From Cryobacterium sp. CG_9.6 (GTDB lineage: Bacteria > Actinomycetota > Actinomycetes > Actinomycetales > Microbacteriaceae), in the NCBI RefSeq assembly GCF_029893365.1, contig NZ_JARXUZ010000001.1, forward strand, positions 372,001 to 436,000: DNA of 64,000 bases. The letters are read 5' to 3'. A program made the position numbers and the translations under genes. This document shows positions 1 to 64,000 of this stretch, one piece after another (the first letter of the stretch is position 1; every line of letters starts with the position of its first letter). Below the pieces are notes generated by a model. The model saw only the letters and a list, made by a program, of their open reading frames with translations, was not told the origin of the DNA and did no database searches.

Positions 1-294
1 GTCGAGCTCGACGACTTCGAAGCTCTGCGCCGGGACACCGCCGCAACGATCCTCGACGTACGCAACCCCGGCGAGGTCGAGCAGGGCGCGATCCCGGGCT
101 CGCTGCGCATTCCCTTGGCCGAGCTGAGCCAGCGCCACGCCGAAGTGCCCGCCGGACCCGTGCTCATCCACTGTGCCAGCGGCTGGCGTTCGAGCGTCGC
201 CGCGAGTGCACTGCGGAATCTGGGCCATTCGGACGTCACCGACCTCATTGGCGGCTACAACGCATGGGCCGCCCAATACGCGGTGAAAGCCTGA
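1..294 (+). CDS. Rhodanese-domain protein, C-terminal part (cut by window edge)
   Basis: The frame is open from the first base and ends in TGA at 292-294, leaving 97 residues of a rhodanese domain. The segment ILDVRNPGEVEQG is the usual rhodanese start, and HCASGWRS carries the active-site Cys in a six-residue CxSGxRS-type loop. It ends with GGYNAWAAQ, the normal terminus of the fold. Rhodaneses carry persulfide sulfur on this Cys. The missing N-terminus could be another rhodanese domain or a metallo-beta-lactamase-fold persulfide dioxygenase; both fusions are common and the window cannot decide. It lies upstream of a second rhodanese and a CstR-type repressor, consistent with sulfide or persulfide handling. 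Confidence 0.85.
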   Translation, partial: VELDDFEALRRDTAATILDVRNPGEVEQGAIPGSLRIPLAELSQRHAEVPAGPVLIHCASGWRSSVAASALRNLGHSDVTDLIGGYNAWAAQYAVKA

Positions 295-357
295 TAGAAA
301 AGACGCCGCCGCCGAACACTTAACCAACGCTGGCTTCACGGCAGACACGATTGTCAG

Positions 358-380
358 AGGCCTGCCCCAGGGGCAGGCCT
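358..380. terminator. GC-rich palindrome after the first rhodanese
   Basis: AGGCCTGCCCC at 358-368 and GGGGCAGGCCT at 370-380 form a perfect 11-bp inverted repeat. There is no T-run, so it may be a weak or Rho-assisted terminator, or a processing hairpin. Confidence 0.4.
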
Positions 381-522
381 CCGGGCTGCCCGGCATTGCT
401 CCGCTCCCGCACCAAACTGAAACGGATCCACTATCTCTGACACCACGCACACCGTCAACCCCTCCCCAGCACCAATTGGGGCAGACGAATTCCATCAGTG
501 GGTTCTCCATCATGACGACCTG

Positions 523-1035
523 ATGATCATCGATGTGAGGGACGGTTCGGAGTTTGAAACCCGGCATATCCGGGGTTCGTATCACGTGCCGCTCCACCTG
601 CTCAAAGAACACACGGAAGAGTTCGCGGCGCAGATGGCCCCCCGGGTGGTGCTGGTGTGCCAGTCGGGTCGACGCGCGGAAGAAGCGCGAAAGAATCTTG
701 ACGCAGCCGGCCTGAACGGTGCTCGGGTATTGACCGGTGGTGTGGCGGGCTATGCCGCCGCCGGCGGCGATATCACCAGCGGTCGCTCCACGTGGGCCAT
801 GGATCGACAGGTACGCATGACGGCCGGATGCCTGGTGTTGGCGAGCGTGCTGGCGGGGAGGTTCATCCATCCGCAGTTCCGTCTTCTCGCCGGCGTCATC
901 AGCGCCGGTCTCACGGTGTCGGCCGCCACCAACAGTTGCACGCTGGGGCGAATTCTGTCGTGGATGCCCTGGAACCGCCCGGTTTCCGAACCCACGAAGA
1001 GTGACATCCTCGCGCAGCTGGCGCCGCACGCATGA
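523..1035 (+). CDS. Rhodanese with YgaP-like (DUF2892) membrane tail
   Basis: Residues 1-80 form a rhodanese domain (IIDVRDGSEFETRHIRGS, then VCQSGRR with the catalytic Cys). The rest holds two hydrophobic helices ending in ILSWMPWNRP, as in the E. coli YgaP family of membrane-anchored rhodaneses. The ATG at 523 falls inside the first beta strand. The frame is open upstream to a TGA at 418-420 and would encode IGADEFHQWVLHHDDL, the expected missing N-terminus, but no ATG, GTG or TTG exists there, only ATT, ATC and CTG. The true start is therefore unclear. It overlaps the next gene by ATGA, indicating translational coupling with the TauE/SafE exporter. A role in delivering or detoxifying sulfane sulfur at the membrane is inferred. 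Confidence 0.82.
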   Translation: MIIDVRDGSEFETRHIRGSYHVPLHLLKEHTEEFAAQMAPRVVLVCQSGRRAEEARKNLDAAGLNGARVLTGGVAGYAAAGGDITSGRSTWAMDRQVRMTAGCLVLASVLAGRFIHPQFRLLAGVISAGLTVSAATNSCTLGRILSWMPWNRPVSEPTKSDILAQLAPHA

Positions 1036-1796
1036 TCGTGGCCGCGCTGCTTCTGGGAGTGATCGTGGGCGCGCTGCTCGGCCTGGTCGGCGGGGGCGGG
1101 TCAATCCTGGCCGTTCCGGCCTTGGTCTACGGTGTCGGGTTACCCCTCGAGGAGGCGATACCAACCTCGCTGATCGTCGTGGGAGCGGCGTCGGCGGTCG
1201 CCGTGCTTCCGCGGCTGCGCACCGGTGTGAACTGGCGTCTGGCCGGCATCATCGGCGCCGCCGGCATTCCTACCGCCTACCTCGGCACCCTCGTAAACCG
1301 ACTGGTTGACCCTCAGCTTCTGCTCGGCGCTTTTAGCGTGATCATGGTCATCGCCGGCGTGCGAATGTTCTTTGCCACCCCCGCCGCAACCGGCCCCTGT
1401 GCGCTGCCCGGCGGCGGAACCCGGTGGCGCAGTTGTCTGCCCCGTGCGCTGGCAACGGGCGCCGTGGTCGGGTTCCTGACTGGGCTGCTCGGCGTCGGCG
1501 GCGGGTTCCTGATCGTTCCGGCACTGGCCCTCGTGCTCGGACTCCCCATGGGCGTCACGATCGGCACGTCCCTCGTGATCATCGTCATCAATTCGGTCGC
1601 CGGCTTCAGCGCCCACCTGAGCGACGTGCAGATCGACTGGGCCGTCACCGGCGCCTTCGCGGGCACCGCTATGCTGGCATCCCTAATCGCGGGCAGACTC
1701 AGCCGAAGACTCCCCGACCGCGTTCTCAAAACAAGCTTCGCGATCCTTGTGCTCTGCATCGCCGTGTACGTCGCGATTCGCGCCGTCGCCGGCTAG
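1032..1796 (+). CDS. TauE/SafE family sulfite/sulfur-anion exporter
   Basis: The 254-residue product has about eight hydrophobic segments and the internal duplication of TauE/SafE permeases: GLVGGGGSILAVPAL near residue 17 and GLLGVGGGFLIVPAL near residue 155. These glycine-rich repeats are diagnostic. Members export sulfite, sulfoacetate or related anions. The ATG overlaps the stop of the upstream rhodanese (ATGA), so the two are probably made together. The gene converges with the CstR-like repressor, 15 bases away. Rhodanese, exporter and CstR-type repressor together match known persulfide-responsive cst-type clusters; the substrate is inferred. Confidence 0.88.
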   Translation: MIVAALLLGVIVGALLGLVGGGGSILAVPALVYGVGLPLEEAIPTSLIVVGAASAVAVLPRLRTGVNWRLAGIIGAAGIPTAYLGTLVNRLVDPQLLLGAFSVIMVIAGVRMFFATPAATGPCALPGGGTRWRSCLPRALATGAVVGFLTGLLGVGGGFLIVPALALVLGLPMGVTIGTSLVIIVINSVAGFSAHLSDVQIDWAVTGAFAGTAMLASLIAGRLSRRLPDRVLKTSFAILVLCIAVYVAIRAVAG

Positions 1797-1811
1797 CTCT
1801 CGCGAATGGGG

Positions 1812-2102
1812 TCAGGCGAGGGACAGGAAAAGCTTTTCAAGCTCATTGACGCTGAGCTGCTTGGTTCCTCCATCCGCGCCGTTATCGATGAGGCACTCCT
1901 TCATCGCCGACGAGATGATCGTGAACCCTGCCCGGTCAATGGCACTCGAGACAGCAGCCAGCTGGGTGACCACGGCACGACAATCAGCGCCGGACTCAAC
2001 GGCTGTGATGACGGCGCCGAGTTGCCCCTGCGCGCGCTTGAGTCGATTGAGGGTCTTGCGCAGGTCGTCGCTGGAGTGGGTCGCGGGTTCGGTGATCCCC
2101 AT
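1812..2102 (-). CDS. cstR: CstR-type persulfide-sensing repressor (CsoR/RcnR family)
   Basis: The 96-residue all-helical protein belongs to the CsoR/RcnR family (DLRKTLNRLKRAQGQL near residues 13-28). Cys41 and Cys70 are 29 residues apart, the spacing of the paired thiols in CsoR and CstR. Copper sensors have a His four residues before the second Cys; here that position is Ala66. The His-less pair points to a CstR-like protein that forms di- or trisulfide links with persulfides rather than binding Cu(I). A perfect operator of the family sits at 2157-2174, between this gene and the divergent membrane-protein genes. Surrounding rhodaneses support the assignment. The start ATG at 2102 gives the normal family length. 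Confidence 0.85.
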   Translation of the reverse strand: MGITEPATHSSDDLRKTLNRLKRAQGQLGAVITAVESGADCRAVVTQLAAVSSAIDRAGFTIISSAMKECLIDNGADGGTKQLSVNELEKLFLSLA

Positions 2103-2156
2103 GAGGGTGTGCTCCTGTTCGTAAGCGGATGCGAGGCTGGTTTTGTCTAAGACCAG

Positions 2157-2174
2157 GATACCCCTTAGGGTATC
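2157..2174. promoter_or_regulatory. CsoR/CstR operator
   Basis: GATACCC at 2157-2163 and GGGTATC at 2168-2174 form a perfect inverted repeat around CTTA, the GATACCC-N4-GGGTATC layout typical of CsoR/CstR operators. It lies in the divergent region between cstR and the membrane gene at 2234. On the minus strand it sits between a possible TTGAAT and TATCCT, so the bound repressor would block its own promoter. Confidence 0.8.
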
Positions 2175-2233
2175 AGTATATTCAAATATGGCAGCAAGCG
2201 TTTCGCGATGAAAAGTAAATGAGGGCTATTCGA

Positions 2234-2794
2234 ATGCGTGACCAGCGCACCAGCAGGGACGAATCATCACGGCGTGCCCCTTGGCGCGGCAAGCTGGCCG
2301 GGCTCGGCGGGGACCTGCGTCGCTGGCCCTCTCGCCGCTGGTGGGTTGCCCTGGCGACGGCATTGTTTACGGTGGTCTTCATTGCCATTCCGACGGACTT
2401 GATTGACACGCCATTCTTTTCGCGACAGATCCCGCCGACCGCCTGGTCGTGGCCGGTGCTCACCCTCAGCGCGGTCTTGACGGGCATGGTCACTGCCACC
2501 TATGTGGCGCACCCGGAAGGCGCCCTGCCCAGTAGGGCGGCCGGACGATTGGGGATGGCCGGTTGGCTGGTGACGTTCTTCGCGGTGGGATGCCCCGTCT
2601 GCAACAAACTGGTTCTCCTCGCTCTCGGCACAACCGGAGCGATGCAATTCTTCGAGCCGGTCCAGTCGTATCTGGCCGCCGCGTCGATCGTCTTGCTCGG
2701 CTGGGCTCTCTATGCGCGCATGACTCGAGAAAATTCTTGCGGTCTTCCCGCTCGGACCACTGCCGCGACGGAAGTCCTTGATCGTGTTCTCTGA
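2234..2794 (+). CDS. Membrane protein with GCPVCNK motif
   Basis: I do not recognise a characterised family. The product has about four membrane segments after an Arg-rich N-terminus. The motif AVGCPVCNKLV lies in the third hydrophobic segment, so a CxxC pair is buried near the membrane surface and could be redox- or metal-active. I chose the ATG at 2234 over the one at 2219 because GAGGG ends eight bases before it. The gene is first in the transcript leaving the CstR operator, so it is probably persulfide-induced. The next gene is a diverged paralogue: both share an RRW start, a TYVAHPEG or SYVETPIG element and an LLGWAL or LLIWAL last helix. Transport or thiol chemistry is only a guess. Confidence 0.72.
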   Translation: MRDQRTSRDESSRRAPWRGKLAGLGGDLRRWPSRRWWVALATALFTVVFIAIPTDLIDTPFFSRQIPPTAWSWPVLTLSAVLTGMVTATYVAHPEGALPSRAAGRLGMAGWLVTFFAVGCPVCNKLVLLALGTTGAMQFFEPVQSYLAAASIVLLGWALYARMTRENSCGLPARTTAATEVLDRVL

Positions 2795-3317
2795 CCTACA
2801 AACTTGGTCGACTCGACGCTGGATAATCACGGCCGCCGCAGCCGCAGCCGCGTTCATGGCTTTTGTAACCGGCTACGCGCCCCGGGCGGGCGACGCAGAC
2901 GGCGCCCTGTGGTGGACGGTCGCGGCCACCGCGCTCGGAGCGAGCTTGATCGGCTTGATCGTTGCCAGTTATGTCGAAACCCCCATCGGCGCCGACGCAA
3001 CTCTCTGCGACACACGGTGGCCAGCTCTGGGTCTGATCGCGCTGTATCTGACCACCGAAGTCCGCTCCCTCGACCCGATAGTGAGCGGTGCTGCGCGCCC
3101 GGCCCTGGCCGCCGCCGCCCTCGCCCTATTGATCTGGGCCCTGCGCGAAAGACTGGTCAGCGAACGCCGAGCCACCACCCGCCGCGAATCGTCAGAGTCC
3201 GCTGAGGGTGAGGTCTGCACTACCTGCATGCCCTTGTTCCCGCGCTCCCGGAAAGTCGGTCCCAGGCCGATCACACTGCCACCCACTCCACGCACCGGTC
3301 AGGATACCCAGCCATGA
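2778..3317 (+). CDS. Membrane protein, diverged tandem paralogue of the preceding gene
   Basis: This 179-residue membrane protein begins with TTG at 2778 (or GTG at 2784) and overlaps the previous stop by 17 bases, so translation is probably coupled. It repeats its neighbour's plan: TRRW before helix 1, IVASYVETPIGAD after helix 2, and LLIWALRERLV as last helix. The segment carrying GCPVCNK in the neighbour is shortened and has no Cys pair. A separate CTTC appears in the hydrophilic tail near residue 146. It may have lost the original activity or serve as a partner subunit. No known family was recognised. Confidence 0.65.
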   Translation: MIVFSDLQTWSTRRWIITAAAAAAAFMAFVTGYAPRAGDADGALWWTVAATALGASLIGLIVASYVETPIGADATLCDTRWPALGLIALYLTTEVRSLDPIVSGAARPALAAAALALLIWALRERLVSERRATTRRESSESAEGEVCTTCMPLFPRSRKVGPRPITLPPTPRTGQDTQP

Positions 3318-3568
3318 AGAAAACACTCACCGGCATCACAATCGCCGTGGCGGCACTGCTCAGCATGGTCGCCTGCGCGAGCCCCGCGCCTTCGCCCTCC
3401 ATCGCTGTCACCTCCAGTACGGTCGTCGTCGATGTGCGCACCGCTCCAGAGTATGTCGGTGGACACCTTCAGGACGCCGTCAATATTGACGTGCAATCCC
3501 CGGACTTTCCGCAACCGGCATCGGGCGCTTCGGATGGCTGCGCCCGTGGAATTAATTCCGCGATGTGA
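3314..3568 (+). pseudogene. Truncated rhodanese lipoprotein
   Basis: The N-terminus is a lipoprotein signal (MKKTLTGITIAVAALLSMVAC, lipobox Cys at residue 21), followed by the first half of a rhodanese domain (VVVDVRTAPEYVGGHLQDAVNIDV). After SPDF the frame loses resemblance to the family and stops at residue 84, before the catalytic CxxGxR loop should appear. Another frame (RNRHRALRM) may continue the domain briefly, suggesting a frameshift followed by decay. It would be an inactive secreted stub. The ATG overlaps the end of the upstream membrane gene, so it was probably the last gene of the CstR-controlled operon. Confidence 0.7.
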
Positions 3569-3647
3569 TGGAAAAGGGATCTGGCACGACCTCCGAGTCC
3601 CGCGCCAACAATGCGCATTAGGAATTACGTGAACTACCCGCAGTTCG

Positions 3648-3692
3648 ACCCCCTCACATCCCAGTGTTTTCAACGGATGGAGGGGGTTTTTT
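3648..3692 (+). terminator. Rho-independent terminator of the sulfur operon
   Basis: ACCCCCTCACATCC (from 3648) pairs with GGATGGAGGGGGT (3675-3687) with one bulge, followed by six T. A second hairpin, ATGTGGG/CCCACAT, follows at 3694-3720. Confidence 0.75.
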
Positions 3693-3719
3693 CATGTGGG
3701 AATGCTGGGTTTGCCCACA

Positions 3720-3933
3720 TTGTGTCCACATTTGAAATACTGGCGGTCTGATTCAACCCTTCAGCCAAACGATCAACCGTTGATGGCTTCAGTGGTACCG
3801 CCTCAAGCGCGATCTGTGCCAGATCATCAAGCGGTGATCCAAAACGGGCCAAGTCCCAATCGATGACCCCGGTGAGGTGGAATCCATCGTGAAGCGTGTT
3901 CCAAGGCCCGAGGTCTCCGTGGTTCACGAGCAT
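3720..3933 (-). pseudogene. Aminoglycoside phosphotransferase (APH) family fragment
   Basis: Read from 3933 downwards, the frame gives VNHGDLGPWNTL and VIDWDLARFGSPLDDLAQ. These match the catalytic HGDxxxxN loop and the metal-binding IDWD motif of APH/choline-kinase-fold phosphotransferases. The N-terminal ATP-binding lobe is missing: a TGA sits 11 codons upstream, after which similarity is lost, and the C-terminus fades into the terminator region near 3720. It is a remnant. The flanking stretch up to 4133 has no recognisable gene. Confidence 0.65.
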
Positions 3934-4133
3934 GCTGGGTCCGGCTGCCTCGGGTCCTCAAAGAAACCTGGTGCCAGGTGGGAGCACAAACCCCAGTTGC
4001 CAAACCTATCGAATGCGGGAACCTAGGCCGGCGGGGACAGCCGTTCGGTAAGTCCACTGCAGTCTCGGTGGAGATTCGGTGAGCGGATCCAGTGGCTCGC
4101 TTGTGGGTGACCCCGCACCAGTAGACTCGGCCC

Positions 4134-4280
4134 ATGTTTCAATACAATGCATTCGTGACGGTCTCTTTGATTGCGGCTCTAGCCGCCGTTGTCGTCCTGT
4201 TTTGGCTGGCAATCACAGCGATCCGGGCGCTCAACGTCTACATCGCAAAGAATCGCTCACCGCGCGCTGAGAAGGAGTAG
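4134..4280 (+). CDS. Small single-pass membrane protein (48 aa)
   Basis: The ATG at 4134 opens a 48-codon frame: a short polar N-terminus, one strong hydrophobic helix (VSLIAALAAVVVLFWLAI) and a basic tail ending NRSPRAEKE. The codon choice looks coding and the layout is that of a single-pass membrane peptide. I do not recognise the family. It lies just before the tRNA-Ser remnant and may be the last intact gene of the decayed segment. Confidence 0.5.
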   Translation: MFQYNAFVTVSLIAALAAVVVLFWLAITAIRALNVYIAKNRSPRAEKE

Positions 4281-4315
4281 ATGCTTTTTGCGTGCATGTG
4301 TGCGAATCGACAGGC

Positions 4316-4357
4316 TCTGAAGGGGACGGATCGTGGGTTCAAATTCCACCGTCTTCG
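4316..4357 (+). pseudogene. tRNA-Ser remnant (possible attachment-site scar)
   Basis: TCTGAAGGGGACGG at 4316-4329 resembles the D-loop to anticodon-stem part of actinobacterial tRNA-Ser. It is followed almost directly by a T-arm (GTGGG, TTCAAAT, TCCAC at 4333-4349), a 3' acceptor strand CGTCTTC and discriminator G at 4357. The 5' acceptor GAAGACG and the anticodon and variable arms are absent, so it cannot be a working tRNA. Such 3' fragments commonly mark ends of integrated elements; here that is inference. Confidence 0.5.
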
Positions 4358-4367
4358 CACAGCATCA

Positions 4368-4408
4368 CCCCTCACCTCCCCGTGTTTGCGGGAGATGAGG
4401 GGTTTTTT
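4368..4408. terminator. Rho-independent terminator
   Basis: CCCCTCACCTCCC (4368-4380) pairs with GGGAGATGAGGGG (4390-4402), followed by six T. It separates the tRNA remnant from the convergent minus-strand gene at 4430-4804. Confidence 0.8.
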
Positions 4409-4429
4409 AGGTGGGGGAGCGGTGCTGCT

Positions 4430-4804
4430 TTAGCCAGCGATGAGGGCGATGAGCAGGGCCACGTATACGACGATGAACACGGTCGGCGTCACGAATCGCA
4501 CCACGTTCACCCAGGGCGCCGCAGACACAATGCGTCGTGTCACGGCCGAGGTGCTGCCCAGTGCGCGCAGATCGGCGGTAACCGCCAGAGCCTCATTGGC
4601 GACATTGATCTGCACCAGTGCGCCGAGAATGCCAGAAGCCAGCAGTATTCCGGCCGCAGCGACCCGCACGCTGGGGTCTGTTGCGGCCAAGCCGAAGGTG
4701 AGGAAGCCCACCAGTGCGGCGAGCAGTAAAGTGGGGGCGACCTGAGACACGATGAGGTGCCAACGGCTCTTGATCCACAGGTTGACGAGCTCGGATTCAG
4801 TCAT
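4430..4804 (-). CDS. Small hypothetical membrane protein
   Basis: The start ATG at 4804 (MTESELVNLW) is preceded by GGGAG at a suitable distance; an upstream in-frame ATG lacks this. The 124-residue product has about four hydrophobic helices, with a loop ADLRALGSTSAVTRRIVSA between the second and third. No family was recognised. It is the last gene of the minus-strand group containing the heliorhodopsin, 102 bases downstream of it, so co-transcription is possible but unproven. Confidence 0.7.
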   Translation of the reverse strand: MTESELVNLWIKSRWHLIVSQVAPTLLLAALVGFLTFGLAATDPSVRVAAAGILLASGILGALVQINVANEALAVTADLRALGSTSAVTRRIVSAAPWVNVVRFVTPTVFIVVYVALLIALIAG

Positions 4805-4906
4805 GCGGTGCTCCCGTTCGGTCGTCGCGGACGGACGACAATACATCTATTCTCCTGCCTTCACACCCGTACAAAATGCCGACACCACTCACCTAGGACA
4901 AGTGAC

Positions 4907-5677
4907 TTACGTGACGCCGCCCGTTGTCGAAAGGATGCCCGCAACGACCTGCCACGCGAACGCCGCTTTGGTGACGAGACTGAGCAGAAGATAGCCACGC
5001 TCCTCGGTCGCGTACGTGCGCCCCGTGGGGATTTCCCGGAACCCGAGCCACTGGTTGACCCCGAAGGCAAAGAACAGCAGAAGCAGAGTGACGGTCAGCA
5101 GGCGTATCCAGACGGGCTGGTCGTATCCGCTTGTTGCTCCCGGAGCCAGAACGTGCAGGGCAATCACGCCCCACGGCACAATCCCCACGATGCTGCCGAC
5201 AATGAACGGCCGCAGCGTGCGGGCCGGAGTGCCGATCCGCTCCTGCAGCCACAGCAGAATGATCAGGGCCGACTGTACCGAGTAGATGAGGACGAGCGTG
5301 CCGGCATTGGTGATTCCGTTCAGCTGGGCGATGAGGAAGATCATGATCGACGAGCTGAGCGAGTACTCGATCCAGCGGATGGGGCTGCAGCGCTGAACGA
5401 TGGAGCGTTGATAGCGCGCGGCGAGCAGCGGTGACGCGATGAGGAGGTGGGTCACGGCCGGAAGCAGGAGAACGATCACCGCAGCGACGCCGATATTGAC
5501 GGAGCCAATTAGCAGGCTCTCGGGCTCTAGGCCTGTGTCCGGCGCCCCGGTCGGATACTCGACGGTCACCGGAAGAAGCAGGTGCAGAGCCTGGGTCACG
5601 ATCACGGCGACAACAATCGCCTGCACCAGGTGCAGCAGACCCATGATCAGGTTCAGGGTGCGAAGGTTCACGGGCAT
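4907..5677 (-). CDS. Heliorhodopsin
   Basis: The 256-residue, seven-helix protein carries heliorhodopsin hallmarks. RWIEYSLSSS near residues 101-110 has counterion Glu104, and SLVTKAAFAWQ near 233-243 has Lys237, the expected retinal Schiff-base lysine in helix 7. Heliorhodopsins are retinal proteins with inverted topology (N-terminus inside), slow photocycles and no ion pumping in most cases studied. The start ATG shares its A with the stop of the upstream DUF2256/DUF3253 gene (TGATG), so the frame and start are well defined; longer upstream starts lie inside that gene. The window has no carotenoid or retinal biosynthesis gene, so chromophore supply must come from elsewhere. Function here is unknown. 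Confidence 0.92.
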   Translation of the reverse strand: MPVNLRTLNLIMGLLHLVQAIVVAVIVTQALHLLLPVTVEYPTGAPDTGLEPESLLIGSVNIGVAAVIVLLLPAVTHLLIASPLLAARYQRSIVQRCSPIRWIEYSLSSSIMIFLIAQLNGITNAGTLVLIYSVQSALIILLWLQERIGTPARTLRPFIVGSIVGIVPWGVIALHVLAPGATSGYDQPVWIRLLTVTLLLLFFAFGVNQWLGFREIPTGRTYATEERGYLLLSLVTKAAFAWQVVAGILSTTGGVT

Positions 5678-6084
5678 CACTTTCGGGGTCGGCGCAGGCG
5701 GATCGGGCCCTTCGCCGTGGACGGGTCCACGACCGTGCCACCCTGCACAATCTGCAGTTGCCCGGCCGCAACCATGCGCCGAGCAGCTCGTCGAACCGGC
5801 TCCATCAGCTCCTGCCACGCCTCGCCGCCCACCATCCGGGCCACGTCGGCCGCATCAATCGATGAGTGCGCGGGTGTGGTGACGAGAAGACGAGCGATGG
5901 TGCTCTCCAGCTCCCGGTCGGTATCGTTCACACCGTGACGGCGACAGGCATCCGAGCAGTACTTCACGTTCGCCCAGTCGCGTGCCCATGCCGCCCGCCA
6001 GGTGATGCGCCGACCACACGACACGCAGGTGCGCTCCACGGGAGGGGCCTGCTCAAGGTCTGATGCGCGCTGTCGGTGTGCCAC
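5677..6084 (-). CDS. DUF2256-DUF3253 zinc-cluster protein coupled to heliorhodopsin
   Basis: From GTG at 6084 the product is 135 residues. Residues 17-50 match DUF2256: Cys20-x2-Cys23 and Cys43-x3-Cys47, with the ITWRAAWARDW spacer, a probable zinc site. Residues 50-130 match DUF3253, a small winged-helix-like domain (SIDAADVARMVGG, then PVRRAARRMVAAGQLQIVQGG). The fusion is common in actinobacteria and has no settled function. Its stop overlaps the heliorhodopsin start by one base, tying expression of the two together. A cytoplasmic partner or DNA-binding output for the photoreceptor is an attractive inference, nothing more. Longer starts up to 6201 exist, but homology begins near 6084. Confidence 0.85.
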   Translation of the reverse strand: MAHRQRASDLEQAPPVERTCVSCGRRITWRAAWARDWANVKYCSDACRRHGVNDTDRELESTIARLLVTTPAHSSIDAADVARMVGGEAWQELMEPVRRAARRMVAAGQLQIVQGGTVVDPSTAKGPIRLRRPRK

Positions 6085-6130
6085 GCTTCTATTCTGCTCC
6101 CACGACCTCGACGACGCGACTGGGGACGCT

Positions 6131-6409
6131 CTATTCGTCGAGGACCTGAATTCGGTGACGGTATTCCTCGGAGTCAAGCTCCCCTCGGGCGAAGCGCTCA
6201 TCCAGGAGCTGGCGTGCTGCGCTGCGTGCTGGCCGGTGCGACTCGACGGGGTACGACTCCACGGGCCGTTGACCGCCTGAATCCCGGTGCCCGTTACCCG
6301 GACTGAACGCCCGAACCGTCAGGATTGTCAGTAGCACCACGCCAGCGAGAAGGAGCAGCCCGATCGGCCACAGCCACCACATAAATCCCATGCCGTAATT
6401 TCCCCACAT
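6131..6409 (-). CDS. SHOCT-domain membrane protein
   Basis: AGGAGG lies five bases before the ATG at 6409 (two before the adjacent ATG at 6412). The product has a Trp- and Gly-rich start (MWGNYGMGFMWWLWPIG), one membrane helix and a C-terminal SHOCT domain (LLDERFARGELDSEEYRHRI), a short helical oligomerisation module. Such proteins are frequent in actinobacteria with no agreed function. It is 46 bases upstream of the DUF2256/DUF3253 gene on the same strand and is probably the first gene of the heliorhodopsin operon. Confidence 0.85.
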   Translation of the reverse strand: MWGNYGMGFMWWLWPIGLLLLAGVVLLTILTVRAFSPGNGHRDSGGQRPVESYPVESHRPARSAARQLLDERFARGELDSEEYRHRIQVLDE

Positions 6410-6592
6410 CATGGCCTCCTTCTCCATCTTTTGCGCACAGGTTACCCGCAAATCCCCGCCCGAGGTGAGATCTCGGCAAAACGACCGGCAAATTCGTGCT
6501 GATCGTCAGGATGCAGCAGATCATGAGTGGCAGGTCGTCTGCACCGCGGTTCGGCACCTAAAATTAGGGGTACACGAGGAGGTGGTGTTCCC

Positions 6593-7207
6593 ATGCGGCG
6601 AAGTCGATCGAGCCGCCGTGCCGGTGCGCAGGTTCAGGAATCGGGTGCCGATCTCGCCACCATCGAGCGGATGTCCGACGAGGGGCTCCTCATCGCCCTC
6701 TCCGCCGTGCGAATGGCCGTGAAAAACGACATCATCATCGGTGCGCTGCGGGACCACGCCGATTATGACCCTGCACGCTATGCGGAGACGGCGCGAAATG
6801 AGCTGAGTCTCCTGGCCCGCCAGAATGAGGAATACGCCGAACGTGTGGGGCGGCTCCGGAAAGACCTCAGCAAGAGCCACTGGGGCTTCGACCTCACGGA
6901 CGACCAGCGTGGGGACCTCGCCCAGTTCGCTCTGCGCATGCAGGTGCACAATCGGCTGACCGTCGCCCTCGACGCCGAGGCGGCTGCTGACGACCGTGTG
7001 GCCCAGCTCGTGGACCGCGCCCAGCGGGCGGCGAGCGAGGAGATTCGTGACGCGGTGTCAACGCGGTTGATCTCGCTCGCCATCGATCCACATGCGGCGG
7101 ACTATGCCGAAAAACGGGCGGATCGACTCGAGATGTTCTTGCTGGTGAACCTCGCCCTGCTGAAGGCGTCCCGCGCCGAGGCCACTCCGGGCGACAGCGA
7201 CTACTGA
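6593..7207 (+). CDS. Hypothetical helical protein
   Basis: The ATG at 6593 follows a strong GAGGAGGTG. The 204-residue product has a basic N-terminus (MRRSRSSRRAG) and is otherwise almost entirely amphipathic helix, rich in Ala, Glu and Arg, with no membrane segment or Cys cluster. Segments such as RNELSLLARQNEEYAERVGRL could form coiled coils. I do not recognise a characterised family; proteins like it occur in related actinobacteria as conserved hypotheticals. It is divergent from the SHOCT gene, so the two promoters share the region 6410-6575. Confidence 0.75.
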   Translation: MRRSRSSRRAGAQVQESGADLATIERMSDEGLLIALSAVRMAVKNDIIIGALRDHADYDPARYAETARNELSLLARQNEEYAERVGRLRKDLSKSHWGFDLTDDQRGDLAQFALRMQVHNRLTVALDAEAAADDRVAQLVDRAQRAASEEIRDAVSTRLISLAIDPHAADYAEKRADRLEMFLLVNLALLKASRAEATPGDSDY

Positions 7208-7347
7208 CCGGTATCCCCGCTGGCCAGGCGGGGCGAATCTGGTCAGTGCCAGATGCTGACCTTTTTTGGAACAGTGGAGTACGGTCGCCTTACACGGAGA
7301 TTGCGATCTCCGATTCACCGCAGGAATTCTTGAGAGAGGTATGACAG

Positions 7348-7455
7348 ATGTCTGACACACCGCACCCGAAGCCGCACGATCCCCGGCCCCATGCGCCTCA
7401 AGCGCCTGCCCCCACACCTGCTCCCGATGCGCCCGAACAGGACACGCCGCAGTAG
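7348..7455 (+). CDS. Pro-rich small peptide (35 aa)
   Basis: The ATG at 7348 has GAGAGAGGT about seven bases upstream and opens a 35-codon frame of low complexity: Pro, Ala and His dominate (SDTPHPKPHDPRPHAPQAPAP), and it ends in TAG at 7453-7455. It would be a disordered cytoplasmic peptide. The ribosome-binding site is the main evidence. No homologue is recognised. Confidence 0.4.
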   Translation: MSDTPHPKPHDPRPHAPQAPAPTPAPDAPEQDTPQ

Positions 7456-7506
7456 TCGGCCCACGACGGCGGGCAGGGCCTCGGCCGTGCCCGCGTCCGC
7501 GCCGGC

Positions 7507-9156
7507 CTACAAAGTGGGCCAGAACTCCTGCCACACCTGTCGCTGTTCACCACGAGGGTCACATTCCACCCGGTCTACCTCATCAAAGATGAGCGTCTGG
7601 CGATCCTGCTCGGTGTAGTTCGGCCAGCTCGCCTCCACCACTCCCGTACAGGCGAAGTGCAACCAGTGGCGACGCATCCGCTCACCGGCACTGATAAAGG
7701 GTTTGCGGCCACCGAACGCGGTCACGGACCGTGCAAAAAGGGTATCTAGGTCGTTGAAGAGCGCAAAAAGTTCGATGCCGTGGGTAGCGCCCAGGCCAAC
7801 CACATGCATGAGTCGCGGCGCAAGATCGAAGCGATAGAAGTGCACGGGAGCAACGCGCGAGTGCAATCCCCCCACCGTGACGCTCGGAAACCAGAAAGCG
7901 AAATCACCACCGAAATCGCTCGCGGCGTGTTTCGTGGGCAGCCCCGGGTACGCTGCGCGCATGGCGTCGTGAGTGCCTTCGGGGGCGCGTTCGAACAGCG
8001 CCTGAATTCGTTGGGGCGACTGCGGCAGAATATCGACACGACGCCCGAACGCCGAGCCCTCACGGTAGTTCGTGCCGATGATGAGCGGCACGTGGTGTGT
8101 GTGGCCGCGTCGAAACGCGTCGACCGGGTGTTCGGGGAGCAAATCGCCGTCCACAACCGGGGCGAGACAGAATGTGCCGGGCTGCGCATCGGGCGTGCGC
8201 ACCTGAACGGCGAGGGCCGCCAGCATGAGCTGCCCGGCATCCGCTTCGATGAGCAGCTGTGCCGCATCACTGGTCTCACCGACGGCATCCGGTGTGATCG
8301 CCCGCAACTCGTTCACCACCTCCTCGGCCCAGCCCCGGGTGAGCTCGGGCGCGTACGCGGCTCCCGGTGGGGGACTCTGCGCAATGACGCGCGCGAACAG
8401 CCCCCGCGCCGCCGGGGTGGCCATCAACGTAAGGGCCGCGTTGCCCCCGGCCGACTCCCCAAACACCGTCACGTTGTTGGGGTTTCCTCCGAACGAGCGG
8501 ATGTTGCTGCGCACCCACTCGAGGGCGGCCAGCTGATCGCGGAGCCCCAGATTATTCTCGATCGGTCGTTCCGGCGTGGAGTAGCCCGAGAAGTCCAGAT
8601 ACCCCAGAGCACCGAGTCGATAATTGAAATTCACGTAGACCACGCGCCCGGTCCGCACAAAACTCGGCCCCTGTTGGGGAAAATCCTGAGCAGATCCGAT
8701 GCTGTAACCGCCGCCATGAATAAACACCATCACCGGCAGGCTCAGTCGGGTGCGCCGCCCCACGGTGGGCGCGAGCACATTGATGGTGAGACAGTCCTCA
8801 CTTGCCAGCTGTCGAGCAATCTTCGAGCGGAGGGAATTGCGCGGGATCTGTGATGCCACATCCCTGTGGCGACTGGCATCCCGAACACCGCACCACGGAA
8901 TCACGCTCTGTGGTGCTCGAAAGCGCAGCGGGCCCACAGGCGGCGCCGCGTAGGGGATGCCGCGCCAAGCCACGATCGAACCGTCCCGAACCCCACGCAC
9001 AGTGCCGCCCGTGACCTGAACGTCCAGGGCAGTACGCGGTGAATCAGCGAGATCAGGGATGCCTGACGACGTGGTCGATGATGACCGGGACGGACGGAGT
9101 GAACGCGCCGTGTCGTGGCGAGGAAGCCCGGTGGTGACTGAGAGGTGAGTGAACAT
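7507..9156 (-). CDS. Carboxylesterase type B
   Basis: Starting at ATG 9156 the protein has 549 residues, the usual length of type-B carboxylesterases. It shows the oxyanion-hole segment FIHGGGY, the nucleophile elbow GESAGG with catalytic Ser, and the catalytic His in GATHGIEL. The early element GIPYAAPPVGPLRF and the SEDCLTINV stretch are also family signatures. No signal peptide is evident, so it is probably cytoplasmic and hydrolyses carboxylic esters. The substrate cannot be read from sequence. The gene stands alone, 53 bases upstream of the next minus-strand gene. Confidence 0.9.
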   Translation of the reverse strand: MFTHLSVTTGLPRHDTARSLRPSRSSSTTSSGIPDLADSPRTALDVQVTGGTVRGVRDGSIVAWRGIPYAAPPVGPLRFRAPQSVIPWCGVRDASRHRDVASQIPRNSLRSKIARQLASEDCLTINVLAPTVGRRTRLSLPVMVFIHGGGYSIGSAQDFPQQGPSFVRTGRVVYVNFNYRLGALGYLDFSGYSTPERPIENNLGLRDQLAALEWVRSNIRSFGGNPNNVTVFGESAGGNAALTLMATPAARGLFARVIAQSPPPGAAYAPELTRGWAEEVVNELRAITPDAVGETSDAAQLLIEADAGQLMLAALAVQVRTPDAQPGTFCLAPVVDGDLLPEHPVDAFRRGHTHHVPLIIGTNYREGSAFGRRVDILPQSPQRIQALFERAPEGTHDAMRAAYPGLPTKHAASDFGGDFAFWFPSVTVGGLHSRVAPVHFYRFDLAPRLMHVVGLGATHGIELFALFNDLDTLFARSVTAFGGRKPFISAGERMRRHWLHFACTGVVEASWPNYTEQDRQTLIFDEVDRVECDPRGEQRQVWQEFWPTL

Positions 9157-9208
9157 GTGTCGCGCCCCTTCCGGACGACGCTCGGGTCTGGAGCTAGCCC
9201 GGGTATTT

Positions 9209-9949
9209 CTACCTGTCTTGCGGTTCTGCGCTGGCCTCGAAGCCGAAGCGTTCGCCGCGGTCCCAACTCTGGCGCAGGTTTCCCCAGGCTGGAATGCCGC
9301 CATTGGCCTGCAGAATCGATGCCAGATGCATGAGATTCCAGCTCATGAAGGTGGTGTTGCGATTGGTGAAATCATTCTGGGGGCCGCCAGAACCCGGGTC
9401 GAGATAGCTGGGGCCGGGCCCGATCTCACCCAGCCATCCCGCATCCGCTGCTGGGGGGATGGTGTAGCCAATGTGCTGCAAACTGTAAAGCAGGTTGGAG
9501 CTGCAATGCTTGACGCCGTCTTCGTTGCCGGTGAGAATAGCGCCACCCACCTTGCCGTAGAACACGTACTGGCCTTTTTCGTTGAACATGCCAGACATTG
9601 CATACAAACGTTCAACGATGCGTTTGGTGACGGAACCATTGTCGCCGAGCCAAATGGGGCCGGCGAGAACGAGAATATCGGCCGCGCGAACAGTCTCGAA
9701 CACGGCAGGCCAGGCATCGCTTGCCCAGCCGTGTTCGGTCATGTCGGGGAACACGCCGGTGGCGATGTCGTGGTCGATGGCGCGAATCACATCCACGTGA
9801 ACGGCCTGACCGCGCATGATGTGTGCACTCAGGTCAATAATGCCCTCCGTGTTGCTCACCTCGGGGCTGCGCTTGAGCGTGCAGTTGATAAACACCGCGC
9901 GCAGTGAGGAGTAGTCGAACGACGTTTCAACGTGAACGGACGGGCCCAT
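9209..9949 (-). CDS. Flavodoxin family / NADPH-dependent FMN reductase-like protein
   Basis: The 246-residue protein has the flavodoxin-like fold: RAVFINCTLKRSPEVSNTEG as beta-1 and phosphate loop (near residues 17-36), ILVLAGPIWLGDNGSVTKR as the FMN-edge loop, and YGKVGGAILTGNEDGVKH later. These match the NADPH-dependent FMN reductase/WrbA-like superfamily. The C-terminal 60 residues extend beyond the core. It probably binds FMN and reduces quinones or other small acceptors. It lies directly upstream of the carboxylesterase on the same strand (52-base gap), so a two-gene operon is plausible. Confidence 0.82.
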   Translation of the reverse strand: MGPSVHVETSFDYSSLRAVFINCTLKRSPEVSNTEGIIDLSAHIMRGQAVHVDVIRAIDHDIATGVFPDMTEHGWASDAWPAVFETVRAADILVLAGPIWLGDNGSVTKRIVERLYAMSGMFNEKGQYVFYGKVGGAILTGNEDGVKHCSSNLLYSLQHIGYTIPPAADAGWLGEIGPGPSYLDPGSGGPQNDFTNRNTTFMSWNLMHLASILQANGGIPAWGNLRQSWDRGERFGFEASAEPQDR

Positions 9950-10149
9950 ATGGTCAGTAAAGCACCGGTTTCAGGAGCTAGCTAGGGCCAGCACGGCTGA
10001 TTCTGAGACCGGCACGGCCCTGCTGCCACGACCGTCTTGGACAGGCGGGGGTCGTCACGCCTGGCCGCGGTGTGCAGTGAGCGCGACCGGGTTCAAAATG
10101 CGGTATAGTTTTCAAGTTGCCTCCGAGCGTTTCGGTCGGAAGTAACCGG

Positions 10150-10222
10150 GCGCCCGTAGCTCAGCGGATAGAGCAATTGACTACGGATCAATAGGTCGGG
10201 GGTTCAAATCCCTCCGGGCGCA
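10150..10222 (+). tRNA. tRNA-Arg(ACG)
   Basis: The cloverleaf is complete: acceptor GCGCCCG/CGGGCGC, anticodon loop CTACGGA with anticodon ACG, and T-arm GGGGG TTCAAAT CCCTC with one G-T closing pair. CCA is not encoded. A TATAGT box lies at 10104-10109. A34 would be the target of the TadA encoded 3 kb downstream. Confidence 0.95.
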
Positions 10223-10227
10223 CAGCT

Positions 10228-10262
10228 AAAAACCCCGTAATCCTTGTGATTGCGGGGTTTTT
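10228..10262 (+). terminator. Terminator after tRNA-Arg
   Basis: AAAAACCCCGTAATC pairs with GATTGCGGGGTTTTT around CTTGT, with one mismatch, giving a strong intrinsic terminator. Confidence 0.85.
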
Positions 10263-10548
10263 GTTTTGTCGTGGACGGCCTCGCTCGACCGCTCACCTGA
10301 GAAGTTTGTGAACAATCTTGACCAATCTTGACCAAACGGGCAAATGGGGGTCATGTATAGATAGCATTGCCCTAAGTGAGAAATACTTACCTTTACCTTC
10401 ACGGCACCGCCGCCATGACATGAGGTCGAAGTTTCTCGCCGGGCCTTGTTCGGAAGTCCGGTGAGGAAGGCATTCCTGCGAGGGACTGCCTCGGTGGGGC
10501 GAGGGGTAGGGCCTTCGCCCCACCGCCATCCCGTTTGGCGCTGAGCGG
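10263..10548. other. Intergenic region without a gene
   Basis: No convincing coding frame is seen. It holds a short tandem repeat (CAATCTTGAC twice, about 10312-10331) and a GC-rich hairpin (GGTGGGGCG at 10493 pairing with CGCCCCACC ending at 10524), which could end transcription of the minus-strand MarR gene. Confidence 0.5.
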
Positions 10549-11043
10549 CTAATCCGGTGAGCGCGTGTCTCGCGTGCGTAGCCGATCACACAGGGCCGTG
10601 AGCTCGTGGAGTTCGTCGATGTTCAGCGAATCGCCGATACGTTCCGTGATGGTGTTCATGTGGGCAACGGCCACGCGGCGAAAGACTGCGAGACCCGTTG
10701 TGGTGAGTTCCACGATGGCCCCCCGGCCGTCGTTCGGGTCGGCGAGCTTGCAGACGTAGCCCTTGGAGACCAGGCGGTCCACCAGTCGGCTGACGCTGGG
10801 CTGGGTGAGCAGCACGTGACTGTTGAGCTCACGTAAGCGGATGCGCCGATCGGGCTCTCGAGACAGATTAAACATCACGTCGTACTCATTGAAGGAAATG
10901 TCCCGGGAGGGAAAGCCGGCCGCGAGGCTGCGCATGATGGCCACTTGGGCACGAAAAAGGGACTCCCACGCCGCAACGGCAACGTTCCGATCGACCACCC
11001 TGACTCCTTGCGCTGCTCGTGACGCCCCTAACCCCTGGGGCAT
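10549..11043 (-). CDS. MarR family transcriptional regulator
   Basis: The ATG at 11043 follows AGAGGTGAT and gives 164 residues, a normal MarR length. The winged helix is clear: IRLRELNSHVLLTQPSVSRLVDRLVSKGYV is the helix-turn-helix and ADPNDGRGAIVELT the wing with its Asp-x-Arg element. Flanking helices form the dimer. Ligand and targets are unknown. The stretch 11044-11234 is AT-rich near TTATATATT and may hold its promoter. No obvious palindromic operator was found. Confidence 0.9.
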   Translation of the reverse strand: MPQGLGASRAAQGVRVVDRNVAVAAWESLFRAQVAIMRSLAAGFPSRDISFNEYDVMFNLSREPDRRIRLRELNSHVLLTQPSVSRLVDRLVSKGYVCKLADPNDGRGAIVELTTTGLAVFRRVAVAHMNTITERIGDSLNIDELHELTALCDRLRTRDTRSPD

Positions 11044-11234
11044 GATCACCTCTAAGGATAGGGACTTCGCGGCGATCATCGCGCATCTGCTCGGCTCGGA
11101 GCCAACTCGCAGGAGAAAAAGTGTCACTCAACTAGCGTCCGTTACTCATTCGTTATATATTCGTAGTGCGTCAACCGTTTGCTGTGGCGGAAGACGTGAA
11201 ATGTGATTGCAGGACACTCTTGGTGCAAGGGAAC

Positions 11235-11265
11235 AGGGCCGGTCGTAGAGTCTACGACCGGCCCT
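11235..11265. terminator. Hairpin terminator
   Basis: AGGGCCGGTCGTA (11235-11247) and TACGACCGGCCCT (11253-11265) form a perfect 13-bp stem with a 5-base loop. It lies just past the stop of the minus-strand winged-helix gene. Confidence 0.7.
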
Positions 11266-11290
11266 CACCATGTGTGGCGTGATGTACGAG

Positions 11291-11974
11291 TTAGAAGCGG
11301 TCGGGACTCGGGGTCGTCGCCTGTCGAATCGACACGTCGGCGTGACGGTCGAAGCGGTATCCCACTCCACGCACCGTGCGCACGATGTCCTCGTAGCGAC
11401 CGAGCTTTGCACGTAGGCGCCGCACGTGCACGTCAATGGTGCGCTCGTTGGGGGTGTCGTCCTCATCGCTGGCATCCCAGAGCGAGGAAATGATCTCTGC
11501 ACGATCCACGGTGCGTCCCTCGCGCAGAACCAGGTACTGCAACAGTTCAAACTCTTTGTAGGTGAGGCTGGCCGTCTCGTTGTCGAGGATCACGCGCTTG
11601 CGTGAGATATCGACGACGACACCGCTGTGGGCACGGTCGAGTTCTTCGGTTTCGGTGCGGTGTTCCGCCAGCGCGGACGGATCCTGCAGAGCGAGACGAA
11701 CAACGTCAACATCGCGTCCACCGGAGTTCTCGGGGGCCAAGGCCACGGCCGCGTAGGTTTCGGCCGACGGTGCCAGGTCGTTTGTGAGGGCTTTGAGCGC
11801 CTCAACAATGCGGTGCAGGCTCGTGCCGGCCGCCGCGGCCTTGGCCTCATCGATGCCAACGTAGAGCACGAAGCCGCGGGCTTCGGTGCCGCTCGGAACG
11901 GCGCGAATGCGGGGGGCCGGCTGGTCGACGATCTTCAGTGCGGGACGACCTGAGTGGATGTGGGCGAGAGACAT
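11291..11974 (-). CDS. Winged-helix regulator (OmpR/PhoB-type C-terminal domain, no receiver)
   Basis: The ATG at 11974 follows AAGGAG by six bases. The 227-residue protein ends in an OmpR/PhoB-type winged helix (residues about 130-215: LTYKEFELLQYLVLREGRTVDRAEII, then NERTIDVHVRRLRAKL and VRTVRGVGYRF). The N-terminal 120 residues are not a phospho-receiver: no acidic pocket or conserved Lys is seen. It contains FVLYVGIDEAKAAAAGTSLHRIVEALKAL, resembling a small alpha/beta domain of unknown ligand. Upstream lies a 185-base leader and a Cys-rich small peptide, suggesting control by attenuation. No sensor kinase is nearby. Confidence 0.85.
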   Translation of the reverse strand: MSLAHIHSGRPALKIVDQPAPRIRAVPSGTEARGFVLYVGIDEAKAAAAGTSLHRIVEALKALTNDLAPSAETYAAVALAPENSGGRDVDVVRLALQDPSALAEHRTETEELDRAHSGVVVDISRKRVILDNETASLTYKEFELLQYLVLREGRTVDRAEIISSLWDASDEDDTPNERTIDVHVRRLRAKLGRYEDIVRTVRGVGYRFDRHADVSIRQATTPSPDRF

Positions 11975-12158
11975 GGGGAACTCCTTATGAGAAAAACGTG
12001 GGTGAACCCGCAGCAATGCTCATGGGTTCGCGTATGAGGCACACGTGCCTGGTGTCGAACGCTGTCAGGAAGCGTTCGGGAGAGCAGTTCGTCAGTCACC
12101 GGGGGCGATATATCCCGGTGCGCGGGGACGGAGCTGAACTCTCAGCGAGGGCCGGGCG

Positions 12159-12263
12159 TTAGCGGCACATTCGACAACAGACGACGGCGGAAGAACCGGC
12201 CATCATCATGCCGGCAGTCCCGGGGGCCTCGAGGGAGGTCAGGGGGCGTGCGGTGGTTGTCAT
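12159..12263 (-). CDS. Cys-rich leader peptide (34 aa) upstream of the winged-helix gene
   Basis: The ATG at 12263 opens a 34-codon frame ending GSSAVVCCRMCR then TAA. It has three Cys within five residues right before the stop, and three Met in a row mid-way. A TTGACA box at 12295-12300 and a weak TTAACT would place transcription start at or next to the ATG, so the message may be leaderless. The next gene starts 185 bases downstream. The intervening leader can form hairpins (CACCGGG/CCCGGTG, GAACGC/GCGTTC, GAACCC/GGGTTC). Terminal Cys runs in short leaders are known in actinobacteria to sense charged tRNA-Cys. That role here is inference. Confidence 0.5.
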   Translation of the reverse strand: MTTTARPLTSLEAPGTAGMMMAGSSAVVCCRMCR

Positions 12264-12270
12264 AAATGTG

Positions 12271-12300
12271 AGTTAACCGGAATGTGACGCGGTGTGTCAA
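12271..12300 (-). promoter_or_regulatory. Promoter for leader peptide and winged-helix gene
   Basis: On the minus strand TTGACA (12300-12295) is followed after 18 bases by TTAACT (12276-12271), seven bases from the leader ATG. The -35 is consensus and the -10 weak. The spacing implies a leaderless or nearly leaderless transcript. Confidence 0.45.
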
Positions 12301-12506
12301 TTCGATGACAAGGAGTTACGCGCCGTGACGCGCATGACGTTCATTCCCTCGGACGTGATTAGGCGCATCCGTCACAAAAGGAAACTTTACGAATGGTTCT
12401 GCGATGAAAAGTAGCTTGATAAAAGTTTATTGAATATTGTGGCCATCGGCGCGGCTGAATCCGCAGAAGCTGCAGAGGGCCGCCCGTGAGGCCGTGACCG
12501 TGAAGG

Positions 12507-13139
12507 TTACACGAGACCGTAGAGGCGGTCGCCCGCGTCACCGAGGCCGGGCACGATGTAGCCGTTCTCATCGAGGCGCTCGTCAACAGCACCGAGAATG
12601 ATGGTCACCTCGCGGCCTTCAAGAGCCTTCTCCACAGCCGCCAGTCCTTCGGGAGCAGCGAGGATGCAAATGGCGGTGACGTCGGTGGCGCCGCGAGCGA
12701 ACAGGAAGTTGATGGCCGCAATGAGCGAACCGCCGGTGGCCAGCATGGGGTCGAGAACGAAGCACTGCCGATCCGACAGATCGTCGGGCAGGCGCTCAGC
12801 GTATGTTGTGGGCTCGAGTGTCTCCTCGTTGCGCGCCATGCCGAGAAAACCCACCTCGGCCGTGGGCAGCATCTTCACCATTCCCTCCAGCATTCCGAGT
12901 CCCGCGCGCAGAATCGGAACGACGAGGGGCTTGGGGTCGCTGATGCGCACGCCCTGAGCGGCCGACACCGGCGTGTGCACGGTGACCGCTTCGACCCGCA
13001 CGCCACGGGTGCCCTCATACGCCAGCAGTGTCATGAGTTCTTCGACGAGCGAACGAAACAGGGGGGAGGGAGTGGTCTTGTCACGCAGCACTGTGAGCTT
13101 GTGCGTGATGAGCGGGTGGTCGGCTACATGGACTCGCAT
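12507..13139 (-). CDS. upp: Uracil phosphoribosyltransferase
   Basis: The protein converts uracil and PRPP to UMP in pyrimidine salvage. At 210 residues from ATG 13139 ([15 protein letters not shown]) it has family length. The PRPP loop [12 protein letters not shown] and the C-terminal uracil-binding segment [16 protein letters not shown] are both intact. The gene is divergent from tadA with only about 65 bases between starts, so the promoters overlap. The longer open frame extending to 13496 is antisense to tadA and is not the start. Confidence 0.97.
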
Positions 13140-13203
13140 AGGCTCAATTCTACTGGTTCCCTCTCGCGAACCGTCCGCGCGAGACACCGGGAAGGTGAAC
13201 ACC

Positions 13204-13695
13204 GTGACTGTACAGACAGCGCTCATGAAACTGGCCCTCGATGAGGCTCGTATTGCCCTGACCACGGGCGACGTTCCGGTGGGAGCCATCATCGTCAATG
13301 CCGCGGGCGTCATCATCGCGCGCGGGCGAAATGAACGCGAACTGCACCAGGATCCCACCCTGCACGCCGAGATTGTCGCTATCCGTGCGGCCGCTGCGGC
13401 CACCGGCGACTGGCATCTCACCGGGTGCACACTCGTGGTCACCCTGGAGCCGTGCGTCATGTGCGCCGGCGCGATCCTCGCGGCCCGAGTGCCCACGGTG
13501 GTTTTCGGCGCCTGGGATGAGAAGGCTGGAGCATCAGGATCGGTCTACGACGTGCTGCGCGACCGTCGGCTCAATCACCGCGTCGAGGTGTTCAGCGGTG
13601 TAGCGGAGCAGGAATGCGGCGACCTGCTACGAGCCTTTTTTGACGACCCGGCGCGCCGCACTCCCCGCGCCGGTGGGGTTACTCCCGGCCCCTGA
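13204..13695 (+). CDS. tadA: tRNA-specific adenosine deaminase
   Basis: TadA deaminates A34 to inosine in tRNA-Arg(ACG), which is encoded at 10150-10222. The zinc site is complete: His54-Ala-Glu56 (catalytic Glu) and PCVMC with Cys84 and Cys87. I chose GTG 13204 because GGGAAGG precedes it at a normal distance; GTG 13195 or ATG 13225 are alternatives. The protein is 163 residues, slightly longer at the C-terminus than E. coli TadA. It converges with the CDF transporter pseudogene, overlapping its end by about 17 bases. Confidence 0.93.
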
Positions 13696-14641
13696 TCACG
13701 AATGTGTCGGTTGGTGGGTTTGCGAGTGTCGGGTCGAGCCACACGTCCGGCTCAAGGTAAATCACCCGTGCCACGGGAACAGTGGCCCGAATGCGCTGCT
13801 CGATGGCGTTGATATCTGCCGCCACCGCGAAAAAGCGTTTGTCGGGCTCCACGGCGATCTTTGCCCCCACCATCATCTCGTCCGGGCCGAGATACAGGGT
13901 CTTAATGTGCACAATGTGCGTGGTCTCGGGGCCGTCCAGGATGGCTGCGCGGATCGCCTCAAGGTCGTCAGCGGTCGCGCCCTCACCCACAAGCAGGCTC
14001 TTGGTCTCAATTCCGAGAATGATTGCCACGAGCACGAGCAGCAGCCCAATCAAGATGGTGCCGATCGCATCCCACACGGAATTGTCGGTGATCACGGTGA
14101 GTCCAACTCCGAGGAAAGCGAATACGAGACCGGTGAGCGCCGCAACGTCTTCGAGCAGCACCACGGGAAGCTCGGGCGCCTTTGCGTGCCGCACAAACTG
14201 CACCCAGCTCTGCTCTCCTCGCACATGATTCGATTCCGTCACGGCGGTGCGCAGCGAGTAGCTCTCCAGCCCCATCGCCACGAGCAGCACCACTAGGGGA
14301 ATTCACGCATTCTCGAGCGGATGAGGGTTCTGCAGCTTGTGGATGCCCTCATACAGGGAGAAGACCCCACCGATCGAGAACAGAATGATCGACACGACGA
14401 AGGCATACACGTAGCGCTCTCGGCCATACCCAAACGGATGCGCCAGATCGGCCCGCTGTTTCGCCTTGCGGCCACCCAGCAACAGCAGGAGCTGATTGCC
14501 GGAGTCCGCGAGGGAGTGCACGCCCTCGGCGAGCATCGACGAGGAGCCCGAGAATCCCCAGGCCACGAACTTGGTGATGGCAATGCCGAGGTTGGCGCCG
14601 AAAGCCGCCACAATTGCTTTGTTTCCGCCGGAAGCACTCAT
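13679..14641 (-). pseudogene. Cation diffusion facilitator interrupted by an in-frame TGA
   Basis: Two collinear pieces in the same frame make one CDF transporter. Residues from ATG 14641 give the N-half (ANLGIAITKFVAWGF, SSSMLAEGVHSLADSGNQ and HPFGYGRERYVYAF, with the metal-site HSLADS). After NPHPLENA a TGA stands at 14305-14303, followed at once in frame by IPLVVLLVAMGLESYSLRTAV and the C-terminal cytoplasmic domain to 13679. Homologues normally have an aromatic residue, often Trp, at this join, so one base change (TGG to TGA) explains the break. It may be a genuine nonsense mutation, a strain polymorphism or a sequencing error. The Zn/Fe/Mn specificity is unknown. Confidence 0.8.
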
Positions 14642-14724
14642 GCGCCCATCCTAGAACTCCGGCCGGTCGGGACCCCAACGGGGGCACCCGGCGACCACGG
14701 AGGCCGCGAAAGTAGACTGAGCGG

Positions 14725-15573
14725 ATGACTTCTACGCAAACTGTCACCCTGCCCACCATCGCGTTCCTCGGAGCCGGCTCCATGGCCCGGGCCGTTCTGG
14801 CGGGACTCCTCAAGCCCGGCGTGGAGGTTGAGGGCGGAATTCGCACGACCAACCGCACCGTAGAGAAGGCTGCAGAACTCGACGGAACCGCCGGTGTCAC
14901 GGCCTTCGCAACGGCCACCGACCCGGAGGCCAACCTCAAGGCAATTGCCGGCGCACAGATCGTTGTCGTGGCCGTGAAGCCCTACATGGTGCCCGACCTG
15001 CTGGCCGAGATTGCCGACCACCTCGAGCCCGGTGCCCTCGTGATCAGCGTCTGCGCCGGGGTCACGGTGGCCACCTTCGAGTCCCTGCTGCCGACATCCG
15101 CTCATGTGATTCGCTCGATGCCCAACACCCCGGCCGTCGTGGGGATGGCTGTCACCGGACTGAGTGCCGGAACGCGTTCCAGCGCCGAAGACCTCACGCT
15201 CGCGCAGGCTCTGTTCGCTACGGTCGGTGATGTGCTGGTTGTGCCCGAGAGCCAGCTCGACGCTCTTGGCACCATCTCGGGTTCGGGGCCGGCCTACGTG
15301 TTCTACCTCATCGAGCAGCTCACCGCGACGGCCGTGGCGAAGGGCTTCACGCCCGAGCAGGCCGCAGTCATGGTGAACGGCACGTTCCTCGGGGCGAGCG
15401 CGCTGCTGGCCGTGTCCGACAAGTCGCCCACCGAGCTGCGCCGTCAGGTGACGAGTCCTGGCGGAACCACCGAACGCGCTGTCGCCGAGCTCGAACAGGG
15501 TGGTCTGCGCGAACTGTTCGATACCGCAACGGATGCGGCCCTCGCCCGCTCCCGGGAGCTTGCCGCCTCCTAG
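14725..15573 (+). CDS. proC: Pyrroline-5-carboxylate reductase
   Basis: ProC reduces pyrroline-5-carboxylate to proline with NAD(P)H, the last step of proline synthesis. The 282-residue protein has the Rossmann loop FLGAGSMARAVLAGLL near residue 13, the RSMPNTPAVVGMAV segment, and the C-terminal signature region SGSGPAYVFYLIEQL with RRQVTSPGGTTERAV. Length and motifs are complete. It stands alone, divergent from the broken CDF gene, and is followed by the pair of 99-bp repeat elements. Confidence 0.97.
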   Translation: MTSTQTVTLPTIAFLGAGSMARAVLAGLLKPGVEVEGGIRTTNRTVEKAAELDGTAGVTAFATATDPEANLKAIAGAQIVVVAVKPYMVPDLLAEIADHLEPGALVISVCAGVTVATFESLLPTSAHVIRSMPNTPAVVGMAVTGLSAGTRSSAEDLTLAQALFATVGDVLVVPESQLDALGTISGSGPAYVFYLIEQLTATAVAKGFTPEQAAVMVNGTFLGASALLAVSDKSPTELRRQVTSPGGTTERAVAELEQGGLRELFDTATDAALARSRELAAS

Positions 15574-15603
15574 CCGCTCTCCTGCCTGTTTACCTGCGGG
15601 TGT

Positions 15604-15702
15604 GGTTGCTAGTTCAGGAGATCCGGCGGCGAAGGAGTGCCGGCCCGCGTGTTTCTGCGGGTGCAGTGTGCTCCGGGGCGGGTTTCTCCTGAAGTAGCAA
15701 CC
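15604..15702. repeat. 99-bp element with terminal inverted repeats, copy 1
   Basis: GGTTGCTAGTTCAGGAGA (15604-15621) and TCTCCTGAAGTAGCAACC (15685-15702) are 18-bp inverted ends with one mismatch. Between them a CCCGCGTGTTTCTGCGGG hairpin is shared with the second copy. No frame is coding. It looks like a REP-type or miniature non-autonomous element. Confidence 0.7.
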
Positions 15703-15817
15703 GGGGGCGCGCGCAAGGAGGGCCCCGGTGTCGGTTCTGCGGGGCCTAGCTGTCTGGCCAGCTGCTGCCGGATTTTGGCTCGGGCGGCCGGCGGACTGCC
15801 TGTTGTCCGGCCCGGAC

Positions 15818-15916
15818 GGTTGCTAGTTCAGGAGATCCGGGTTCGCGTGCGGGCCGACCCGCGTGTTTCTGCGGGTGCCGGGTGCTTCCGGGCGGGGATG
15901 TCCTGAAGTAGCAACC
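15818..15916. repeat. 99-bp element with terminal inverted repeats, copy 2
   Basis: The same ends and same length as copy 1, starting GGTTGCTAGTTCAGGAGA at 15818 and ending GTAGCAACC at 15916, in the same orientation. The shared core contains CCCGCGTGTTTCTGCGGGTGC. The remaining sequence from 15574 to 15962 shows no gene. Confidence 0.7.
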
Positions 15917-15962
15917 GGGGGCGGGGCAGAGGGGCGGGGCGGAGGAGCGGGACAGGCGCGAG

Positions 15963-17807
15963 CTAGAGGCCCTCGGCGATAGCGGCGGTGGCCTGAAGCC
16001 ATGCCGCGCGGGTGCGCGGTGCGAGCGTGTCCACGTTGAGCGGCCCGCCACCGACCAGGGACGGGTCATACGGTACGTCGAGCACGGTGCGGGTGAGCTG
16101 ACCGAAGTGTTCGTGCAGACGGGCGGACAGCTGCTGGTCCACCGTTTTCGACGGAGACGCCAAAATCGTGACGGCCTGGTCCACCTTGTTGGCATGTCCC
16201 TTGCGGCGCAAACCATCGAGCAGCGACGCGGCGCCATAGCCGGTGTCTTCTCGGATGGTGGAGACCACCACGAGCTGGTCGGCCGTGTCGACGGCAGCCT
16301 CCCAGTTGCTGGCGCGCATGTTGTTGCCGGTGTCGATCACGAGCACCCGGTAGAACCGGCTGAGCGTGGCGTGCAGCTTACGAAATGCCACGGCGTCGAT
16401 GCTCGCGGCCCCGGCCGGGTCGAGGTCGGAGGCGAGAGCATCAAACTGGGCGTCACCCTGATTGCGCACGTAATTGTCGAGGTCACCCACCCGCGCCGAT
16501 CGCACGTCGGAGAAGCGGTCCAGATCACGCAGCAGGTCGACGGCCGTGTTGGTGTGCCGCGCCGACTGCGCCCGCACTCCCAGCGTGCCCATCGTTTCGT
16601 TGTTGTCCCACGCGAGCGTGTAACCGCCCCGGTAGATGCCAAACGTGGCCGCGATCAGCAGTGTGGCCGTGGTTTTGTGCGCCCCGCCCTTGGGGTTCAG
16701 CACCACAATCGTGCGCGGTCCGCTCAGGCTGCGCTGAACGGCCGCGATGGCGTTGCGCTGGTCGAGTTCGGCGGAGCCCGGGCTCACAGAGATGAGGCCG
16801 CCGGTGAGACGGCGGATGGCGCCCTGCCAGCCCTGCCGCGCGGGTCCGGCCGGTGCCGGCGGGCGGGAGCTCATGAAATCAGCGAGGTTCGGCGGATCGT
16901 GCGGTTCCGACGGCCGGGCCCGAGCGGCATGATCGGTGCGGGCACTCCGGGTGGGCGACCCAGACCATGCTTCGGTGCCCGACTCCGGCAGTGCGGGGGC
17001 AGCCATGAGAGATGTGATGAAGGAGATGTCGGAATCGGCTTCGTCGGCATCAGGGGTTCGTTCAAGCCCACGTGAAGCGGATGCCGGCACAAACTCCGGC
17101 TCGAACGGGGCCAGATCGGCGGCGCTGAAGCCGGCGGAACGGCTGCTCGACCGGGGTTCCGCGGGCGCGCTGGTGGTGGTGAGCGGATGCGTGAACGCGG
17201 TGGGCCGCAGCAAATCCGCGAACGAGAGGTTGGTCACCGGTTCGAGCTCGGCGGCGATCAGGCCGGATCTGTTCGCGTCGCGTCCGCTGTCTGCCCGGGT
17301 TGCGCGGTCGTTGTTCGCGTCCTTGACGCCAGCACCGGTACTGTCGGCATCGAGCGCGAACTCGCGGTCGGTGTTGGCCGTGCCGTCGCCGTGAGCATCC
17401 GGCACGCGGTCGCTGTCCGATAGAGCGTCCGGCGCGCTGCCGTCAGCGGCGAGCAGAGCGTCGTCCGTCTCGCTGGATTCGCCCGTGTCGGCGGGGCCGC
17501 GCCCGGTGAGCGCCACCGTGTGAGTACCGAGCGGTCCCGTTGTGGCGATCACATCACCGGTTGATTCGACCCGCCCGGTCGGGTGAATGATGAGGGGCCA
17601 CAGGCCCTGCTCGTCTTCCACTTCGAGGCGCACGGGAGAGTCGAGGGTGCGCGCTACTCGGGTGGCAACGGCCACGATCTCCTCGCGAACACCGGCGTCG
17701 TCAATGGCGACCACGATCTGGCTGACGCCGTCGATGATTACCTGGCCGGTAGCATCGGCTCGAACCAGAGCGCTGATTCGCGGGAAGTCGGTCGTGTCTT
17801 GCGTCAT
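15963..17807 (-). CDS. MinD/ParA-like ATPase with long acidic disordered region
   Basis: From ATG 17807, five bases after AAAGGTGG, the protein has 614 residues. Residues 1-100 form a small alpha/beta domain, about 100-350 are Asp-, Ala- and Ser-rich and probably disordered, and about 360-614 are a MinD/ParA-type P-loop ATPase. Its deviant Walker A is NPKGGAHKTT near residue 371, with VLVIDTGNNMR as the Walker B region. Such single proteins in actinobacteria are annotated as chromosome-partitioning-like, but no ParB or parS is seen here. A His replaces the usual variable residue before the signature Lys, as in several actinobacterial homologues. Role in polar or membrane positioning is inference. 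Confidence 0.85.
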   Translation of the reverse strand: MTQDTTDFPRISALVRADATGQVIIDGVSQIVVAIDDAGVREEIVAVATRVARTLDSPVRLEVEDEQGLWPLIIHPTGRVESTGDVIATTGPLGTHTVALTGRGPADTGESSETDDALLAADGSAPDALSDSDRVPDAHGDGTANTDREFALDADSTGAGVKDANNDRATRADSGRDANRSGLIAAELEPVTNLSFADLLRPTAFTHPLTTTSAPAEPRSSSRSAGFSAADLAPFEPEFVPASASRGLERTPDADEADSDISFITSLMAAPALPESGTEAWSGSPTRSARTDHAARARPSEPHDPPNLADFMSSRPPAPAGPARQGWQGAIRRLTGGLISVSPGSAELDQRNAIAAVQRSLSGPRTIVVLNPKGGAHKTTATLLIAATFGIYRGGYTLAWDNNETMGTLGVRAQSARHTNTAVDLLRDLDRFSDVRSARVGDLDNYVRNQGDAQFDALASDLDPAGAASIDAVAFRKLHATLSRFYRVLVIDTGNNMRASNWEAAVDTADQLVVVSTIREDTGYGAASLLDGLRRKGHANKVDQAVTILASPSKTVDQQLSARLHEHFGQLTRTVLDVPYDPSLVGGGPLNVDTLAPRTRAAWLQATAAIAEGL

Positions 17808-17899
17808 CTTGGCCACCTTTTAAGCTCACAAATTGTTCCCCCGTAGACAGAGGTTAGCCGTCCAGCCGGTTTTCGGCTCATCGAGATTGTGAGCGGAGT

Positions 17900-18571
17900 T
17901 CAGTTACCCAGTGCCGCAAAGCGTTCAATGTCACCCTCGGTACCGGACACGATGATGAGATCGTGATCGGACACGACCGTGTCGGCGGTGGCGTAGGTGA
18001 ACGGTTTACCGGGGCTTTTGACACCCACCACGGTGACCTTGTGCTTGGAACGCACGCCGGATTCCATGAGGTTGAGCCCGCGAATGGGCTTGGGCGGATA
18101 CATCTTCACCAGAGCAAAGTCATCATCGAACTCGATGAAGTCGAGCATTCGACCGGACACGAGGTGTGCGGCGCGCTCGCCAGCTTCCGCTTCGGGGTAG
18201 ATCACGTGGTTGGCGCCGATGCGCTGCAGAATCTTGCCGTGCGATGTGGAGATGGCCTTGGCCCAGATTTGCGGAATCTTCAGGTCAACGAGGTTAGCCA
18301 CGATCAACACGCTGGCTTCCACGGAGGATCCCACAGCGCAGATGGCGATCGAAAAGTCCTGAGCACCAATTTGCTTCAGGGCCTCGAGGGACCGGGAATC
18401 CGCCTGAACGGCGTGCGTGACCCGCTCGGACCATTTCTGGACCAGCCCTTCGTTGACGTCGACAACGAGAACCTCCCGACCAAGGCGGTCGAGCTGGCCT
18501 GCCGTGGCCGCACCGAAGCGACCCAATCCGATGACGAGCACGGGGGCGTCGTGCTTGATGCGGTCAACCAA
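17900..18571 (-). CDS. ktrA: Potassium uptake regulatory subunit (TrkA/KtrA, RCK domain)
   Basis: The 223-residue protein has a Rossmann RCK domain (VLVIGLGRFGAATAGQLDRLG, then EVLVVDVNE with the ribose-binding acid) and a C-terminal TrkA-C domain from about residue 140. One RCK-N plus one RCK-C is the KtrA layout. It gates the potassium channel subunit by binding nucleotides. The start is TTG at 18571, inside the end of the upstream channel gene (8-base overlap), so the two are co-translated. Confidence 0.93.
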   Translation of the reverse strand: MVDRIKHDAPVLVIGLGRFGAATAGQLDRLGREVLVVDVNEGLVQKWSERVTHAVQADSRSLEALKQIGAQDFSIAICAVGSSVEASVLIVANLVDLKIPQIWAKAISTSHGKILQRIGANHVIYPEAEAGERAAHLVSGRMLDFIEFDDDFALVKMYPPKPIRGLNLMESGVRSKHKVTVVGVKSPGKPFTYATADTVVSDHDLIIVSGTEGDIERFAALGN

Positions 18572-20006
18572 CGATGGGCCTTTCTTCGGGGCGCTTGAAC
18601 AGCTGCCTGCTTTGGCTTGCGGCCAGTGCCGCAGCGAGTGTTACTGTACCAACCCGGCCCATGAACATGGTGGCGGCCTGGACATAAACACCCTCGGGTG
18701 GCAGCTCCGCGGTGAGACCGGTGGAGAGACCACAGGTGGCGAAGGCACTGATCACATCGAAGAGCACATGATCCAGCGGAGCCTTTGTGATGTGCACGAT
18801 CAGAATGGTGGAGACCGCGACGGTTGTCGCTCCCCACAGCACAACGCTGACGGACAGCCGCAGAATGTCACTCGGAATTCGCCGCCCGAACGCTTCCATC
18901 TGCTCCTTGCCGCGCGCCTCGGCGAAGGCGGCAAGAAACAGGACCGCGAGGGTGGTCACCTTGATACCGCCGGCCGTGGAGGCCGAGCCACCGCCGATGA
19001 ACATGAGCATGTCGGTCACGAGCAGGCTCGAGCCGTTCAGATCACTGATGTCGATCGTGGCAAATCCCCCGGATCGTGACATCACCGAGAGAAAGAGCGA
19101 CTGAAAGATGGTGCGGCCGGCATCGAGAGACCCGAAGGTCTTCGGATTATTGAACTCGAGAATGATGTAGACGAGCATGCCGCCGAACATCAGCGCAATC
19201 GTTGTGACGAGGGTGAGCTTCACGTGGATCGACCAGGTGCGCGGCTTACGCCAGCCGCGGGCAAGCACGTAAATCACCGGAAAGCCGAGGCTGCCAAGGA
19301 AGACACCCACCATGAGTGCGCCCAGAAACCAGAAGTCATCGGCAAACTGTCCGATGCCCAGATCATTGGGACTGAATCCGGTGTTCGTGAACGCCATGGC
19401 GGCGTAGTAGAAACTGTGCCAGATCGCCTCACCGGTGGGGACGTTATCGAGGAGCATGCGGGGGAACAGCAGGGCCGCCACAGCGACTTCGATCACGAAA
19501 GCGCTGATGGCCACGGTCACGAGAAGGCTTCCGACCTCGCCCAGTCGAATCGCCTGGCCCTCATTCACCGGCCCGGCATGAATGCGGGAGGGGTTGCTAT
19601 CGCTCGCCGCCATGAGTTTGGTGCGCAAGCCGAGCCGGCGGGAGATGACGAGGCCCATCAGGGATGCGAGCGTGAGCACGCCGATGCCGCCCACGTTCAC
19701 TCCGATGAAGACCAGAATGTTGCCGAAGCCGGACCAGTGCGACGCCATGTCTACGGTGGCCAGTCCCGTGACGCAAATTACTGAGACGGCCGTGAAGAGA
19801 GCATCGTAGAGGGGCGTTACGGTGCGGTCGGCCGAGGCGATGGGCAGTGAGAAGAGCACTGTGAACACGAGAATTAAAGCGGTGAACACCATGATGGCAA
19901 AGCGGCTGGGTGACGACCGAACCAGATGATCCACGGCGTCGCGAAAAGATCCGAACCAGGTGCCCTCATGGTGGGCGAACCGTACCGCGGAGGCTTTTGA
20001 TAACAC
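18564..20006 (-). CDS. ktrB: TrkH/KtrB potassium translocating subunit
   Basis: The 480-residue membrane protein carries four selectivity-filter repeats: CVTGLATV, TNTGFSPND, SRSGGFATID and ATCGLSTG, each with the invariant Gly. The third repeat is flanked by GGGSASTAGGIKVTT, the flexible gate loop of KtrB/TrkH. It moves K+ (with Na+ in Ktr systems) across the membrane. GTG at 20006 follows GGGAG. It overlaps and is presumably assembled with the RCK subunit. Divergent from the ArsR-type gene, with 74 bases between. Confidence 0.95.
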   Translation of the reverse strand: MLSKASAVRFAHHEGTWFGSFRDAVDHLVRSSPSRFAIMVFTALILVFTVLFSLPIASADRTVTPLYDALFTAVSVICVTGLATVDMASHWSGFGNILVFIGVNVGGIGVLTLASLMGLVISRRLGLRTKLMAASDSNPSRIHAGPVNEGQAIRLGEVGSLLVTVAISAFVIEVAVAALLFPRMLLDNVPTGEAIWHSFYYAAMAFTNTGFSPNDLGIGQFADDFWFLGALMVGVFLGSLGFPVIYVLARGWRKPRTWSIHVKLTLVTTIALMFGGMLVYIILEFNNPKTFGSLDAGRTIFQSLFLSVMSRSGGFATIDISDLNGSSLLVTDMLMFIGGGSASTAGGIKVTTLAVLFLAAFAEARGKEQMEAFGRRIPSDILRLSVSVVLWGATTVAVSTILIVHITKAPLDHVLFDVISAFATCGLSTGLTAELPPEGVYVQAATMFMGRVGTVTLAAALAASQSRQLFKRPEERPIVG

Positions 20007-20080
20007 GTGGAACTCCCAAGACTTGCGACCCGCGCCAGGTTGTCATGGTACTACCCCTGCGGAGTGACTAACCTGAAGGA

Positions 20081-20527
20081 ATGGCAGACATCTTCGACGT
20101 TGTGGCAGATTCGACCCGACGGGACATCCTTCGGATTCTTCTCGACCGTCACAACCAGGGCGGGGAAGCCCGCGGTGAGCTCAGCGTTTCCGACATTGTG
20201 GGCAACCTGGGCCTGAGCCAGCCCACGGTGTCAAAGCACCTCAAGGTGCTGCGTGAAAGCGGACTCGTCAGCGTACGCGAAGAAGGACAGCACCGGTTTT
20301 ACCACCTCGACTACGCACCGCTCGAGGTTATTGAAGACTGGCTGATTCCTTTTCTGAGCGTGGATTTCGACGCAGCCGAGGAAGCCGCCGCGGCGGAGGA
20401 AGCCGGCCTGAAGGACGAGCAGCGGGCGTTTGCCTCTGCCATCGGCAAGGCTTTCGCCGATACTTCCTATCAGGTGACCCACGTCGTCAAAGATGCCACG
20501 GCAAAGAAATGGCGCAAGAACGGCTAG
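20081..20527 (+). CDS. ArsR/SmtB-type HTH regulator
   Basis: The 148-residue protein starts ADIFDVVADSTRRDILRILLD, then SVSDIVGNLGLSQPTVSKHLKVLRESGLV, a textbook ArsR-type winged helix, with EEGQHRFYHLD as the wing. No Cys pair is present in the helix positions used by metal sensors, so it is probably not a metalloregulator. The C-terminal 60 residues are Ala/Glu-rich and then basic (ATAKKWRKNG). It lies upstream of the bS22 peptide gene, with a small inverted repeat ATTTCGG-GTA-CCGAAAT at 20540-20556 between them that could be an operator. Confidence 0.88.
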   Translation: MADIFDVVADSTRRDILRILLDRHNQGGEARGELSVSDIVGNLGLSQPTVSKHLKVLRESGLVSVREEGQHRFYHLDYAPLEVIEDWLIPFLSVDFDAAEEAAAAEEAGLKDEQRAFASAIGKAFADTSYQVTHVVKDATAKKWRKNG

Positions 20528-20683
20528 GTGAGACGGTGATTTCGGGTACCGAAATCGGCAGTACCACGGGCATTTCGGAGTCGTGTTGCCCACTCTGCGT
20601 AGAACGCAGCGGATTTCTCAGTTAGAATGGGGTTTTCGTGTCTGTCGCGAGTCCCGCGGCGAATCAACTCTTTGTGAGGTCCT

Positions 20684-20782
20684 GTGGGTTCTGTAATCAA
20701 GAAGCGACGCAAGCGCATGGCAAAGAAGAAGCACCGCAAGCTGCTTCGTAAGACCCGCCACCAGCGTCGCAATAAGAAGTAG
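20684..20782 (+). CDS. bS22/AURKAIP1-COX24 type ribosomal peptide (32 aa)
   Basis: The GTG at 20684 encodes a 32-residue peptide, extremely basic: SVIKKRRKRMAKKKHRKLL followed by RKTRHQRRNKK. This is the AURKAIP1/COX24-domain peptide found in actinobacteria and known as bS22 in mycobacterial 30S ribosomes, where it binds near the decoding centre. GTGAGG precedes the start and a TAGAAT box lies at 20623-20628. It is short enough to be missed by automatic gene finding. Confidence 0.9.
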   Translation: MGSVIKKRRKRMAKKKHRKLLRKTRHQRRNKK

Positions 20783-20835
20783 TAGTACCACATAGGTATT
20801 AGTACGCAGCATTATTAGCAACAAAACCAAGCGTG

Positions 20836-20867
20836 AGCGCTAGGCCCTTAGGGTCTGGCGCTTTTTG
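20836..20867 (+). terminator. Terminator after bS22 gene
   Basis: AGCGCTAGGCCC pairs with GGGTCTGGCGCT (allowing G-T pairs) and is followed by TTTTT. Confidence 0.75.
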
Positions 20868-20899
20868 CTTGCCCTTTTGGGGTCAAGTAGGGTTGCAGC

Positions 20900-21169
20900 A
20901 TGCCGAACATTCACCTCACGCTGATCGGTAAACCGGGTTGCCATCTCTGCGATGATGCCCGCGCCGTGGTGACGAGCGTCATGCAGAACGTGGTCGAGGA
21001 GCGCCCCGCTCCCCAGATCGTGCTGGAGGAACTGTCAATTCTCGACGATGCCGCGCTGCAGGCCCTGTACGTCGAAGACATTCCCGTTCTACTCATCAAC
21101 GGCAAGGTGCACAACTATTGGCGCATCGATCCGGTGCGTCTTCGCACAGCCCTTTTGGAGGCCTCATGA
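20900..21169 (+). CDS. Glutaredoxin-like protein
   Basis: The 89-residue protein has a thioredoxin fold: LTLIGKPGCHLCDDAR with a CHLC redox pair near residues 14-17, then VEDIPVLLINGK with the cis-Pro. It belongs to the DUF836/glutaredoxin-like group. It probably handles disulfide exchange in the cytoplasm. Its stop overlaps the next start (ATGA), so it is co-translated with the Dabb-domain protein. Confidence 0.88.
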   Translation: MPNIHLTLIGKPGCHLCDDARAVVTSVMQNVVEERPAPQIVLEELSILDDAALQALYVEDIPVLLINGKVHNYWRIDPVRLRTALLEAS

Positions 21170-21465
21170 CCATTCGTCACATCGTCTGCTGGCAGCTCGC
21201 CGCCACGGATCCCGCCGAGAAGGCGCAGGCCGCTGCCGGCGTGTCCCAAGGACTCCAGGCCCTCCTGGGCGTTGTCCCCGAGATCCGTGCGCTCACGGTG
21301 GGTCCGGACGTCGCGGGTGGCGCCAACTGGGACCTGGCCCTCATCGTGGACTTCGACGATTTTGACGCGCTCGCTCGCTACCAGGCGCACCCGGAGCACG
21401 TGAAAATCGGTGGTTACATTCGCACGGTCGTCTCGGCGCGCATCGCCGTTGACCTCGAGGTCTAA
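21166..21465 (+). CDS. Dabb-family (stress-responsive A/B barrel) protein
   Basis: From ATG 21166 the 99-residue product starts TIRHIVCWQL and contains FDDFDALARYQAHPEHVK, the signature of Dabb ferredoxin-like barrels. These are small dimeric proteins related to ABM monooxygenases, with mostly unknown roles. The start overlaps the upstream stop (ATGA). A strong bidirectional terminator follows and separates it from the convergent aspS. Confidence 0.9.
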   Translation: MTIRHIVCWQLAATDPAEKAQAAAGVSQGLQALLGVVPEIRALTVGPDVAGGANWDLALIVDFDDFDALARYQAHPEHVKIGGYIRTVVSARIAVDLEV

Positions 21466-21473
21466 CGCGCACT

Positions 21474-21519
21474 AAAAAAAGCGGATGCCGCCCTCAATCG
21501 CGAGGGCGGCATCCGCTTT
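21474..21519. terminator. Bidirectional terminator
   Basis: AAAGCGGATGCCGCCCTC (21478-21495) and GAGGGCGGCATCCGCTTT (21502-21519) form an 18-bp perfect stem, with an A-run on the left. It serves both the Dabb gene and aspS. Confidence 0.85.
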
Positions 21520-21539
21520 GTGCGTTCCGGCGCGCGTGC

Positions 21540-22868
21540 CTACGGCTCGAGGCGGGTCGGGCCGCGGAACAGGTAGGTGACCTCGCGAATGCTGGCCTGG
21601 TGCAGCATGAGCATCAGCACGCGGGCAAGGCCCATGCCGAAGCCGCCGTGCGAGGGAACGCCGTAGCGGAAGAAGTCGAGGTAGCCCTCGATCTCTGCGG
21701 GGTCAAGTCCCTTCTCCACGGCCTGCGCCTCCAGCACCTCAATGCGGTGCTCGCGCTGGGCTCCGGTGGAGATTTCGGTGCCGTTGAAGATGAGGTCATA
21801 GCTCTTGGTGATGCTCGCATCGCCCGCGTGACGCATGTGATAAAACGGGCGGATGCTGGAGGCATAGTCGGTGAGGAACACGAACTCGTGCCCATACTTC
21901 TCGGCCACATAGGCGGCGATCTGGCGCTCACCCTCCGGGTCCATGTCGTCGTCGTCGCGGGGAACCTCGTAGCCGCGGCTCTTCACGATCTCCTTGGCTT
22001 CGGCGAGCGGGATCCGCGGGAACGGCTGCGTGGGTACGGTGACCTCCACGTCGAAGAGGGCCTTCACCTCGTCGCCGTGCTTGGCCTTCACCGCACTGAA
22101 ACCGGCCACCATGAGGTCTTCGTGCAGCTGCATCACGTCGTCGTGGCTGTCGATCCAGCTGATCTCCGAGTCGATGCTCGTGAACTCGGTGGAGTGACGG
22201 CTCGTGAAGGAGGGGTCGGCGCGGAACGCGGGTCCTACTTCGAAGATCTTGCCGAAGCCGGCGGACTGCGCCATCTGCTTGAAGAACTGGGGGCTCTGCG
22301 CGAGGTAGGCCTTGGTGTCGAAGTAGCCCACCTCAAACAGCTCGGCGCGGGATTCGCTCGCACTGGCCATGAGCTTGGGGGTGTGCAGTTCGATGAAGTC
22401 GTGCTCGATCCAGTACGTGCGCAGCGCGTGCTCGAACGTGGTCTGAATGCGAAAGATGAGGTTCTGCTTCGGGTTGCGCAGGTCGAGGAAGCGCCAGTCC
22501 ATGCGCTTGTCGAGGCTCGAGTCGGCCGCGATCGGCGTCTCGGGAATGGCCGCGCTCACCACGGTGAGGGAGTCGAGCTTGATCTCGATGCCGCCGAGCT
22601 TCACACGCTCATCGTGCTTAAGCGTTCCGGTGACGGTGACGAAGGTGCCCTGTGCGAGACCGGAGATGCTCGTGGCCGGCTCATCGGCAACGATGGCGCC
22701 CTCGGCATCCGTTGTGCGCGGGTTGACCAGCTGAACGGCACCGGATTCGTCGCGAAGAACGACGAATTGCACCTTCTTTTGGTCTCGAACGGTATCGACC
22801 CAGCCGGATACCGAAACGGGTCCATCGTCGAGAGCGGACAGGTTCTTGATCAATACGCGCGAAGTCAC
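21540..22868 (-). CDS. aspS: Aspartate-tRNA ligase, archaeal/eukaryal type
   Basis: The 442-residue class II synthetase has an N-terminal OB fold (residues 1-105) and then motif 2 (FEVGPAFRADPSFTSRHSTEF) and motif 3 (GFGMGLARVLMLML). It lacks the roughly 150-residue GAD insertion of bacterial AspRS (normally about 590 residues), so it is the short archaeal type. Such enzymes often also charge tRNA-Asn and then need GatCAB. No second AspRS or AsnRS is in the window, so discrimination cannot be judged. It is divergent from the histidine phosphatase gene. Confidence 0.95.
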   Translation of the reverse strand: MTSRVLIKNLSALDDGPVSVSGWVDTVRDQKKVQFVVLRDESGAVQLVNPRTTDAEGAIVADEPATSISGLAQGTFVTVTGTLKHDERVKLGGIEIKLDSLTVVSAAIPETPIAADSSLDKRMDWRFLDLRNPKQNLIFRIQTTFEHALRTYWIEHDFIELHTPKLMASASESRAELFEVGYFDTKAYLAQSPQFFKQMAQSAGFGKIFEVGPAFRADPSFTSRHSTEFTSIDSEISWIDSHDDVMQLHEDLMVAGFSAVKAKHGDEVKALFDVEVTVPTQPFPRIPLAEAKEIVKSRGYEVPRDDDDMDPEGERQIAAYVAEKYGHEFVFLTDYASSIRPFYHMRHAGDASITKSYDLIFNGTEISTGAQREHRIEVLEAQAVEKGLDPAEIEGYLDFFRYGVPSHGGFGMGLARVLMLMLHQASIREVTYLFRGPTRLEP

Positions 22869-22931
22869 TCTGCGAGTTTAGCCGCCCGCCTCACGGCAAA
22901 TTCGCGGGTGCCCTTTGAATAGACTGATTAC

Positions 22932-23576
22932 GTGGTAGCCAGTCAAGTTCATCTCGTGCGTCATGGTGAGGTCTTTAACCCCCAGGGCGTGCTTTACGGC
23001 AGGCTGCCGAACTTTCGACTGTCCGACCTCGGAGCACGGATGGCCGAGGCTGCGGCCGTGGAGCTGAAGGACCGCGGACGCCCGGTGGTGCGCGTGCTGG
23101 CCTCGCCTCTGCAGCGTGCTCAGGAGTCCGCTGCGCCGATCGGCGCGACCTTCTCGCTGCCCGTAGAGACCGAGCGTCGCATCATTGAGCCCACCAACCG
23201 GTTCGAGGGCAAGCGCATGCGCGGCGAGAACGGTGCGCTGCGCGACCCGCGCAACTGGCCGCTTCTGGTCAACCCGCTGCGCCCGAGCTGGGGAGAACCG
23301 TTTCGGGCTGTCTCCGCGCGCATGCTGGCCGCCATTCACGATGCGTGGAGCTCGGTCGACGAGGGCGATGTTGTGCTGGTCAGTCACCAACTCCCTATTT
23401 GGGTGGTGCACCGCTCCCTCGCCCACGAGCGCCTCGCGCACGATCCGCGCCAGCGTCGCTGTGCTCTCTCCAGCATCACCACGCTGTCCTGGCGCGGAGA
23501 TCACTTCGACGAGACCGGGTATTCAAGCCCGGCAGCGCACTTGCAGGGCTCGGCAACGGATGTCGGTGCCGTCTGA
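22932..23576 (+). CDS. Histidine phosphatase family protein
   Basis: LVRHGEVFNP near residue 8 is the RHG phosphate-binding motif with the phosphorylated His. A second His occurs in VVLVSHQLPI. At 214 residues it is a typical phosphoglycerate-mutase-like phosphatase. In actinobacteria this gene usually stands directly before the Ccs cytochrome c genes, as here. GTG at 22932 is the start; its stop overlaps the TlpA start (TGATG). The substrate is unknown. Confidence 0.92.
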   Translation: MVASQVHLVRHGEVFNPQGVLYGRLPNFRLSDLGARMAEAAAVELKDRGRPVVRVLASPLQRAQESAAPIGATFSLPVETERRIIEPTNRFEGKRMRGENGALRDPRNWPLLVNPLRPSWGEPFRAVSARMLAAIHDAWSSVDEGDVVLVSHQLPIWVVHRSLAHERLAHDPRQRRCALSSITTLSWRGDHFDETGYSSPAAHLQGSATDVGAV

Positions 23577-24193
23577 TGCGTGCTCGCCAGCGTTCCCCGC
23601 GTCCCACCCGGCTTCTGGCTCTCACCGGTCTCGTTGTCGCAGCCCTGGTGCTCAGCGGATGCGCGTCGGATCCCCTCGCCGCGCAGTACCGCGAGGGGAG
23701 TAGCAAGGGTTTCATTGCCGGGGACGGCAGCGTGACCGAGATTGACGCATCCGCTCGGGGAGAAGTGATTGAGTTCACGGGCGTGGACGAGAACGGTGAC
23801 ACCCTCACCAGCGCCGACTTTGCCGGCGAGGTGCTGGTGGTGAACTTCTGGTACGCCAGCTGCGCGCCGTGCCGTGCCGAGGCCGCCGATCTGCAGGCGC
23901 TCAACGCTCGGTTCACGGGCCAGGGCGCCGAGTTCATGGGTGTGAACGTGCGGGACCAGGCGCCGAGCGCCCTGGCGTTCAACGACACGTACGGCATCAC
24001 CTATCCCTCCGTGCTCGACGTGGATGACGGGAGCGTGCAGCTCGCCTTCAGCGGCAGCATTCCACCGAACGCGGTGCCCACCACGCTGGTGCTGGATCAG
24101 CAGGGCCGGGTTGCCGCGCGCATTCTCGGTCAGGTCACGACACCGTCAATTCTCGAGACTCTGATTCGTGACACCGTGGCCGAGGGTTCCTAG
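23576..24193 (+). CDS. TlpA/ResA-like thiol-disulfide lipoprotein
   Basis: The 205-residue protein begins with a lipoprotein signal (LVVAALVLSGCASD) and has a thioredoxin fold with active site SCAPC (CxxC) in VVNFWYASCAPCRAEA, and a cis-Pro in NAVPTTLV. ResA-type lipoproteins reduce apocytochrome c cysteines outside the membrane before heme attachment. Coupled to the upstream phosphatase by TGATG and followed after two bases by ccdA, which supplies electrons. Confidence 0.94.
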   Translation: MRARQRSPRPTRLLALTGLVVAALVLSGCASDPLAAQYREGSSKGFIAGDGSVTEIDASARGEVIEFTGVDENGDTLTSADFAGEVLVVNFWYASCAPCRAEAADLQALNARFTGQGAEFMGVNVRDQAPSALAFNDTYGITYPSVLDVDDGSVQLAFSGSIPPNAVPTTLVLDQQGRVAARILGQVTTPSILETLIRDTVAEGS

Positions 24194-24195
24194 GC

Positions 24196-24957
24196 GTGGG
24201 AAATCCCTTCGGCGAGATTGTCTTCAGCGGCCAACTCCTTTTCGCGATTCCGATTGCAATCCTTGCCGGACTCGTGTCGTTTGCCTCACCCTGCATCCTG
24301 CCGCTCGTGCCGGGGTACCTCGCCTACATTGGCGGCTTCGCCGATGGCAGTACCAGTGCCGCTAAGGGTGACCGCCGAGGGCGGCGCCGGCTGCTGCTGG
24401 GAGTGGGCCTCTTCATCCTCGGGTTCACCGTGGTGTTCGTGCTCACCGGCGTGGTGTTTGGTGCGGCCGGTTTCTGGCTCAATCAGTATCGCGACCTGAT
24501 CACGCGGGTCGCCGGAGCCGTGGTGATCCTGCTGGGCCTGGTCTTCGTGGGACAGTTCGGCGTGATGCAACGCACGGTCAAGGCCACGTGGCGACCGAAG
24601 ATGGGTCTGGCTGGCGCCCCGATGCTCGGTGCCGTCTTTGCCGTGGGCTGGACCCCGTGCACCGGTCCGACGCTGACCGCCATCAACTCGCTCAGCCTCA
24701 GTACCGGCTCACCCTGGCAGGGTGGTCTCCTGGCACTCTTCTACGCGCTGGGCCTCGGCATCCCTTTTCTCCTCATTGCTCTGGGCTTCAACTGGGCCAC
24801 CGGCAGCGTTGCTTTTCTCAAACGCCACATCCGTGCGATCAACCTGTTCGGTGGGGTTCTGCTCATCGTTATCGGCGTGCTCATGGTGAGCGGCATCTGG
24901 AGCGCGTGGCTCCTCGACCTGCAAGGGGTGATTGGCAACTTTGTCCCGGCCATCTGA
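24196..24957 (+). CDS. ccdA: Cytochrome c biogenesis protein CcdA
   Basis: CcdA carries electrons from cytoplasmic thioredoxin to ResA. The 253-residue, six-helix protein has the two conserved Cys in SFASPCILPLVPGYL (helix 1) and GWTPCTGPTL (helix 4), plus their prolines. GTG start at 24196. Its end overlaps the start region of resB, so the four Ccs genes are tightly packed and probably one operon. Confidence 0.96.
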   Translation: MGNPFGEIVFSGQLLFAIPIAILAGLVSFASPCILPLVPGYLAYIGGFADGSTSAAKGDRRGRRRLLLGVGLFILGFTVVFVLTGVVFGAAGFWLNQYRDLITRVAGAVVILLGLVFVGQFGVMQRTVKATWRPKMGLAGAPMLGAVFAVGWTPCTGPTLTAINSLSLSTGSPWQGGLLALFYALGLGIPFLLIALGFNWATGSVAFLKRHIRAINLFGGVLLIVIGVLMVSGIWSAWLLDLQGVIGNFVPAI

Positions 24958-26644
24958 CCACTACGATTCCGCTCCCGCCGCCGCCCCCGCATCCGCTGGC
25001 GATGGGATTGTGCAGCCCAAGCTCGGCGTCATCGGCTGGCTTCGCTGGTTCTGGCGTCAGCTCACGAGCATGCGCACCGCCCTGTTCCTGCTGTTGCTGC
25101 TCGCCATCGCCGCCGTGCCCGGATCGCTGGTGCCCCAGCGCGCCGCGGACCCGAACGGTGTCACGCAGTACTTCACCGATAACCCCGACCTCGCGCCCGT
25201 GCTGGACAAGATTCAGGCCTTTGACGTCTACTCGTCGGCCTGGTTCTCGGCCATCTACATTCTGCTGTTTGTCTCCCTCATCGGCTGCGTCATTCCGCGC
25301 ACGAAACACCACTTTCTTGCCCTCCGAGCCCAGCCGCCGGCAACCCCGGTGCGCCTCGCGCGGTTGGCCGGTTTCACCGTGCGCACCGCACCTCAAGGGA
25401 CGGATGCCGCGGAGGCCGTCACCTCGGCCCGAGCGCTCCTGAAATCCAGCGGTTATCGCACGGCGCTCTTTGACCAGCCGGGCAGGGCGGGCCAGCCTGC
25501 CGAGTTCTCGGTCTCGGCCGAGCGTGGCTACCTGCGTGAGACCGGGAACCTCGTGTTCCACTCGGCACTGGTGGGCATTCTCATCACCGTGGGCTTTGGC
25601 GGCGGGTTCGGTTTCAGCGGCCAGCGTGTGCTCGTGGAGGGGCAAACGTTCGTCAACACCCTGCTTGCTTATGACTCGTTCAACCCGGGGCGGTTCTTCG
25701 ACGACTCCAACCTCGAGGCCTACAAGCTGACCCTCAACGACTTCACCGTGAAGTACGAAGAGGCCAACCTCAAGGCCTACGGGCAACCGCTGGATTTCAC
25801 CGCTGATGTGAGTGTCACCAATCCCGGCGAGGCCGCCACGCCCGGTGTGGTCAAGGTCAACGGTCCACTGCGCACCGGTGGCACCGACATCTTCCTGCTC
25901 GGCAACGGTTACGCGCCCACCATCACGGTGAAGGACCCCACCGGTAAGGCCGTGTTCACCGACTCGGTTCCCTTCCTCCCGCAGGACTCCAACCTCACGT
26001 CACTCGGTGTCGTGAAGGTGCCCGATGGTCTGGCGGAACAACTCGGCATGATCGGGTTCCTCTATCCCACGCAGGCCGAATCGGCGTCGGGGTCATACTT
26101 TTCCTCCTTCCCTGACTTGGCGTATCCGGTGCTCACCCTGCGGGTCTTCACGGGTGACCTCGGTCTCGATGCGGGAGTGCCCACATCCGTCTACGCTCTC
26201 GATACCGACACGATGACCTCACTCACGGGCGGTGATACCGGGGTGAAATCCCTCGAACTCATGCCCGGCCAAACCGTGAATCTGCCCAACGGTCTCGGCA
26301 CCGTCACGTTCGACAGCGCCAGCCCGAACGCCGCGGCCAACGACTTTTCCACGTCGGTTCCGCGGTTCGCGTCCTTCGACGTTCACCACGATCCCACTCA
26401 GGGATGGGTGCTTCTGTTCGCCGTTCTCATTCTGCTTGGCCTTCTGACCAGCCTCTTCGTGCCTCGACGCCGGGTATGGGTGAAGGCGAGTGAGCAGGCG
26501 GATGGCACCCTGCGCCTCGAATATGCCGCCCTCGCCCGCGGTGATGATCCGGCCCTGGAAGCCGCCGTGACGGCCCTCGCCGACAAGCATGCGGCGCAGT
26601 TCACCCCCAACCCGGATGTCGACCCGACACCCAAACCGACCTAG
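24941..26644 (+). CDS. resB: Cytochrome c biogenesis protein ResB
   Basis: The protein has the ResB plan: three membrane helices near the N-terminus (MRTALFLLLLLAIAAVPGSLVPQ is the first), a large extracytoplasmic domain, and a last helix near residue 500. With CcsB it forms the heme-handling System II synthetase. I chose TTG at 24941 (MSRPSDHYD) because it matches the family N-terminus and has AAGGGG about ten bases upstream; TTG 24932 is possible. The last 60 residues are a cytoplasmic tail after RRRVWVKA. Confidence 0.94.
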   Translation: MSRPSDHYDSAPAAAPASAGDGIVQPKLGVIGWLRWFWRQLTSMRTALFLLLLLAIAAVPGSLVPQRAADPNGVTQYFTDNPDLAPVLDKIQAFDVYSSAWFSAIYILLFVSLIGCVIPRTKHHFLALRAQPPATPVRLARLAGFTVRTAPQGTDAAEAVTSARALLKSSGYRTALFDQPGRAGQPAEFSVSAERGYLRETGNLVFHSALVGILITVGFGGGFGFSGQRVLVEGQTFVNTLLAYDSFNPGRFFDDSNLEAYKLTLNDFTVKYEEANLKAYGQPLDFTADVSVTNPGEAATPGVVKVNGPLRTGGTDIFLLGNGYAPTITVKDPTGKAVFTDSVPFLPQDSNLTSLGVVKVPDGLAEQLGMIGFLYPTQAESASGSYFSSFPDLAYPVLTLRVFTGDLGLDAGVPTSVYALDTDTMTSLTGGDTGVKSLELMPGQTVNLPNGLGTVTFDSASPNAAANDFSTSVPRFASFDVHHDPTQGWVLLFAVLILLGLLTSLFVPRRRVWVKASEQADGTLRLEYAALARGDDPALEAAVTALADKHAAQFTPNPDVDPTPKPT

Positions 26645-26653
26645 GCTTACATC

Positions 26654-27655
26654 GTGAATCTCAATGAGCTCTCCATCATCAGCCTGTACTCGGCGATGGC
26701 TATTTACGCGGTCGCGTTCATCGCGTTCGCCATCGACCTCGCCAAGCGCAGTGCATCCGTTGACGCCCAAACAGCACTGAACGACCAGGCGGATGCCGCG
26801 CGCGGCACGTCGACGTCGGTCGGCGGCTCGGGCCGCACCACCACTCTCACCCGGCTCAGTGCCCGCATGGACAACGATGCGGCCAGCCCGTACGGGCGAT
26901 CGGCGAGCCTGCGGATCGGTGTGTCACTCACGATCCTGGCCTGGGCCCTGCACTTCGCGGCCACCATGATGCGCGGTATCGCGGCCGAGCGGGTGCCGTG
27001 GGCCAACATGTACGAGTTCGCCATGACCGGCACTCTGCTCATCGTCACGGTGTACCTGATTGTGCTCACCCGGCTGGACCTCCGCTTCCTGGGCACGTTC
27101 GTCACGGGCCTGGTGCTGGTGCTGCTCGGTATTGCCGCGCTGCAGTTCTATGTGGAGGTTGCACCGCTTCCGCCGGCTCTGCAGTCGGCGTGGCTCGTTA
27201 TTCACGTGTTTGTGGCGTCCCTCGGAACGGGCTTTTTCGCCATCGGCTTCGCGCTCTCAACCGTTCAACTGCTGCAGTTTCAACGCGAGAGCCTCGTGGC
27301 CGACGCGAAGAGCGTGCGACTGCGCTTTCTCGCCACTCTTCCCTCCGCGACCACCCTAGAGAACCTCGCCTACCGGGTGAATATCATTGGGTTCATTCTC
27401 TGGACGTTCACGCTCATGGCCGGTTCGGTGTGGGCCGAGAAGGCCTGGGGCCGGTACTGGGGTTGGGACACCAAGGAAGTGTGGACCTTCATCATCTGGG
27501 TGATCTACGCCGGTTACATTCACGCCCGTGCAACACGCGGCTGGCGTGGATCGCGGTCCGCCTGGCTGGCCATCATCGGCTTCGGTGCCGTGATGTTCAA
27601 CTTCGGCATCGTGAACGTGTTCTTCAAGGGCCTGCACTCCTACAGCGGCCTGTAA
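26654..27655 (+). CDS. ccsB: Cytochrome c biogenesis protein CcsB
   Basis: The 333-residue membrane protein has the tryptophan-rich heme-binding motif WGRYWGWDTKEVW and conserved His residues (AWALHFAAT, WLVIHVF and the last-helix His near YIHARA). With ResB it exports heme and ligates it to cytochrome c. GTG at 26654 is nine bases after resB. A strong terminator follows at 27673, closing the operon. Residues 35-85 form a low-complexity loop common in actinobacterial CcsB. Confidence 0.96.
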   Translation: MNLNELSIISLYSAMAIYAVAFIAFAIDLAKRSASVDAQTALNDQADAARGTSTSVGGSGRTTTLTRLSARMDNDAASPYGRSASLRIGVSLTILAWALHFAATMMRGIAAERVPWANMYEFAMTGTLLIVTVYLIVLTRLDLRFLGTFVTGLVLVLLGIAALQFYVEVAPLPPALQSAWLVIHVFVASLGTGFFAIGFALSTVQLLQFQRESLVADAKSVRLRFLATLPSATTLENLAYRVNIIGFILWTFTLMAGSVWAEKAWGRYWGWDTKEVWTFIIWVIYAGYIHARATRGWRGSRSAWLAIIGFGAVMFNFGIVNVFFKGLHSYSGL

Positions 27656-27672
27656 AGACGCGGTTCGCACAT

Positions 27673-27715
27673 AAAAAGGACGTGATCTCCGCCTGGCGGA
27701 AATCACGTCCTTTTC
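27673..27715. terminator. Bidirectional terminator between ccsB and menC
   Basis: AAAAGGACGTGAT and ATCACGTCCTTTT form the base of a stem with T-run, continued by TCCGCC/GGCGGA. It serves both convergent genes. Confidence 0.88.
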
Positions 27716-27734
27716 TGTTGTGCGTGTGCCGGTG

Positions 27735-28715
27735 TTAGGCCTCGAGCAGAGCGTAGGTGCGCTCGAGACGCGCGAGCCACCAGTCGCGGCGCTCCGGTGT
27801 GGCGGCATACGTTTCGAGGAGGGCCGGGTCGGGCGTGATCCGGCGCACCTCGATGGCACCGTTGACCGGCACCAGCGGCTCCGTCGTTACGTCACCGAGC
27901 AGCAATGAGGCGGTACCGAGGCCGCAATCGAAGTAGAGACCGGGCACGGCTGAGGCCAGGTGAGCTCCCATGGAGATACCGATCGAGGTGTCGAGGGCGC
28001 TCGAGACCACCACGGGCAAACCGGTCTGACCAATGATCGACAACGCGGCGCGGATGCCACCGAGGGGCTGCGCCTTGATCACCAGAATGTCGGCGGCACC
28101 GGCCCGGGCTACCGCAAGCGGGTCGCCCGTCTTTCGCACACTCTCGTCGGCGGCAATGGGCACGCCGAGATACGCGGTGCGGTCCCGAATCTCGGCGAGC
28201 TCGGCCACGCTCGCACACGGCTGCTCGACGTACTCCAGGTCGAAGGCGTTGAGCGCGTGGATGGCTTTCTCGGCCTCGTCCACGGTCCAGAGCCCGTTCG
28301 CATCGATGCGGATGCGTCCTTCCGGTCCGAGCAGCGTGCGCACCATCTTGACCCGGGCGATGTCGTCCTCAAGGGTCTGATCAAGACCCCCCACCTTGAT
28401 CTTCGCGGTCCGGCATCCGGGGAAGCGCGCGAGGACGGCGGCAACCTCGTCGGGGCCGACGGCGGGAATCGTGGCGTTCACGGGGATGCTCGTGCGCAGG
28501 GCGTGCGGAGCCTCGTTCCAACCAAAATCGATGGTGGCACGCAACCAGTCGACGGATTCTGCGTCATCGTATTCAACGAAGGGTGAGAATTCGGTCCACC
28601 CCTGCGGTCCTTCGACCAGAATCGCCTCTCGCACGTCGATACCCCGAAAACGGGCAACCACGGGCAGGGAGACAACGCGTGCGGATTCGAGCAACTCGTG
28701 CAGTGAGGGCTTCAT
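27735..28715 (-). CDS. menC: o-Succinylbenzoate synthase
   Basis: MenC dehydrates SHCHC to o-succinylbenzoate in menaquinone synthesis. The 326-residue enolase-superfamily protein has the KxK acid/base motif (AKIKVGG), the metal ligands in IRIDANG, VEQP and AADES, and the second Lys in LVIKAQPLGG. It ends the minus-strand run that begins with the small protein and sigma factor at 30.8 kb, so it may share their transcript. Other men genes lie on the plus strand nearby. Confidence 0.96.
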   Translation of the reverse strand: MKPSLHELLESARVVSLPVVARFRGIDVREAILVEGPQGWTEFSPFVEYDDAESVDWLRATIDFGWNEAPHALRTSIPVNATIPAVGPDEVAAVLARFPGCRTAKIKVGGLDQTLEDDIARVKMVRTLLGPEGRIRIDANGLWTVDEAEKAIHALNAFDLEYVEQPCASVAELAEIRDRTAYLGVPIAADESVRKTGDPLAVARAGAADILVIKAQPLGGIRAALSIIGQTGLPVVVSSALDTSIGISMGAHLASAVPGLYFDCGLGTASLLLGDVTTEPLVPVNGAIEVRRITPDPALLETYAATPERRDWWLARLERTYALLEA

Positions 28716-28749
28716 CCCTCCAGTGTGCCAGTCGCCGGTGTGCGTTCCG

Positions 28750-29010
28750 TCACAAGCCGTCCGGGATAAACGATTCTTCCGATTCCAGCTGTGTCCCTAC
28801 ACCGTTCTCCCGCGTGCTCGCAACGACGATGGGAATCCCCGGGGCGATCAGCAGGTAGGCATCTTCATAGCGCCCCTCGCCGGAATTCACCTGCAGCCAG
28901 TAGGGGACCCCGCTCGTCAGAGCGGTGTCAATTTCCAGCTGAAGAGATTCCAGCGAACCGTCAGCAAGGGAGTAGGGCCGGTTGTCATACACAATGTCGA
29001 TGCGGGTCAT
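28750..29010 (-). CDS. Hypothetical GIPI-motif protein (86 aa)
   Basis: From ATG 29010, after GAGGAACC, the 86-residue product is a small beta-rich protein (MTRIDIVYDNRPYSLADGS, then YLLIAPGIPIVV). The segment APGIPI and its surroundings resemble HPGIPI of the upstream neighbour, so the two look like distant paralogues. I do not recognise a function. It lies between the other paralogue and menC on the same strand. Confidence 0.72.
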   Translation of the reverse strand: MTRIDIVYDNRPYSLADGSLESLQLEIDTALTSGVPYWLQVNSGEGRYEDAYLLIAPGIPIVVASTRENGVGTQLESEESFIPDGL

Positions 29011-29077
29011 GGTTCCTCTTCGCGTTGATTCTTGGTGTGTGTGGCGGTGTGGGTAGGGGTTTTTGGTCGTTCGGGAG

Positions 29078-29425
29078 TTAGGCGGGGTGGGCGATTTCAC
29101 CCTCCAGCGAAGGCGGCACAATTACCAGGGGACGCGGCTCGGCCACGATCTGCAGGCCGCCGGAGGAGTTTGCCGTGGCCATGAGCGCTTCGATCCATTC
29201 GCGGTTCAGGCTCGGTGACCGGCTCCCGAAATACTTGTAGGCGATCGGAATGCCGGGGTGTATCCAGATGGCGCTGCGACCGTCACCCGATTTGGGGTCG
29301 TCACGCCAGCTGAAGTAGAACGACTCGCCGCGACGCAATTTCGCACCGATAACCACCTGAATGTGGGCCAGAACACGATCATCAAAGTCCGCCGTCAGCG
29401 AGGAATTATAGGTCAATTTTCCCAT
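29078..29425 (-). CDS. Hypothetical GIPI-motif protein (115 aa), conserved in Microbacteriaceae-type genomes
   Basis: The 115-residue protein starts GKLTYNSSLTADFDDRVLAH and contains FSWRDDPKSGDGRSAIWIHPGIPI. Proteins of this kind are widespread in Microbacteriaceae and are sometimes mislabelled as related to ATP-dependent DNA ligases; no ligase motif exists here. GGGAATGG precedes the ATG at 29425. It follows the sigma factor gene by 50 bases and precedes its own distant paralogue, suggesting a stress-induced operon. Function unknown. Confidence 0.78.
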   Translation of the reverse strand: MGKLTYNSSLTADFDDRVLAHIQVVIGAKLRRGESFYFSWRDDPKSGDGRSAIWIHPGIPIAYKYFGSRSPSLNREWIEALMATANSSGGLQIVAEPRPLVIVPPSLEGEIAHPA

Positions 29426-29475
29426 TTCACCATTCCCATGAATCAGTTGCCCGTACCCTACGCCGAATCTGGCCG

Positions 29476-30513
29476 TTAATCCGTCAAATAGTGCTCCAGA
29501 CGTGGCACGTGTAGGAGGGCCAAAGCACGCTTCTCAATCTGACGAACACGCTCGCGGGTGACCCCCTCAATGTGTGCGATCTGGTCAAGGGTGCGGGGCT
29601 CGTCACCATCAAGCCCGAAGCGAGCTCGCAGAATTGACTGTTCACGAATGGGCAGGGTGTCCAGAAAGAAGCGGATGTCGGCGGCGCGCAGCGCCAGTGT
29701 GGCATATTCGTCGGGCTGAGGGAGGTCATCATCGATGATCAGCTCGGCCATGTCTCCCGCGCCATCACCCACCGGGGTGTGCAGGGAGATGGGCTCGTTG
29801 TCGTATTGCAGGAGACGGAGAACGTCCCGGACGGGTATCTGGGCCGCATCACCAATTTCGCGTGGTGTGGGCTCTCGGTCGAGCACGCTGGTGAGGTCCC
29901 GGCGAATGCGCTTGATCTTGTTGAGCTTCTCGGCGGTGTGCACCGGAATTCTGATCATTCGGGACTTGTCGGCCATCCCACGATGGATGGCCTGCCGGAT
30001 CCACCACGTGGCGTACGTGGAGAACTTGTATCCGGTCATGAAGTCATATTTCTCCACGGCTCGCACAAGACCCATATTGCCGTCCTGCACGAGGTCCATG
30101 ATGGGAACGCCTCGCCCGGAGTAGTGCTTGGCAATACTCACCACCAGGCGCAGGTTCGCCTCAATGAACTGGTTCTTGGCGCGACGCCCGTCGTGCACAA
30201 GCCAGGTCAGCTCGCGGCGCTCGACAGCGTTGACGGGAACGACAGCGTCGCCCTCCGAGCCCTGCCCGATGGGCATTCCCACGAGCCTGGCTCCGGCGAA
30301 CAGGCCCACTTCGATACGGCGGGCGAGGTCAACTTCTTCCTCGGCGGTGAGGAGGCGCCCCTTGCCGATTCGGCGCAGGTAATCGCCGAAGGCATCCGTT
30401 GAGGCTCCGCTGTACTGTGCGGTCGCGGCACGGGCAGCCGTGGCGGCCGCGCGACTGAGCGGGCGAGTGGTGGTGGGAGGAATTGTGCTCGTTTCATCGA
30501 CAATGACGGTCAT
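29476..30513 (-). CDS. RpoD-family (group 2) RNA polymerase sigma factor
   Basis: The 345-residue protein has sigma region 1.2 (DYLRRIGKGRLLTAEEEVDLARRIE), region 2 with the -10-melting segment (YKFSTYATWWIRQAI), region 3 and region 4 (RTLDQIAHIEGVTRERVRQIE). It lacks the long region 1.1 of primary sigma-70, so it is a group 2 factor like mycobacterial SigB. The ATG overlaps the stop of a small upstream gene (ATGA), a sign of coupled control. Targets are unknown; two small conserved genes follow on the same strand. Confidence 0.95.
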   Translation of the reverse strand: MTVIVDETSTIPPTTTRPLSRAAATAARAATAQYSGASTDAFGDYLRRIGKGRLLTAEEEVDLARRIEVGLFAGARLVGMPIGQGSEGDAVVPVNAVERRELTWLVHDGRRAKNQFIEANLRLVVSIAKHYSGRGVPIMDLVQDGNMGLVRAVEKYDFMTGYKFSTYATWWIRQAIHRGMADKSRMIRIPVHTAEKLNKIKRIRRDLTSVLDREPTPREIGDAAQIPVRDVLRLLQYDNEPISLHTPVGDGAGDMAELIIDDDLPQPDEYATLALRAADIRFFLDTLPIREQSILRARFGLDGDEPRTLDQIAHIEGVTRERVRQIEKRALALLHVPRLEHYLTD

Positions 30514-30791
30514 GACAGCATCTTTCGGTTCACGGGGGACGGGGACGTGAGTGGAACCGTTGACAGGCTCGCTGTCGCGCGGTCGAAGGAGAGAAAATAG
30601 CTACGTTCGTGCAGTCTGCCGAGGTTGGTGACCTCGTAGGCGGGACCAATCCGCTGGATGAATCCCAGGAGCGCGGACGGGTCACCTTCGGGGCATGCCG
30701 CGTCGCTGACACGCCATTCGGTTGGGGAGAGTTCGGTGAGGGCAAGTTCGGTGGGGTTGTGCTGAAGGATGTCTTCAGGTTTGTGGGCCAT
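30510..30791 (-). CDS. Small hypothetical protein coupled to the sigma factor
   Basis: From ATG 30791, with AGGAGG upstream, the 93-residue product (MAHKPEDILQHNPTELAL) contains RVSDAACPEGDPSALLGFIQRIG and ends in TSPSPVNRKMLS. The stop overlaps the sigma factor start by ATGA. No family is recognised and no membrane segment or zinc motif of anti-sigma factors is seen. Its placement suggests a regulatory partner or simply co-expression with the sigma factor; neither is shown by the sequence. Confidence 0.72.
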   Translation of the reverse strand: MAHKPEDILQHNPTELALTELSPTEWRVSDAACPEGDPSALLGFIQRIGPAYEVTNLGRLHERSYFLSFDRATASLSTVPLTSPSPVNRKMLS

Positions 30792-30943
30792 TTCACTGCC
30801 TCCTGGTCGTTTCCAGAACATAATTAGACCCGCGAAGATTACGTCCTTCAAGGGGTTGACTTCGCGTTTCTCGAGGCATTAAATACTCCTATCTGTGGGC
30901 TAGACGCAGCTGTCTCTTTTCGAGGGGCAAGTAGGCTGGCCAC

Positions 30944-31855
30944 ATGACAAAACAGGTGTCCGAAATCTTTGATGCCAGCCAGTGGACCGACGTTGCCGGC
31001 TTTGAATCCCTCACGGATGTGACCTACCACCACGATCTGACGGGGCGCATTGCCCGCATCGCCTTCAACCGTCCGGAGGTTCGAAATGCCTTCCGTCCGC
31101 ACACGGTTGACGAGCTCTACGCCGCGCTCGAGGACGCCCGCCTCAACTCCCGAATCGGCGTGGTTCTGCTCACCGGAAACGGTCCGAGTGCCAAGGACGG
31201 CGGCTGGGCTTTCTGCTCGGGCGGGGACCAACGCATTCGCGGTCGCGACGGTTACAAGTATTCCGACGGCGACACCTCCGCGGGCATCGACAAGGCCAGG
31301 GGCGGCCGCCTGCATATTCTTGAAGTGCAGCGTCTCATCCGCTTCATGCCCAAGGTCGTTATCGCGGTGATCCCGGGTTGGGCAGCCGGCGGCGGGCACT
31401 CCCTGCACGTGGTGTGTGACCTCAGCATCGCCAGTGCCGAACACGGCAAATTCAAGCAGACGGATGCCGATGTCGGCTCCTTCGACGCCGGTTACGGGAG
31501 CGCCTACTTCGCGCGTCAGGTGGGGCAGAAGGCGGCACGGGAAGTGTTCTTCCTGGCCCGCGAATACTCGGCTCAGCGGGCACTGGAGATGGGTGCGATC
31601 AACGCGGTCGTGCCGCACGCCGAGCTCGAGGCCACCGCCCTGGACTGGGGACGGGAAATTCTCACGAAGTCGCCCACGGCCATCCGGATGCTGAAATTCG
31701 CGTTCAATGCCGTTGACGATGGGTTGGTGGGTCAGCAGGTGTTTGCCGGAGAGGCCACGCGCCTGGCCTACGGCACGGACGAGGCCGTGGAAGGGCGCGA
31801 TGCGTTCCTCGAGAAGCGCGAACCCGACTGGGCGCCATTTCCCTGGCAGTACTGA
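30944..31855 (+). CDS. menB: 1,4-Dihydroxy-2-naphthoyl-CoA synthase
   Basis: MenB cyclises o-succinylbenzoyl-CoA. The 303-residue crotonase has the oxyanion-hole segments FCSGGDQRIRG and PGWAAGGGHSLHVVCDL, and the catalytic Asp/Tyr region FDAGYGSAYFARQVG. The start ATG lies at 30944. menE follows after 14 bases, so the two are in one operon, with menA 48 bases further on. Confidence 0.97.
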   Translation: MTKQVSEIFDASQWTDVAGFESLTDVTYHHDLTGRIARIAFNRPEVRNAFRPHTVDELYAALEDARLNSRIGVVLLTGNGPSAKDGGWAFCSGGDQRIRGRDGYKYSDGDTSAGIDKARGGRLHILEVQRLIRFMPKVVIAVIPGWAAGGGHSLHVVCDLSIASAEHGKFKQTDADVGSFDAGYGSAYFARQVGQKAAREVFFLAREYSAQRALEMGAINAVVPHAELEATALDWGREILTKSPTAIRMLKFAFNAVDDGLVGQQVFAGEATRLAYGTDEAVEGRDAFLEKREPDWAPFPWQY

Positions 31856-31869
31856 GCGCTCGCAGCGAC

Positions 31870-33027
31870 ATGCCTCGACCCCTGCGCCTCATCCCGGTGA
31901 ACGGACCTGAAGCCGTTGACCCACGGGAGCTCATGGCCCTGCTGCGCGAGGCCCTCGCCGGGCGGGGGGACGCGGTGTTGCCGAGTGAGGCATCCGCTGA
32001 ACAGAGAAGCATGGGTACGGTCCCGCGGCGCGTGGCCGCGGTGATCGAGACCTCGGGGTCGACGGATGCGCCCAAGCGCGTGATGCTCAGCACCGACGCG
32101 TTGCTGGCCAGTGCTGCGGCGTCGGCGGACGCGCTGGGCGGTCCGGGCCAGTGGTTGCTCGCACTGCCCACGCACTATGTGGCCGGGCTGCAGGTGCTCG
32201 TGCGGTCGATAGCGGCCGAGACCACGCCCGTGGTGCTGCCGCTCGGGCACGTGGAGCCGCACGACTTCGCCGCCTACGCCGAGACCATGACCGAGCCGCT
32301 GCGCTACGTGTCGCTCGTGCCGGTGCAGCTGGCGCGTCTTCTCGATGCTGCCGATGACCCGCGGATTCTCGCGGTATTGCGACGGTTCACGGCCATTCTC
32401 GTTGGCGGGCAGGCGATTCGGCCCGAGATCATGACGCAGGCCGATCACCTGGGTGTGCGCGTCGTGCGCACCTACGGTTCCTCGGAGACGAGTGGCGGAT
32501 GCGTCTACAACGGTATTCCGATCGGCAACACCGGCGCGCGAGTGGTTGACGGCCAGTTGCAGCTGACGGGCGCCGTGCTCGCTGACGGATATCTCGATGA
32601 CCCAGAGCGCACAGCCGAACGTTTTCTCGACGTGCACGGCGTGCGCTGGTATGCCACGGGGGACCTCGGTGAGGTTGACTCGGCAACGGGCGAGGTGCGC
32701 GTGCTGGGGCGGGCCGACAACGTGATCATTTCCGGCGGCGTGAAGGTGTCGCTTGACGCGGTTGAGGCAATCGTGCGCGCTCTGCCTGGCCTCGGAGACG
32801 CCGTTGTTCTGGGTGAGGACAACAGGGAATGGGGCCAGGTGCCCGTGGTGGTCTCCGCGCACCCACCAAGTTCGGGCACCCGGGCGGACGCAGCCGAGGC
32901 CGTGGGCGCGGCGCTCGGGCGAGCGGCTCGGCCCGCCCGCTTCGTTGCCGTTGCGGTCATTCCCATGCTCGCATCGGGAAAACCCGACCGGCGAGCCCTC
33001 GCGGCGCAGGTGACCGTGCGCGACTGA
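31870..33027 (+). CDS. menE: o-Succinylbenzoate-CoA ligase
   Basis: MenE activates o-succinylbenzoate with ATP and CoA. The 385-residue ANL-family protein is short but has the core motifs: P-loop ETSGSTDAPKRVMLS, YGSSETSGG, TGDLGEVD and GRADNVIISGGVKVS, and the C-terminal catalytic Lys in ASGKPDRRAL. The N-terminal lobe is reduced, as is usual in actinobacterial MenE. A long antisense frame over this gene is a GC artefact. Confidence 0.95.
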   Translation: MPRPLRLIPVNGPEAVDPRELMALLREALAGRGDAVLPSEASAEQRSMGTVPRRVAAVIETSGSTDAPKRVMLSTDALLASAAASADALGGPGQWLLALPTHYVAGLQVLVRSIAAETTPVVLPLGHVEPHDFAAYAETMTEPLRYVSLVPVQLARLLDAADDPRILAVLRRFTAILVGGQAIRPEIMTQADHLGVRVVRTYGSSETSGGCVYNGIPIGNTGARVVDGQLQLTGAVLADGYLDDPERTAERFLDVHGVRWYATGDLGEVDSATGEVRVLGRADNVIISGGVKVSLDAVEAIVRALPGLGDAVVLGEDNREWGQVPVVVSAHPPSSGTRADAAEAVGAALGRAARPARFVAVAVIPMLASGKPDRRALAAQVTVRD

Positions 33028-33075
33028 CCCGCGGCAACACTGAAGTCGCAGCTGCCCAGAGGATATTATGAAGTC

Positions 33076-34152
33076 GTGGCAAATGGAGCGCGGCCCGTGC
33101 GGCCCAGACAACAGCGGATGAACCCTGCGGGGATCTCGACCGGCTCGACCAACGAGCGCGGGGCGACCGGTGCGCCGAGTTGCGACGCGAAGCCGAAAGC
33201 CAAGACCACCGGCAAGTCAGGGAACCCTGCCAAACGCAACAATCCGGCCTACGGGGGTCATGCCACGGTGAAGCCGGCCTCCGCGGCCGATTGGATCTCC
33301 GGAGCGCGCCTCCGCACCCTGCCGCTCGCCATTGCGCCCGTCGCCCTCGGAACCGGCGCTGCCATTGTGGCGAGCGATCCCGGGGTGTACCACCCCGTTC
33401 GGGCACTGCTGGCGCTGCTCGTAGCCCTGTTTCTCCAGGTTGGTGTGAACTACGCGAACGACTATTCCGACGGCATCCGGGGTACTGATAAGTTTCGGAT
33501 CGGTCCGGCGCGACTCACCGGTGCCGGGGCAGCAAAACCGCGCACTGTTCTCACCGTGGCCCTGGCGTTCTTCGGGCTCGCAGCGGTTGCGGGTCTCCTG
33601 CTCGTGATTCTCACTCAGTACTGGTGGTTGCTTCTGGTGGGCGTTGTCGCTATCGGAGCTGCGTGGCTGTACACCGGAGGCAAGAAGCCCTATGGCTACT
33701 TCGGCCTCGGGGAGTTATTCGTCTTCGTGTTCTTCGGACTCGTTGCCACCATGGGAACCACTTACGTGCAGGTGGGACGCATCAACCTCGAGAGCTGGCT
33801 CAGCGGAATCGCCATCGGGCTGATTGCCTGCGCCGTGCTCATGGTCAACAACCTGCGGGACATCGTCCCCGACAAGACCGCCGGGAAGCGCACGCTTGCG
33901 GTGCTGATCGGCCCCATCTGGGGTCGCGTGGCGTTCTGCGTGTTCCTGCTGGTGCCCTTTGTGATTGCCGGGTTCTTTGCGCTCTTCTACCCGCTCGGTT
34001 TTCTCACCTTGTTCGTTCTGCTGCTCGCGCTTCCTGCGTGCATCATTACCGTTACCGGGCGAACGGCCGGCGAACTCATTCTCGCGCTGAAGCTCACGAG
34101 CCTCGCGGCTCTGGCCTACGGCGTGCTGCTGGCGTTGGCCTTCGCCCTCTAA
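33076..34152 (+). CDS. menA: 1,4-Dihydroxy-2-naphthoate polyprenyltransferase
   Basis: MenA attaches the isoprenoid chain to the naphthoate ring in the membrane. The 358-residue UbiA-family protein has the first Asp-rich site NYANDYSDGIRGTD and the second in NNLRDIVPDKTAGKRTL, plus about eight helices. The first 70 residues are a Lys-, Pro- and Ser-rich cytoplasmic extension, typical of the Microbacteriaceae form; the membrane part begins at WISGARLRTLPLA. GTG start at 33076. Confidence 0.95.
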   Translation: MANGARPVRPRQQRMNPAGISTGSTNERGATGAPSCDAKPKAKTTGKSGNPAKRNNPAYGGHATVKPASAADWISGARLRTLPLAIAPVALGTGAAIVASDPGVYHPVRALLALLVALFLQVGVNYANDYSDGIRGTDKFRIGPARLTGAGAAKPRTVLTVALAFFGLAAVAGLLLVILTQYWWLLLVGVVAIGAAWLYTGGKKPYGYFGLGELFVFVFFGLVATMGTTYVQVGRINLESWLSGIAIGLIACAVLMVNNLRDIVPDKTAGKRTLAVLIGPIWGRVAFCVFLLVPFVIAGFFALFYPLGFLTLFVLLLALPACIITVTGRTAGELILALKLTSLAALAYGVLLALAFAL

Positions 34153-34159
34153 CCGTCGC

Positions 34160-34665
34160 CCCACCCGCTGGTCGAGCCTGCACTCGCTGGTCGAGCCCGC
34201 ACCGCTGGGCAAGCCCCACCTGCCGTTCGATCCACACCCGCTGGTCGAGCCCGCACCGCTGGTCGAGCCCGCACCGCTGGTCGAGCTCCGCCCGCTGGTC
34301 GAGCCAGACCCGCTGGTCGAGCCAGACCCGCTGGTCGAGCCAGACCCGCTGGTCGAGCTTGTCGAGACCCCCGCTCGCGCCGTCACAACGAAGGCATGTC
34401 GCACCCACCCGCTGGTCGAGCGCAATTCGTCCTGCGAGCCTCACTCGGCGCGCCGGCCTTCACACGACCGTCAAGCAGCACTCGTCCGTCCAGTCCCACT
34501 CGCCGGACGGGCCGTTGACTGCTGGTCAGACACGACTCGTTGGTGGAGTCCCACTCGTTCTGGAGGCACCACCGCTGATTGAGCCCTCACCGCTGATTGG
34601 CCCCCCAACCCGCTGGTCGAGCTTGTCGAGACCCCCCGCTCACGCCGTCACAACGCAGGCAGATA
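34160..34665. repeat. CTGGTCGAGC repeat array with flanking direct repeats
   Basis: About ten exact copies of CTGGTCGAGC and several degenerate ones lie between menA and the DUF4229 gene. Copies near 34290-34350 are near-perfect 18-mers (CCGCTGGTCGAGCCAGAC). Two 50-base segments, near 34344 and 34611, repeat CTGGTCGAGCTTGTCGAGACC followed by CCGCTC, a CGCCGTCACAACG block and AGGCA. There is no coding frame and no spacer structure of CRISPR type. Confidence 0.75.
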
Positions 34666-34666
34666 C

Positions 34667-35041
34667 TTACGGTGTGACGTCCCGTGCAGGTGTGGACGGC
34701 GCGGTGGGGGCGTCATCAGGTGCATCCGATTCGGGGCGAGGGGCGGCATCCGCTGCGGAAGCAGCCGCACCGGCCGCTTCAACGCGATCAAGGGCAGCGT
34801 CTTCGAGCTCGGCATCTTCGGTGATGACGGGCTTGTCTCGGTGGCGCGCCGCATACAGGTCGCGTGCAACGTTTTCGCGGGGCTTGCGCAGGAAGATGAA
34901 CGAAAGGCTCATGCCGATGATGGTGGCGATCACTGCGGCGATCCACCCTTTGATTCCCAGCGCCAGCAAAATGGCCAGCGGAGCGGCAAATAACAGCACG
35001 CGATAGACCGAATACGACACCCAGGACGGTACAGATTTCAT
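34667..35041 (-). CDS. DUF4229 membrane protein
   Basis: The 124-residue protein has two helices (SYSVYRVLLFAAPLAILLAL and AAVIATIIGMSLSFIFL) followed by RKPRENVARDLY, the DUF4229 signature, and an acidic Ala-rich tail. DUF4229 proteins sit near the menaquinone genes in many actinobacteria, with unknown function. Convergent with menA across the repeat array. Confidence 0.88.
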   Translation of the reverse strand: MKSVPSWVSYSVYRVLLFAAPLAILLALGIKGWIAAVIATIIGMSLSFIFLRKPRENVARDLYAARHRDKPVITEDAELEDAALDRVEAAGAAASAADAAPRPESDAPDDAPTAPSTPARDVTP

Positions 35042-35216
35042 CTCATCAGCATATGATGCGCAACTGAGCGCGCACTGCTCGTGCCCGCATTTGGAGGATT
35101 TTCGAGGCGGAAATGTGGGTGTCCATCAGATACCAAATTGGACACAAATACTTGATGAGACGCTGGTCGGGCGTTGTGGCGTCGCGCCATCCCGGCCACC
35201 GGATTACACTTGAGTC

Positions 35217-35606
35217 ATGCCCAAGCTGCTGATCGGACTCGGACTGGCCGTCCTCATACTGACCGTCTACACGCTCGTGGATTGCGCCCTGTTTGATAGA
35301 AACCGCGTACGTGGTCTTCCGCGCTGGGTCTGGATCCTTGTCATCGTTCTCGTGCCGCTCATCGGGCCGCTGCTGTGGCTCTTCGTTGGTCGCGGACGCG
35401 GAACCACGCCGGTCGGACGATCCTTCCGTACCGTCGCCCCCGATGATGACCCTGATTTTCTCCGGTCTCTCAACGTGGACAAAGACGATCGTGAGCGCCT
35501 GCGCCGCCTCGAAGAAGATCTCGCCAACCTTGACAACCCCGACGCCACTGATAAGAAGACCCCCGAACCGGGCGAGGGTGAGCAGCCGGGTCGCCGCGAC
35601 GTCTGA
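35217..35606 (+). CDS. PLD-nuclease N-terminal (PLDc_N) domain membrane protein
   Basis: The 129-residue protein has two helices: a first near residues 3-25, then VDCALFDRNRVRGLPRWVW and a second helix ending PLLWLFVGRGR. This is the PLDc_N module found at the N-terminus of cardiolipin synthases but here free-standing, followed by a charged cytoplasmic tail. It is commonly encoded near men genes in actinobacteria; function unknown. It is 48 bases upstream of menD. Confidence 0.88.
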   Translation: MPKLLIGLGLAVLILTVYTLVDCALFDRNRVRGLPRWVWILVIVLVPLIGPLLWLFVGRGRGTTPVGRSFRTVAPDDDPDFLRSLNVDKDDRERLRRLEEDLANLDNPDATDKKTPEPGEGEQPGRRDV

Positions 35607-35654
35607 TCGTGCTGCCGCAGCATTCCGGGTCACCAGCCGTTGCTCAGCCGCGGC

Positions 35655-37583
35655 ATGACTGAGCCGATGCCCAGCGGAAGTCCAGCCACCGACTTCAGCT
35701 TTGCGCTGCTGAACGAGTTCGTGCGCCTCGGTGTGCGCCACGTGGTGCTCAGCCCGGGTGCGCGCTCGCAGGCGCTCGCCCTCGCGAGCGCGGAGCTGGA
35801 GCGGCTAGGCCGACTTCGGCTCCACGTGCGCATCGATGAACGCGGCTCGGGGTTCCTCGCGCTGGGGCTCGCCGTGGAGACCGGCGTGCCCGCGCTGGTG
35901 ATCACGACGTCGGGAACAGCCGTGGCTAACCTGCACCCGGCGGTGCTCGAAGCGCACCACTCCGGGGTTCCGCTCATCCTTCTCACGGCCGACCGCCCGA
36001 GCGAACTGCGCGGCATCCGCTCTAACCAAACCACGGTCCAGCCGGGTATCTTCGGCGTCGCCGCTCACCTTTGCCTCGATGTGCCCGCACCAACCGGTGA
36101 ACCCGACGAGGCCGCGGTGGCGCGGCAACTGGCAAGCCGGGCGTTGGATGCCGCCATGGGTCGCCTCACCCAGAACCCCGGGCCGGTTCAGCTCAATCTC
36201 GCCTTTCGGGAGCCTCTCTCCGCGGCGGTGACGCTCGATGATGTTGACGCTGCTGTTGCCGGGGGAACGGGCGTCCTAGCGTCATCGCAGGCCGGGGCCA
36301 CGGCGCACCCGGTAGCAACGGAGCCCACAGCACCGCCTGCCGAGCCCGGCGTGCAGTCCCCGCTCGACCTCGATGGCCGCACCCGGGAAGAACTCGAGAA
36401 CGCGGCAGACCGAGCAGCCTGGGCCCCCGACGACGAGGATGACAGCACTCCGGAAGCCGCCGCTCGCATCGAGGCGGCACGCGACCCGCAGCCGTTGCAG
36501 GTGCACCGCCTCGTGTCCATCGAACCGGGACTGCGCACCGTGGTGGTCGCCGGTCACGGGTCCGGCCCACAGGCCGAGATGCTGGCACGAGCGGGCGGGT
36601 GGCCTCTGCTCGCCGAGGTCTCCAGTGGTTCTCGGTTCGGCCCGAATCTCGTGGTGACCTACCGAGAGCTTCTCCACGCCGACGACCTGGGCGGCCTCAT
36701 CGAACGCGTCATCGTCTTCGGGCACCCCACCCTCAGCCGCGAGATCCCAGCGCTCATTGGCCGAGCCGATGTCGAGACCATCGTCGTGGCCCCGGCCGGC
36801 CTCGAGTGGTACAACCCGGCGCACGCCGTGCATACGCTCGCTCGTGCGGTCGAAGCGGATGCGGCATCCGTCGCTTCGGCCAGCACGCCCGCGGCTCGTG
36901 AATGGCTCGGACGCTGGGTCATGACGAGCCGACACCTTCTGGCAGCAGAGCTCGAGTCCGAGGCGACTCCGCTAGATAAGCGTGGGATTTCCCGTGCGGA
37001 ACTGGCGGCCCTGCGCGCTCCTCTCACCCGGCCGCTCCTTGTGGATGCCGTGTGGCGAGCCTCGTGGCCACACGATCGCCTCGTTCTCGGCGCCTCTCGG
37101 CTCATTCGTGAAGCCGACCGGCGGGTACCCGGAAAGAAGATTGCGGTGCACTCCAACCGCGGGCTGGCCGGTATCGACGGCACGATTTCCACGGCGATGG
37201 GTATCGCGCTGGCCAGTCAGGGCAGCTTCGACGGCGAGTCGCCCGCGTCTGCCGGTGTGACACGGCTGCTGCTGGGGGACATCACCCTCTTTCACGATGT
37301 GAGTTCGCTTCTGCTGGCACCGGGCGAAACCCCGCCGCGCCTGCAGGTGATCGTGGGCGTCGACGGCGGAGGCACCATCTTTGACGGTCTCGAGGTGGCT
37401 GGAACCGCCCCGGCCGATGCCCTCACCCGGGTGCTGTACACACCGCGCACGGCCGATCTCGCCGCTCTGGCAGCCGCGTTCGGCTGGGAGTACACGCTCG
37501 CAGCCACGCGGAGCGACCTCGAACAGGCACTCACCGGCGCCCCGGCGGGCCCCAGTATCGTCGAGGTTCCGCTCGCCCGCTGA
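35655..37583 (+). CDS. menD: SEPHCHC synthase
   Basis: MenD is a thiamine-diphosphate enzyme joining isochorismate and 2-oxoglutarate. The 642-residue protein has the substrate motif [13 protein letters not shown], the catalytic Glu in [14 protein letters not shown], and a C-terminal ThDP/metal domain with [14 protein letters not shown] long linker at residues about 190-270 is Ala/Glu-rich. SPGAR replaces the usual SPGSR. I prefer ATG 35655 over TTG 35640, with weak ribosome-binding evidence for either. Confidence 0.95.
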
Positions 37584-37610
37584 GCCACGGGCCGCCACCG
37601 CGCCTGCCTA

Positions 37611-37856
37611 GTGGCGTTTGCACCTTCCCGTGCTCCGGGAGGGTGCGAAGGTTGCCGGGGTGTCCACGCGACGCCCGTACGGCGGCATCCGCACGCTTAA
37701 CTGGCGGCTATCGCACCTTGCGCGGCTCCGGGAGGGTGCGAAGGTTGCCGGGGTGGCGCAGAGGACGCCCGCCTAGCGGCTTTCGCACCTTCCGTGGAAC
37801 CGGGAGGGTGCGAAGCCCGCCGGTGACCGCGCGGAAGGTGCGAACGTCTCCAGAGA
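37611..37856. repeat. Three GCACCTTCC hairpin repeats
   Basis: Three copies (near 37617-37650, 37709-37743 and 37781-37815) share CGCACCTT, a loop, and CCGGGAGGGTGCGAAG, each able to fold on itself. The first two are followed by GTTGCCGGGGTG. Each is preceded by a CTxGxGGC-like stretch. They fill the gap between the convergent menD and menF genes and show no coding frame. Confidence 0.7.
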
Positions 37857-37857
37857 C

Positions 37858-39090
37858 CTAGCCGAAGGCCTCGACGATCGGCCGAAACTTCATCTTCGTC
37901 TCGGCAAGTTCGTGCTCAGGGTCGGAATCCGCCACTATGCCGCAACCGGCATATGCCGTAACGGTCCCGGTGCGGCTCACCTGGGCGCACCGCAGGGCGA
38001 TCGCCCACTCCCCATCTCCGTCGGCGCCCACCCAGCCGACCGGACCGGCGTAGCGGCCACGGTCAAAGGGTTCGAGCTCGCGAATCAGATCCTGCGCGCT
38101 CGCGGTGGGAGTGCCGGCCACGGCCGCAGTCGGGTGCAGGGCGGCAATGAGGTCCAGGGATGTTGAGCCGTCATTGAGCGTTCCCTCGACATCCGTGGCC
38201 AGATGCCAAAGATTCGGCAACTTCACAGTAAACGGAATCTCGCTGGAGGTGAGCACCGAGGTGTGCGGCCGCAGCGACTTGAGCACACTCTGCACCGCGA
38301 ATTCATGCTCGTCACCGTCTTTGGTGGAGGTGGCGAGAGTGAGAGCCGCCTCGGTATCCGCCACCGCATCGGCACCGCGAGAGATGGTGCCGGCCAGCAC
38401 CCGCGCATTCACCTCGCCATGGTTGGCGCGAATCAGCGTTTCCGGGCTCGACCCCACCAGGCCGTCGACGGCGTAGGTCCAGCAGTCCGGGTACCCGAGG
38501 GCAAGCTTGGTGATCGCTCGTCGCAGGTCCGATTCCTCGGGCAGACGCCCCACGAGGTCCCGGGCGAGAACAACCTTGTTCACCTGCTCCGACCCAATCC
38601 GGGTCACCGCCTCGGCAACGGCGTTGCGATAGGCGGCCGGCGGAAGCTCCCCGGGCAGCAGCGAGATGCGGTATTCGTTGCCCAGCGGGTCGAGGGAGAG
38701 CGGATGCGTGGGCTTCGTCCCACCCGTGGGCCACACGCGGGTCACCCAGCACTGCCCGTTCTCGCGCCCCACAATGATCTCCGGCACCATCAACACGCTC
38801 GTCTCGGCCGACGACTCATCGAACGCGAACGCTCCAAAAGCCAGCAGTCCGGTGCCGGTTCGTTGCAGCGGATCGGTCACCGTGGAGGCGGCGACGACGG
38901 CCTGCCACGCGGTGGCGGCATCCGTCATTCGGGTTGGGCCCGAGAATTCGAGTCGCAGCGCGCACCCAATACCTGCAAGACCCTGGTTGCGGCGCATCCA
39001 CAGCAGGGGCTGGCGTTGGTCGAGGAGCAAGACCAGCTGCCGGATATCGGGGATTGGGGAGGTTTCGACCGTTAGGGCCTGCACATTCAC
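37858..39090 (-). CDS. menF: Isochorismate synthase
   Basis: MenF converts chorismate to isochorismate, the first menaquinone step. The 410-residue protein has the C-terminal chorismate-binding domain: VNKVVLARDL, the GSSPETLIR loop, ARVLAGTISRGA, and the late LHPTAAVAGTPT and GRYAGPVGWVGADGDG motifs with conserved Glu ligands for Mg. GTG start at 39090. It is divergent from menG with 64 bases between, so the two promoters overlap. Confidence 0.95.
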   Translation of the reverse strand: MNVQALTVETSPIPDIRQLVLLLDQRQPLLWMRRNQGLAGIGCALRLEFSGPTRMTDAATAWQAVVAASTVTDPLQRTGTGLLAFGAFAFDESSAETSVLMVPEIIVGRENGQCWVTRVWPTGGTKPTHPLSLDPLGNEYRISLLPGELPPAAYRNAVAEAVTRIGSEQVNKVVLARDLVGRLPEESDLRRAITKLALGYPDCWTYAVDGLVGSSPETLIRANHGEVNARVLAGTISRGADAVADTEAALTLATSTKDGDEHEFAVQSVLKSLRPHTSVLTSSEIPFTVKLPNLWHLATDVEGTLNDGSTSLDLIAALHPTAAVAGTPTASAQDLIRELEPFDRGRYAGPVGWVGADGDGEWAIALRCAQVSRTGTVTAYAGCGIVADSDPEHELAETKMKFRPIVEAFG

Positions 39091-39154
39091 GTGATTAGAC
39101 TACGCCCGCCCGTGTGTCCATCTGGCTCACACCTGCGGGTTCTAGACTGGTGTA

Positions 39155-39904
39155 GTGAATAGAGCAGACCTCACCAAACGGCCCGCGCAGGTGGCTGCCA
39201 TGTTCGACGAGGTCGCCGCGCACTACGACCGCACGAATGCTGTGTTGTCCATGGGTAACGCGACACTCTGGCGCGTCGCCACCACGCGCGCGGTCAACCC
39301 GAAGCCGGGCGAGCGCATCCTCGACATTGCTGCCGGCACAGGCACCTCCAGTGCCGCTCTCGCGCGCACGGGCGCTCACATTGTGGCCGCCGACTTTTCC
39401 GCCGGCATGATTGAGGTAGGGCGCACCCGTCACGCGGACAATCCCAACATCGAGTTCGTGCAAGCGGATGCCACGGCACTGCCCTTCGCGGACGGTGAGT
39501 TCGACGCCGTCACGAGCAGTTTCGGTCTGCGCAATGTGGTGCTGCCCCAGAAAGCGCTCGCCGAGTTTTACCGGGTCACCAAGCCCGGTGGACGCATTGT
39601 CATATGCGAGTTCTCCACGCCGCCCGTCACCCCGGTGCGCGTCGGATATTTTGCCTACCTCAACCACGTGATGCCGGCCGTCGTGCGACTGGCCTCATCC
39701 AACGCCGAGGCGTACGACTACCTCGGTGAATCGATTGAGGCCTGGCCTGTGCAGGCCACACTGAGCGGATGGCTCCGCGACGCGGGGTACGACGAGGTTG
39801 CGTACCGCAATCTCACACTCGGTATTGTCGCCCTGCACCGCGGCATCAAGCCGACTGCGCAGCTCGAGACGACCGAGCCCGCCGCTACCGAAACAGTGTC
39901 CTGA
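39155..39904 (+). CDS. menG: Demethylmenaquinone methyltransferase
   Basis: The enzyme adds the final methyl group with S-adenosylmethionine. The 249-residue UbiE/MenG protein has motif I LDIAAGTGTSSAAL, SFGLRNV and the RVTKPGGRIVICEFSTPP segment, plus the N-terminal VAAHYDRTN. GTG start at 39155. A polyprenyl diphosphate synthase follows 31 bases downstream. Confidence 0.96.
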   Translation: MNRADLTKRPAQVAAMFDEVAAHYDRTNAVLSMGNATLWRVATTRAVNPKPGERILDIAAGTGTSSAALARTGAHIVAADFSAGMIEVGRTRHADNPNIEFVQADATALPFADGEFDAVTSSFGLRNVVLPQKALAEFYRVTKPGGRIVICEFSTPPVTPVRVGYFAYLNHVMPAVVRLASSNAEAYDYLGESIEAWPVQATLSGWLRDAGYDEVAYRNLTLGIVALHRGIKPTAQLETTEPAATETVS

Positions 39905-39935
39905 GTTCTTTGTCCCCCCTCGTTAGGCCGAAAAA

Positions 39936-41006
39936 GTGAAACGTAGAGCACCCGTGGTGCGGCGCAGCCCCTCCGTAACGAGTCAGCTCGGGCTGAGCGA
40001 GCGCATTTTCTCCACCGCTGCAGACCGTGGCCTCGCCAACAATATTGATCGAGGGATCGCGGAGATCGAGACGTCGCTCATTGGCGAACTCGTGTACGCC
40101 AATGAGATTGCCAATGCGACGACCCGGTACCTGTTCAACGCGGGTGGCAAGCGCGTGCGGCCCATGTTGGCGCTGCTCACCTCGCACCTCGGTGAGGGCG
40201 GCATTCCCGATGTGATCACCGCGGCCAGCGCGATTGAACTCACCCACCTTGCCTCGCTTTACCACGATGACGTCATGGACGATTCCGACAAGCGTCGTGG
40301 TGTTCCCAGCGCCCAGTCCGTCTGGGGCAATTCCGTTGCCATCCTCACCGGAGACCTGCTGTTCGCCCGCGCAAGCCAGCTGATGGCTCGTCTCGGTGAG
40401 CGCGCCATCCGCTTGCAGGCGGCGACCTTTGAACGACTGGTCCTCGGCCAGTTTCGGGAGACGGTGGGAGTGCGCCCCGGCGAGGATCCGGTGGAGCACT
40501 ACATTGGGGTGCTCGCCGACAAGACTGGTTCTCTGATCGCTGCGGCGGCGCAGGCCGGGGTCGTCTTCTCCAACGCACCGGCCGAGTACGAGCAGCCCGT
40601 GGTGACCTTTGGTGAGAAGATCGGCGTGGCCTTTCAGCTGATTGACGATGTTCTTGATCTCTCTCCGCAGCCGGAGGCAACCGGCAAGGTTCCGGGCACG
40701 GACCTGCGTGCCGGTGTCGCGACGCTCCCGCTGCTCCGTCTGCGTGAGCGGGCATCCACGAACGGTGCCGACACGGACCTTCTCGCCCGTCTGGAACGCG
40801 ACGTGATGGCGAGTAACGGCGTGGCCACCGAGGCAGCGGACTCAGCCATCACCGCGTTGCGGGAACACCCCGTCACCTCCGAAACCCTGGCCGAGGCGCA
40901 TTCATGGGCCCGTGACGCTGTTGCCGCACTCTCCCCTCTGCCCACCGGGCCGGTCAAGAAGGCGCTCACCCGATTCGCCGAGACCATCGTCGAGCGATCA
41001 AGTTAG
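39936..41006 (+). CDS. Polyprenyl diphosphate synthase
   Basis: The 356-residue trans-prenyltransferase makes the long isoprenoid chain of menaquinone. Both Asp-rich motifs are present: LYHDDVMDDSDKRRG near residue 108 and LIDDVLDLSPQ near 232, with GGKRVRPML upstream. The residue five before the first motif is bulky-free, consistent with long products, but chain length cannot be fixed. GTG start at 39936; downstream is fprA after 10 bases. Confidence 0.94.
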   Translation: MKRRAPVVRRSPSVTSQLGLSERIFSTAADRGLANNIDRGIAEIETSLIGELVYANEIANATTRYLFNAGGKRVRPMLALLTSHLGEGGIPDVITAASAIELTHLASLYHDDVMDDSDKRRGVPSAQSVWGNSVAILTGDLLFARASQLMARLGERAIRLQAATFERLVLGQFRETVGVRPGEDPVEHYIGVLADKTGSLIAAAAQAGVVFSNAPAEYEQPVVTFGEKIGVAFQLIDDVLDLSPQPEATGKVPGTDLRAGVATLPLLRLRERASTNGADTDLLARLERDVMASNGVATEAADSAITALREHPVTSETLAEAHSWARDAVAALSPLPTGPVKKALTRFAETIVERSS

Positions 41007-41016
41007 AAAGGCCTCA

Positions 41017-42423
41017 GTGACCAAATTACGATTGGCCATCGTCGGGGCAGGACCAGCCGGCATCTACGCCGCAGACATCCTGCTGAAAGCGGAACGCAAC
41101 TTTGAGGTCTCCATCGACCTCTTTGACCACCTCCCGGCACCCTACGGGCTCGTGCGCTACGGTGTCGCGCCGGATCACCCCCGCATCAAGGGAATCGTGA
41201 CAGCTCTGCGCGGCGTTCTCGACAGTGGCGATGTTCGCATTTTCGGGAACGTGCGCTTCGGCGTGGACGTGACCCTCGCTGACCTCAAAAAGCACTACAA
41301 CGCGGTGGTTTTCGCAACCGGGGCCACCCAAGACGCCGACCTGAACATTCCCGGAATGGACCTTGACGGTTCGTATGGCGCCGCCGATTTCGTCAGCTGG
41401 TTTGCGGGGCACCCCGACGTGCCGCGTACCTGGCCGCTGGAAGCCAAGGAGATCGCGGTAATCGGCAACGGCAACGTGGCCCTCGACGTGTCGCGCATGC
41501 TCATCAAGCACGCGGATGATCTGCTCTCGACCGAGATTGCGGAGAATGTCTACGCGGGCCTCAATTCGTCACCGGTGACCGACGTTCATATCTTTGGCCG
41601 ACGTGGTCCCACATCCGTTAAATTCACCCCGCTGGAACTGCGTGAGGTGGGTGAACTGCGCGACGTGGACATGATTGTCTACGACGAGGACTTCGATTAC
41701 AGCGACGCCGCCCGCGACGCCGTGGCGAGCAACAAGCAGGTCTTCGTGATCGATAAAACGCTGCAGCAGTGGCGACAGCGCGAGACGGGCAGTGCGAGCC
41801 GTCGTCTGCACCTGCATTTCTTTGCCAAGCCGATTGAGATCGTCGACGACGGTACCGGCCGGGTTGGAGCGTTCCGCTGGGAGCGCACGGCCAGCGACGG
41901 TGCAGGCGGCGTGGTGGGCACCGGAGAGTTCCGCGAGATTGCCGTGCAGGCCGTTTACCGGGCGGTGGGCTACTTCGGGTCCGAGCTTCCGGACGTGCCC
42001 TTCGACAAGAAGCGGGGCGTGATTCCGAACCGCGAGGGACAGGTGCTGCGTCGCGATCCCGCCGCTGGAACCGGTGGGTTGTTCAACCAGCAGATGTATG
42101 GCGTCTACACCACGGGATGGATCAAGCGGGGACCGGTGGGGCTCATTGGCCACACCAAGTCTGATGCGATGGAGACCATCCGTCACCTGATCAATGACCT
42201 CGGCAACTGGTGGCTTCCCTCAGCGCCCTCGGAGGAGAGCATTGTGGCCCTGCTCGACGAACGCGGCGTGCAGTACACCGGAATCGACGGGTGGCACAAC
42301 CTCGACCAGCACGAACTCGCCCTCGGTGAGGCGGCCGGTCGTCTGCGGGTGAAAGTGGTCCCGCGCGACGAGATGGTTGCCATCTCCCGCGGCGAGTTTG
42401 CGTCCCAGTCGGCGGACCGCTAA
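41017..42423 (+). CDS. fprA: Ferredoxin/adrenodoxin-NADP+ reductase
   Basis: The 468-residue flavoprotein has the FAD loop VGAGPAGIYAADILL, the adrenodoxin-reductase-type RYGVAPDHPRIKG, and the NADP loop VIGNGNVALDVSRM. It resembles mycobacterial FprA and passes electrons between NADPH and ferredoxins. GTG at 41017 follows AAAGG. It ends the menG-prenyl synthase transcript, with a terminator at 42430. Confidence 0.94.
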   Translation: MTKLRLAIVGAGPAGIYAADILLKAERNFEVSIDLFDHLPAPYGLVRYGVAPDHPRIKGIVTALRGVLDSGDVRIFGNVRFGVDVTLADLKKHYNAVVFATGATQDADLNIPGMDLDGSYGAADFVSWFAGHPDVPRTWPLEAKEIAVIGNGNVALDVSRMLIKHADDLLSTEIAENVYAGLNSSPVTDVHIFGRRGPTSVKFTPLELREVGELRDVDMIVYDEDFDYSDAARDAVASNKQVFVIDKTLQQWRQRETGSASRRLHLHFFAKPIEIVDDGTGRVGAFRWERTASDGAGGVVGTGEFREIAVQAVYRAVGYFGSELPDVPFDKKRGVIPNREGQVLRRDPAAGTGGLFNQQMYGVYTTGWIKRGPVGLIGHTKSDAMETIRHLINDLGNWWLPSAPSEESIVALLDERGVQYTGIDGWHNLDQHELALGEAAGRLRVKVVPRDEMVAISRGEFASQSADR

Positions 42424-42429
42424 ACAGCG

Positions 42430-42464
42430 ATGGAGGTCGTCCCGTCTCGCGGGACGACCTCCAT
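42430..42464. terminator. Bidirectional hairpin terminator
   Basis: ATGGAGGTCGTCCCG and CGGGACGACCTCCAT form a 15-bp perfect stem between the convergent fprA and YajQ genes. Confidence 0.8.
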
Positions 42465-42488
42465 GTGACGGTCGTGTGGAGCCGAGGT

Positions 42489-42977
42489 TTAGCGGAAGTT
42501 CACAAACTGCAGGGCGACGTCAAGGTCTTTTCCCTTGAGCAGCGCCATCACGGCTTGCAGATCGTCACGGCTTTTGGAACTCACCCGTAGCTCGTCGCCC
42601 TGAATCTGGCTCTTCACGCCCTTCGGGCCCTCGTCACGAATGATCTTGCCGATCTTCTTCGCGTTCTCCTGGTCAATACCGGCCTTCATCGAGGTTTCGA
42701 TGCGATATTCCTTGCCGGACGCGAACGGCTCACCGGCGTCAAGGCTGCGCAGAGAGATACCGCGCTTGATCAGCTTGGCCTCGAACACCTCGAGGATGGC
42801 CTTTACGCGTTCCTCGGTGTTTGCTTTCATGAGCACCTTTTCACCGCTCATGGCGATTGAGGCTCCCACATTCTTGAAGTCATACCGCTGTGCGACCTCT
42901 TTGTGAGCCTGGTTGAGGGCGTTGTCGACCTCCATCGGGTCCACCTTGCTAACGATGTCGAACGTAGAATCTGCCAT
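42489..42977 (-). CDS. YajQ family (UPF0234) nucleotide-binding protein
   Basis: The 162-residue protein ([23 protein letters not shown], and [23 protein letters not shown]) is a complete YajQ. It has two RRM-like folds. Some members bind cyclic di-GMP and act with transcription factors; others bind nucleotides or RNA. No partner is nearby. It stands alone. Confidence 0.95.
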
Positions 42978-43051
42978 GGACCCATCGTACTGGGCGCTTT
43001 CCCGGGCAGGAGGGGGATCCCGGTACCGAGAGGGGAGCCCGACCGCGAAAG

Positions 43052-44068
43052 TCAGCTCCCGGGGTGAGCCGTGCTGGAACGGGTCATGAGTTCAAACGGC
43101 ATCGGCAGCGTGAAGTCACCGACGGCGTGTTTTCCCGGGTGAAGCTGCTCCATCAGTATCTCTACGGCCTTCTCGCCCTGAGCCTCGGGAAACTGCGCCA
43201 CGGTGGTGAGGGAGAAGAAGTTGGCAAGCTCATGATCATCAATGCCGATCACCGACACGTCTCGTGGCACCGACAAGCCCAGGTCGCGGGCGGCAAGGAT
43301 GCACCCGATCGCCATCTCATCGGACGCCGCGAAGATCGCCGTGGGGCGCCCGGCGTCGCGCTCCAGCAGTCGGCGGGCCGCCTGATAGCCTCCGCGCATC
43401 GTGAAGTCCGCGGGCTCGAAGAGGTCCATAGTCACCGAGACACCAGCCGCCTCGAGAGCGCCCTCATAGCCCAGGCGCCGGTTCGTTGGCAGGTGAAAGT
43501 CGAGATCAAACTCTTTGCTCCCGCCCACGTGACCGATGCGGGTATGCCCGAGAGAGAGCAGATGTTCCGTGGCGAGCCGGGCCACGGCCACGTCGTCGAT
43601 CATGAGCGTTCGCACTCCGCCGATGGGACCGCCCACGCCCACCAGGGGCTTGCGCACAGCGTGCAAACGATCCACCTCGTGGGCGGTCAGCTCGAGCGAA
43701 ACGGCGATCACGGCATCCAGTCGCTGACGCAGAAGAAAATGTTCAAAGACACTGGCCCGCTCATCGCCGCCGCCCGAGAGGCTGTAGAGGGTGAGGTCAT
43801 AACCGTTGCGCAGCAGGGCACGCTGGGCACCCTCGACGACACTGGAGAAAAACCAGCCGCCGAGGAACGGCACAACGACACCGATGTTCCTGGTGCGGCC
43901 CGAAGCTAGGCTCGATGCGCTCGCCGAGACCACGTAGCCGAGGTCTCCGGCGGCTGCCTCCACCTTGAGCCGCGTGGCGGTCGAAACCGGCCCTTTGCCG
44001 CTCAGAGTGCGCGAGACGGTGGCGGTGGAGACACCGGCGAGGCGGGCAACGTCCTCGATTCCGGCCAT
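43052..44068 (-). CDS. LacI family transcriptional regulator
   Basis: The 338-residue protein has a LacI headpiece ([26 protein letters not shown], hinge [15 protein letters not shown]) and a periplasmic-binding-like sensor domain ([28 protein letters not shown]). Sugar ligand unknown. It could regulate the maltose locus 4 kb away, where two LacI operators are found, but no direct link is visible. No clear operator lies at its own promoter. Confidence 0.93.
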
Positions 44069-44223
44069 GGGGATCCTTATCAGTGGAAAAAGTGCACGTG
44101 CTTGATCATATCGAGGCGGGAATGCCCCGATTCGTGGGCGCTGATTTCACGCTGGGGCACTTCGTCTTGTATTCTAAAGTCAGCACGTCCGATCAGGTTC
44201 ATTTTGCCTAGCGGATAGCAGCT

Positions 44224-44305
44224 GGCGAGTTACCCAAGCGGCCAAAGGGATCTGACTGTAAATCAGACGGCGTAGCCTTCGTGAGTTCGAACCTCGCACT
44301 CGCCA
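44224..44305 (+). tRNA. tRNA-Tyr(GTA)
   Basis: Acceptor GGCGAGT/ACTCGCC, anticodon loop CTGTAAA (GTA), a long variable arm and a standard T-arm are all present. CCA is encoded directly after at 44306-44308. Confidence 0.96.
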
Positions 44306-44321
44306 CCAGCAGGAGCATGAC

Positions 44322-44354
44322 GCAGGCCCGGAGCAATCCGGGCCTGCTTCTTTT
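44322..44354 (+). terminator. Terminator after tRNA-Tyr
   Basis: GCAGGCCCGGA and TCCGGGCCTGC form an 11-bp stem with loop GCAA, followed by TTCTTTTT. Confidence 0.88.
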
Positions 44355-44386
44355 TAAGCGGATGTCGCATCACGTAGCGTGGAGGC

Positions 44387-45208
44387 ATGACTGATGCCGT
44401 AACAGCCGACCTGCTTGCCCTCGCTCGACGCACCGCGATCGAGGCCGGGCAACTCGCCCACCGTCGACGCGCCGAGGGTGTGCAGATAGCGGCGAGTAAG
44501 TCGTCTCCCGAAGATGTGGTGACTAACGCCGACCGTGAGGTCGAGGCGCTCATTCGCACCCGCCTCGCCGACGCACGTGCCGGGGACGGATTCTACGGCG
44601 AGGAATCCGAAGCAACGGTGGGGTCGAGTGGACTCACCTGGGTGGTGGACCCCATCGACGGCACCGTCAACTATCTGTACGGAATTCCGCACTACGCGAT
44701 CAGCATCGCCGTGGTGGAGGGAGAGCCAGAACCGGCAACGTGGACGACCCTGGCAGGGGTCGTGGTGAATCCACCGCTCGGCGAGGTGTACACCGCGGCG
44801 GTCGGCCAGGGTGCGTTCCTCGGTGATCGGCGTCTTCAGGTGAATACCGGAGTGCCCCTGTCGCTCGCGCTGGCCGGAACCGGCTTTGGGTACGAAGCGC
44901 AGCGACGGTTGTGGCAGGCGGCCGTCGTGCAGGGACTGATTAGTGAGGTTCGGGACATCCGTCGAATGGGTGCCGCAGCACTCGACCTGTGTTCCGTCGC
45001 TGCTGGCCGGCTCGACATCTATTACGAGCGCGGGCTACACCTCTGGGACCACGCCGCGGGCGCCTTGATTGCGAGGGAAGCCGGTGCGCAGGTGGGGGCA
45101 TTTGGTGACGACGCCGAGGGGATAGATCTGCTGATTGCGGCGGCCCCCGACCTTTACACCCAGTTTGAACCTCGGCTTCTCGAGATTTTCTCCCGGCTGG
45201 CAGGGTAA
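44387..45208 (+). CDS. Inositol monophosphatase family protein
   Basis: The 273-residue phosphatase has the family metal-site motifs GFYGEES, WVVDPIDGTVNY and HLWDHAAGALI. Mg-dependent hydrolysis of inositol-1-phosphate or a related sugar phosphate (e.g. histidinol phosphate in some homologues) is expected. It stands alone between tRNA-Tyr and the M23 peptidase. Confidence 0.94.
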   Translation: MTDAVTADLLALARRTAIEAGQLAHRRRAEGVQIAASKSSPEDVVTNADREVEALIRTRLADARAGDGFYGEESEATVGSSGLTWVVDPIDGTVNYLYGIPHYAISIAVVEGEPEPATWTTLAGVVVNPPLGEVYTAAVGQGAFLGDRRLQVNTGVPLSLALAGTGFGYEAQRRLWQAAVVQGLISEVRDIRRMGAAALDLCSVAAGRLDIYYERGLHLWDHAAGALIAREAGAQVGAFGDDAEGIDLLIAAAPDLYTQFEPRLLEIFSRLAG

Positions 45209-45359
45209 TCGGTCTCAGGTTCACCGGTATTTTGATCGGCGGAGTCGTTGGCTGAATATGCCTTTTGGGGTCGGAGGCACTAGCCTTAACCGATTCGTTA
45301 CATTTGGCCTCGGCCAAGCCGATTTCTTACCCCCCTCGTGCCACGCAGAAAGAGTCCTT

Positions 45360-46553
45360 TTGTCACGTCATTCCTCCCCGTCAGCTGCCTCTGTGCCTGA
45401 CTCGAGTGACAGCGCAGAACCCGTTCTTCCCCTCACCCGCCGAGAAATACGTGAGCGCGAGCGTCGGAGCGTAACACCGGAAGAGATTCACCTCACTCCC
45501 GAAGCCGCGTCCGTCATCGTGACCGAACTGCACGAGCCCACGCTCGAAGCCATCGTTATCGTGGAGCCCGACCGACTCATTGCCGCCCCCGCAGCCACGG
45601 AGAATCGCGAATCCGATGCGAGCCTGATCGTGTCTGAGGTGCCCACCTCAACGATGGCGGTTCCGCTTCCCACGCGATCGCAGCTTCGCGCCGAGGAGCA
45701 GGGACGCCGGCCGCGACCGCACCGTCTCCACGCGGATGCCGAGACCATCGCGGCGCCGTCGGCCGCCTACGCGCCAACCGGCCGGTTCGTGCCCACACCA
45801 GCGCTACCCCGCACGCCGCCGCGTCCGCAGCCCGTGACGGACCGCATGCGCAAGTTCGCGGCCACCAGCATGACGGTGGCAGCCATGGCCTTTGTGGCAT
45901 TGATGGCCGTGTCCACCTCGCTCCCGGCGCAGGCACTGCTGTCCTCGGCCGACGTGCAGGCATCCGCTCAGGCCGCGCAGCAGACGAGCAACAAGGGCGC
46001 GCAGACACTCGACCTCGCCGGCAGCGACACCATCACGGTGGAACGCGACGGCTACTCGTCGAGCACCATCGCTGAGGTCGCGGCCGCCAGCGGTATTCGG
46101 CTGGAAGCGTCCTTCACCAACAACCCGAACGGCACCATTCAGTGGCCGTTCGCGGTAGGAGTGCACATTGGCGACGAGATGGGCCCCCGCAACTGCGCCG
46201 GCTGCTCGGCCAACCACGGCGGCCAGGACTTCAACCCCGGACTCGGGGCACCGATTCAGTCCATAGCGGATGGCGTCGTCAGTCTGGCTGAAGACGGCGA
46301 GGGCAGCCTCGGTGTGCACATGATCATTGACCACATGGTGGACGGACAGCTCGTGTCGAGCGTCTACGCGCACATGATTCACGGGTCGATGAACTTCAAG
46401 ACCGGAGACGTCGTGAAGGTGGGTCAGGCCATCGGCAAGACCGGCAGCACCGGAATGTCGACCGGGCCGCACCTGCACTTCGAAATTCGCGAAGGCGGCA
46501 TCCGCGGTACCAAGGTGAACCCGCTCACCTGGCTCTACGCCCACACAAACTAG
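45360..46553 (+). CDS. M23 family peptidoglycan endopeptidase-like protein
   Basis: I chose TTG 45360 (MSRHSSPSAASV), with AGAAAGAG upstream, giving 397 residues. A charged cytoplasmic region (about 1-165) is followed by one membrane helix (MTVAAMAFVALMAVSTSLPAQA) and an extracytoplasmic LytM/M23 domain from about 260: HGGQDFNPG with the first His/Asp ligands and GPHLHFEIR with HxH. The Zn site is complete, so it can cleave cross-links. The 150-base leader from 45209 has no recognised riboswitch. TTG is uncertain; other starts upstream would add unrelated sequence. Confidence 0.88.
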   Translation: MSRHSSPSAASVPDSSDSAEPVLPLTRREIRERERRSVTPEEIHLTPEAASVIVTELHEPTLEAIVIVEPDRLIAAPAATENRESDASLIVSEVPTSTMAVPLPTRSQLRAEEQGRRPRPHRLHADAETIAAPSAAYAPTGRFVPTPALPRTPPRPQPVTDRMRKFAATSMTVAAMAFVALMAVSTSLPAQALLSSADVQASAQAAQQTSNKGAQTLDLAGSDTITVERDGYSSSTIAEVAAASGIRLEASFTNNPNGTIQWPFAVGVHIGDEMGPRNCAGCSANHGGQDFNPGLGAPIQSIADGVVSLAEDGEGSLGVHMIIDHMVDGQLVSSVYAHMIHGSMNFKTGDVVKVGQAIGKTGSTGMSTGPHLHFEIREGGIRGTKVNPLTWLYAHTN

Positions 46554-46642
46554 CGCTCACACAAACTAGCGCCACACACGCTCCAGGCTGCACGCCGGGG
46601 CGCATGCGGACGCCGGTCGTCACAGTCGCTTCTCGCGCCGTC

Positions 46643-46692
46643 AGCACCTCACCAGGCGCACGTCGTGCACCCGGTGAGGTGAGGGTGCTTTT
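46643..46692. terminator. Hairpin terminator between M23 gene and GH13 gene
   Basis: CACCTCACC pairs with GGTGAGGTG around a GC-rich loop, and outer AGCACC pairs with GGTGCT followed by TTTT. A short direct repeat CACACAAACTAGCGC lies just after the M23 stop. Confidence 0.65.
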
Positions 46693-48403
46693 AGCGCAGC
46701 CAGACCGTCGTGTCGCCGGGCAGAGTGCGACCCTCGAGGGTCGCACTCGCGAGAATCACGTCGCCAGCGGGCAGCATGACGGATGCCGTGCCCGTGTTGG
46801 CAATGACGGTCACGTCGCCGGAACGAAAAGCCACGACCTCCGCAGCAAAGCCGGGAAGCCATTCCACCGAGCCGAGGCCCAGGGAAAACTCGCGGCGCAG
46901 GCGTAGTGCCAGTGTGTAGAGCTCCAGAGTGGACCCCGGGGTACCCTGCTGTCGGTCCCGGGCGAGTTCGGCCCAGGCGGCCGGTTGCGGCAACCAGCTC
47001 GCTGCAGTGGTTCCGAAACCGTAGGACGGCGCGGCGGACTCCCAGGGGATGGGCACGCGGCATCCGTCTCGGCCGTAGCGCTCGCCGTTGGTGCGGAACC
47101 AGGTGGGATCTTCCCGTGCCGAGTCGGGCAGGTCGATGACCTCGGGCAGGCCGAGCTCCTCGCCCTGGTAGAGGTAACTCGAGCCGGGCAGAGCCAGCAT
47201 GAGCGACGACGCCGCACGGGCGCGGCGGAGGCCCACGACCGTGTCGGGCAGACCCGGGGACTTGGGCCCAATGCCGTGCCCTTGCAGGTTCTCGGCGCCG
47301 AGGGCGAGGCGGGAGGCGTGGCGCACGACGTCGTGGTTGGACAGCACCCACGTGCTCGGCGCCCCGACGGCGCTGAACGCGGCGAGGGAGTCGTCGATAA
47401 CTGTGCGCAGCTGGGAGGCGTTCCACGAGGTCTCCAGGTAGGCGAAGTTGAATGCCTGGTGCATCTCGTCGGGGCGAACCCACTTGGCGACCTCGGTGAG
47501 GGGATCTACCCAGGCCTCGGCCGCGAGCACGCGATCGCCGGGATATTCGGCGAGAACCTTGTGCCAGTCGCGGTAGATCTCATGCACGCCCTCCTGCGCC
47601 CAGAACGGGGCAGTGGCGGCCGGTTCGACGCTGATACCGGGCTCGAGGGTGGCGGAGCCGCCGCCCATGCTGCCACCGTCGGCCGGCGGCGTGTAATCAG
47701 GAAGACCCGCGGCCTTGATCATGCCGTGGGCGACATCTACTCGAAAACCATCGACGCCGCGGTCGAGCCAGAAGCGCAGGACCGAACGGAACTGGTCGCG
47801 AACCCACGGGTTCTCCCAGTCCAGGTCGGGCTGCGTGCTGTCGAACAGGTGCAGGTACCACTGACCGGGCGTGCCATCGGCTTCGACAATCCGCGTCCAC
47901 GCGCGACCGCCGAACACAGATTCCCAGTTGTTCGGGGGCAGCTCGCCAGTGTCGCCCTTGCCCTCGCGAAAGATGTACCGGCCACGCTCGGGGCTCTCGG
48001 GTGCGGAGTTCAGGGCGGCCTGGAACCACACGTGGTCGCTGGAGGAGTGGTTGGGAACAATGTCAATAATCACGCGGATGCCGAGCTCGTGCGCCGCCGT
48101 CTGCATCGCGTCGAAGTCTTCGAGCGTCCCGAACAGGGGATCCACGTCGCAGTAGTCGGCCACATCGTAGCCAGCGTCGCGCTGCGGGGAGGTGTAAAAG
48201 GGCGAGAGCCACACCGCGTCAATGCCGAGGTCGCGCAGCTGGGGGAGACGCTGACGAATGCCGGCAAGGTCGCCCATGCCATCGCCGTTGCCGTCGGCAA
48301 AGGAGCGTGGGTAGATCTGATAGATCACGGCGGTGCGCCACCACTCGGTGCCTACCGTGGAGCCGCCGATAACCGTCGGGTCTGAAACTGTTGTGCCTGT
48401 CAT
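46691..48403 (-). CDS. Glycoside hydrolase family 13 alpha-glucosidase-type enzyme
   Basis: The 570-residue protein has the GH13 motifs in order: DIVPNHSS, GFRVDVAHG with the Asp nucleophile, LAAEAWV with the Glu acid/base, and VLSNHDVVRH. Loop lengths fit oligo-1,6-glucosidase/alpha-glucosidase (subfamily 23/30-like). It would release glucose from imported malto-oligosaccharides in the cytoplasm; no signal peptide is present. It is divergent from malE, with a LacI operator at 48432 next to its start. Confidence 0.94.
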   Translation of the reverse strand: MTGTTVSDPTVIGGSTVGTEWWRTAVIYQIYPRSFADGNGDGMGDLAGIRQRLPQLRDLGIDAVWLSPFYTSPQRDAGYDVADYCDVDPLFGTLEDFDAMQTAAHELGIRVIIDIVPNHSSSDHVWFQAALNSAPESPERGRYIFREGKGDTGELPPNNWESVFGGRAWTRIVEADGTPGQWYLHLFDSTQPDLDWENPWVRDQFRSVLRFWLDRGVDGFRVDVAHGMIKAAGLPDYTPPADGGSMGGGSATLEPGISVEPAATAPFWAQEGVHEIYRDWHKVLAEYPGDRVLAAEAWVDPLTEVAKWVRPDEMHQAFNFAYLETSWNASQLRTVIDDSLAAFSAVGAPSTWVLSNHDVVRHASRLALGAENLQGHGIGPKSPGLPDTVVGLRRARAASSLMLALPGSSYLYQGEELGLPEVIDLPDSAREDPTWFRTNGERYGRDGCRVPIPWESAAPSYGFGTTAASWLPQPAAWAELARDRQQGTPGSTLELYTLALRLRREFSLGLGSVEWLPGFAAEVVAFRSGDVTVIANTGTASVMLPAGDVILASATLEGRTLPGDTTVWLR

Positions 48404-48431
48404 TGCTTCATGCTATGTCATGAAAGCTCTC

Positions 48432-48447
48432 ATGCAAGCGTTTGCAT
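48432..48447. promoter_or_regulatory. LacI-family operator, glucosidase side
   Basis: ATGCAAGCGTTTGCAT has the central CG and AA/TT flanks of LacI operators, with perfect outer arms. It lies 29 bases upstream of the GH13 start. Confidence 0.75.
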
Positions 48448-48526
48448 AGACCGAATGGCGATTGATAACGAACCGGTGTCGATTGTGGTGCTGAGGGGCG
48501 CGAACTTTGGAAAAGTCGTCTATAAC

Positions 48527-48540
48527 TGTAAGCGCTTGCA
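48527..48540. promoter_or_regulatory. LacI-family operator, malE side
   Basis: TGTAAGCGCTTGCA, immediately after TATAAC (probable -10 of malE) and 34 bases before the malE ATG. A bound repressor would block the promoter. Confidence 0.75.
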
Positions 48541-48574
48541 TTTTCTGCAGCGTTCTCGACGAAAGGCAACACCA

Positions 48575-49801
48575 ATGAAGGTGAAAAAGAAGGGCCTGCT
48601 GGCATTCGGCGCCGTGGCCGTGGCAACATCTCTCGCCCTGACCGGCTGCTCGGCCGGAGATAACGCGGAGACCACAGATTCCGCTTCCAGCACGCTCACG
48701 GTCTGGGTCGATGCCGACCGCGCCGCCGTGCTGAAAGATGCAGCGGCTGAATTCACGAATGAATCCGGCGTGAAGGTGAATCTGGTGCAGAAGGACTTCG
48801 CCAAGATTCAGGAGCAGTTCATCGCTCAGGTTCCCACCGGCAAGGGCCCGGACATCACCATCGCAGCCCACGACTGGCTTGGTAACCTTGTGAGTAACGG
48901 CGTCGTACAGCCGGTCGAACTCGGTGACACTGCCGCCGACTACCAGCAGGTTGCCGTCACCGCCATGAGCTACGAGGGCCAGACCTACGGTGTGCCCTAC
49001 GCCGTGGAGAACATCGCCCTGCTGCGCAACACGGCACTCGCCTCCGCCGCTCCCGCCACCTATGACGACATGATTGCCGCCGGAACCGCCGCTGGCACAG
49101 AGTTCCCCTTCCTCGTGCAGGTGGGTCCGGAGTCTGACCCCTTCCACCTGTATCCCTTCCAGACCTCGTTTGGTGCTCCCGTTTTTGGTACGAACGCCGA
49201 CGGTAGTTACAACCCGGACGATCTCTCCATCGGTAACGCTGGCGGAGACGCCTACGCAGCCTGGCTCGCCCAGGAGGGCGCTGCCGGTCACCTCAGCGTT
49301 AACGTCACCAGCGACATCGCCAAAGAGAAATTCAATGCGGGGGCTTCGCCCTTCTTCATCACCGGCCCGTGGAACGTGCCTGACGCCGAGGCGGCCGGCA
49401 TCGACCTCGCTATTGACCCGATCCCTTCGGCCGGCGGCGAACCGGCCCAGCCGTTCGTTGGCGTTCAGGGCTTCATGGTGAGTGCGAAGACCACGAACGC
49501 TCTCGCGGCTAACGAGTTCCTCGTGAACTACGTCGGCTCCGGAAAGGTACAGACCGCGCTGTACGAGGTCGGCGGGCGTGCCCCCGCGCTCACCTCGGCC
49601 TTCGAGGCGGCAGCGGCCGACCCGATCACCGCCGGTTTCGGTGCTGTCGCTGCCAGTGCTGTGCCCATGCCGAACATTCCCCAGATGGGTAAGGTCTGGC
49701 AGTACTGGGGCGTCACCGAGGCCGCGATCATCACGGGGCAGGGCGACCCGACGCAACTGTGGCAGAAGATGACGGGCGAAATTCAGACCGCCATTCAGTA
49801 A
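48575..49801 (+). CDS. malE: Maltose/maltodextrin ABC transporter substrate-binding lipoprotein
   Basis: The 408-residue protein has a lipoprotein signal (LAFGAVAVATSLALTGCSAG) and a type 1 solute-binding fold like E. coli MalE (TLTVWVDADRAAVLKDAAAEFT, DITIAAHDWLGNL, GPWNVPD and GVQGFMVSA). GAAAGG precedes the ATG. It is the first gene of malE-malF-malG. No MalK-type ATPase lies here, so a shared ATPase encoded elsewhere is expected. Confidence 0.94.
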   Translation: MKVKKKGLLAFGAVAVATSLALTGCSAGDNAETTDSASSTLTVWVDADRAAVLKDAAAEFTNESGVKVNLVQKDFAKIQEQFIAQVPTGKGPDITIAAHDWLGNLVSNGVVQPVELGDTAADYQQVAVTAMSYEGQTYGVPYAVENIALLRNTALASAAPATYDDMIAAGTAAGTEFPFLVQVGPESDPFHLYPFQTSFGAPVFGTNADGSYNPDDLSIGNAGGDAYAAWLAQEGAAGHLSVNVTSDIAKEKFNAGASPFFITGPWNVPDAEAAGIDLAIDPIPSAGGEPAQPFVGVQGFMVSAKTTNALAANEFLVNYVGSGKVQTALYEVGGRAPALTSAFEAAAADPITAGFGAVAASAVPMPNIPQMGKVWQYWGVTEAAIITGQGDPTQLWQKMTGEIQTAIQ

Positions 49802-49915
49802 GACTCCAGTCGCCTCGGTCCCTCACCGGGCCGGGGCGACACTGCGGCGTGCCAGAGGTGACGCCACAAAACCGTGACCCCGCCAGTGACCCCGTGCGGC
49901 AGAGAGCAGACGAGC

Positions 49916-51538
49916 ATGACCAGATCCGGCACCCCGCGCAATGCGGCGCAGGTTAAGAAAGCAGCGCAGTCCCGGCGCGCTGGCCGCATCGCCGATGCCG
50001 CATCCGTTGGTGTGAAGGTTCTGCTGACCAAGATTCTGCTTCTGGGCATCGTCGATGCGATCAGCGTCTACGCGCTCTTTGTTTTGGCCCTCACGCAGGA
50101 CTGGCTTGTCTTCACGGCCGTGCTCCTCGTCGCCCTCCTGGTCAACGTGATTTACTTTCGACGCGGTGGCCTGCCTGCAAAATACCTGACGCCCGGGCTC
50201 ATCTTTCTGGCCGTGTTTCAGATCTTTGTCATCGGCTACACCGGTTACATTGCCTTCACGAACTATGGAACGGGCCACAACAGCACGAAGGACGACGCGA
50301 TCAGCTCGCTCATCGTGAGTTCACAGCAGCGCGTGCCGGATTCACCCAGCTATGCGCTCACGATTCTCGAACGCCTCGGCACCTACAGCTTCTTGGTCAC
50401 CGATCCGGCCGGGCGGGTGAGTGTGGGCGACGAAATCACCCCGCTGAGCCGTGTGACGGACGCCGAAACGGATGCCTCGGGCCAAGCCATCGCGCTCCCC
50501 GGCTTCACCTCGCTCGGCTTCAGCGACATCGTGGCGAACCAGGAACGGATCGCGGCTCTCTCGGTGCCGCTATCGAATGATCCCAACGATGGAACGCTGC
50601 GCACGCCCGACGGCTCCAGCGCCTACCTTTACCTGTCGGACCTCGTCTACGACGAGGCTGCTGACACCCTGTCCGACACCACTCAAAACGTGGTCTACAC
50701 CGCCAACGGCACGACGGGATCGTTCGTGGCCGACGACGGCACCGAGCTACTACCGGGCTGGAAGGTGGAGGTGGGCTTTGACAACTTCACCAAGGCCTTC
50801 ACGACGGATTCCATCCGTGGACCGCTGATCAGCGTCACCGTCTGGACCTTTGTTTTTGCGTTCCTCTCGGTGGGAACCGCCTTCGCTCTGGGGCTCTTCC
50901 TTGCCATCGTGTTCAACGACCTGCGGATGCGTGGCCGAAACGTATACCGGGTGATCCTCATCCTGCCGTACGCGTTCCCGGGCTTCCTCTCCGCGCTGGT
51001 GTGGGCCGGCATGCTCAACCCGCAGTTCGGCTTCGTGAACCAGGTTCTGTTTGGCGGGGCGGAAATTCCCTGGCTCACCAATGAATGGCTGGCCAAGTTC
51101 AGCATCATCCTGGTGAACCTCTGGCTCACGTTCCCCTACATGTTCCTCGTCACCACCGGTGCGCTCCAGTCCATTCCGGAAGAGCTGCAGGAGGCGGCAA
51201 CCGTTGACGGGGCGAAGCCCTGGGCCATTTTTCGCCTGATCAAACTGCCGCTGCTGCTCGTCTCGGTTGCCCCGCTGCTCATCGCCTCGTTTGCGTTCGC
51301 GTTCAACAACTTCAACCTCGTGTACATGCTCACCAATGGTGGCCCCCGAGATGTCACTGCTGGGGTGAACGTTGGTGCCACCGATATTTTGATCACCATG
51401 GTCTATAAGGTCGCCTTCGACGGAGCCAACCGGGACTATGGTCTCGCCAGTGCGTTCTCGATCGTGATCTTCGTGCTCGTGGCTGCAGTCTCCATTATTA
51501 GTTTCAGACAGACCAAGGCGCTCGAGGAGCTGAACTGA
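49916..51538 (+). CDS. malF: Maltose/maltodextrin ABC transporter permease MalF
   Basis: The 540-residue permease has the extra helices and large extracytoplasmic P2-type loop (residues about 95-290) of MalF, and the cytoplasmic EAA loop EELQEAATVDGAKPWAIFRLIKLPLL that docks with the ATPase. It starts at ATG 49916, with weak AGAGAG upstream. malG follows with one base between, so the pair is coupled. Confidence 0.94.
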   Translation: MTRSGTPRNAAQVKKAAQSRRAGRIADAASVGVKVLLTKILLLGIVDAISVYALFVLALTQDWLVFTAVLLVALLVNVIYFRRGGLPAKYLTPGLIFLAVFQIFVIGYTGYIAFTNYGTGHNSTKDDAISSLIVSSQQRVPDSPSYALTILERLGTYSFLVTDPAGRVSVGDEITPLSRVTDAETDASGQAIALPGFTSLGFSDIVANQERIAALSVPLSNDPNDGTLRTPDGSSAYLYLSDLVYDEAADTLSDTTQNVVYTANGTTGSFVADDGTELLPGWKVEVGFDNFTKAFTTDSIRGPLISVTVWTFVFAFLSVGTAFALGLFLAIVFNDLRMRGRNVYRVILILPYAFPGFLSALVWAGMLNPQFGFVNQVLFGGAEIPWLTNEWLAKFSIILVNLWLTFPYMFLVTTGALQSIPEELQEAATVDGAKPWAIFRLIKLPLLLVSVAPLLIASFAFAFNNFNLVYMLTNGGPRDVTAGVNVGATDILITMVYKVAFDGANRDYGLASAFSIVIFVLVAAVSIISFRQTKALEELN

Positions 51539-51539
51539 C

Positions 51540-52448
51540 ATGACTGTCCTGTCCCCGCCCACCGGTACCCGGCACATTCTGACCAAGCGTCCGTTCACGT
51601 TCCGGCGATGGTTTCGTCAAACCGGATGGCGTCACCTCGTGGGTGTGATCATGTGCGTTTTCGCCGCGTTCCCGTTGCTCTATGTGCTCTCGGCATCGTT
51701 ACACCCGGGCGGTACGCTCATCACCGCCAATGGGCTGTTCAGCGAGATCGACCTCGGCAGCTACGTGACGCTGTTCAATCTGCCCCAGCAGCCATACGCC
51801 GACTGGTATGCCAACACTCTCACCATTGGCGTGGTCACTTCGGTGTGCACGGTCTTCTTGGGGGCCCTCGCTGCATATTCCTTTTCCCGCATGCGTTTCC
51901 GTGGCCGTCGCACCGGGTTACTCATGCTGTTGCTGGTGCAGATGTTCCCGCAATTGCTAGCCGTCGTGGCCATTTTTCTGCTGCTGAACGGCATCTCCGA
52001 CGTCTTCCCGCTGATCGGGCTTGATTCGCAGATCGGCCTCATCATGGTCTACCTCGGCGGGGCGCTCGGAGTGAACACGTACCTCATGTACGGGTTCTTC
52101 AATACGATCCCGGCCTCCATCGACGAAGCGGCGAAGATCGACGGTGCCGGCCACGCCCGAATCTTCTTCACGATCATCCTCCGCCTTGTGGCACCGATCC
52201 TCGCCGTGGTGGGCCTGCTCTCCTTTGTGGGAACCACGAACGAGTTTGTGATCGCGAGCGTGGTGCTTATCTCCCCGGAAAAGCAGACTCTGGCGGTGGG
52301 CCTGTACCAGTTCGTGTCGCAGGAGTTCTCCAGCAACTACTCCGTCTTTGCCGCCGGTGCGGTGCTCGCCGCGCTACCCGTGATGGCACTGTTTCTGTGG
52401 CTCCAGAAATACATCGTTGGCGGGTTGACGGCCGGGTCGGTGAAGTAG
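51540..52448 (+). CDS. malG: Maltose/maltodextrin ABC transporter permease MalG
   Basis: The 302-residue permease has six helices and the EAA loop SIDEAAKIDGAGHARIFFTIIL. It pairs with MalF to form the channel. The ATG at 51540 is one base from the malF stop. The convergent glycosyltransferase gene ends six bases beyond its stop. Confidence 0.94.
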   Translation: MTVLSPPTGTRHILTKRPFTFRRWFRQTGWRHLVGVIMCVFAAFPLLYVLSASLHPGGTLITANGLFSEIDLGSYVTLFNLPQQPYADWYANTLTIGVVTSVCTVFLGALAAYSFSRMRFRGRRTGLLMLLLVQMFPQLLAVVAIFLLLNGISDVFPLIGLDSQIGLIMVYLGGALGVNTYLMYGFFNTIPASIDEAAKIDGAGHARIFFTIILRLVAPILAVVGLLSFVGTTNEFVIASVVLISPEKQTLAVGLYQFVSQEFSSNYSVFAAGAVLAALPVMALFLWLQKYIVGGLTAGSVK

Positions 52449-52453
52449 CGGTC

Positions 52454-53755
52454 TCAGCGGCCCGCTTCGGCGGCTTCCAGAATGGCAGCGACGGCGAGGG
52501 GAACGCCATGGAGGCGAGCGTAGGCATCCGCTAGCTCACGTGCTCGGTACCAATAGCGGGGATCGGCGAGCACGGTTTTCACTGCGCGCCCAATCTGTTC
52601 AGAACCCGGGTCGCGACGGCTGAGCGCAATTCCCGCACCGCTCCACGCCACGCGGGCGCTGACCTCCATCTTGCTCTCGCTCTGGCCGGCAACGACGAGG
52701 GGGATGCCGAGGGCGAGAGCCTGCTGCACTCCGCCGTAGCCGCCGTTCGTAACCAGCAGGTCGGCTAGCGGAAGGAGGTGGCTGAACGGCAGAAACCGTT
52801 CGAGTCGCAGATTGCTGGGGCGCCGGGCGCGCGGCAGCACCAGCTCCGGATCCGGACCACCCGTGGTGGCGATGACGAGGACGTTCTGGTCAGCGAGAGC
52901 CTTGATGGCGGGGACAAGCAGTTTGCGTGGCTCGCGTGCGGTGGACCCTTGCGTGACCACAATGATGGGGCGACCGTCGTCGCGGGCGGCAGCGATGTCT
53001 CCCCACCAGGCTGGTGGCCCCCACGCCGGCGAGGCGATGGGGAGGAGCGCGCCGGTGAACTGCACGATGGCGGGAAGGTCCGAGCGCGGATACTCAAATT
53101 CCGGAATCGTGGCCGCGAGGTAGCGCGTTGACAGCATCACGTTCCAGTCGAGAAAGCAGCCTTTGAGCGGTGGCAGGCGCAGCTCACTGCGTATCTTGTC
53201 GGCAGCTGCCTGTGCCTCGCTGAAGACCCACCGCTGAACGGATGCGGTCAGAGCGCGATTGCGTAGCCGCCCGATTTTCGAATGGCTGGGTTGCAGCCCG
53301 GTGCCGAAGGGTGCCGTGTCGGTGCTGGTGAGAGACAGTGGCGTGGAGGAAAAGGCCACGCTGGGCAGCCCCCGCTTCTCGGCCAGCAGCAGCCCGGCCA
53401 AGAAAGAATGTTCCACCACAATGACGTCGGGCTGAAATCCCCTGGCGATCTCGTCCATCTCCGCGAACCAGGCCGGTGTGGGTTCGATAAACAGGTTGAG
53501 AAGACCCGCTTTCATCGATTCGAGGCCGGGCCTCGTGGCCGAGGTGATGTGCATCTGCTGAATGTCGTCGTCGTCGAGGTCGGTGCTGGACGACATGGAG
53601 TGAAAGGTGGCTCCGGTGTCACGAACCTGATCGCCAAACGCCGAACCGGTGTACCACGCAACCTGATGACCAGCTGAAACAAGAGCCCGGGCAATGCCGA
53701 GGGTCGGTCGCACGCGACTGGTTGTGGGCACAGTGCCAATGAGAATCCGTACCAA
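52454..53755 (-). CDS. GT1 family (MGT/UGT-like) glycosyltransferase
   Basis: The 433-residue GT-B protein has an N-terminal acceptor domain (RVRPTLGIARALVSAGHQVAWYTG) and a C-terminal nucleotide-sugar domain ending NGGYGGVQQALALGIPLVVAGQ, the GT1 signature near residue 340, in which Tyr replaces the common His (usually THGGWNS-like). It may glycosylate a lipid, carotenoid or natural product. TTG 53755 with AGGGGGAC is the start. Confidence 0.88.
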   Translation of the reverse strand: MVRILIGTVPTTSRVRPTLGIARALVSAGHQVAWYTGSAFGDQVRDTGATFHSMSSSTDLDDDDIQQMHITSATRPGLESMKAGLLNLFIEPTPAWFAEMDEIARGFQPDVIVVEHSFLAGLLLAEKRGLPSVAFSSTPLSLTSTDTAPFGTGLQPSHSKIGRLRNRALTASVQRWVFSEAQAAADKIRSELRLPPLKGCFLDWNVMLSTRYLAATIPEFEYPRSDLPAIVQFTGALLPIASPAWGPPAWWGDIAAARDDGRPIIVVTQGSTAREPRKLLVPAIKALADQNVLVIATTGGPDPELVLPRARRPSNLRLERFLPFSHLLPLADLLVTNGGYGGVQQALALGIPLVVAGQSESKMEVSARVAWSGAGIALSRRDPGSEQIGRAVKTVLADPRYWYRARELADAYARLHGVPLAVAAILEAAEAGR

Positions 53756-53878
53756 CCGCGTCCCCCTACATGAGTGCCAATAATGCCCATCTTAACCCGG
53801 GTGTCACGCGGAGGTGCAAACAGGTGATAATCTGATCAGGTTGCCAAAATGCGGCGCAGCTTCGAGGTTAGAAGCTCC

Positions 53879-53950
<72 letters not shown>

Positions 53951-53983
53951 CAGGCTTGAAGGCGCTAGCCGCTGACAAGCCGT

Positions 53984-54057
53984 GGCGGGGTAGCTCAGTT
54001 GGTTAGAGCACACGGCTCATAATCGTGGTGTCGCGGGTTCAATTCCCGCTCCCGCTA
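53984..54057 (+). tRNA. tRNA-Met(CAT), elongator type
   Basis: Acceptor GGCGGGG/TCCCGCT (two G-T pairs), anticodon loop CTCATAA (CAT) and T-arm GCGGG TTCAATT CCCGC. It lacks the initiator features, so it is the elongator; the Ile-CAT (lysidine) type cannot be fully excluded by eye. Confidence 0.9.
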
Positions 54058-54069
54058 CACAGCAGTGGC

Positions 54070-54109
54070 AAGACCCCCGAATTTCTGCGGAAGTTCGGGG
54101 GTCTTTTTT
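54070..54109 (+). terminator. Terminator after the tRNA pair
   Basis: AAGACCCCCGAA and TTCGGGGGTCTT form a 12-bp stem followed by TTTTTT. Confidence 0.9.
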
Positions 54110-54184
54110 GGTGGTGTGGCTCACGCCTCCGGAAACCTACCTTGCGGCGAGCTCGGCGTCGCCGTCGAAGGCGCTGGCCGACCA

Positions 54185-54616
54185 TCAGACCGCGGGTATG
54201 ACCGCCTCGGCGCTGACCGGCGTCAGCCAGGTGAGTTCGGAACCGGTGCCCTCGATGAGATCTCCGAGCGCGGCGTTGAACACGGCGCCGTAGGGTGCGG
54301 TGATGTGTGCCTGGAAGGCATCCGCATTGCGATACACCTCGTAGACAAAGAACGCTGCGGGGTTTGAGACTCGGCGGTGCGGCTCGAAAATGAGGTTGCC
54401 CGGTTCCTGGCGCACATCGCGAGCGAGACCAGCGATGAGCGCTTCCACAGCATCCGCGTGCTCGGGCAGTGCGGTGAACTCCGCATACAGGGCCACCGGG
54501 CCACCGGTGGCGGCCTTGACCAGACTCGCATTCTCGGTCGATGATCCGCCGGGGGTGGCGGGCAGAGCGACAACACTCAGGCGCTTCAGGCTGGATGCGA
54601 TGGTCGTGCGATTCAT
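54185..54616 (-). CDS. Antibiotic biosynthesis monooxygenase (ABM) domain protein
   Basis: From ATG 54616 (TTTGGAG eight bases before) the 143-residue product has an ABM/quinol monooxygenase domain from about residue 40: GPVALYAEFTALPEHADAVEALIAGLA and PAAFFVYEVYRNADAFQAHITAPY. A 38-residue N-terminal extension is low complexity. Single ABM domains oxidise quinols or simply bind them. It is divergent from the LacI gene at 54731, and one of two matching operators (54655-54668) lies in its promoter, so sugar-linked control is likely. Confidence 0.88.
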   Translation of the reverse strand: MNRTTIASSLKRLSVVALPATPGGSSTENASLVKAATGGPVALYAEFTALPEHADAVEALIAGLARDVRQEPGNLIFEPHRRVSNPAAFFVYEVYRNADAFQAHITAPYGAVFNAALGDLIEGTGSELTWLTPVSAEAVIPAV

Positions 54617-54654
54617 CTGGGAATCTCCAAAATGGTGGGAGAGAAAGCTCTCCC

Positions 54655-54668
54655 TGACAACGATGTCA
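54655..54668. promoter_or_regulatory. LacI-type operator in the ABM promoter
   Basis: TGACAACGATGTCA shares CG centre and TGACA/TGTCA arms with the site at 54732. It is 38 bases upstream of the ABM gene's ATG. Confidence 0.65.
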
Positions 54669-54730
54669 ATCATCATCTTCAGGGAACAATACAGTAGGGT
54701 CATGAGCAATTGGGAGGCGGCGAAAAGACT

Positions 54731-55801
54731 GTGACATCGATGTCAGATTCGGAGACGCCGTCAGACGCTCCAGAGCGCGCGGTAGCGTCGCGTCCGCGCC
54801 CCACGATGAAGAACGTGGCCGCTCTGGCGGGCGTGGGAATCAAGACCGTGTCCCGGGTGATCAATGGTGAGCCGAATGTGTCGGCGGCGATGTCGGCCCG
54901 GGTGCTCGCTGCTGCCGACAGCCTGCATTTTTCCCCGGACCTTCATGCCGGTAACCTGCGCCGCGGCAACGGCCGCAGCAATACGCTGGGTCTGCTCGTG
55001 GGCAGCGTGAGCAACCCTTTTTCGGGTGCGATGCACCGAGCCATCGAGGACGTGGCAGGGGCTCGTGGCGTGGCGGTCTTCGCATCGAGCCTCGACGACG
55101 ACCCGGCCCGCGAGGAGGCCGCAATTTCGGCATTCCTCCGGCGAAGAATGGATGGCCTCATCCTCACGACCGTGTCGCAGAACCAGGGATACCTCGTGCC
55201 CGAGCTGCGGCGCGGAACCCCGATTGTCTTTGTTGACCGTGAGCCCGGGGGCATCGACGCGGATGTCGTGGTGAGCGATAACGCGGCCGGCGCGGCGGCG
55301 GCCACGCGACATCTGCTCGCCCATGGTCATCGACGGATTGCGTTCTTGGGTGACCGTATCGATATTCAGACGGCCCGGGAACGCCAGCGCGGATTTCTGG
55401 AGGAGCTGGGCCGCGCCGGGGTGGCGACCGTGGACGTTCCCGTGATCACCGGGGTGCACGATGAGGAAGCGGGGCGCCTGGTCACGATCGCCCTGCTGGA
55501 CTCCGAGCACCCGCCGACAGCGGTGTTCAGCAGCCAGAACCTCATTACGATCGGCGCGGTGCGCGGTCTGCGGGAGCGAAACGCCCAGCACAGCGTGGCG
55601 CTCGTGGGGTTCGACGACGTGCCACTGGCGGACCTGCTCGATCCGGGCGTGACCGTCGTCGCCCAGAACCCCCACGAGATCGGCCGCCTCGCAGCCGAAC
55701 GTATTTTTGCCCGGCTCGACGGAGACCGCTCCGTTGGGAACACCTATGTTGTACCAACCAACCTGATTGCACGCGGATCAGGGGAGATGAGACCGAAATG
55801 A
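54731..55801 (+). CDS. LacI family transcriptional regulator
   Basis: The 356-residue protein has a LacI headpiece (MKNVAALAGVGIKTVSRVINGEPNVSAAM) and sensor domain ending LADLLDPGVTVVAQNP. The start could be GTG 54731 or ATG 54739; GGGAGG lies about 12 bases upstream of the GTG. A palindrome covers this start. The stop overlaps the PfkB gene by ATGA, so repressor and kinase are made together; the effector is probably the kinase substrate or product. Confidence 0.92.
   Translation: MTSMSDSETPSDAPERAVASRPRPTMKNVAALAGVGIKTVSRVINGEPNVSAAMSARVLAAADSLHFSPDLHAGNLRRGNGRSNTLGLLVGSVSNPFSGAMHRAIEDVAGARGVAVFASSLDDDPAREEAAISAFLRRRMDGLILTTVSQNQGYLVPELRRGTPIVFVDREPGGIDADVVVSDNAAGAAAATRHLLAHGHRRIAFLGDRIDIQTARERQRGFLEELGRAGVATVDVPVITGVHDEEAGRLVTIALLDSEHPPTAVFSSQNLITIGAVRGLRERNAQHSVALVGFDDVPLADLLDPGVTVVAQNPHEIGRLAAERIFARLDGDRSVGNTYVVPTNLIARGSGEMRPK
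54732..54745. promoter_or_regulatory. LacI-type operator over the lacI start
   Basis: TGACATCGATGTCA is a perfect 14-bp palindrome. It overlaps the start codons (GTG 54731, ATG 54739) of the LacI gene, so a bound repressor would limit its own expression. Confidence 0.65.
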
Positions 55802-56727
55802 CTGACCCCGACCCCGGCATCGAAGCAGCTCGTCACACGCCCGGCCGCGTTGTCGTCGTGGGCGACGCGCTCATTGACGAGATGCGGGAACCCGATTCCC
55901 TGCGCGAGTTTCCCGGGGGCGCCGCACTCAACGTCGCCGTGGGACTGGCCATTCTCGGCGTGCCCACCACCCTCATCGCCATGGTCGGTGACGATGCCGA
56001 CGGAACGGTTCTGCGCAATTTTCTCGCCGCGCACGACGTGGAGCTCATCGCCACGCCGGGCCCGTTCGGGAGCTCTCGCGCCACCTCAGACCGCACGGAC
56101 GGCGAGCCGCGGTACATCTTCAACGAGGCCGCGCAGAAACGTCGCGTGGAGTTCGGACCGCGCGAGCGTGCCGCCCTCGACGCCGCGCCGCTAGTGGTCG
56201 TGAGCTGTTTTCCCTTCGACGACACGGTGCAAACGGATGCCTTCCTCGCCGCCGTCACGGACGGCCCTCACCGCCTCGTGATCGACCCCAACCCGCGGGC
56301 GGGGATGCTGCACGACAAGGCCCTGTTTGTGCAGAACTTCGAACGCGCCGCGGCCCGGAGCCTTCTCACTAAGGTGGGGGACGAAGACGCCGAGTTGCTC
56401 TACGCCAGCTCCCTCGAAGTCCTCCGCGCCCGGCTCCTCGCGGCCGGCGCCCACCACGTGCTCGCCACCGCGGGCCGCGCGGGTGCCATCATCGAGACCG
56501 ACGACGGCCTGCTCGTGAGCGAACCGATCACCGCTCTGCCGGGTGCGATCGTTGACACCATGGGCGCCGGTGACGCCACGCTGGCCTCCAGCGTGCAGAG
56601 CTTCCTGACCGGGGGTGTGCCAGCGGATGCGGCCGGTTGGCAACATCTGCTCGCCACAGCCATGCGCATCGCGGCTGCCACCTGCCGCTCCGAGGGGGCG
56701 CTCCTCCGCGTGCCCGACGCGGTCTGA
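55798..56727 (+). CDS. PfkB family carbohydrate kinase
   Basis: The 309-residue ribokinase-fold protein has GGAALNVAVGLAILG near residue 38 and the ATP/catalytic signature DTMGAGDATLASSV, Asp being the base. Fructose, ribose or a similar sugar is likely; the substrate cannot be read. ATG overlaps the LacI stop. No sugar transporter is adjacent, which is unusual for a LacI-kinase pair. Confidence 0.92.
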   Translation: MTDPDPGIEAARHTPGRVVVVGDALIDEMREPDSLREFPGGAALNVAVGLAILGVPTTLIAMVGDDADGTVLRNFLAAHDVELIATPGPFGSSRATSDRTDGEPRYIFNEAAQKRRVEFGPRERAALDAAPLVVVSCFPFDDTVQTDAFLAAVTDGPHRLVIDPNPRAGMLHDKALFVQNFERAAARSLLTKVGDEDAELLYASSLEVLRARLLAAGAHHVLATAGRAGAIIETDDGLLVSEPITALPGAIVDTMGAGDATLASSVQSFLTGGVPADAAGWQHLLATAMRIAAATCRSEGALLRVPDAV

Positions 56728-56760
56728 CACGCCGCGAGGCAGCAGACCGACTCGGGAGTG

Positions 56761-57660
56761 TCAGCTGGGCGGGGTAGCGACCGCGCGCAGCTCGCCGAGT
56801 ACGCGGCGAACGGATGCCCGCCGTAGCGTCTCGGGGCGTGACAGCACGTCGATCTGTCGTCCGACTCGCAGCTGGGTGAAGGGGATCAGCGCGATTCCGG
56901 ACCCCTCACGTGGTGCCATGGTGTATCGGGGGAGCAGGGCGATCGCGGCACCGGTCGCCACAATCGACGCCGCCACGAAGAACTCGTTGATTCGGTGTTC
57001 CACCCGCAGGGGTCGGCCCGCGCTGGCGGCAACCACATTCACCGCTTCGCCGAGCGGAAACCCGTCGTGCCCAGCGATCCACGGTTCGTCGGCCACATCG
57101 CTGACAGACAGCGACGAGAACCGAGCGAGTGGGTGATCGACGTTCACGGCAACGTCGAGCGGCTCGTAGAGTAACGGGGTCACCGACACGCTTGCGGGCC
57201 AGTACGGATCGTGCGGCACTCGATGCGCCACGACGAGGTCGTACTCTGACACCAGGGCCGCAAATTCAGAGCGAGCAACGTCTTTGTCGCCGCAGTGCAG
57301 CGGAGGCCCGCCGGAGGTCGCGAGCCGACCGAGCAACGGGCCGAACCACGCCAGCCCCGCGCTGTGAAAGCTTGAGATGCTCACCGGGGTGTGCGGATCG
57401 GAATGGAACCGAGCGACGGCTTCGCGGGCATCAGCCAGCGCGGTCGAAACGTGAGCCGCAGCTGCAGCCAGGGCCCGACCGGCGGGGGTGAGCGCCAGTA
57501 CGCGGCCCTGTTTTTCCGTGAGCGCCACGCCGATACCCCGTTGAAGCGCAGATAGCTGCTGCGAGACGGCCGACGACGAAACACCCAGCGCGCGAGCCAC
57601 GGCCGCCACACTGCCGCGCTCGCCCAGTTCGCGGAGCACGGCCAACTGATTGACATCCAT
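56761..57660 (-). CDS. LysR family transcriptional regulator
   Basis: The 299-residue protein has an N-terminal winged helix (LAVLRELGERGSVAAVARALGVSSSAVSQQLSALQ) and a substrate-binding domain with SISSFHSAG as its first strand. It is divergent from an EamA exporter gene, with two inverted repeats between, the usual layout for a LysR regulator and its target. The inducer is unknown. Confidence 0.92.
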   Translation of the reverse strand: MDVNQLAVLRELGERGSVAAVARALGVSSSAVSQQLSALQRGIGVALTEKQGRVLALTPAGRALAAAAAHVSTALADAREAVARFHSDPHTPVSISSFHSAGLAWFGPLLGRLATSGGPPLHCGDKDVARSEFAALVSEYDLVVAHRVPHDPYWPASVSVTPLLYEPLDVAVNVDHPLARFSSLSVSDVADEPWIAGHDGFPLGEAVNVVAASAGRPLRVEHRINEFFVAASIVATGAAIALLPRYTMAPREGSGIALIPFTQLRVGRQIDVLSRPETLRRASVRRVLGELRAVATPPS

Positions 57661-57665
57661 AAGCG

Positions 57666-57711
57666 AATGCTAAAGCATCCGTTTATAAATTGCTGGCTAG
57701 ACTTAAGCAAT
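57666..57711. promoter_or_regulatory. LysR-type inverted repeats between lysR and eamA genes
   Basis: ATGCT-AA-AGCAT (57666-57677) and ATTGCT-N11-AGCAAT (57689-57711) lie in the 72-base divergent gap. The second has the T-N11-A layout of LysR sites. Spacing suits a regulatory and an activation site. Confidence 0.6.
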
Positions 57712-57732
57712 GTCAGACAGCAGCATGGAGCC

Positions 57733-58671
57733 ATGAATCCTTTTGGGCTCCTCGGGCGCTACCGAGTCGATGCCGTGCTGCTGCTGGTGGCCATTGTCTG
57801 GGGCGGCAGCTACCTCGGCGCCAAGGTGCTCACGGAACAGGCAAGCGTGGCCGCCGTTCTTGCGCTGCGATTCCTCGTGGCGGCCGTGGCCCTCTATGTG
57901 GTCTGGCTCGTGCGCAGGGAGCGCCGACCCACTCGCGGTGAACTCGGTGTCGGGGTGCTCCTCGGCGCGACTCAGTCTGCCATTCTGTGGCTGGAAACCC
58001 TCGGTGTGGCTTTCACGTCGGCCACCAACGCCGGCCTCATCATTAGCCTCACCATTATTCTCACGCCCATTCTGGAATCGGTCGCGGCCCGACGCTGGTT
58101 GCCACGACCGTTCTTCATCGCCGCCGTGCTGGCCGTGGTCGGGGTGGCTCTGCTCGTCTCGGGCAGCGGGTTTCAGGCGCCCAACGTAGGCGACCTGCTC
58201 ATTCTGGCCGCCGCCCTCGTTCGAGCGTTTCACGTCACCATGGTGGGCCACCTCACCCGCGGGCGCAATCACAGCACCATCACCCTCACGCTCATTCAGG
58301 CGGTCGTGGGGTCACTCATCTTTGTCGCAGCGGATGTCCCGGGGCTCGTTCACGCCGCCACCACCTTTGGGCTCGGTGCCTGGCTCGGTGTCCTCTACCT
58401 CGGACTGGCGTGCAGCGTTTTCGCGTTCCTCGCGCAGATGTGGGCGATCCGGCGCACGTCGGCCGCACGGGCCAGCCTGCTGATGGGGACCGAGCCGGTG
58501 TGGGCCGTGCTCGTGGGTGTGAGCCTTGGATCCGAGATTCTCGGAGTCGTTGGTTTCGTCGGAGCGGTGCTCATTGTGGCCAGCACCTACTGGGGACAGC
58601 GTGTGGAGGCGGCACACCGGTTGCGGCGTGCGGGGCTCGTGCCGGGGCATCCGCTTCCCACCATTGTGTAG
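57733..58671 (+). CDS. EamA/DMT family exporter
   Basis: From ATG 57733 (GGAG upstream) the 312-residue protein has ten helices as two EamA repeats (VAIVWGGSYLGAKVL at the start, and YLGLACSVFAFLAQMWAIRRTSAARASLLMGTEPV later). The family exports amino acids or metabolites. Probably activated by the divergent LysR protein. Substrate unknown. Confidence 0.92.
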   Translation: MNPFGLLGRYRVDAVLLLVAIVWGGSYLGAKVLTEQASVAAVLALRFLVAAVALYVVWLVRRERRPTRGELGVGVLLGATQSAILWLETLGVAFTSATNAGLIISLTIILTPILESVAARRWLPRPFFIAAVLAVVGVALLVSGSGFQAPNVGDLLILAAALVRAFHVTMVGHLTRGRNHSTITLTLIQAVVGSLIFVAADVPGLVHAATTFGLGAWLGVLYLGLACSVFAFLAQMWAIRRTSAARASLLMGTEPVWAVLVGVSLGSEILGVVGFVGAVLIVASTYWGQRVEAAHRLRRAGLVPGHPLPTIV

Positions 58672-58767
58672 CAGCGGACACGGTGGGATTGGCTCTTGGT
58701 ATTCGGTTGTCTGGGGGGTTATGCTCGTGCCGCGCGGAATTCCACGTACCGAAGAAAGGTCCTAATC

Positions 58768-58929
58768 ATGAATCTCTTGCTCATTATCGTCATCATTGTG
58801 GCTGTCATTCTGCTCATCACCGGCGGCTTCGTGCAATCCCTGCAGTTCTTGCTCTACGTCGGCCTGTTCCTCGTGGCCATCGCCATTATTGTGTTCCTGG
58901 TGCGTGCCATATCCGGTCGCAAGGGCTAG
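58768..58929 (+). CDS. Small two-helix membrane protein (53 aa)
   Basis: ATG 58768 follows GAAGAAAGG by about eight bases. The product has two hydrophobic helices (NLLLIIVIIVAVILLITGG and LLYVGLFLVAIAIIVFLVR) and a basic tail (ISGRKG). Similar tiny membrane proteins are common in actinobacteria with no known role. It directly precedes the repeat array. Confidence 0.72.
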   Translation: MNLLLIIVIIVAVILLITGGFVQSLQFLLYVGLFLVAIAIIVFLVRAISGRKG

Positions 58930-58956
58930 TCGCCCCTGCGCGGCCGCGGGGTATGC

Positions 58957-59515
58957 TGTCGCGGCACTTGTTTGCGTGGTGGGCACTTGTTTGAACGCGT
59001 GCCAACCGGCTAAACGAGTGCCGCGACATGCCGCGGCGAGGGGACTGGCGCCAAAGACACCCTCCGGGTGCGGATGGGGGTGTGATTGGCGCTGGCCACG
59101 GGACCCAGCGAGGCGCGGGGTGGGCGACGGCGCCCGGGGTCGATGGGGAGGGAGGGCCGGGCTGTCGCGGCACTCGTTTGCGTGACGGGCACTTGTTTGA
59201 ACGCGTGCCAACCGGCTAAACGAGTGCCGCGACATGCTGCGGCATTCTGCGGCGGAGAGACTGGCGCCAAAGACACCCTCCGGGTGCGGATGGGGGTGTA
59301 ATTGGCGCGGGCCGGTGACGATGCGCGGAGGTCGACGGGAACGGGGACCACACTGTCGCGGCACTTGTTTGCGCGGTGGGCACTTGTTTAGATGCGTGCC
59401 AGCCGGCTAAACGAGTGCCGCGGCATTCCGCGGCATTCCGCGGCATTCCGCGGCGGAGAGACTGGCGCCGATTACACCGTCCGGGAGCGGATGGGGGTGC
59501 GATTGGCGCGGGTCA
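58957..59515. repeat. Three tandem double-hairpin units of about 190-206 bp
   Basis: Units start at 58957, 59163 and 59354, each with TGTCGCGGCACT. The first part folds as TGTCGCGGCACT...AGTGCCGCGACA (the third ends CGCGGC) with an inner GTTTG region. The second holds GGCGCCAA...TTGGCGC with ACACCC/GGGTGT inside. The third unit also contains CGGCATTCCG three times in a row (59421-59450). No coding frame is supported. Confidence 0.8.
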
Positions 59516-59516
59516 T

Positions 59517-60350
59517 CTAGGGTCCAGGGGCCACGGGAACGAGGGCCGGGCGTTTGGCGCTACGGCCGTCGCCGGAGGAGCGCCCGGTGAGGCGGCGACC
59601 GATCCAGGGCAGTACATGCTCACGGTAATACGCGGGGTTCCGGGCGCTGATGGCGGGGAGGGACGCATCCGTTTTGGCGGTGAATTCCTCGGGAACCGGC
59701 ACGCCGAGAGCTGTCAGCACGTTGGAGGCCACCCGCGCATGCCCGAGTGCGTTGAGGTGCAGGTGATCGGACGACCAGTTGCGCAGCAGCGCGAGTTCGG
59801 GGTCAACCCAGTTATCCACGTAGGTGACGCCGGGCTGCGTGAACCGCGCCCGGGCCGCGTCGGCGAGAGTGTCACCGCGCCGCTGAATGAGTGATCCGAG
59901 CGGAAGATGCCGCGTGGGGTTGCCTCCGGTGAGCATCAGAACATGCGCGCCACCGTCGAGGGCCTGATCGACAACACGCTGAAGGAGGTCCACCACGGCC
60001 GGGATCTGCACGCGAGGCCGCATCACATCGTTGCCACCGCCGCAAATGCTCAGCAGGTCGGGGCCGAGCGCGAGCGCCGGCTGCAGCTGATCCTCCACAA
60101 TGGGCCGCAGGAGTTTGCCGCGAATGGCGAGGTTCGCGTAGCTCACCGGGGTAGCGGATGCCGCGGCGAGCCCGATCGCGACCATATCGGCCCAGCCGCG
60201 CAGCTCTCCGCTCGGAAGTCCGTCGCCCACACCCTCGGTGAAGCTGTCTCCCATGGCGACGTAGCGTGCGAAAGGCGCACGCGGCGTCGTGCTACCGGGC
60301 GTCGGGCGCCTCAGGTACCTCGGTGGTCTCGGGGGCGACAGCCGATGCAT
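59517..60350 (-). CDS. SGNH/GDSL family hydrolase
   Basis: The catalytic blocks are GDSFTEG (nucleophile Ser), SICGGGNDV and SSDHLHLNALGH (Asp and His). The fold needs the strand FARYVAM before block I, so the internal ATG at 60254 is too short. ATG 60350 or 60422 are the upstream options, inside the end of the HEAT-repeat gene; I list 60350 without strong ribosome-binding evidence. Probable esterase or acyl hydrolase; no signal peptide is seen. Confidence 0.85.
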   Translation of the reverse strand: MHRLSPPRPPRYLRRPTPGSTTPRAPFARYVAMGDSFTEGVGDGLPSGELRGWADMVAIGLAAASATPVSYANLAIRGKLLRPIVEDQLQPALALGPDLLSICGGGNDVMRPRVQIPAVVDLLQRVVDQALDGGAHVLMLTGGNPTRHLPLGSLIQRRGDTLADAARARFTQPGVTYVDNWVDPELALLRNWSSDHLHLNALGHARVASNVLTALGVPVPEEFTAKTDASLPAISARNPAYYREHVLPWIGRRLTGRSSGDGRSAKRPALVPVAPGP

Positions 60351-61074
60351 CCGCTGCGTCAGTGTCGTCGAGTGGTGCGGCGCTGGCTGCGTCCGAGACA
60401 GCGACCGGGGCATCCGCTGCATCAGCGTCGTTCACCGATGCATCCGCTGCGTCGGCGGCCTCAGCAGGAGCGGCAGCGGCGGCAGCTTCGGCAGCCTCAG
60501 CGGCCGGAGTGTGCGAATCGGGTGCGGACGGCAGGCCAAGGCGGGCGGTGAGCGCATCGCGGGACTGCTGAGCCGCGCGGCGAACCTCCTTGTCGGGGTC
60601 GCGCAGACGCGCCACGATCCAGGAGAGGTGCTCCACGGTGCCGAGTGCGGATAGGGCGTGCACCGCGGCGGCGCGCACGCGGGGCGTCTCGTCGGTGGTG
60701 AGGCGGGTGAGGCGCTTCAGGGCGTGCAGCTTGCGCAGCAGGATCACCTTGGCGCACATCTCGCGCACGCGCCACGACTGGTTGTCGAGCCCGCCGATCA
60801 CGGCTTCGTTGGCCGACTCGCTCCACACGTGCATGAGCGCGCGGGCACCCCACAGCTCGGGCCAGTACAGCGAGGGCGCGCCATCGAGAATGCCCTGGGC
60901 GTGATCTCCGCCCACGAAGAGCAGAAAATCTTCACCCGCGTTCTCGCCCTTGAGCAGAGCAATGGAGCGTTCAATGACCGCCGGCTCTCCGTACCGCTTG
61001 ACGGCCGCAGCGATGCGGTCAGCGATGGGGAGGTCAATGGGAACGATGGGTTCTGAAGAGGAATTCTTACGCAT
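60292..61074 (-). CDS. HEAT-repeat-like protein with Ala/Asp-rich tail
   Basis: From ATG 61074 the 260-residue protein has helical repeats (WRVREMCAKVILLRKLHALKRL, TPRVRAAAVHALSALG and KEVRRAAQQSRDALTARLG) like HEAT repeats in PBS-lyase-type proteins. The last 70 residues are a disordered Ala/Asp-rich tail. It overlaps the SGNH gene by at least 59 bases. Function unknown; such proteins act as binding scaffolds. Confidence 0.8.
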   Translation of the reverse strand: MRKNSSSEPIVPIDLPIADRIAAAVKRYGEPAVIERSIALLKGENAGEDFLLFVGGDHAQGILDGAPSLYWPELWGARALMHVWSESANEAVIGGLDNQSWRVREMCAKVILLRKLHALKRLTRLTTDETPRVRAAAVHALSALGTVEHLSWIVARLRDPDKEVRRAAQQSRDALTARLGLPSAPDSHTPAAEAAEAAAAAAPAEAADAADASVNDADAADAPVAVSDAASAAPLDDTDAADASAVAPETTEVPEAPDAR

Positions 61075-61131
61075 TTGTATTAACGGTACCAACTGCGGGC
61101 GTCAACAACGACTATGCGGGTGATGTTCGAG

Positions 61132-61626
61132 CTAAACGGATGCGCCGGCGCTCGTCAGCACGGACTCGTCATGACCCGGCAGGGTGCGTTCAAAACCCGA
61201 TGCATTCTCGAAAATGCCATAGTTGCCAATGTCGCGGTAGCCGAGGCTGCGATAGAGGGCGAGGGCTTCGGGCTGGGCGTAACCGGTTTCCAGGCGCACC
61301 CGGGCGAAGCCGAGGCTCGCGGCGAGATCTTCGAGGGCACTGAGCACGCTCGTGGCGTGGCCCTGGCGGCGATAGTCCGGGTTCGTCCACATGCGCTTGA
61401 TCTCGGCGGTCTCGTCGTCATACCGGTGGATGCCGCCCCCGGCAACCGTGTGGGGTCCATCGAGCAGCACCAGAAAACCGCCGTGGGGCGCGTCGAAGTC
61501 CTCGGGTGCAACATCGTTGATCGAGTCGCCGGCGCCCTCTCCATAGCGCGCGTTGTATTCCACGCGGAGACCGGCGAGAAGTGGCACCACTTCGGGGGAT
61601 GAGAAACGAACCAAGCTAAATTGCAC
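61132..61626 (-). CDS. GNAT family N-acetyltransferase
   Basis: The 164-residue protein has the acetyl-CoA loop YRRQGHATSVLSALE near residue 85 and the LALYRSLGYRDIG motif, both diagnostic of GNAT enzymes. Start is GTG 61626. The substrate cannot be inferred. It is divergent from the hydratase pair. Confidence 0.92.
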   Translation of the reverse strand: MQFSLVRFSSPEVVPLLAGLRVEYNARYGEGAGDSINDVAPEDFDAPHGGFLVLLDGPHTVAGGGIHRYDDETAEIKRMWTNPDYRRQGHATSVLSALEDLAASLGFARVRLETGYAQPEALALYRSLGYRDIGNYGIFENASGFERTLPGHDESVLTSAGASV

Positions 61627-61695
61627 GTAGACCAGTGTGCATGATCAGAGTGGGAAACAGCTGGTCGTGGGGCTTGCACACCTAAACTCGAAAGC

Positions 61696-62142
61696 GTGTC
61701 AGTAAACCCAGACCTGCAGGGGCGTGTCTTTCCGCCCGTCGCACCGTATCTCGTGGGCCGTGAAAAGGTGCGCGAGTTCTCTCGCGCCGTGTTCTCGACC
61801 CATCCCATCAACCACGACCCGGAGGCGGCCCGAGCGGCCGGCCACGCCGACGTCGTGGCACCCCCCACGTTCGCCGTGGTCGTGCAGGAGGCCACGCTGG
61901 CCCAGCTGCTCGCCGAACCCGATGCGGGCATCGACTTCACCCGTGTGGTGCACGGTGATCAGCGCTTCACCTACACGCGCTCGATCGTGGCCGGCGATGA
62001 GCTCACCGCCACGCTCTCGGTCACGAGCATCAAGTCGCTCGGCGGTCACGCCATGGTGACGGCCGTGTCCACCATCGTTGATGCGGCGGGCGACCACGTG
62101 GTCACCGCAACCTCGACCCTCGTCGTCAGGGGAGACGAATGA
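61696..62142 (+). CDS. HadA-like (R)-hydratase/MaoC-N subunit
   Basis: The 148-residue hotdog-fold protein (FAS1_DH type) resembles mycobacterial HadA (SVNPDLQGRVFPPVAPYLVGREKVREF, PPTFAVVV and RFTYTRSIVAGDEL). It is the non-catalytic, substrate-gripping half of a heterodimeric 3-hydroxyacyl-ACP dehydratase. It overlaps hadB-like by ATGA. Confidence 0.88.
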   Translation: MSVNPDLQGRVFPPVAPYLVGREKVREFSRAVFSTHPINHDPEAARAAGHADVVAPPTFAVVVQEATLAQLLAEPDAGIDFTRVVHGDQRFTYTRSIVAGDELTATLSVTSIKSLGGHAMVTAVSTIVDAAGDHVVTATSTLVVRGDE

Positions 62143-62561
62143 CCCCCGATTTCACAACCCTCACCGTGGGCGACGTGGTGGCCAGCGCAAGTTTCTCGTT
62201 GACGCGCGACTCGCTCGTGCGCTACGCCGGGGCATCCGGTGATTTCAACCCCATTCACTACCGCGACGACGTGGCCGTGTCGGTGGGCCTGGCCGGCGTT
62301 CTCGCTCACGGCATGCTCACCATGGGCTTTGCCGTGCAGCCCGTGGTCGACTGGGCGGGCGACCCCGCACGCGTCATCGACTACCAGGTGCGGTTCACGC
62401 GCCCGGTGTTCGTCGACGCCGCAACCGGAGCCGACGTGACCGTGACGGCCAAGGTGGGCGCCCTTGAAGCGGATGCCCGCATCGCCCGCATCGACCTCAC
62501 CGTGACGTTCAACGACCAGACCGTGCTGGGCAAAGCCCAGGCCCGCGTCAGCCTCGTCTAA
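62139..62561 (+). CDS. HadB-like MaoC hydratase, catalytic subunit
   Basis: The 140-residue hotdog protein has the catalytic loop YAGASGDFNPIHYRDD with Asp and His, and GVLAHGMLTMGF. With the upstream subunit it should dehydrate 3-hydroxyacyl chains. ATG overlaps the HadA-like stop; murB follows after 29 bases, a conserved actinobacterial order. Confidence 0.9.
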   Translation: MTPDFTTLTVGDVVASASFSLTRDSLVRYAGASGDFNPIHYRDDVAVSVGLAGVLAHGMLTMGFAVQPVVDWAGDPARVIDYQVRFTRPVFVDAATGADVTVTAKVGALEADARIARIDLTVTFNDQTVLGKAQARVSLV

Positions 62562-62590
62562 CTCACCCCGTCAAACGTCTGGAATCTTCG

Positions 62591-63748
62591 ATGACCGAGC
62601 CCATAGCCTTCTCCGAGCTCACCACCATGCGGGTGGGCGGACTGCCCGCTGCCATGGTGGCGCCCGAAACCGAGCAGGCGCTCATTGACGACACCCTCGT
62701 GGTGTGGGGCATGGACGAAGAGTGGATGCTGCTCGGCGGCGGCTCGAACACGGTTGTCTGCGATGAGGGTTTCGCGGGGATCGTGATTCGCGTTCTCACC
62801 CGCGGCGTGGAGGTTGTGGCGGAAGCCGAGCAATCGCCCGCGTCCCCGGAGGCTGGCGGCCGTGTGGTTCGCCTGCGCGTGCAGGCCGGCGAACCGTGGG
62901 ACGAACTCGTGGCCTTCACCGTGGACCGGGGCTGGGCCGGCATCGAGGCGCTCTCCGGAATCCCGGGATCGTGCGGCGCGGCGCCGGTGCAGAACATTGG
63001 CGCCTACGGTCAGGAACTCTCCGACAGCCTCGTGGCCGTGGACTTTCTCGACTACGAGACCGGCGAGGTGCGGCGGATGGAATCCGCGGAACTGGGTCTC
63101 GGGTACCGCACCTCCGCGCTGAAGCAGGGACTGCGCGGCGTCGTGGTGGCGATCGAGCTGAGCCTGCGGGATACCCGGGCGGACGCATCCGGGGTGGCCG
63201 TTAGCCAGCCCATCGCCTACGCGCAGCTGGCCAGTGCGCTGGGTGTCACGATCGGCGATCGCGTGGAGCTCGGCACCGTGCGCGCCACCGTGCTGGGGCT
63301 GCGTACGGCCAAGGGAATGGTGCTCGACCCGAACGATCCCGATACCGCCAGCGCCGGCTCGTTCTTCACGAACCCGATTGTCACCGAGCAGTTTGCACGC
63401 ACGCTGCCGGCGAAGGCACCGCGCTGGGTCTTGGAGCCCGAGCTGCCCGACCGCATCATCCCGCTCGATGAGTACGCCGGAGTGGGGCCGATGCCGGGGA
63501 TTGATGACGTGCATCCGGTGAAACTCAGCGCCGCGTGGCTGATCGAAAACTCGGGCGTGCGCAAGGGCTTTCACCTGCCCGGATCGCGGGCCGCCGTGTC
63601 GAGCAAACACACGCTTGCCCTCACGAACACGGGCGGGGCATCCGCTGCCGAGATCGCCGAGCTGGCGCGCTTCGTGCTGGGCCGGGTGCAGTCCGAATTC
63701 GGCGTGAACCTGCAGGCCGAGCCCGTTCTGGTGGGCCTCGAACTGTAG
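62591..63748 (+). CDS. murB: UDP-N-acetylenolpyruvoylglucosamine reductase
   Basis: MurB makes UDP-MurNAc for peptidoglycan. The 385-residue FAD protein has LLGGGSNTVVCDEGFAG, GIPGSCGAAPVQNIGAYGQE, and the catalytic Ser in AGSFFTNPIV, with Glu in the C-terminal QAEP. It is longer than E. coli MurB by about 40 residues, mostly in loops. Confidence 0.96.
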   Translation: MTEPIAFSELTTMRVGGLPAAMVAPETEQALIDDTLVVWGMDEEWMLLGGGSNTVVCDEGFAGIVIRVLTRGVEVVAEAEQSPASPEAGGRVVRLRVQAGEPWDELVAFTVDRGWAGIEALSGIPGSCGAAPVQNIGAYGQELSDSLVAVDFLDYETGEVRRMESAELGLGYRTSALKQGLRGVVVAIELSLRDTRADASGVAVSQPIAYAQLASALGVTIGDRVELGTVRATVLGLRTAKGMVLDPNDPDTASAGSFFTNPIVTEQFARTLPAKAPRWVLEPELPDRIIPLDEYAGVGPMPGIDDVHPVKLSAAWLIENSGVRKGFHLPGSRAAVSSKHTLALTNTGGASAAEIAELARFVLGRVQSEFGVNLQAEPVLVGLEL

Positions 63749-63758
63749 TCGGCAGCGG

Positions 63759-64000
63759 CTACGCGTCTTTGCGAATCCAGCGGAAGGTCACCCGGCTGAG
63801 CACGAGTCCCACGACGAGCCACAGCAGCAGGGCAATCGCCACACCGGCCAGGTTCCAGGTTTCGGTCTGCTCAACCTGCGCGAAGCTCTCCGGCAGAAAA
63901 ACCGAGCGCATGCCCTGAGCCATCCACTTCAGGGGAAAGAGACTCGCGAAATTCTGCATCCAGTCGGGCAGGATGCTGAACTGCAGGTAGACCCCCGAGA
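63759..64000 (-). CDS. ABC-2 type transporter permease, C-terminal part (cut by window edge)
   Basis: The frame stays open to the window end and gives about 79 residues: GVYLQFSILPDW, then FASLFPLKWMAQGMRSVFLPE and a last helix (GVAIALLLWLVVGLVLSRVTF) ending RWIRKDA. This is the end of an ABC-2 type (drug/polysaccharide export) permease. Its ATPase would lie outside. Converges with murB. Confidence 0.85.
   Translation of the reverse strand, partial: SGVYLQFSILPDWMQNFASLFPLKWMAQGMRSVFLPESFAQVEQTETWNLAGVAIALLLWLVVGLVLSRVTFRWIRKDA

What the first reader, a model, noticed from the sequence alone, without database searches (positions are those of the whole stretch)
4907..6409. Heliorhodopsin in an operon with a SHOCT protein and a DUF2256/DUF3253 zinc protein
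Lys237 and Glu104 identify a heliorhodopsin, a photoreceptor family without an established cellular role. Its start shares a base with the stop of the DUF2256/DUF3253 gene, and a SHOCT membrane protein lies 46 bases before that. A fixed operon would point to a light-dependent signalling unit: membrane sensor, zinc-cluster output and oligomerising membrane partner.
Basis: partly seen in the sequence, partly recalled or inferred. Interest (0 to 1): 0.78.

Follow-up and report, generated by a model that had tools for sequence, protein, structure and literature searches.

The report
Heliorhodopsin paired with zinc winged-helix protein
A light-sensing membrane protein gene in a cold-living bacterium overlaps the gene for a small zinc-finger/winged-helix protein, and the same pair turns up in a few relatives in otherwise different surroundings, so the small protein is a testable candidate partner for a photoreceptor whose job is mostly unknown.

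Summary
In detail: a heliorhodopsin (HeR; Lys237, Glu104) at 4907-5677, minus strand, shares one base with the stop of a DUF2256-DUF3253 gene (D). The SHOCT-like gene 46 bp upstream is below Pfam's cut-off and was not found beside the pair in relatives, so a three-gene operon is not supported. The D-HeR pair is: it recurs in Cryobacterium algoritolerans and, with a 4-bp overlap, in a distant Microbacteriaceae genome, with no other shared neighbour found. It is rare (2 of 97 HeR places in 398 family genomes; 0 of 102 fetched phylum loci). D usually lives without HeR, so it also has a HeR-independent role. Stand-alone DUF2256 sits beside photolyase/cryptochrome genes in 8 of 11 plasmid places opened, which suggests a light or UV-damage theme. 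Best guess: D is a cytoplasmic partner of this HeR subclade. By-product: 6 of 23 subclade proteins have Arg, Gln or Pro for the retinal lysine, and 20 of 20 fetched (of 28) low-scoring Microbacteriaceae homologues lack it. No expression or binding data. New variant of a known kind.

The parts
4907..5677 (-). heliorhodopsin gene (256 aa; Glu104, Lys237)
   Evidence: PF18761 208.6 bits, NF038020 214 bits; residues by alignment
5677..6084 (-). DUF2256-DUF3253 gene (D, 135 aa): Cys4 TRASH-type finger (C20, C23, C43, C47) plus winged helix; stop TGA shares base 5677 with the HeR ATG
4967..4969 (-). codon of the Schiff-base Lys237
   Evidence: sequence; alignment
5366..5368 (-). codon of Glu104 (TM3 counterion position)
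   Evidence: sequence; alignment
6131..6412 (-). small membrane protein with a sub-threshold SHOCT-like C-terminus; not part of the conserved pair
   Evidence: 22.9 bits against a cut-off of 27; no tblastn match at 1e-4 in the loci searched

Best explanation
The unit is two genes, D then HeR, with overlapping stop and start. Shown: HeR is a canonical-looking heliorhodopsin; D is a Cys4-finger plus winged-helix protein by sequence and model; the pair occurs in three different surroundings; between the window and C. algoritolerans both genes are under purifying selection. Inferred: the two genes are co-expressed and D is the cytoplasmic partner of this heliorhodopsin subclade. Retinal isomerisation changes HeR's cytoplasmic face, which binds or releases D, and D then acts on nucleic acid or on a nucleic-acid-bound partner in a UV/photo-oxidative damage response, the setting in which DUF2256 is found beside photolyases. 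D also works without HeR, so HeR would modulate an existing protein rather than own it.
For: Pair in the window (1-base overlap), C. algoritolerans L086 (159-bp gap; HeR 75%, D 81% identity) and G066/L066 (ATGA 4-bp overlap; HeR 38%, D 54%); no other shared gene found by tblastn of the window's flanking genes or by crude gene clusters (DNA comparison of the window with L086). dN/dS window-L086 (NG86): HeR 0.155/0.573, D 0.118/0.779. In C. breve the HeR-linked D is cut to about 12 codons, and the HeR there has Arg for Lys and a frame break. Own genome has a BCD (beta-carotene dioxygenase) gene; in C. algoritolerans BCD and lycopene cyclase follow HeR and a DPRP-type photolyase homologue lies at 9281-10675. 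Stand-alone DUF2256 beside photolyase/cryptochrome in 8 of 11 plasmid places opened (Pfam). In Microbacteriaceae, D directly precedes a DPRP gene in G042 (4-bp overlap) and G111 (59 bp between the matched domains), among the rows listed.
Against: Only 2 of 97 HeR places in 398 family genomes have a listed DUF3253 next door, and 0 of 102 phylum loci. DUF3253 occurs in 45 of 57 Cryobacterium genomes, in 41 of the 45 as a single match; only in the window genome and C. algoritolerans does it touch HeR, and there it is the only DUF3253, so it may simply do D's general job. D's downstream gene varies in other genera, with 4-bp overlaps to unrelated genes too (2'-5' RNA ligase type in L253, ZIP-like in L262). 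The gap in C. algoritolerans is 159 bp, so there is no translational coupling there. G066 keeps D although its HeR has Arg in place of Lys. No light, binding or expression data.
Confidence: 0.48

Rival explanations
1. Hitch-hiking: D is a general small zinc/winged-helix protein unrelated to light, and HeR was inserted behind it and uses its transcription and translation. The pair persists because a coupled start is convenient.
For: D is mostly HeR-free and mostly single copy; D overlaps unrelated downstream genes elsewhere; the gap in C. algoritolerans is 159 bp.
Against: The pair is kept down to 38% HeR identity with changed surroundings. DUF2256 has a photolyase-linked habit, so two light-related partners would be coincidence.
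Confidence: 0.35
2. Retinal-free scaffold: in this subclade HeR serves D as a membrane anchor or sensor of something other than light, and retinal is dispensable.
For: Lys replaced in P0124 (R), P0125 (Q), P0129 (R), P0141-P0143 (P) and C. breve (R), with the Glu kept where it could be read; G066 has Arg and keeps D; 20 of 20 low-scoring homologues fetched (of 28 places) lack Lys.
Against: The window copy and C. algoritolerans keep Lys and Glu; BCD sits next to HeR in the latter; in C. breve, loss of Lys goes with loss of the HeR-linked D.
Confidence: 0.12
3. A three-gene unit with the SHOCT-like membrane protein.
For: 46-bp spacing on the same strand.
Against: No SHOCT homologue by tblastn in L086, L087 or L066; sub-threshold domain match.
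Confidence: 0.05

Closest known systems
Heliorhodopsin operons with a partner gene (TfHeR-photolyase PMC9769723, passages; AbHeR-glutamine synthetase PMC9529153, search listing only; OcHeR-ABC transporter and ten partner groups PMC11109279, passages; gene contexts PMC8612252, passages and section 7)
   Same: HeR gene tightly linked to a gene whose product may be modulated
   Different: D is not among the ten groups named in PMC11109279; neither DUF2256, DUF3253 nor SHOCT occurs in the main text of PMC11109279 or PMC8612252 (supplements not seen)
CryoRhodopsin with putative cytoplasmic transducer DUF7882 (PMC12227055; abstract, passages and section 13)
   Same: Microbacteriaceae of cold habitats; small soluble protein gene next to or overlapping a rhodopsin gene
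   Different: CryoR is a type-1 rhodopsin and DUF7882 is compared there with PH domains; here HeR and a zinc/winged-helix protein. The window genome also carries a type-1 rhodopsin with a DUF7882 gene in front
DUF2256 genes beside photolyase/cryptochrome genes (plasmid annotations)
   Same: the same TRASH-clan finger domain, in some cases overlapping the gene of a light-using enzyme
   Different: there stand-alone and paired with photolyases, not fused to DUF3253 and not with HeR
Opsins without the retinal lysine, such as gluopsins (PMC9368030, search listing only)
   Same: opsin fold kept without the lysine
   Different: animal opsins; here heliorhodopsin homologues

Membership tests
Heliorhodopsin (PF18761 / NF038020) | profile match above curated cut-off | tested here: met
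   208.6 against 26.7 and 214 against 100 bits
Heliorhodopsin (PF18761 / NF038020) | Schiff-base Lys in TM7 and Glu in TM3 | tested here: met
   K237 and E104
Heliorhodopsin (PF18761 / NF038020) | inverted topology and retinal binding | not testable with these tools
   needs biochemistry
DUF2256 (PF10013, TRASH clan) | profile match and four Cys | tested here: met
   54.8 against 25 bits; C20, C23, C43, C47 invariant in 24 sequences
DUF2256 (PF10013, TRASH clan) | metal binding | not testable with these tools
   clan membership from one passage of PMC4047054
DUF3253 (PF11625) | profile match and winged-helix fold | tested here: met
SHOCT (PF09851) | profile match above cut-off | tested here: not met
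   22.9 against 27 bits
Rhodopsin-transducer gene pair of the CryoR-DUF7882 kind | adjacent or overlapping small soluble protein gene | tested here: met
   overlap in the window and L066, 159-bp gap in L086
Rhodopsin-transducer gene pair of the CryoR-DUF7882 kind | partner present with all members of the rhodopsin group | tested here: inconclusive
   3 loci with D, 1 with D deleted (L087), two unverified metagenome pairs; contexts of the other clade members not readable
Rhodopsin-transducer gene pair of the CryoR-DUF7882 kind | physical interaction | not testable with these tools
   only single-chain models are offered
HeR-photolyase operon | photolyase gene in the same operon | tested here: not met
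   no match of six photolyase homologues to the window by tblastn at 1e-8; one about 3.5 kb past HeR in C. algoritolerans

The most novel reading that the evidence does not exclude
In Microbacteriaceae the heliorhodopsin scaffold has been uncoupled from retinal more than once (the Lys state changes at least 3 times on the tree; direction assumed, not inferred): Arg, Gln or Pro in the window's own subclade, Thr, Ser, Ala, Val or Pro in a larger group, with the counterion Glu mostly kept; and HeRs paired with D occur on both sides of that switch. HeR would then be a general membrane regulator of small cytoplasmic nucleic-acid-type proteins, with light as one optional input.
Probability: 0.25. 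Interest if true: 0.78.

Novelty: new variant of a known kind. Interest (0 to 1): 0.52.

Why it matters
What heliorhodopsins do is known for only a few. A small, soluble candidate partner encoded in overlap with HeR makes one of them directly testable in vitro. If D links HeR to the photolyase world, it would tie heliorhodopsins to UV-damage responses through a second protein family (DUF2256/DUF3253) that the held library hardly mentions (2 and 0 papers). Lysine-less heliorhodopsin homologues would question the habit of requiring the lysine in rhodopsin surveys (PMC9601134 did so; passages).

Tried and rejected
Three-gene operon: rejected, no SHOCT homologue near D-HeR in the three relatives searched. 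A general actinobacterial D-HeR operon: rejected. Conserved neighbours of D in other genera: in 38 D loci, by eye from the printed rows, no gene cluster sat directly beside D in more than two loci outside Cryobacterium; the largest cluster (SDR type, 10 loci) lies at varying places. The gene finder is crude: its first version lost D in 23 loci. HeR and DUF3253 do not go together by genome: 27 of 80 HeR genomes have DUF3253 against 150 of 398 overall (hand count). Promoter and terminator scan: nothing. Rfam over window 1-12000: only the tRNA at 10150; the tRNA-like 3' end near 4340 is not called by ARAGORN either. The VIA-align rows cover almost only the winged helix (residues 52-135); the finger was barely tested, and families not listed are not excluded. 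Foldseek gave one match below 1e-3, 2ns0. Heliorhodopsin matches on plasmids: 2 records (Chloroflexota, Lactococcus), not opened. Paper searches: DUF2256 (2 papers, titled on small proteins and on plant DUF581), DUF3253 (0), COG4338/PF10013/PF11625 (8 papers, all by PF10013, listing only, most titles on Plasmodium and relatives, so probably gene-name look-alikes, one on Xanthomonas; none opened), heliorhodopsin with lysine phrases (36 papers with at least 2 terms, 20 listed, none titled for lysine-less heliorhodopsin), rhodopsin with Cryobacterium and glacier (5). The match lists were cut short by the tool, so adjacency counts from them are lower bounds. I considered that P0124, P0125 and P0129 lack D because no D protein listed shares their contig lengths; this is too weak and is not used as evidence. 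The second structure job was not used.

Full report
What is there. On the minus strand, HeR runs from ATG 5677 to stop 4907 and D from GTG 6084 to TGA 5679-5677; they share base 5677. HeR scores 208.6 bits to PF18761 and 214 to NF038020 and aligns over nearly its whole length to solved heliorhodopsins, with the TM3 Glu and the TM7 Lys in place. D carries DUF2256 and DUF3253 above cut-off. The SHOCT label of the third gene is below cut-off. The window lies in a genome of 3,539,656 bases in 2 contigs. Its genus is most likely Cryobacterium: handle G314, called same genus, coincides in contig length and position with C. cheniae TMT2-48-2.

How general is the pair. In 398 Microbacteriaceae genomes, 80 have a PF18761 match, at 97 places, and 150 have PF11625 (places counted by hand). 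Only two places, the window and G066, have both side by side among the rows listed; the PF11625 list was cut short. In 102 HeR loci fetched from the phylum sample (fragments of split genes were not fetched), none has DUF2256 or DUF3253 within about 1.5 kb (30 loci) or 2.5 kb (72 loci, some cut by contig ends). In GTDB genomes, one scan with the subclade alignment (two short peptide patterns) confirmed 18 loci, of which two belong to the close subclade: C. algoritolerans L086 and C. breve L087. L086 has D then HeR with a 159-bp gap; G066 (L066) has D then HeR with an ATGA overlap. Apart from D and HeR, no gene shared with the window was found in L086 or L066 by tblastn of nine neighbouring frames of the window, and no shared cluster by a crude gene finder. 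In C. breve only about 12 codons of the HeR-linked D remain before HeR, whose frame is broken near L087:5320 and whose Lys is Arg; that assembly is rated 83% complete, so the frame break may be a sequencing error, but the loss of most of D is not easily one. C. breve keeps a DUF3253 gene elsewhere (G404:C1:1339386).

The lysine. A tree of 66 heliorhodopsin homologues, built without the Lys columns, needs at least 3 changes of Lys state; the count does not tell the direction. The subclade of the window HeR (P0121-P0143, of which P0121 is the window itself) has Lys in 17 of 23; P0124 and P0129 have Arg, P0125 Gln, P0141-P0143 Pro. P0124, P0125, P0129 and C. breve form one supported branch (100/96). 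Among 28 low-scoring HeR places I fetched 20; none has Lys at the aligned column, and 17 of 20 keep the Glu. The alignment of the weakest (L083-L085) is uncertain. All 30 family loci that one search returned as loci (the best-scoring ones) and all 102 fetched phylum loci keep Lys (two gap entries from that set are extra fragments). So lysine loss here looks like a Microbacteriaceae matter within this sample.

Reading. The D-HeR pair looks like a small, real, lineage-restricted module. Its analogue in the same family is the CryoRhodopsin with an adjacent or overlapping small transducer gene (PMC12227055, abstract, passages and section 13); the window genome has such a pair too (DUF7882 at G000:C1:1990458, type-1 rhodopsin at 1990981; whether that rhodopsin has the CryoRhodopsin arginine was not checked). 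Taking together the winged helix, the Cys4 finger and the photolyase habit of DUF2256, I favour D as a cytoplasmic partner in a UV or photo-oxidative response modulated by HeR. HeR modulation of photolyase has been reported for Trichococcus (PMC9769723, start of the abstract and passages). The main counter-argument is that D is usually HeR-free and that in two Cryobacterium genomes the HeR-linked D is the only copy, so it may just be D doing its ordinary job with HeR behind it. G066, with D kept and Lys replaced by Arg, cuts against a strict light story; C. breve, with the linked D and Lys both gone, cuts for it.

Literature. I searched PMC open papers for heliorhodopsin (99 papers, 40 listed), DUF2256 (2), DUF3253 (0), heliorhodopsin with Cryobacterium (4) and heliorhodopsin with photolyase and operon (8). 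I did not open most of these. The two papers that hold DUF2256 are titled on other subjects, and the two HeR context papers do not name DUF2256, DUF3253 or SHOCT in their main text. Their supplementary tables were not available, so the pair may be listed there.

Noticed in passing
L067-L082, L089-L092, L095, L099 (Microbacteriaceae): Heliorhodopsin homologues without the Schiff-base lysine (T, S, A, V or P) and with the TM3 Glu kept; 20 of them form one supported group.
   Followed up: partly
P0124, P0125, P0129, P0141-P0143, L087: Within the window HeR's own subclade, Lys is replaced by Arg, Gln or Pro in 6 of 23 proteins, plus C. breve.
   Followed up: partly
G000:C1:376931, 1174671, 1290214, 1990981, 3111154: The window genome has three heliorhodopsins and two type-1 rhodopsins; one of the latter follows a DUF7882 gene, as described for CryoRhodopsins.
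   Followed up: partly
window 29138-29425 (-): A DUF7882 (CryoRhodopsin transducer family) match lies in the window (133.9 bits); its neighbours were not examined.
   Followed up: no
G193:C11, G314:C68, G403:C28, G420:C43, G423:C61, G432:C4 (Cryobacterium): A canonical-type HeR and the D gene lie about 7-16 kb apart on the same contig in six genomes of the genus, without being adjacent.
   Followed up: no
L086:5788-10675: Behind HeR in C. algoritolerans: BCD (beta-carotene dioxygenase) and lycopene cyclase genes, then a DPRP photolyase homologue.
   Followed up: partly
L301-L303, L305, L306, L308, L311, L312: Stand-alone DUF2256 genes beside photolyase/cryptochrome genes on proteobacterial plasmids; L307 has separate adjacent DUF2256 and DUF3253 genes.
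   Followed up: partly
L083, L100, L102 (L100 and L102 are Curtobacterium): Divergent HeR homologues without an aligned Lys lie near DPRP-type photolyase homologues.
   Followed up: no
L243 and L244:6539-7423 (Cryobacterium): Heliorhodopsin paralogues with Asp at the TM3 Glu position and Lys kept.
   Followed up: no
window 4325-4360: Sequence like the 3' end of a tRNA (ggttcaaattcc...), not called by ARAGORN or Rfam; possibly a tRNA remnant.
   Followed up: partly
window 3670-3933 (-): Short frame matching only the end of the APH phosphotransferase profile (positions 170-228 of 239), perhaps a remnant.
   Followed up: no
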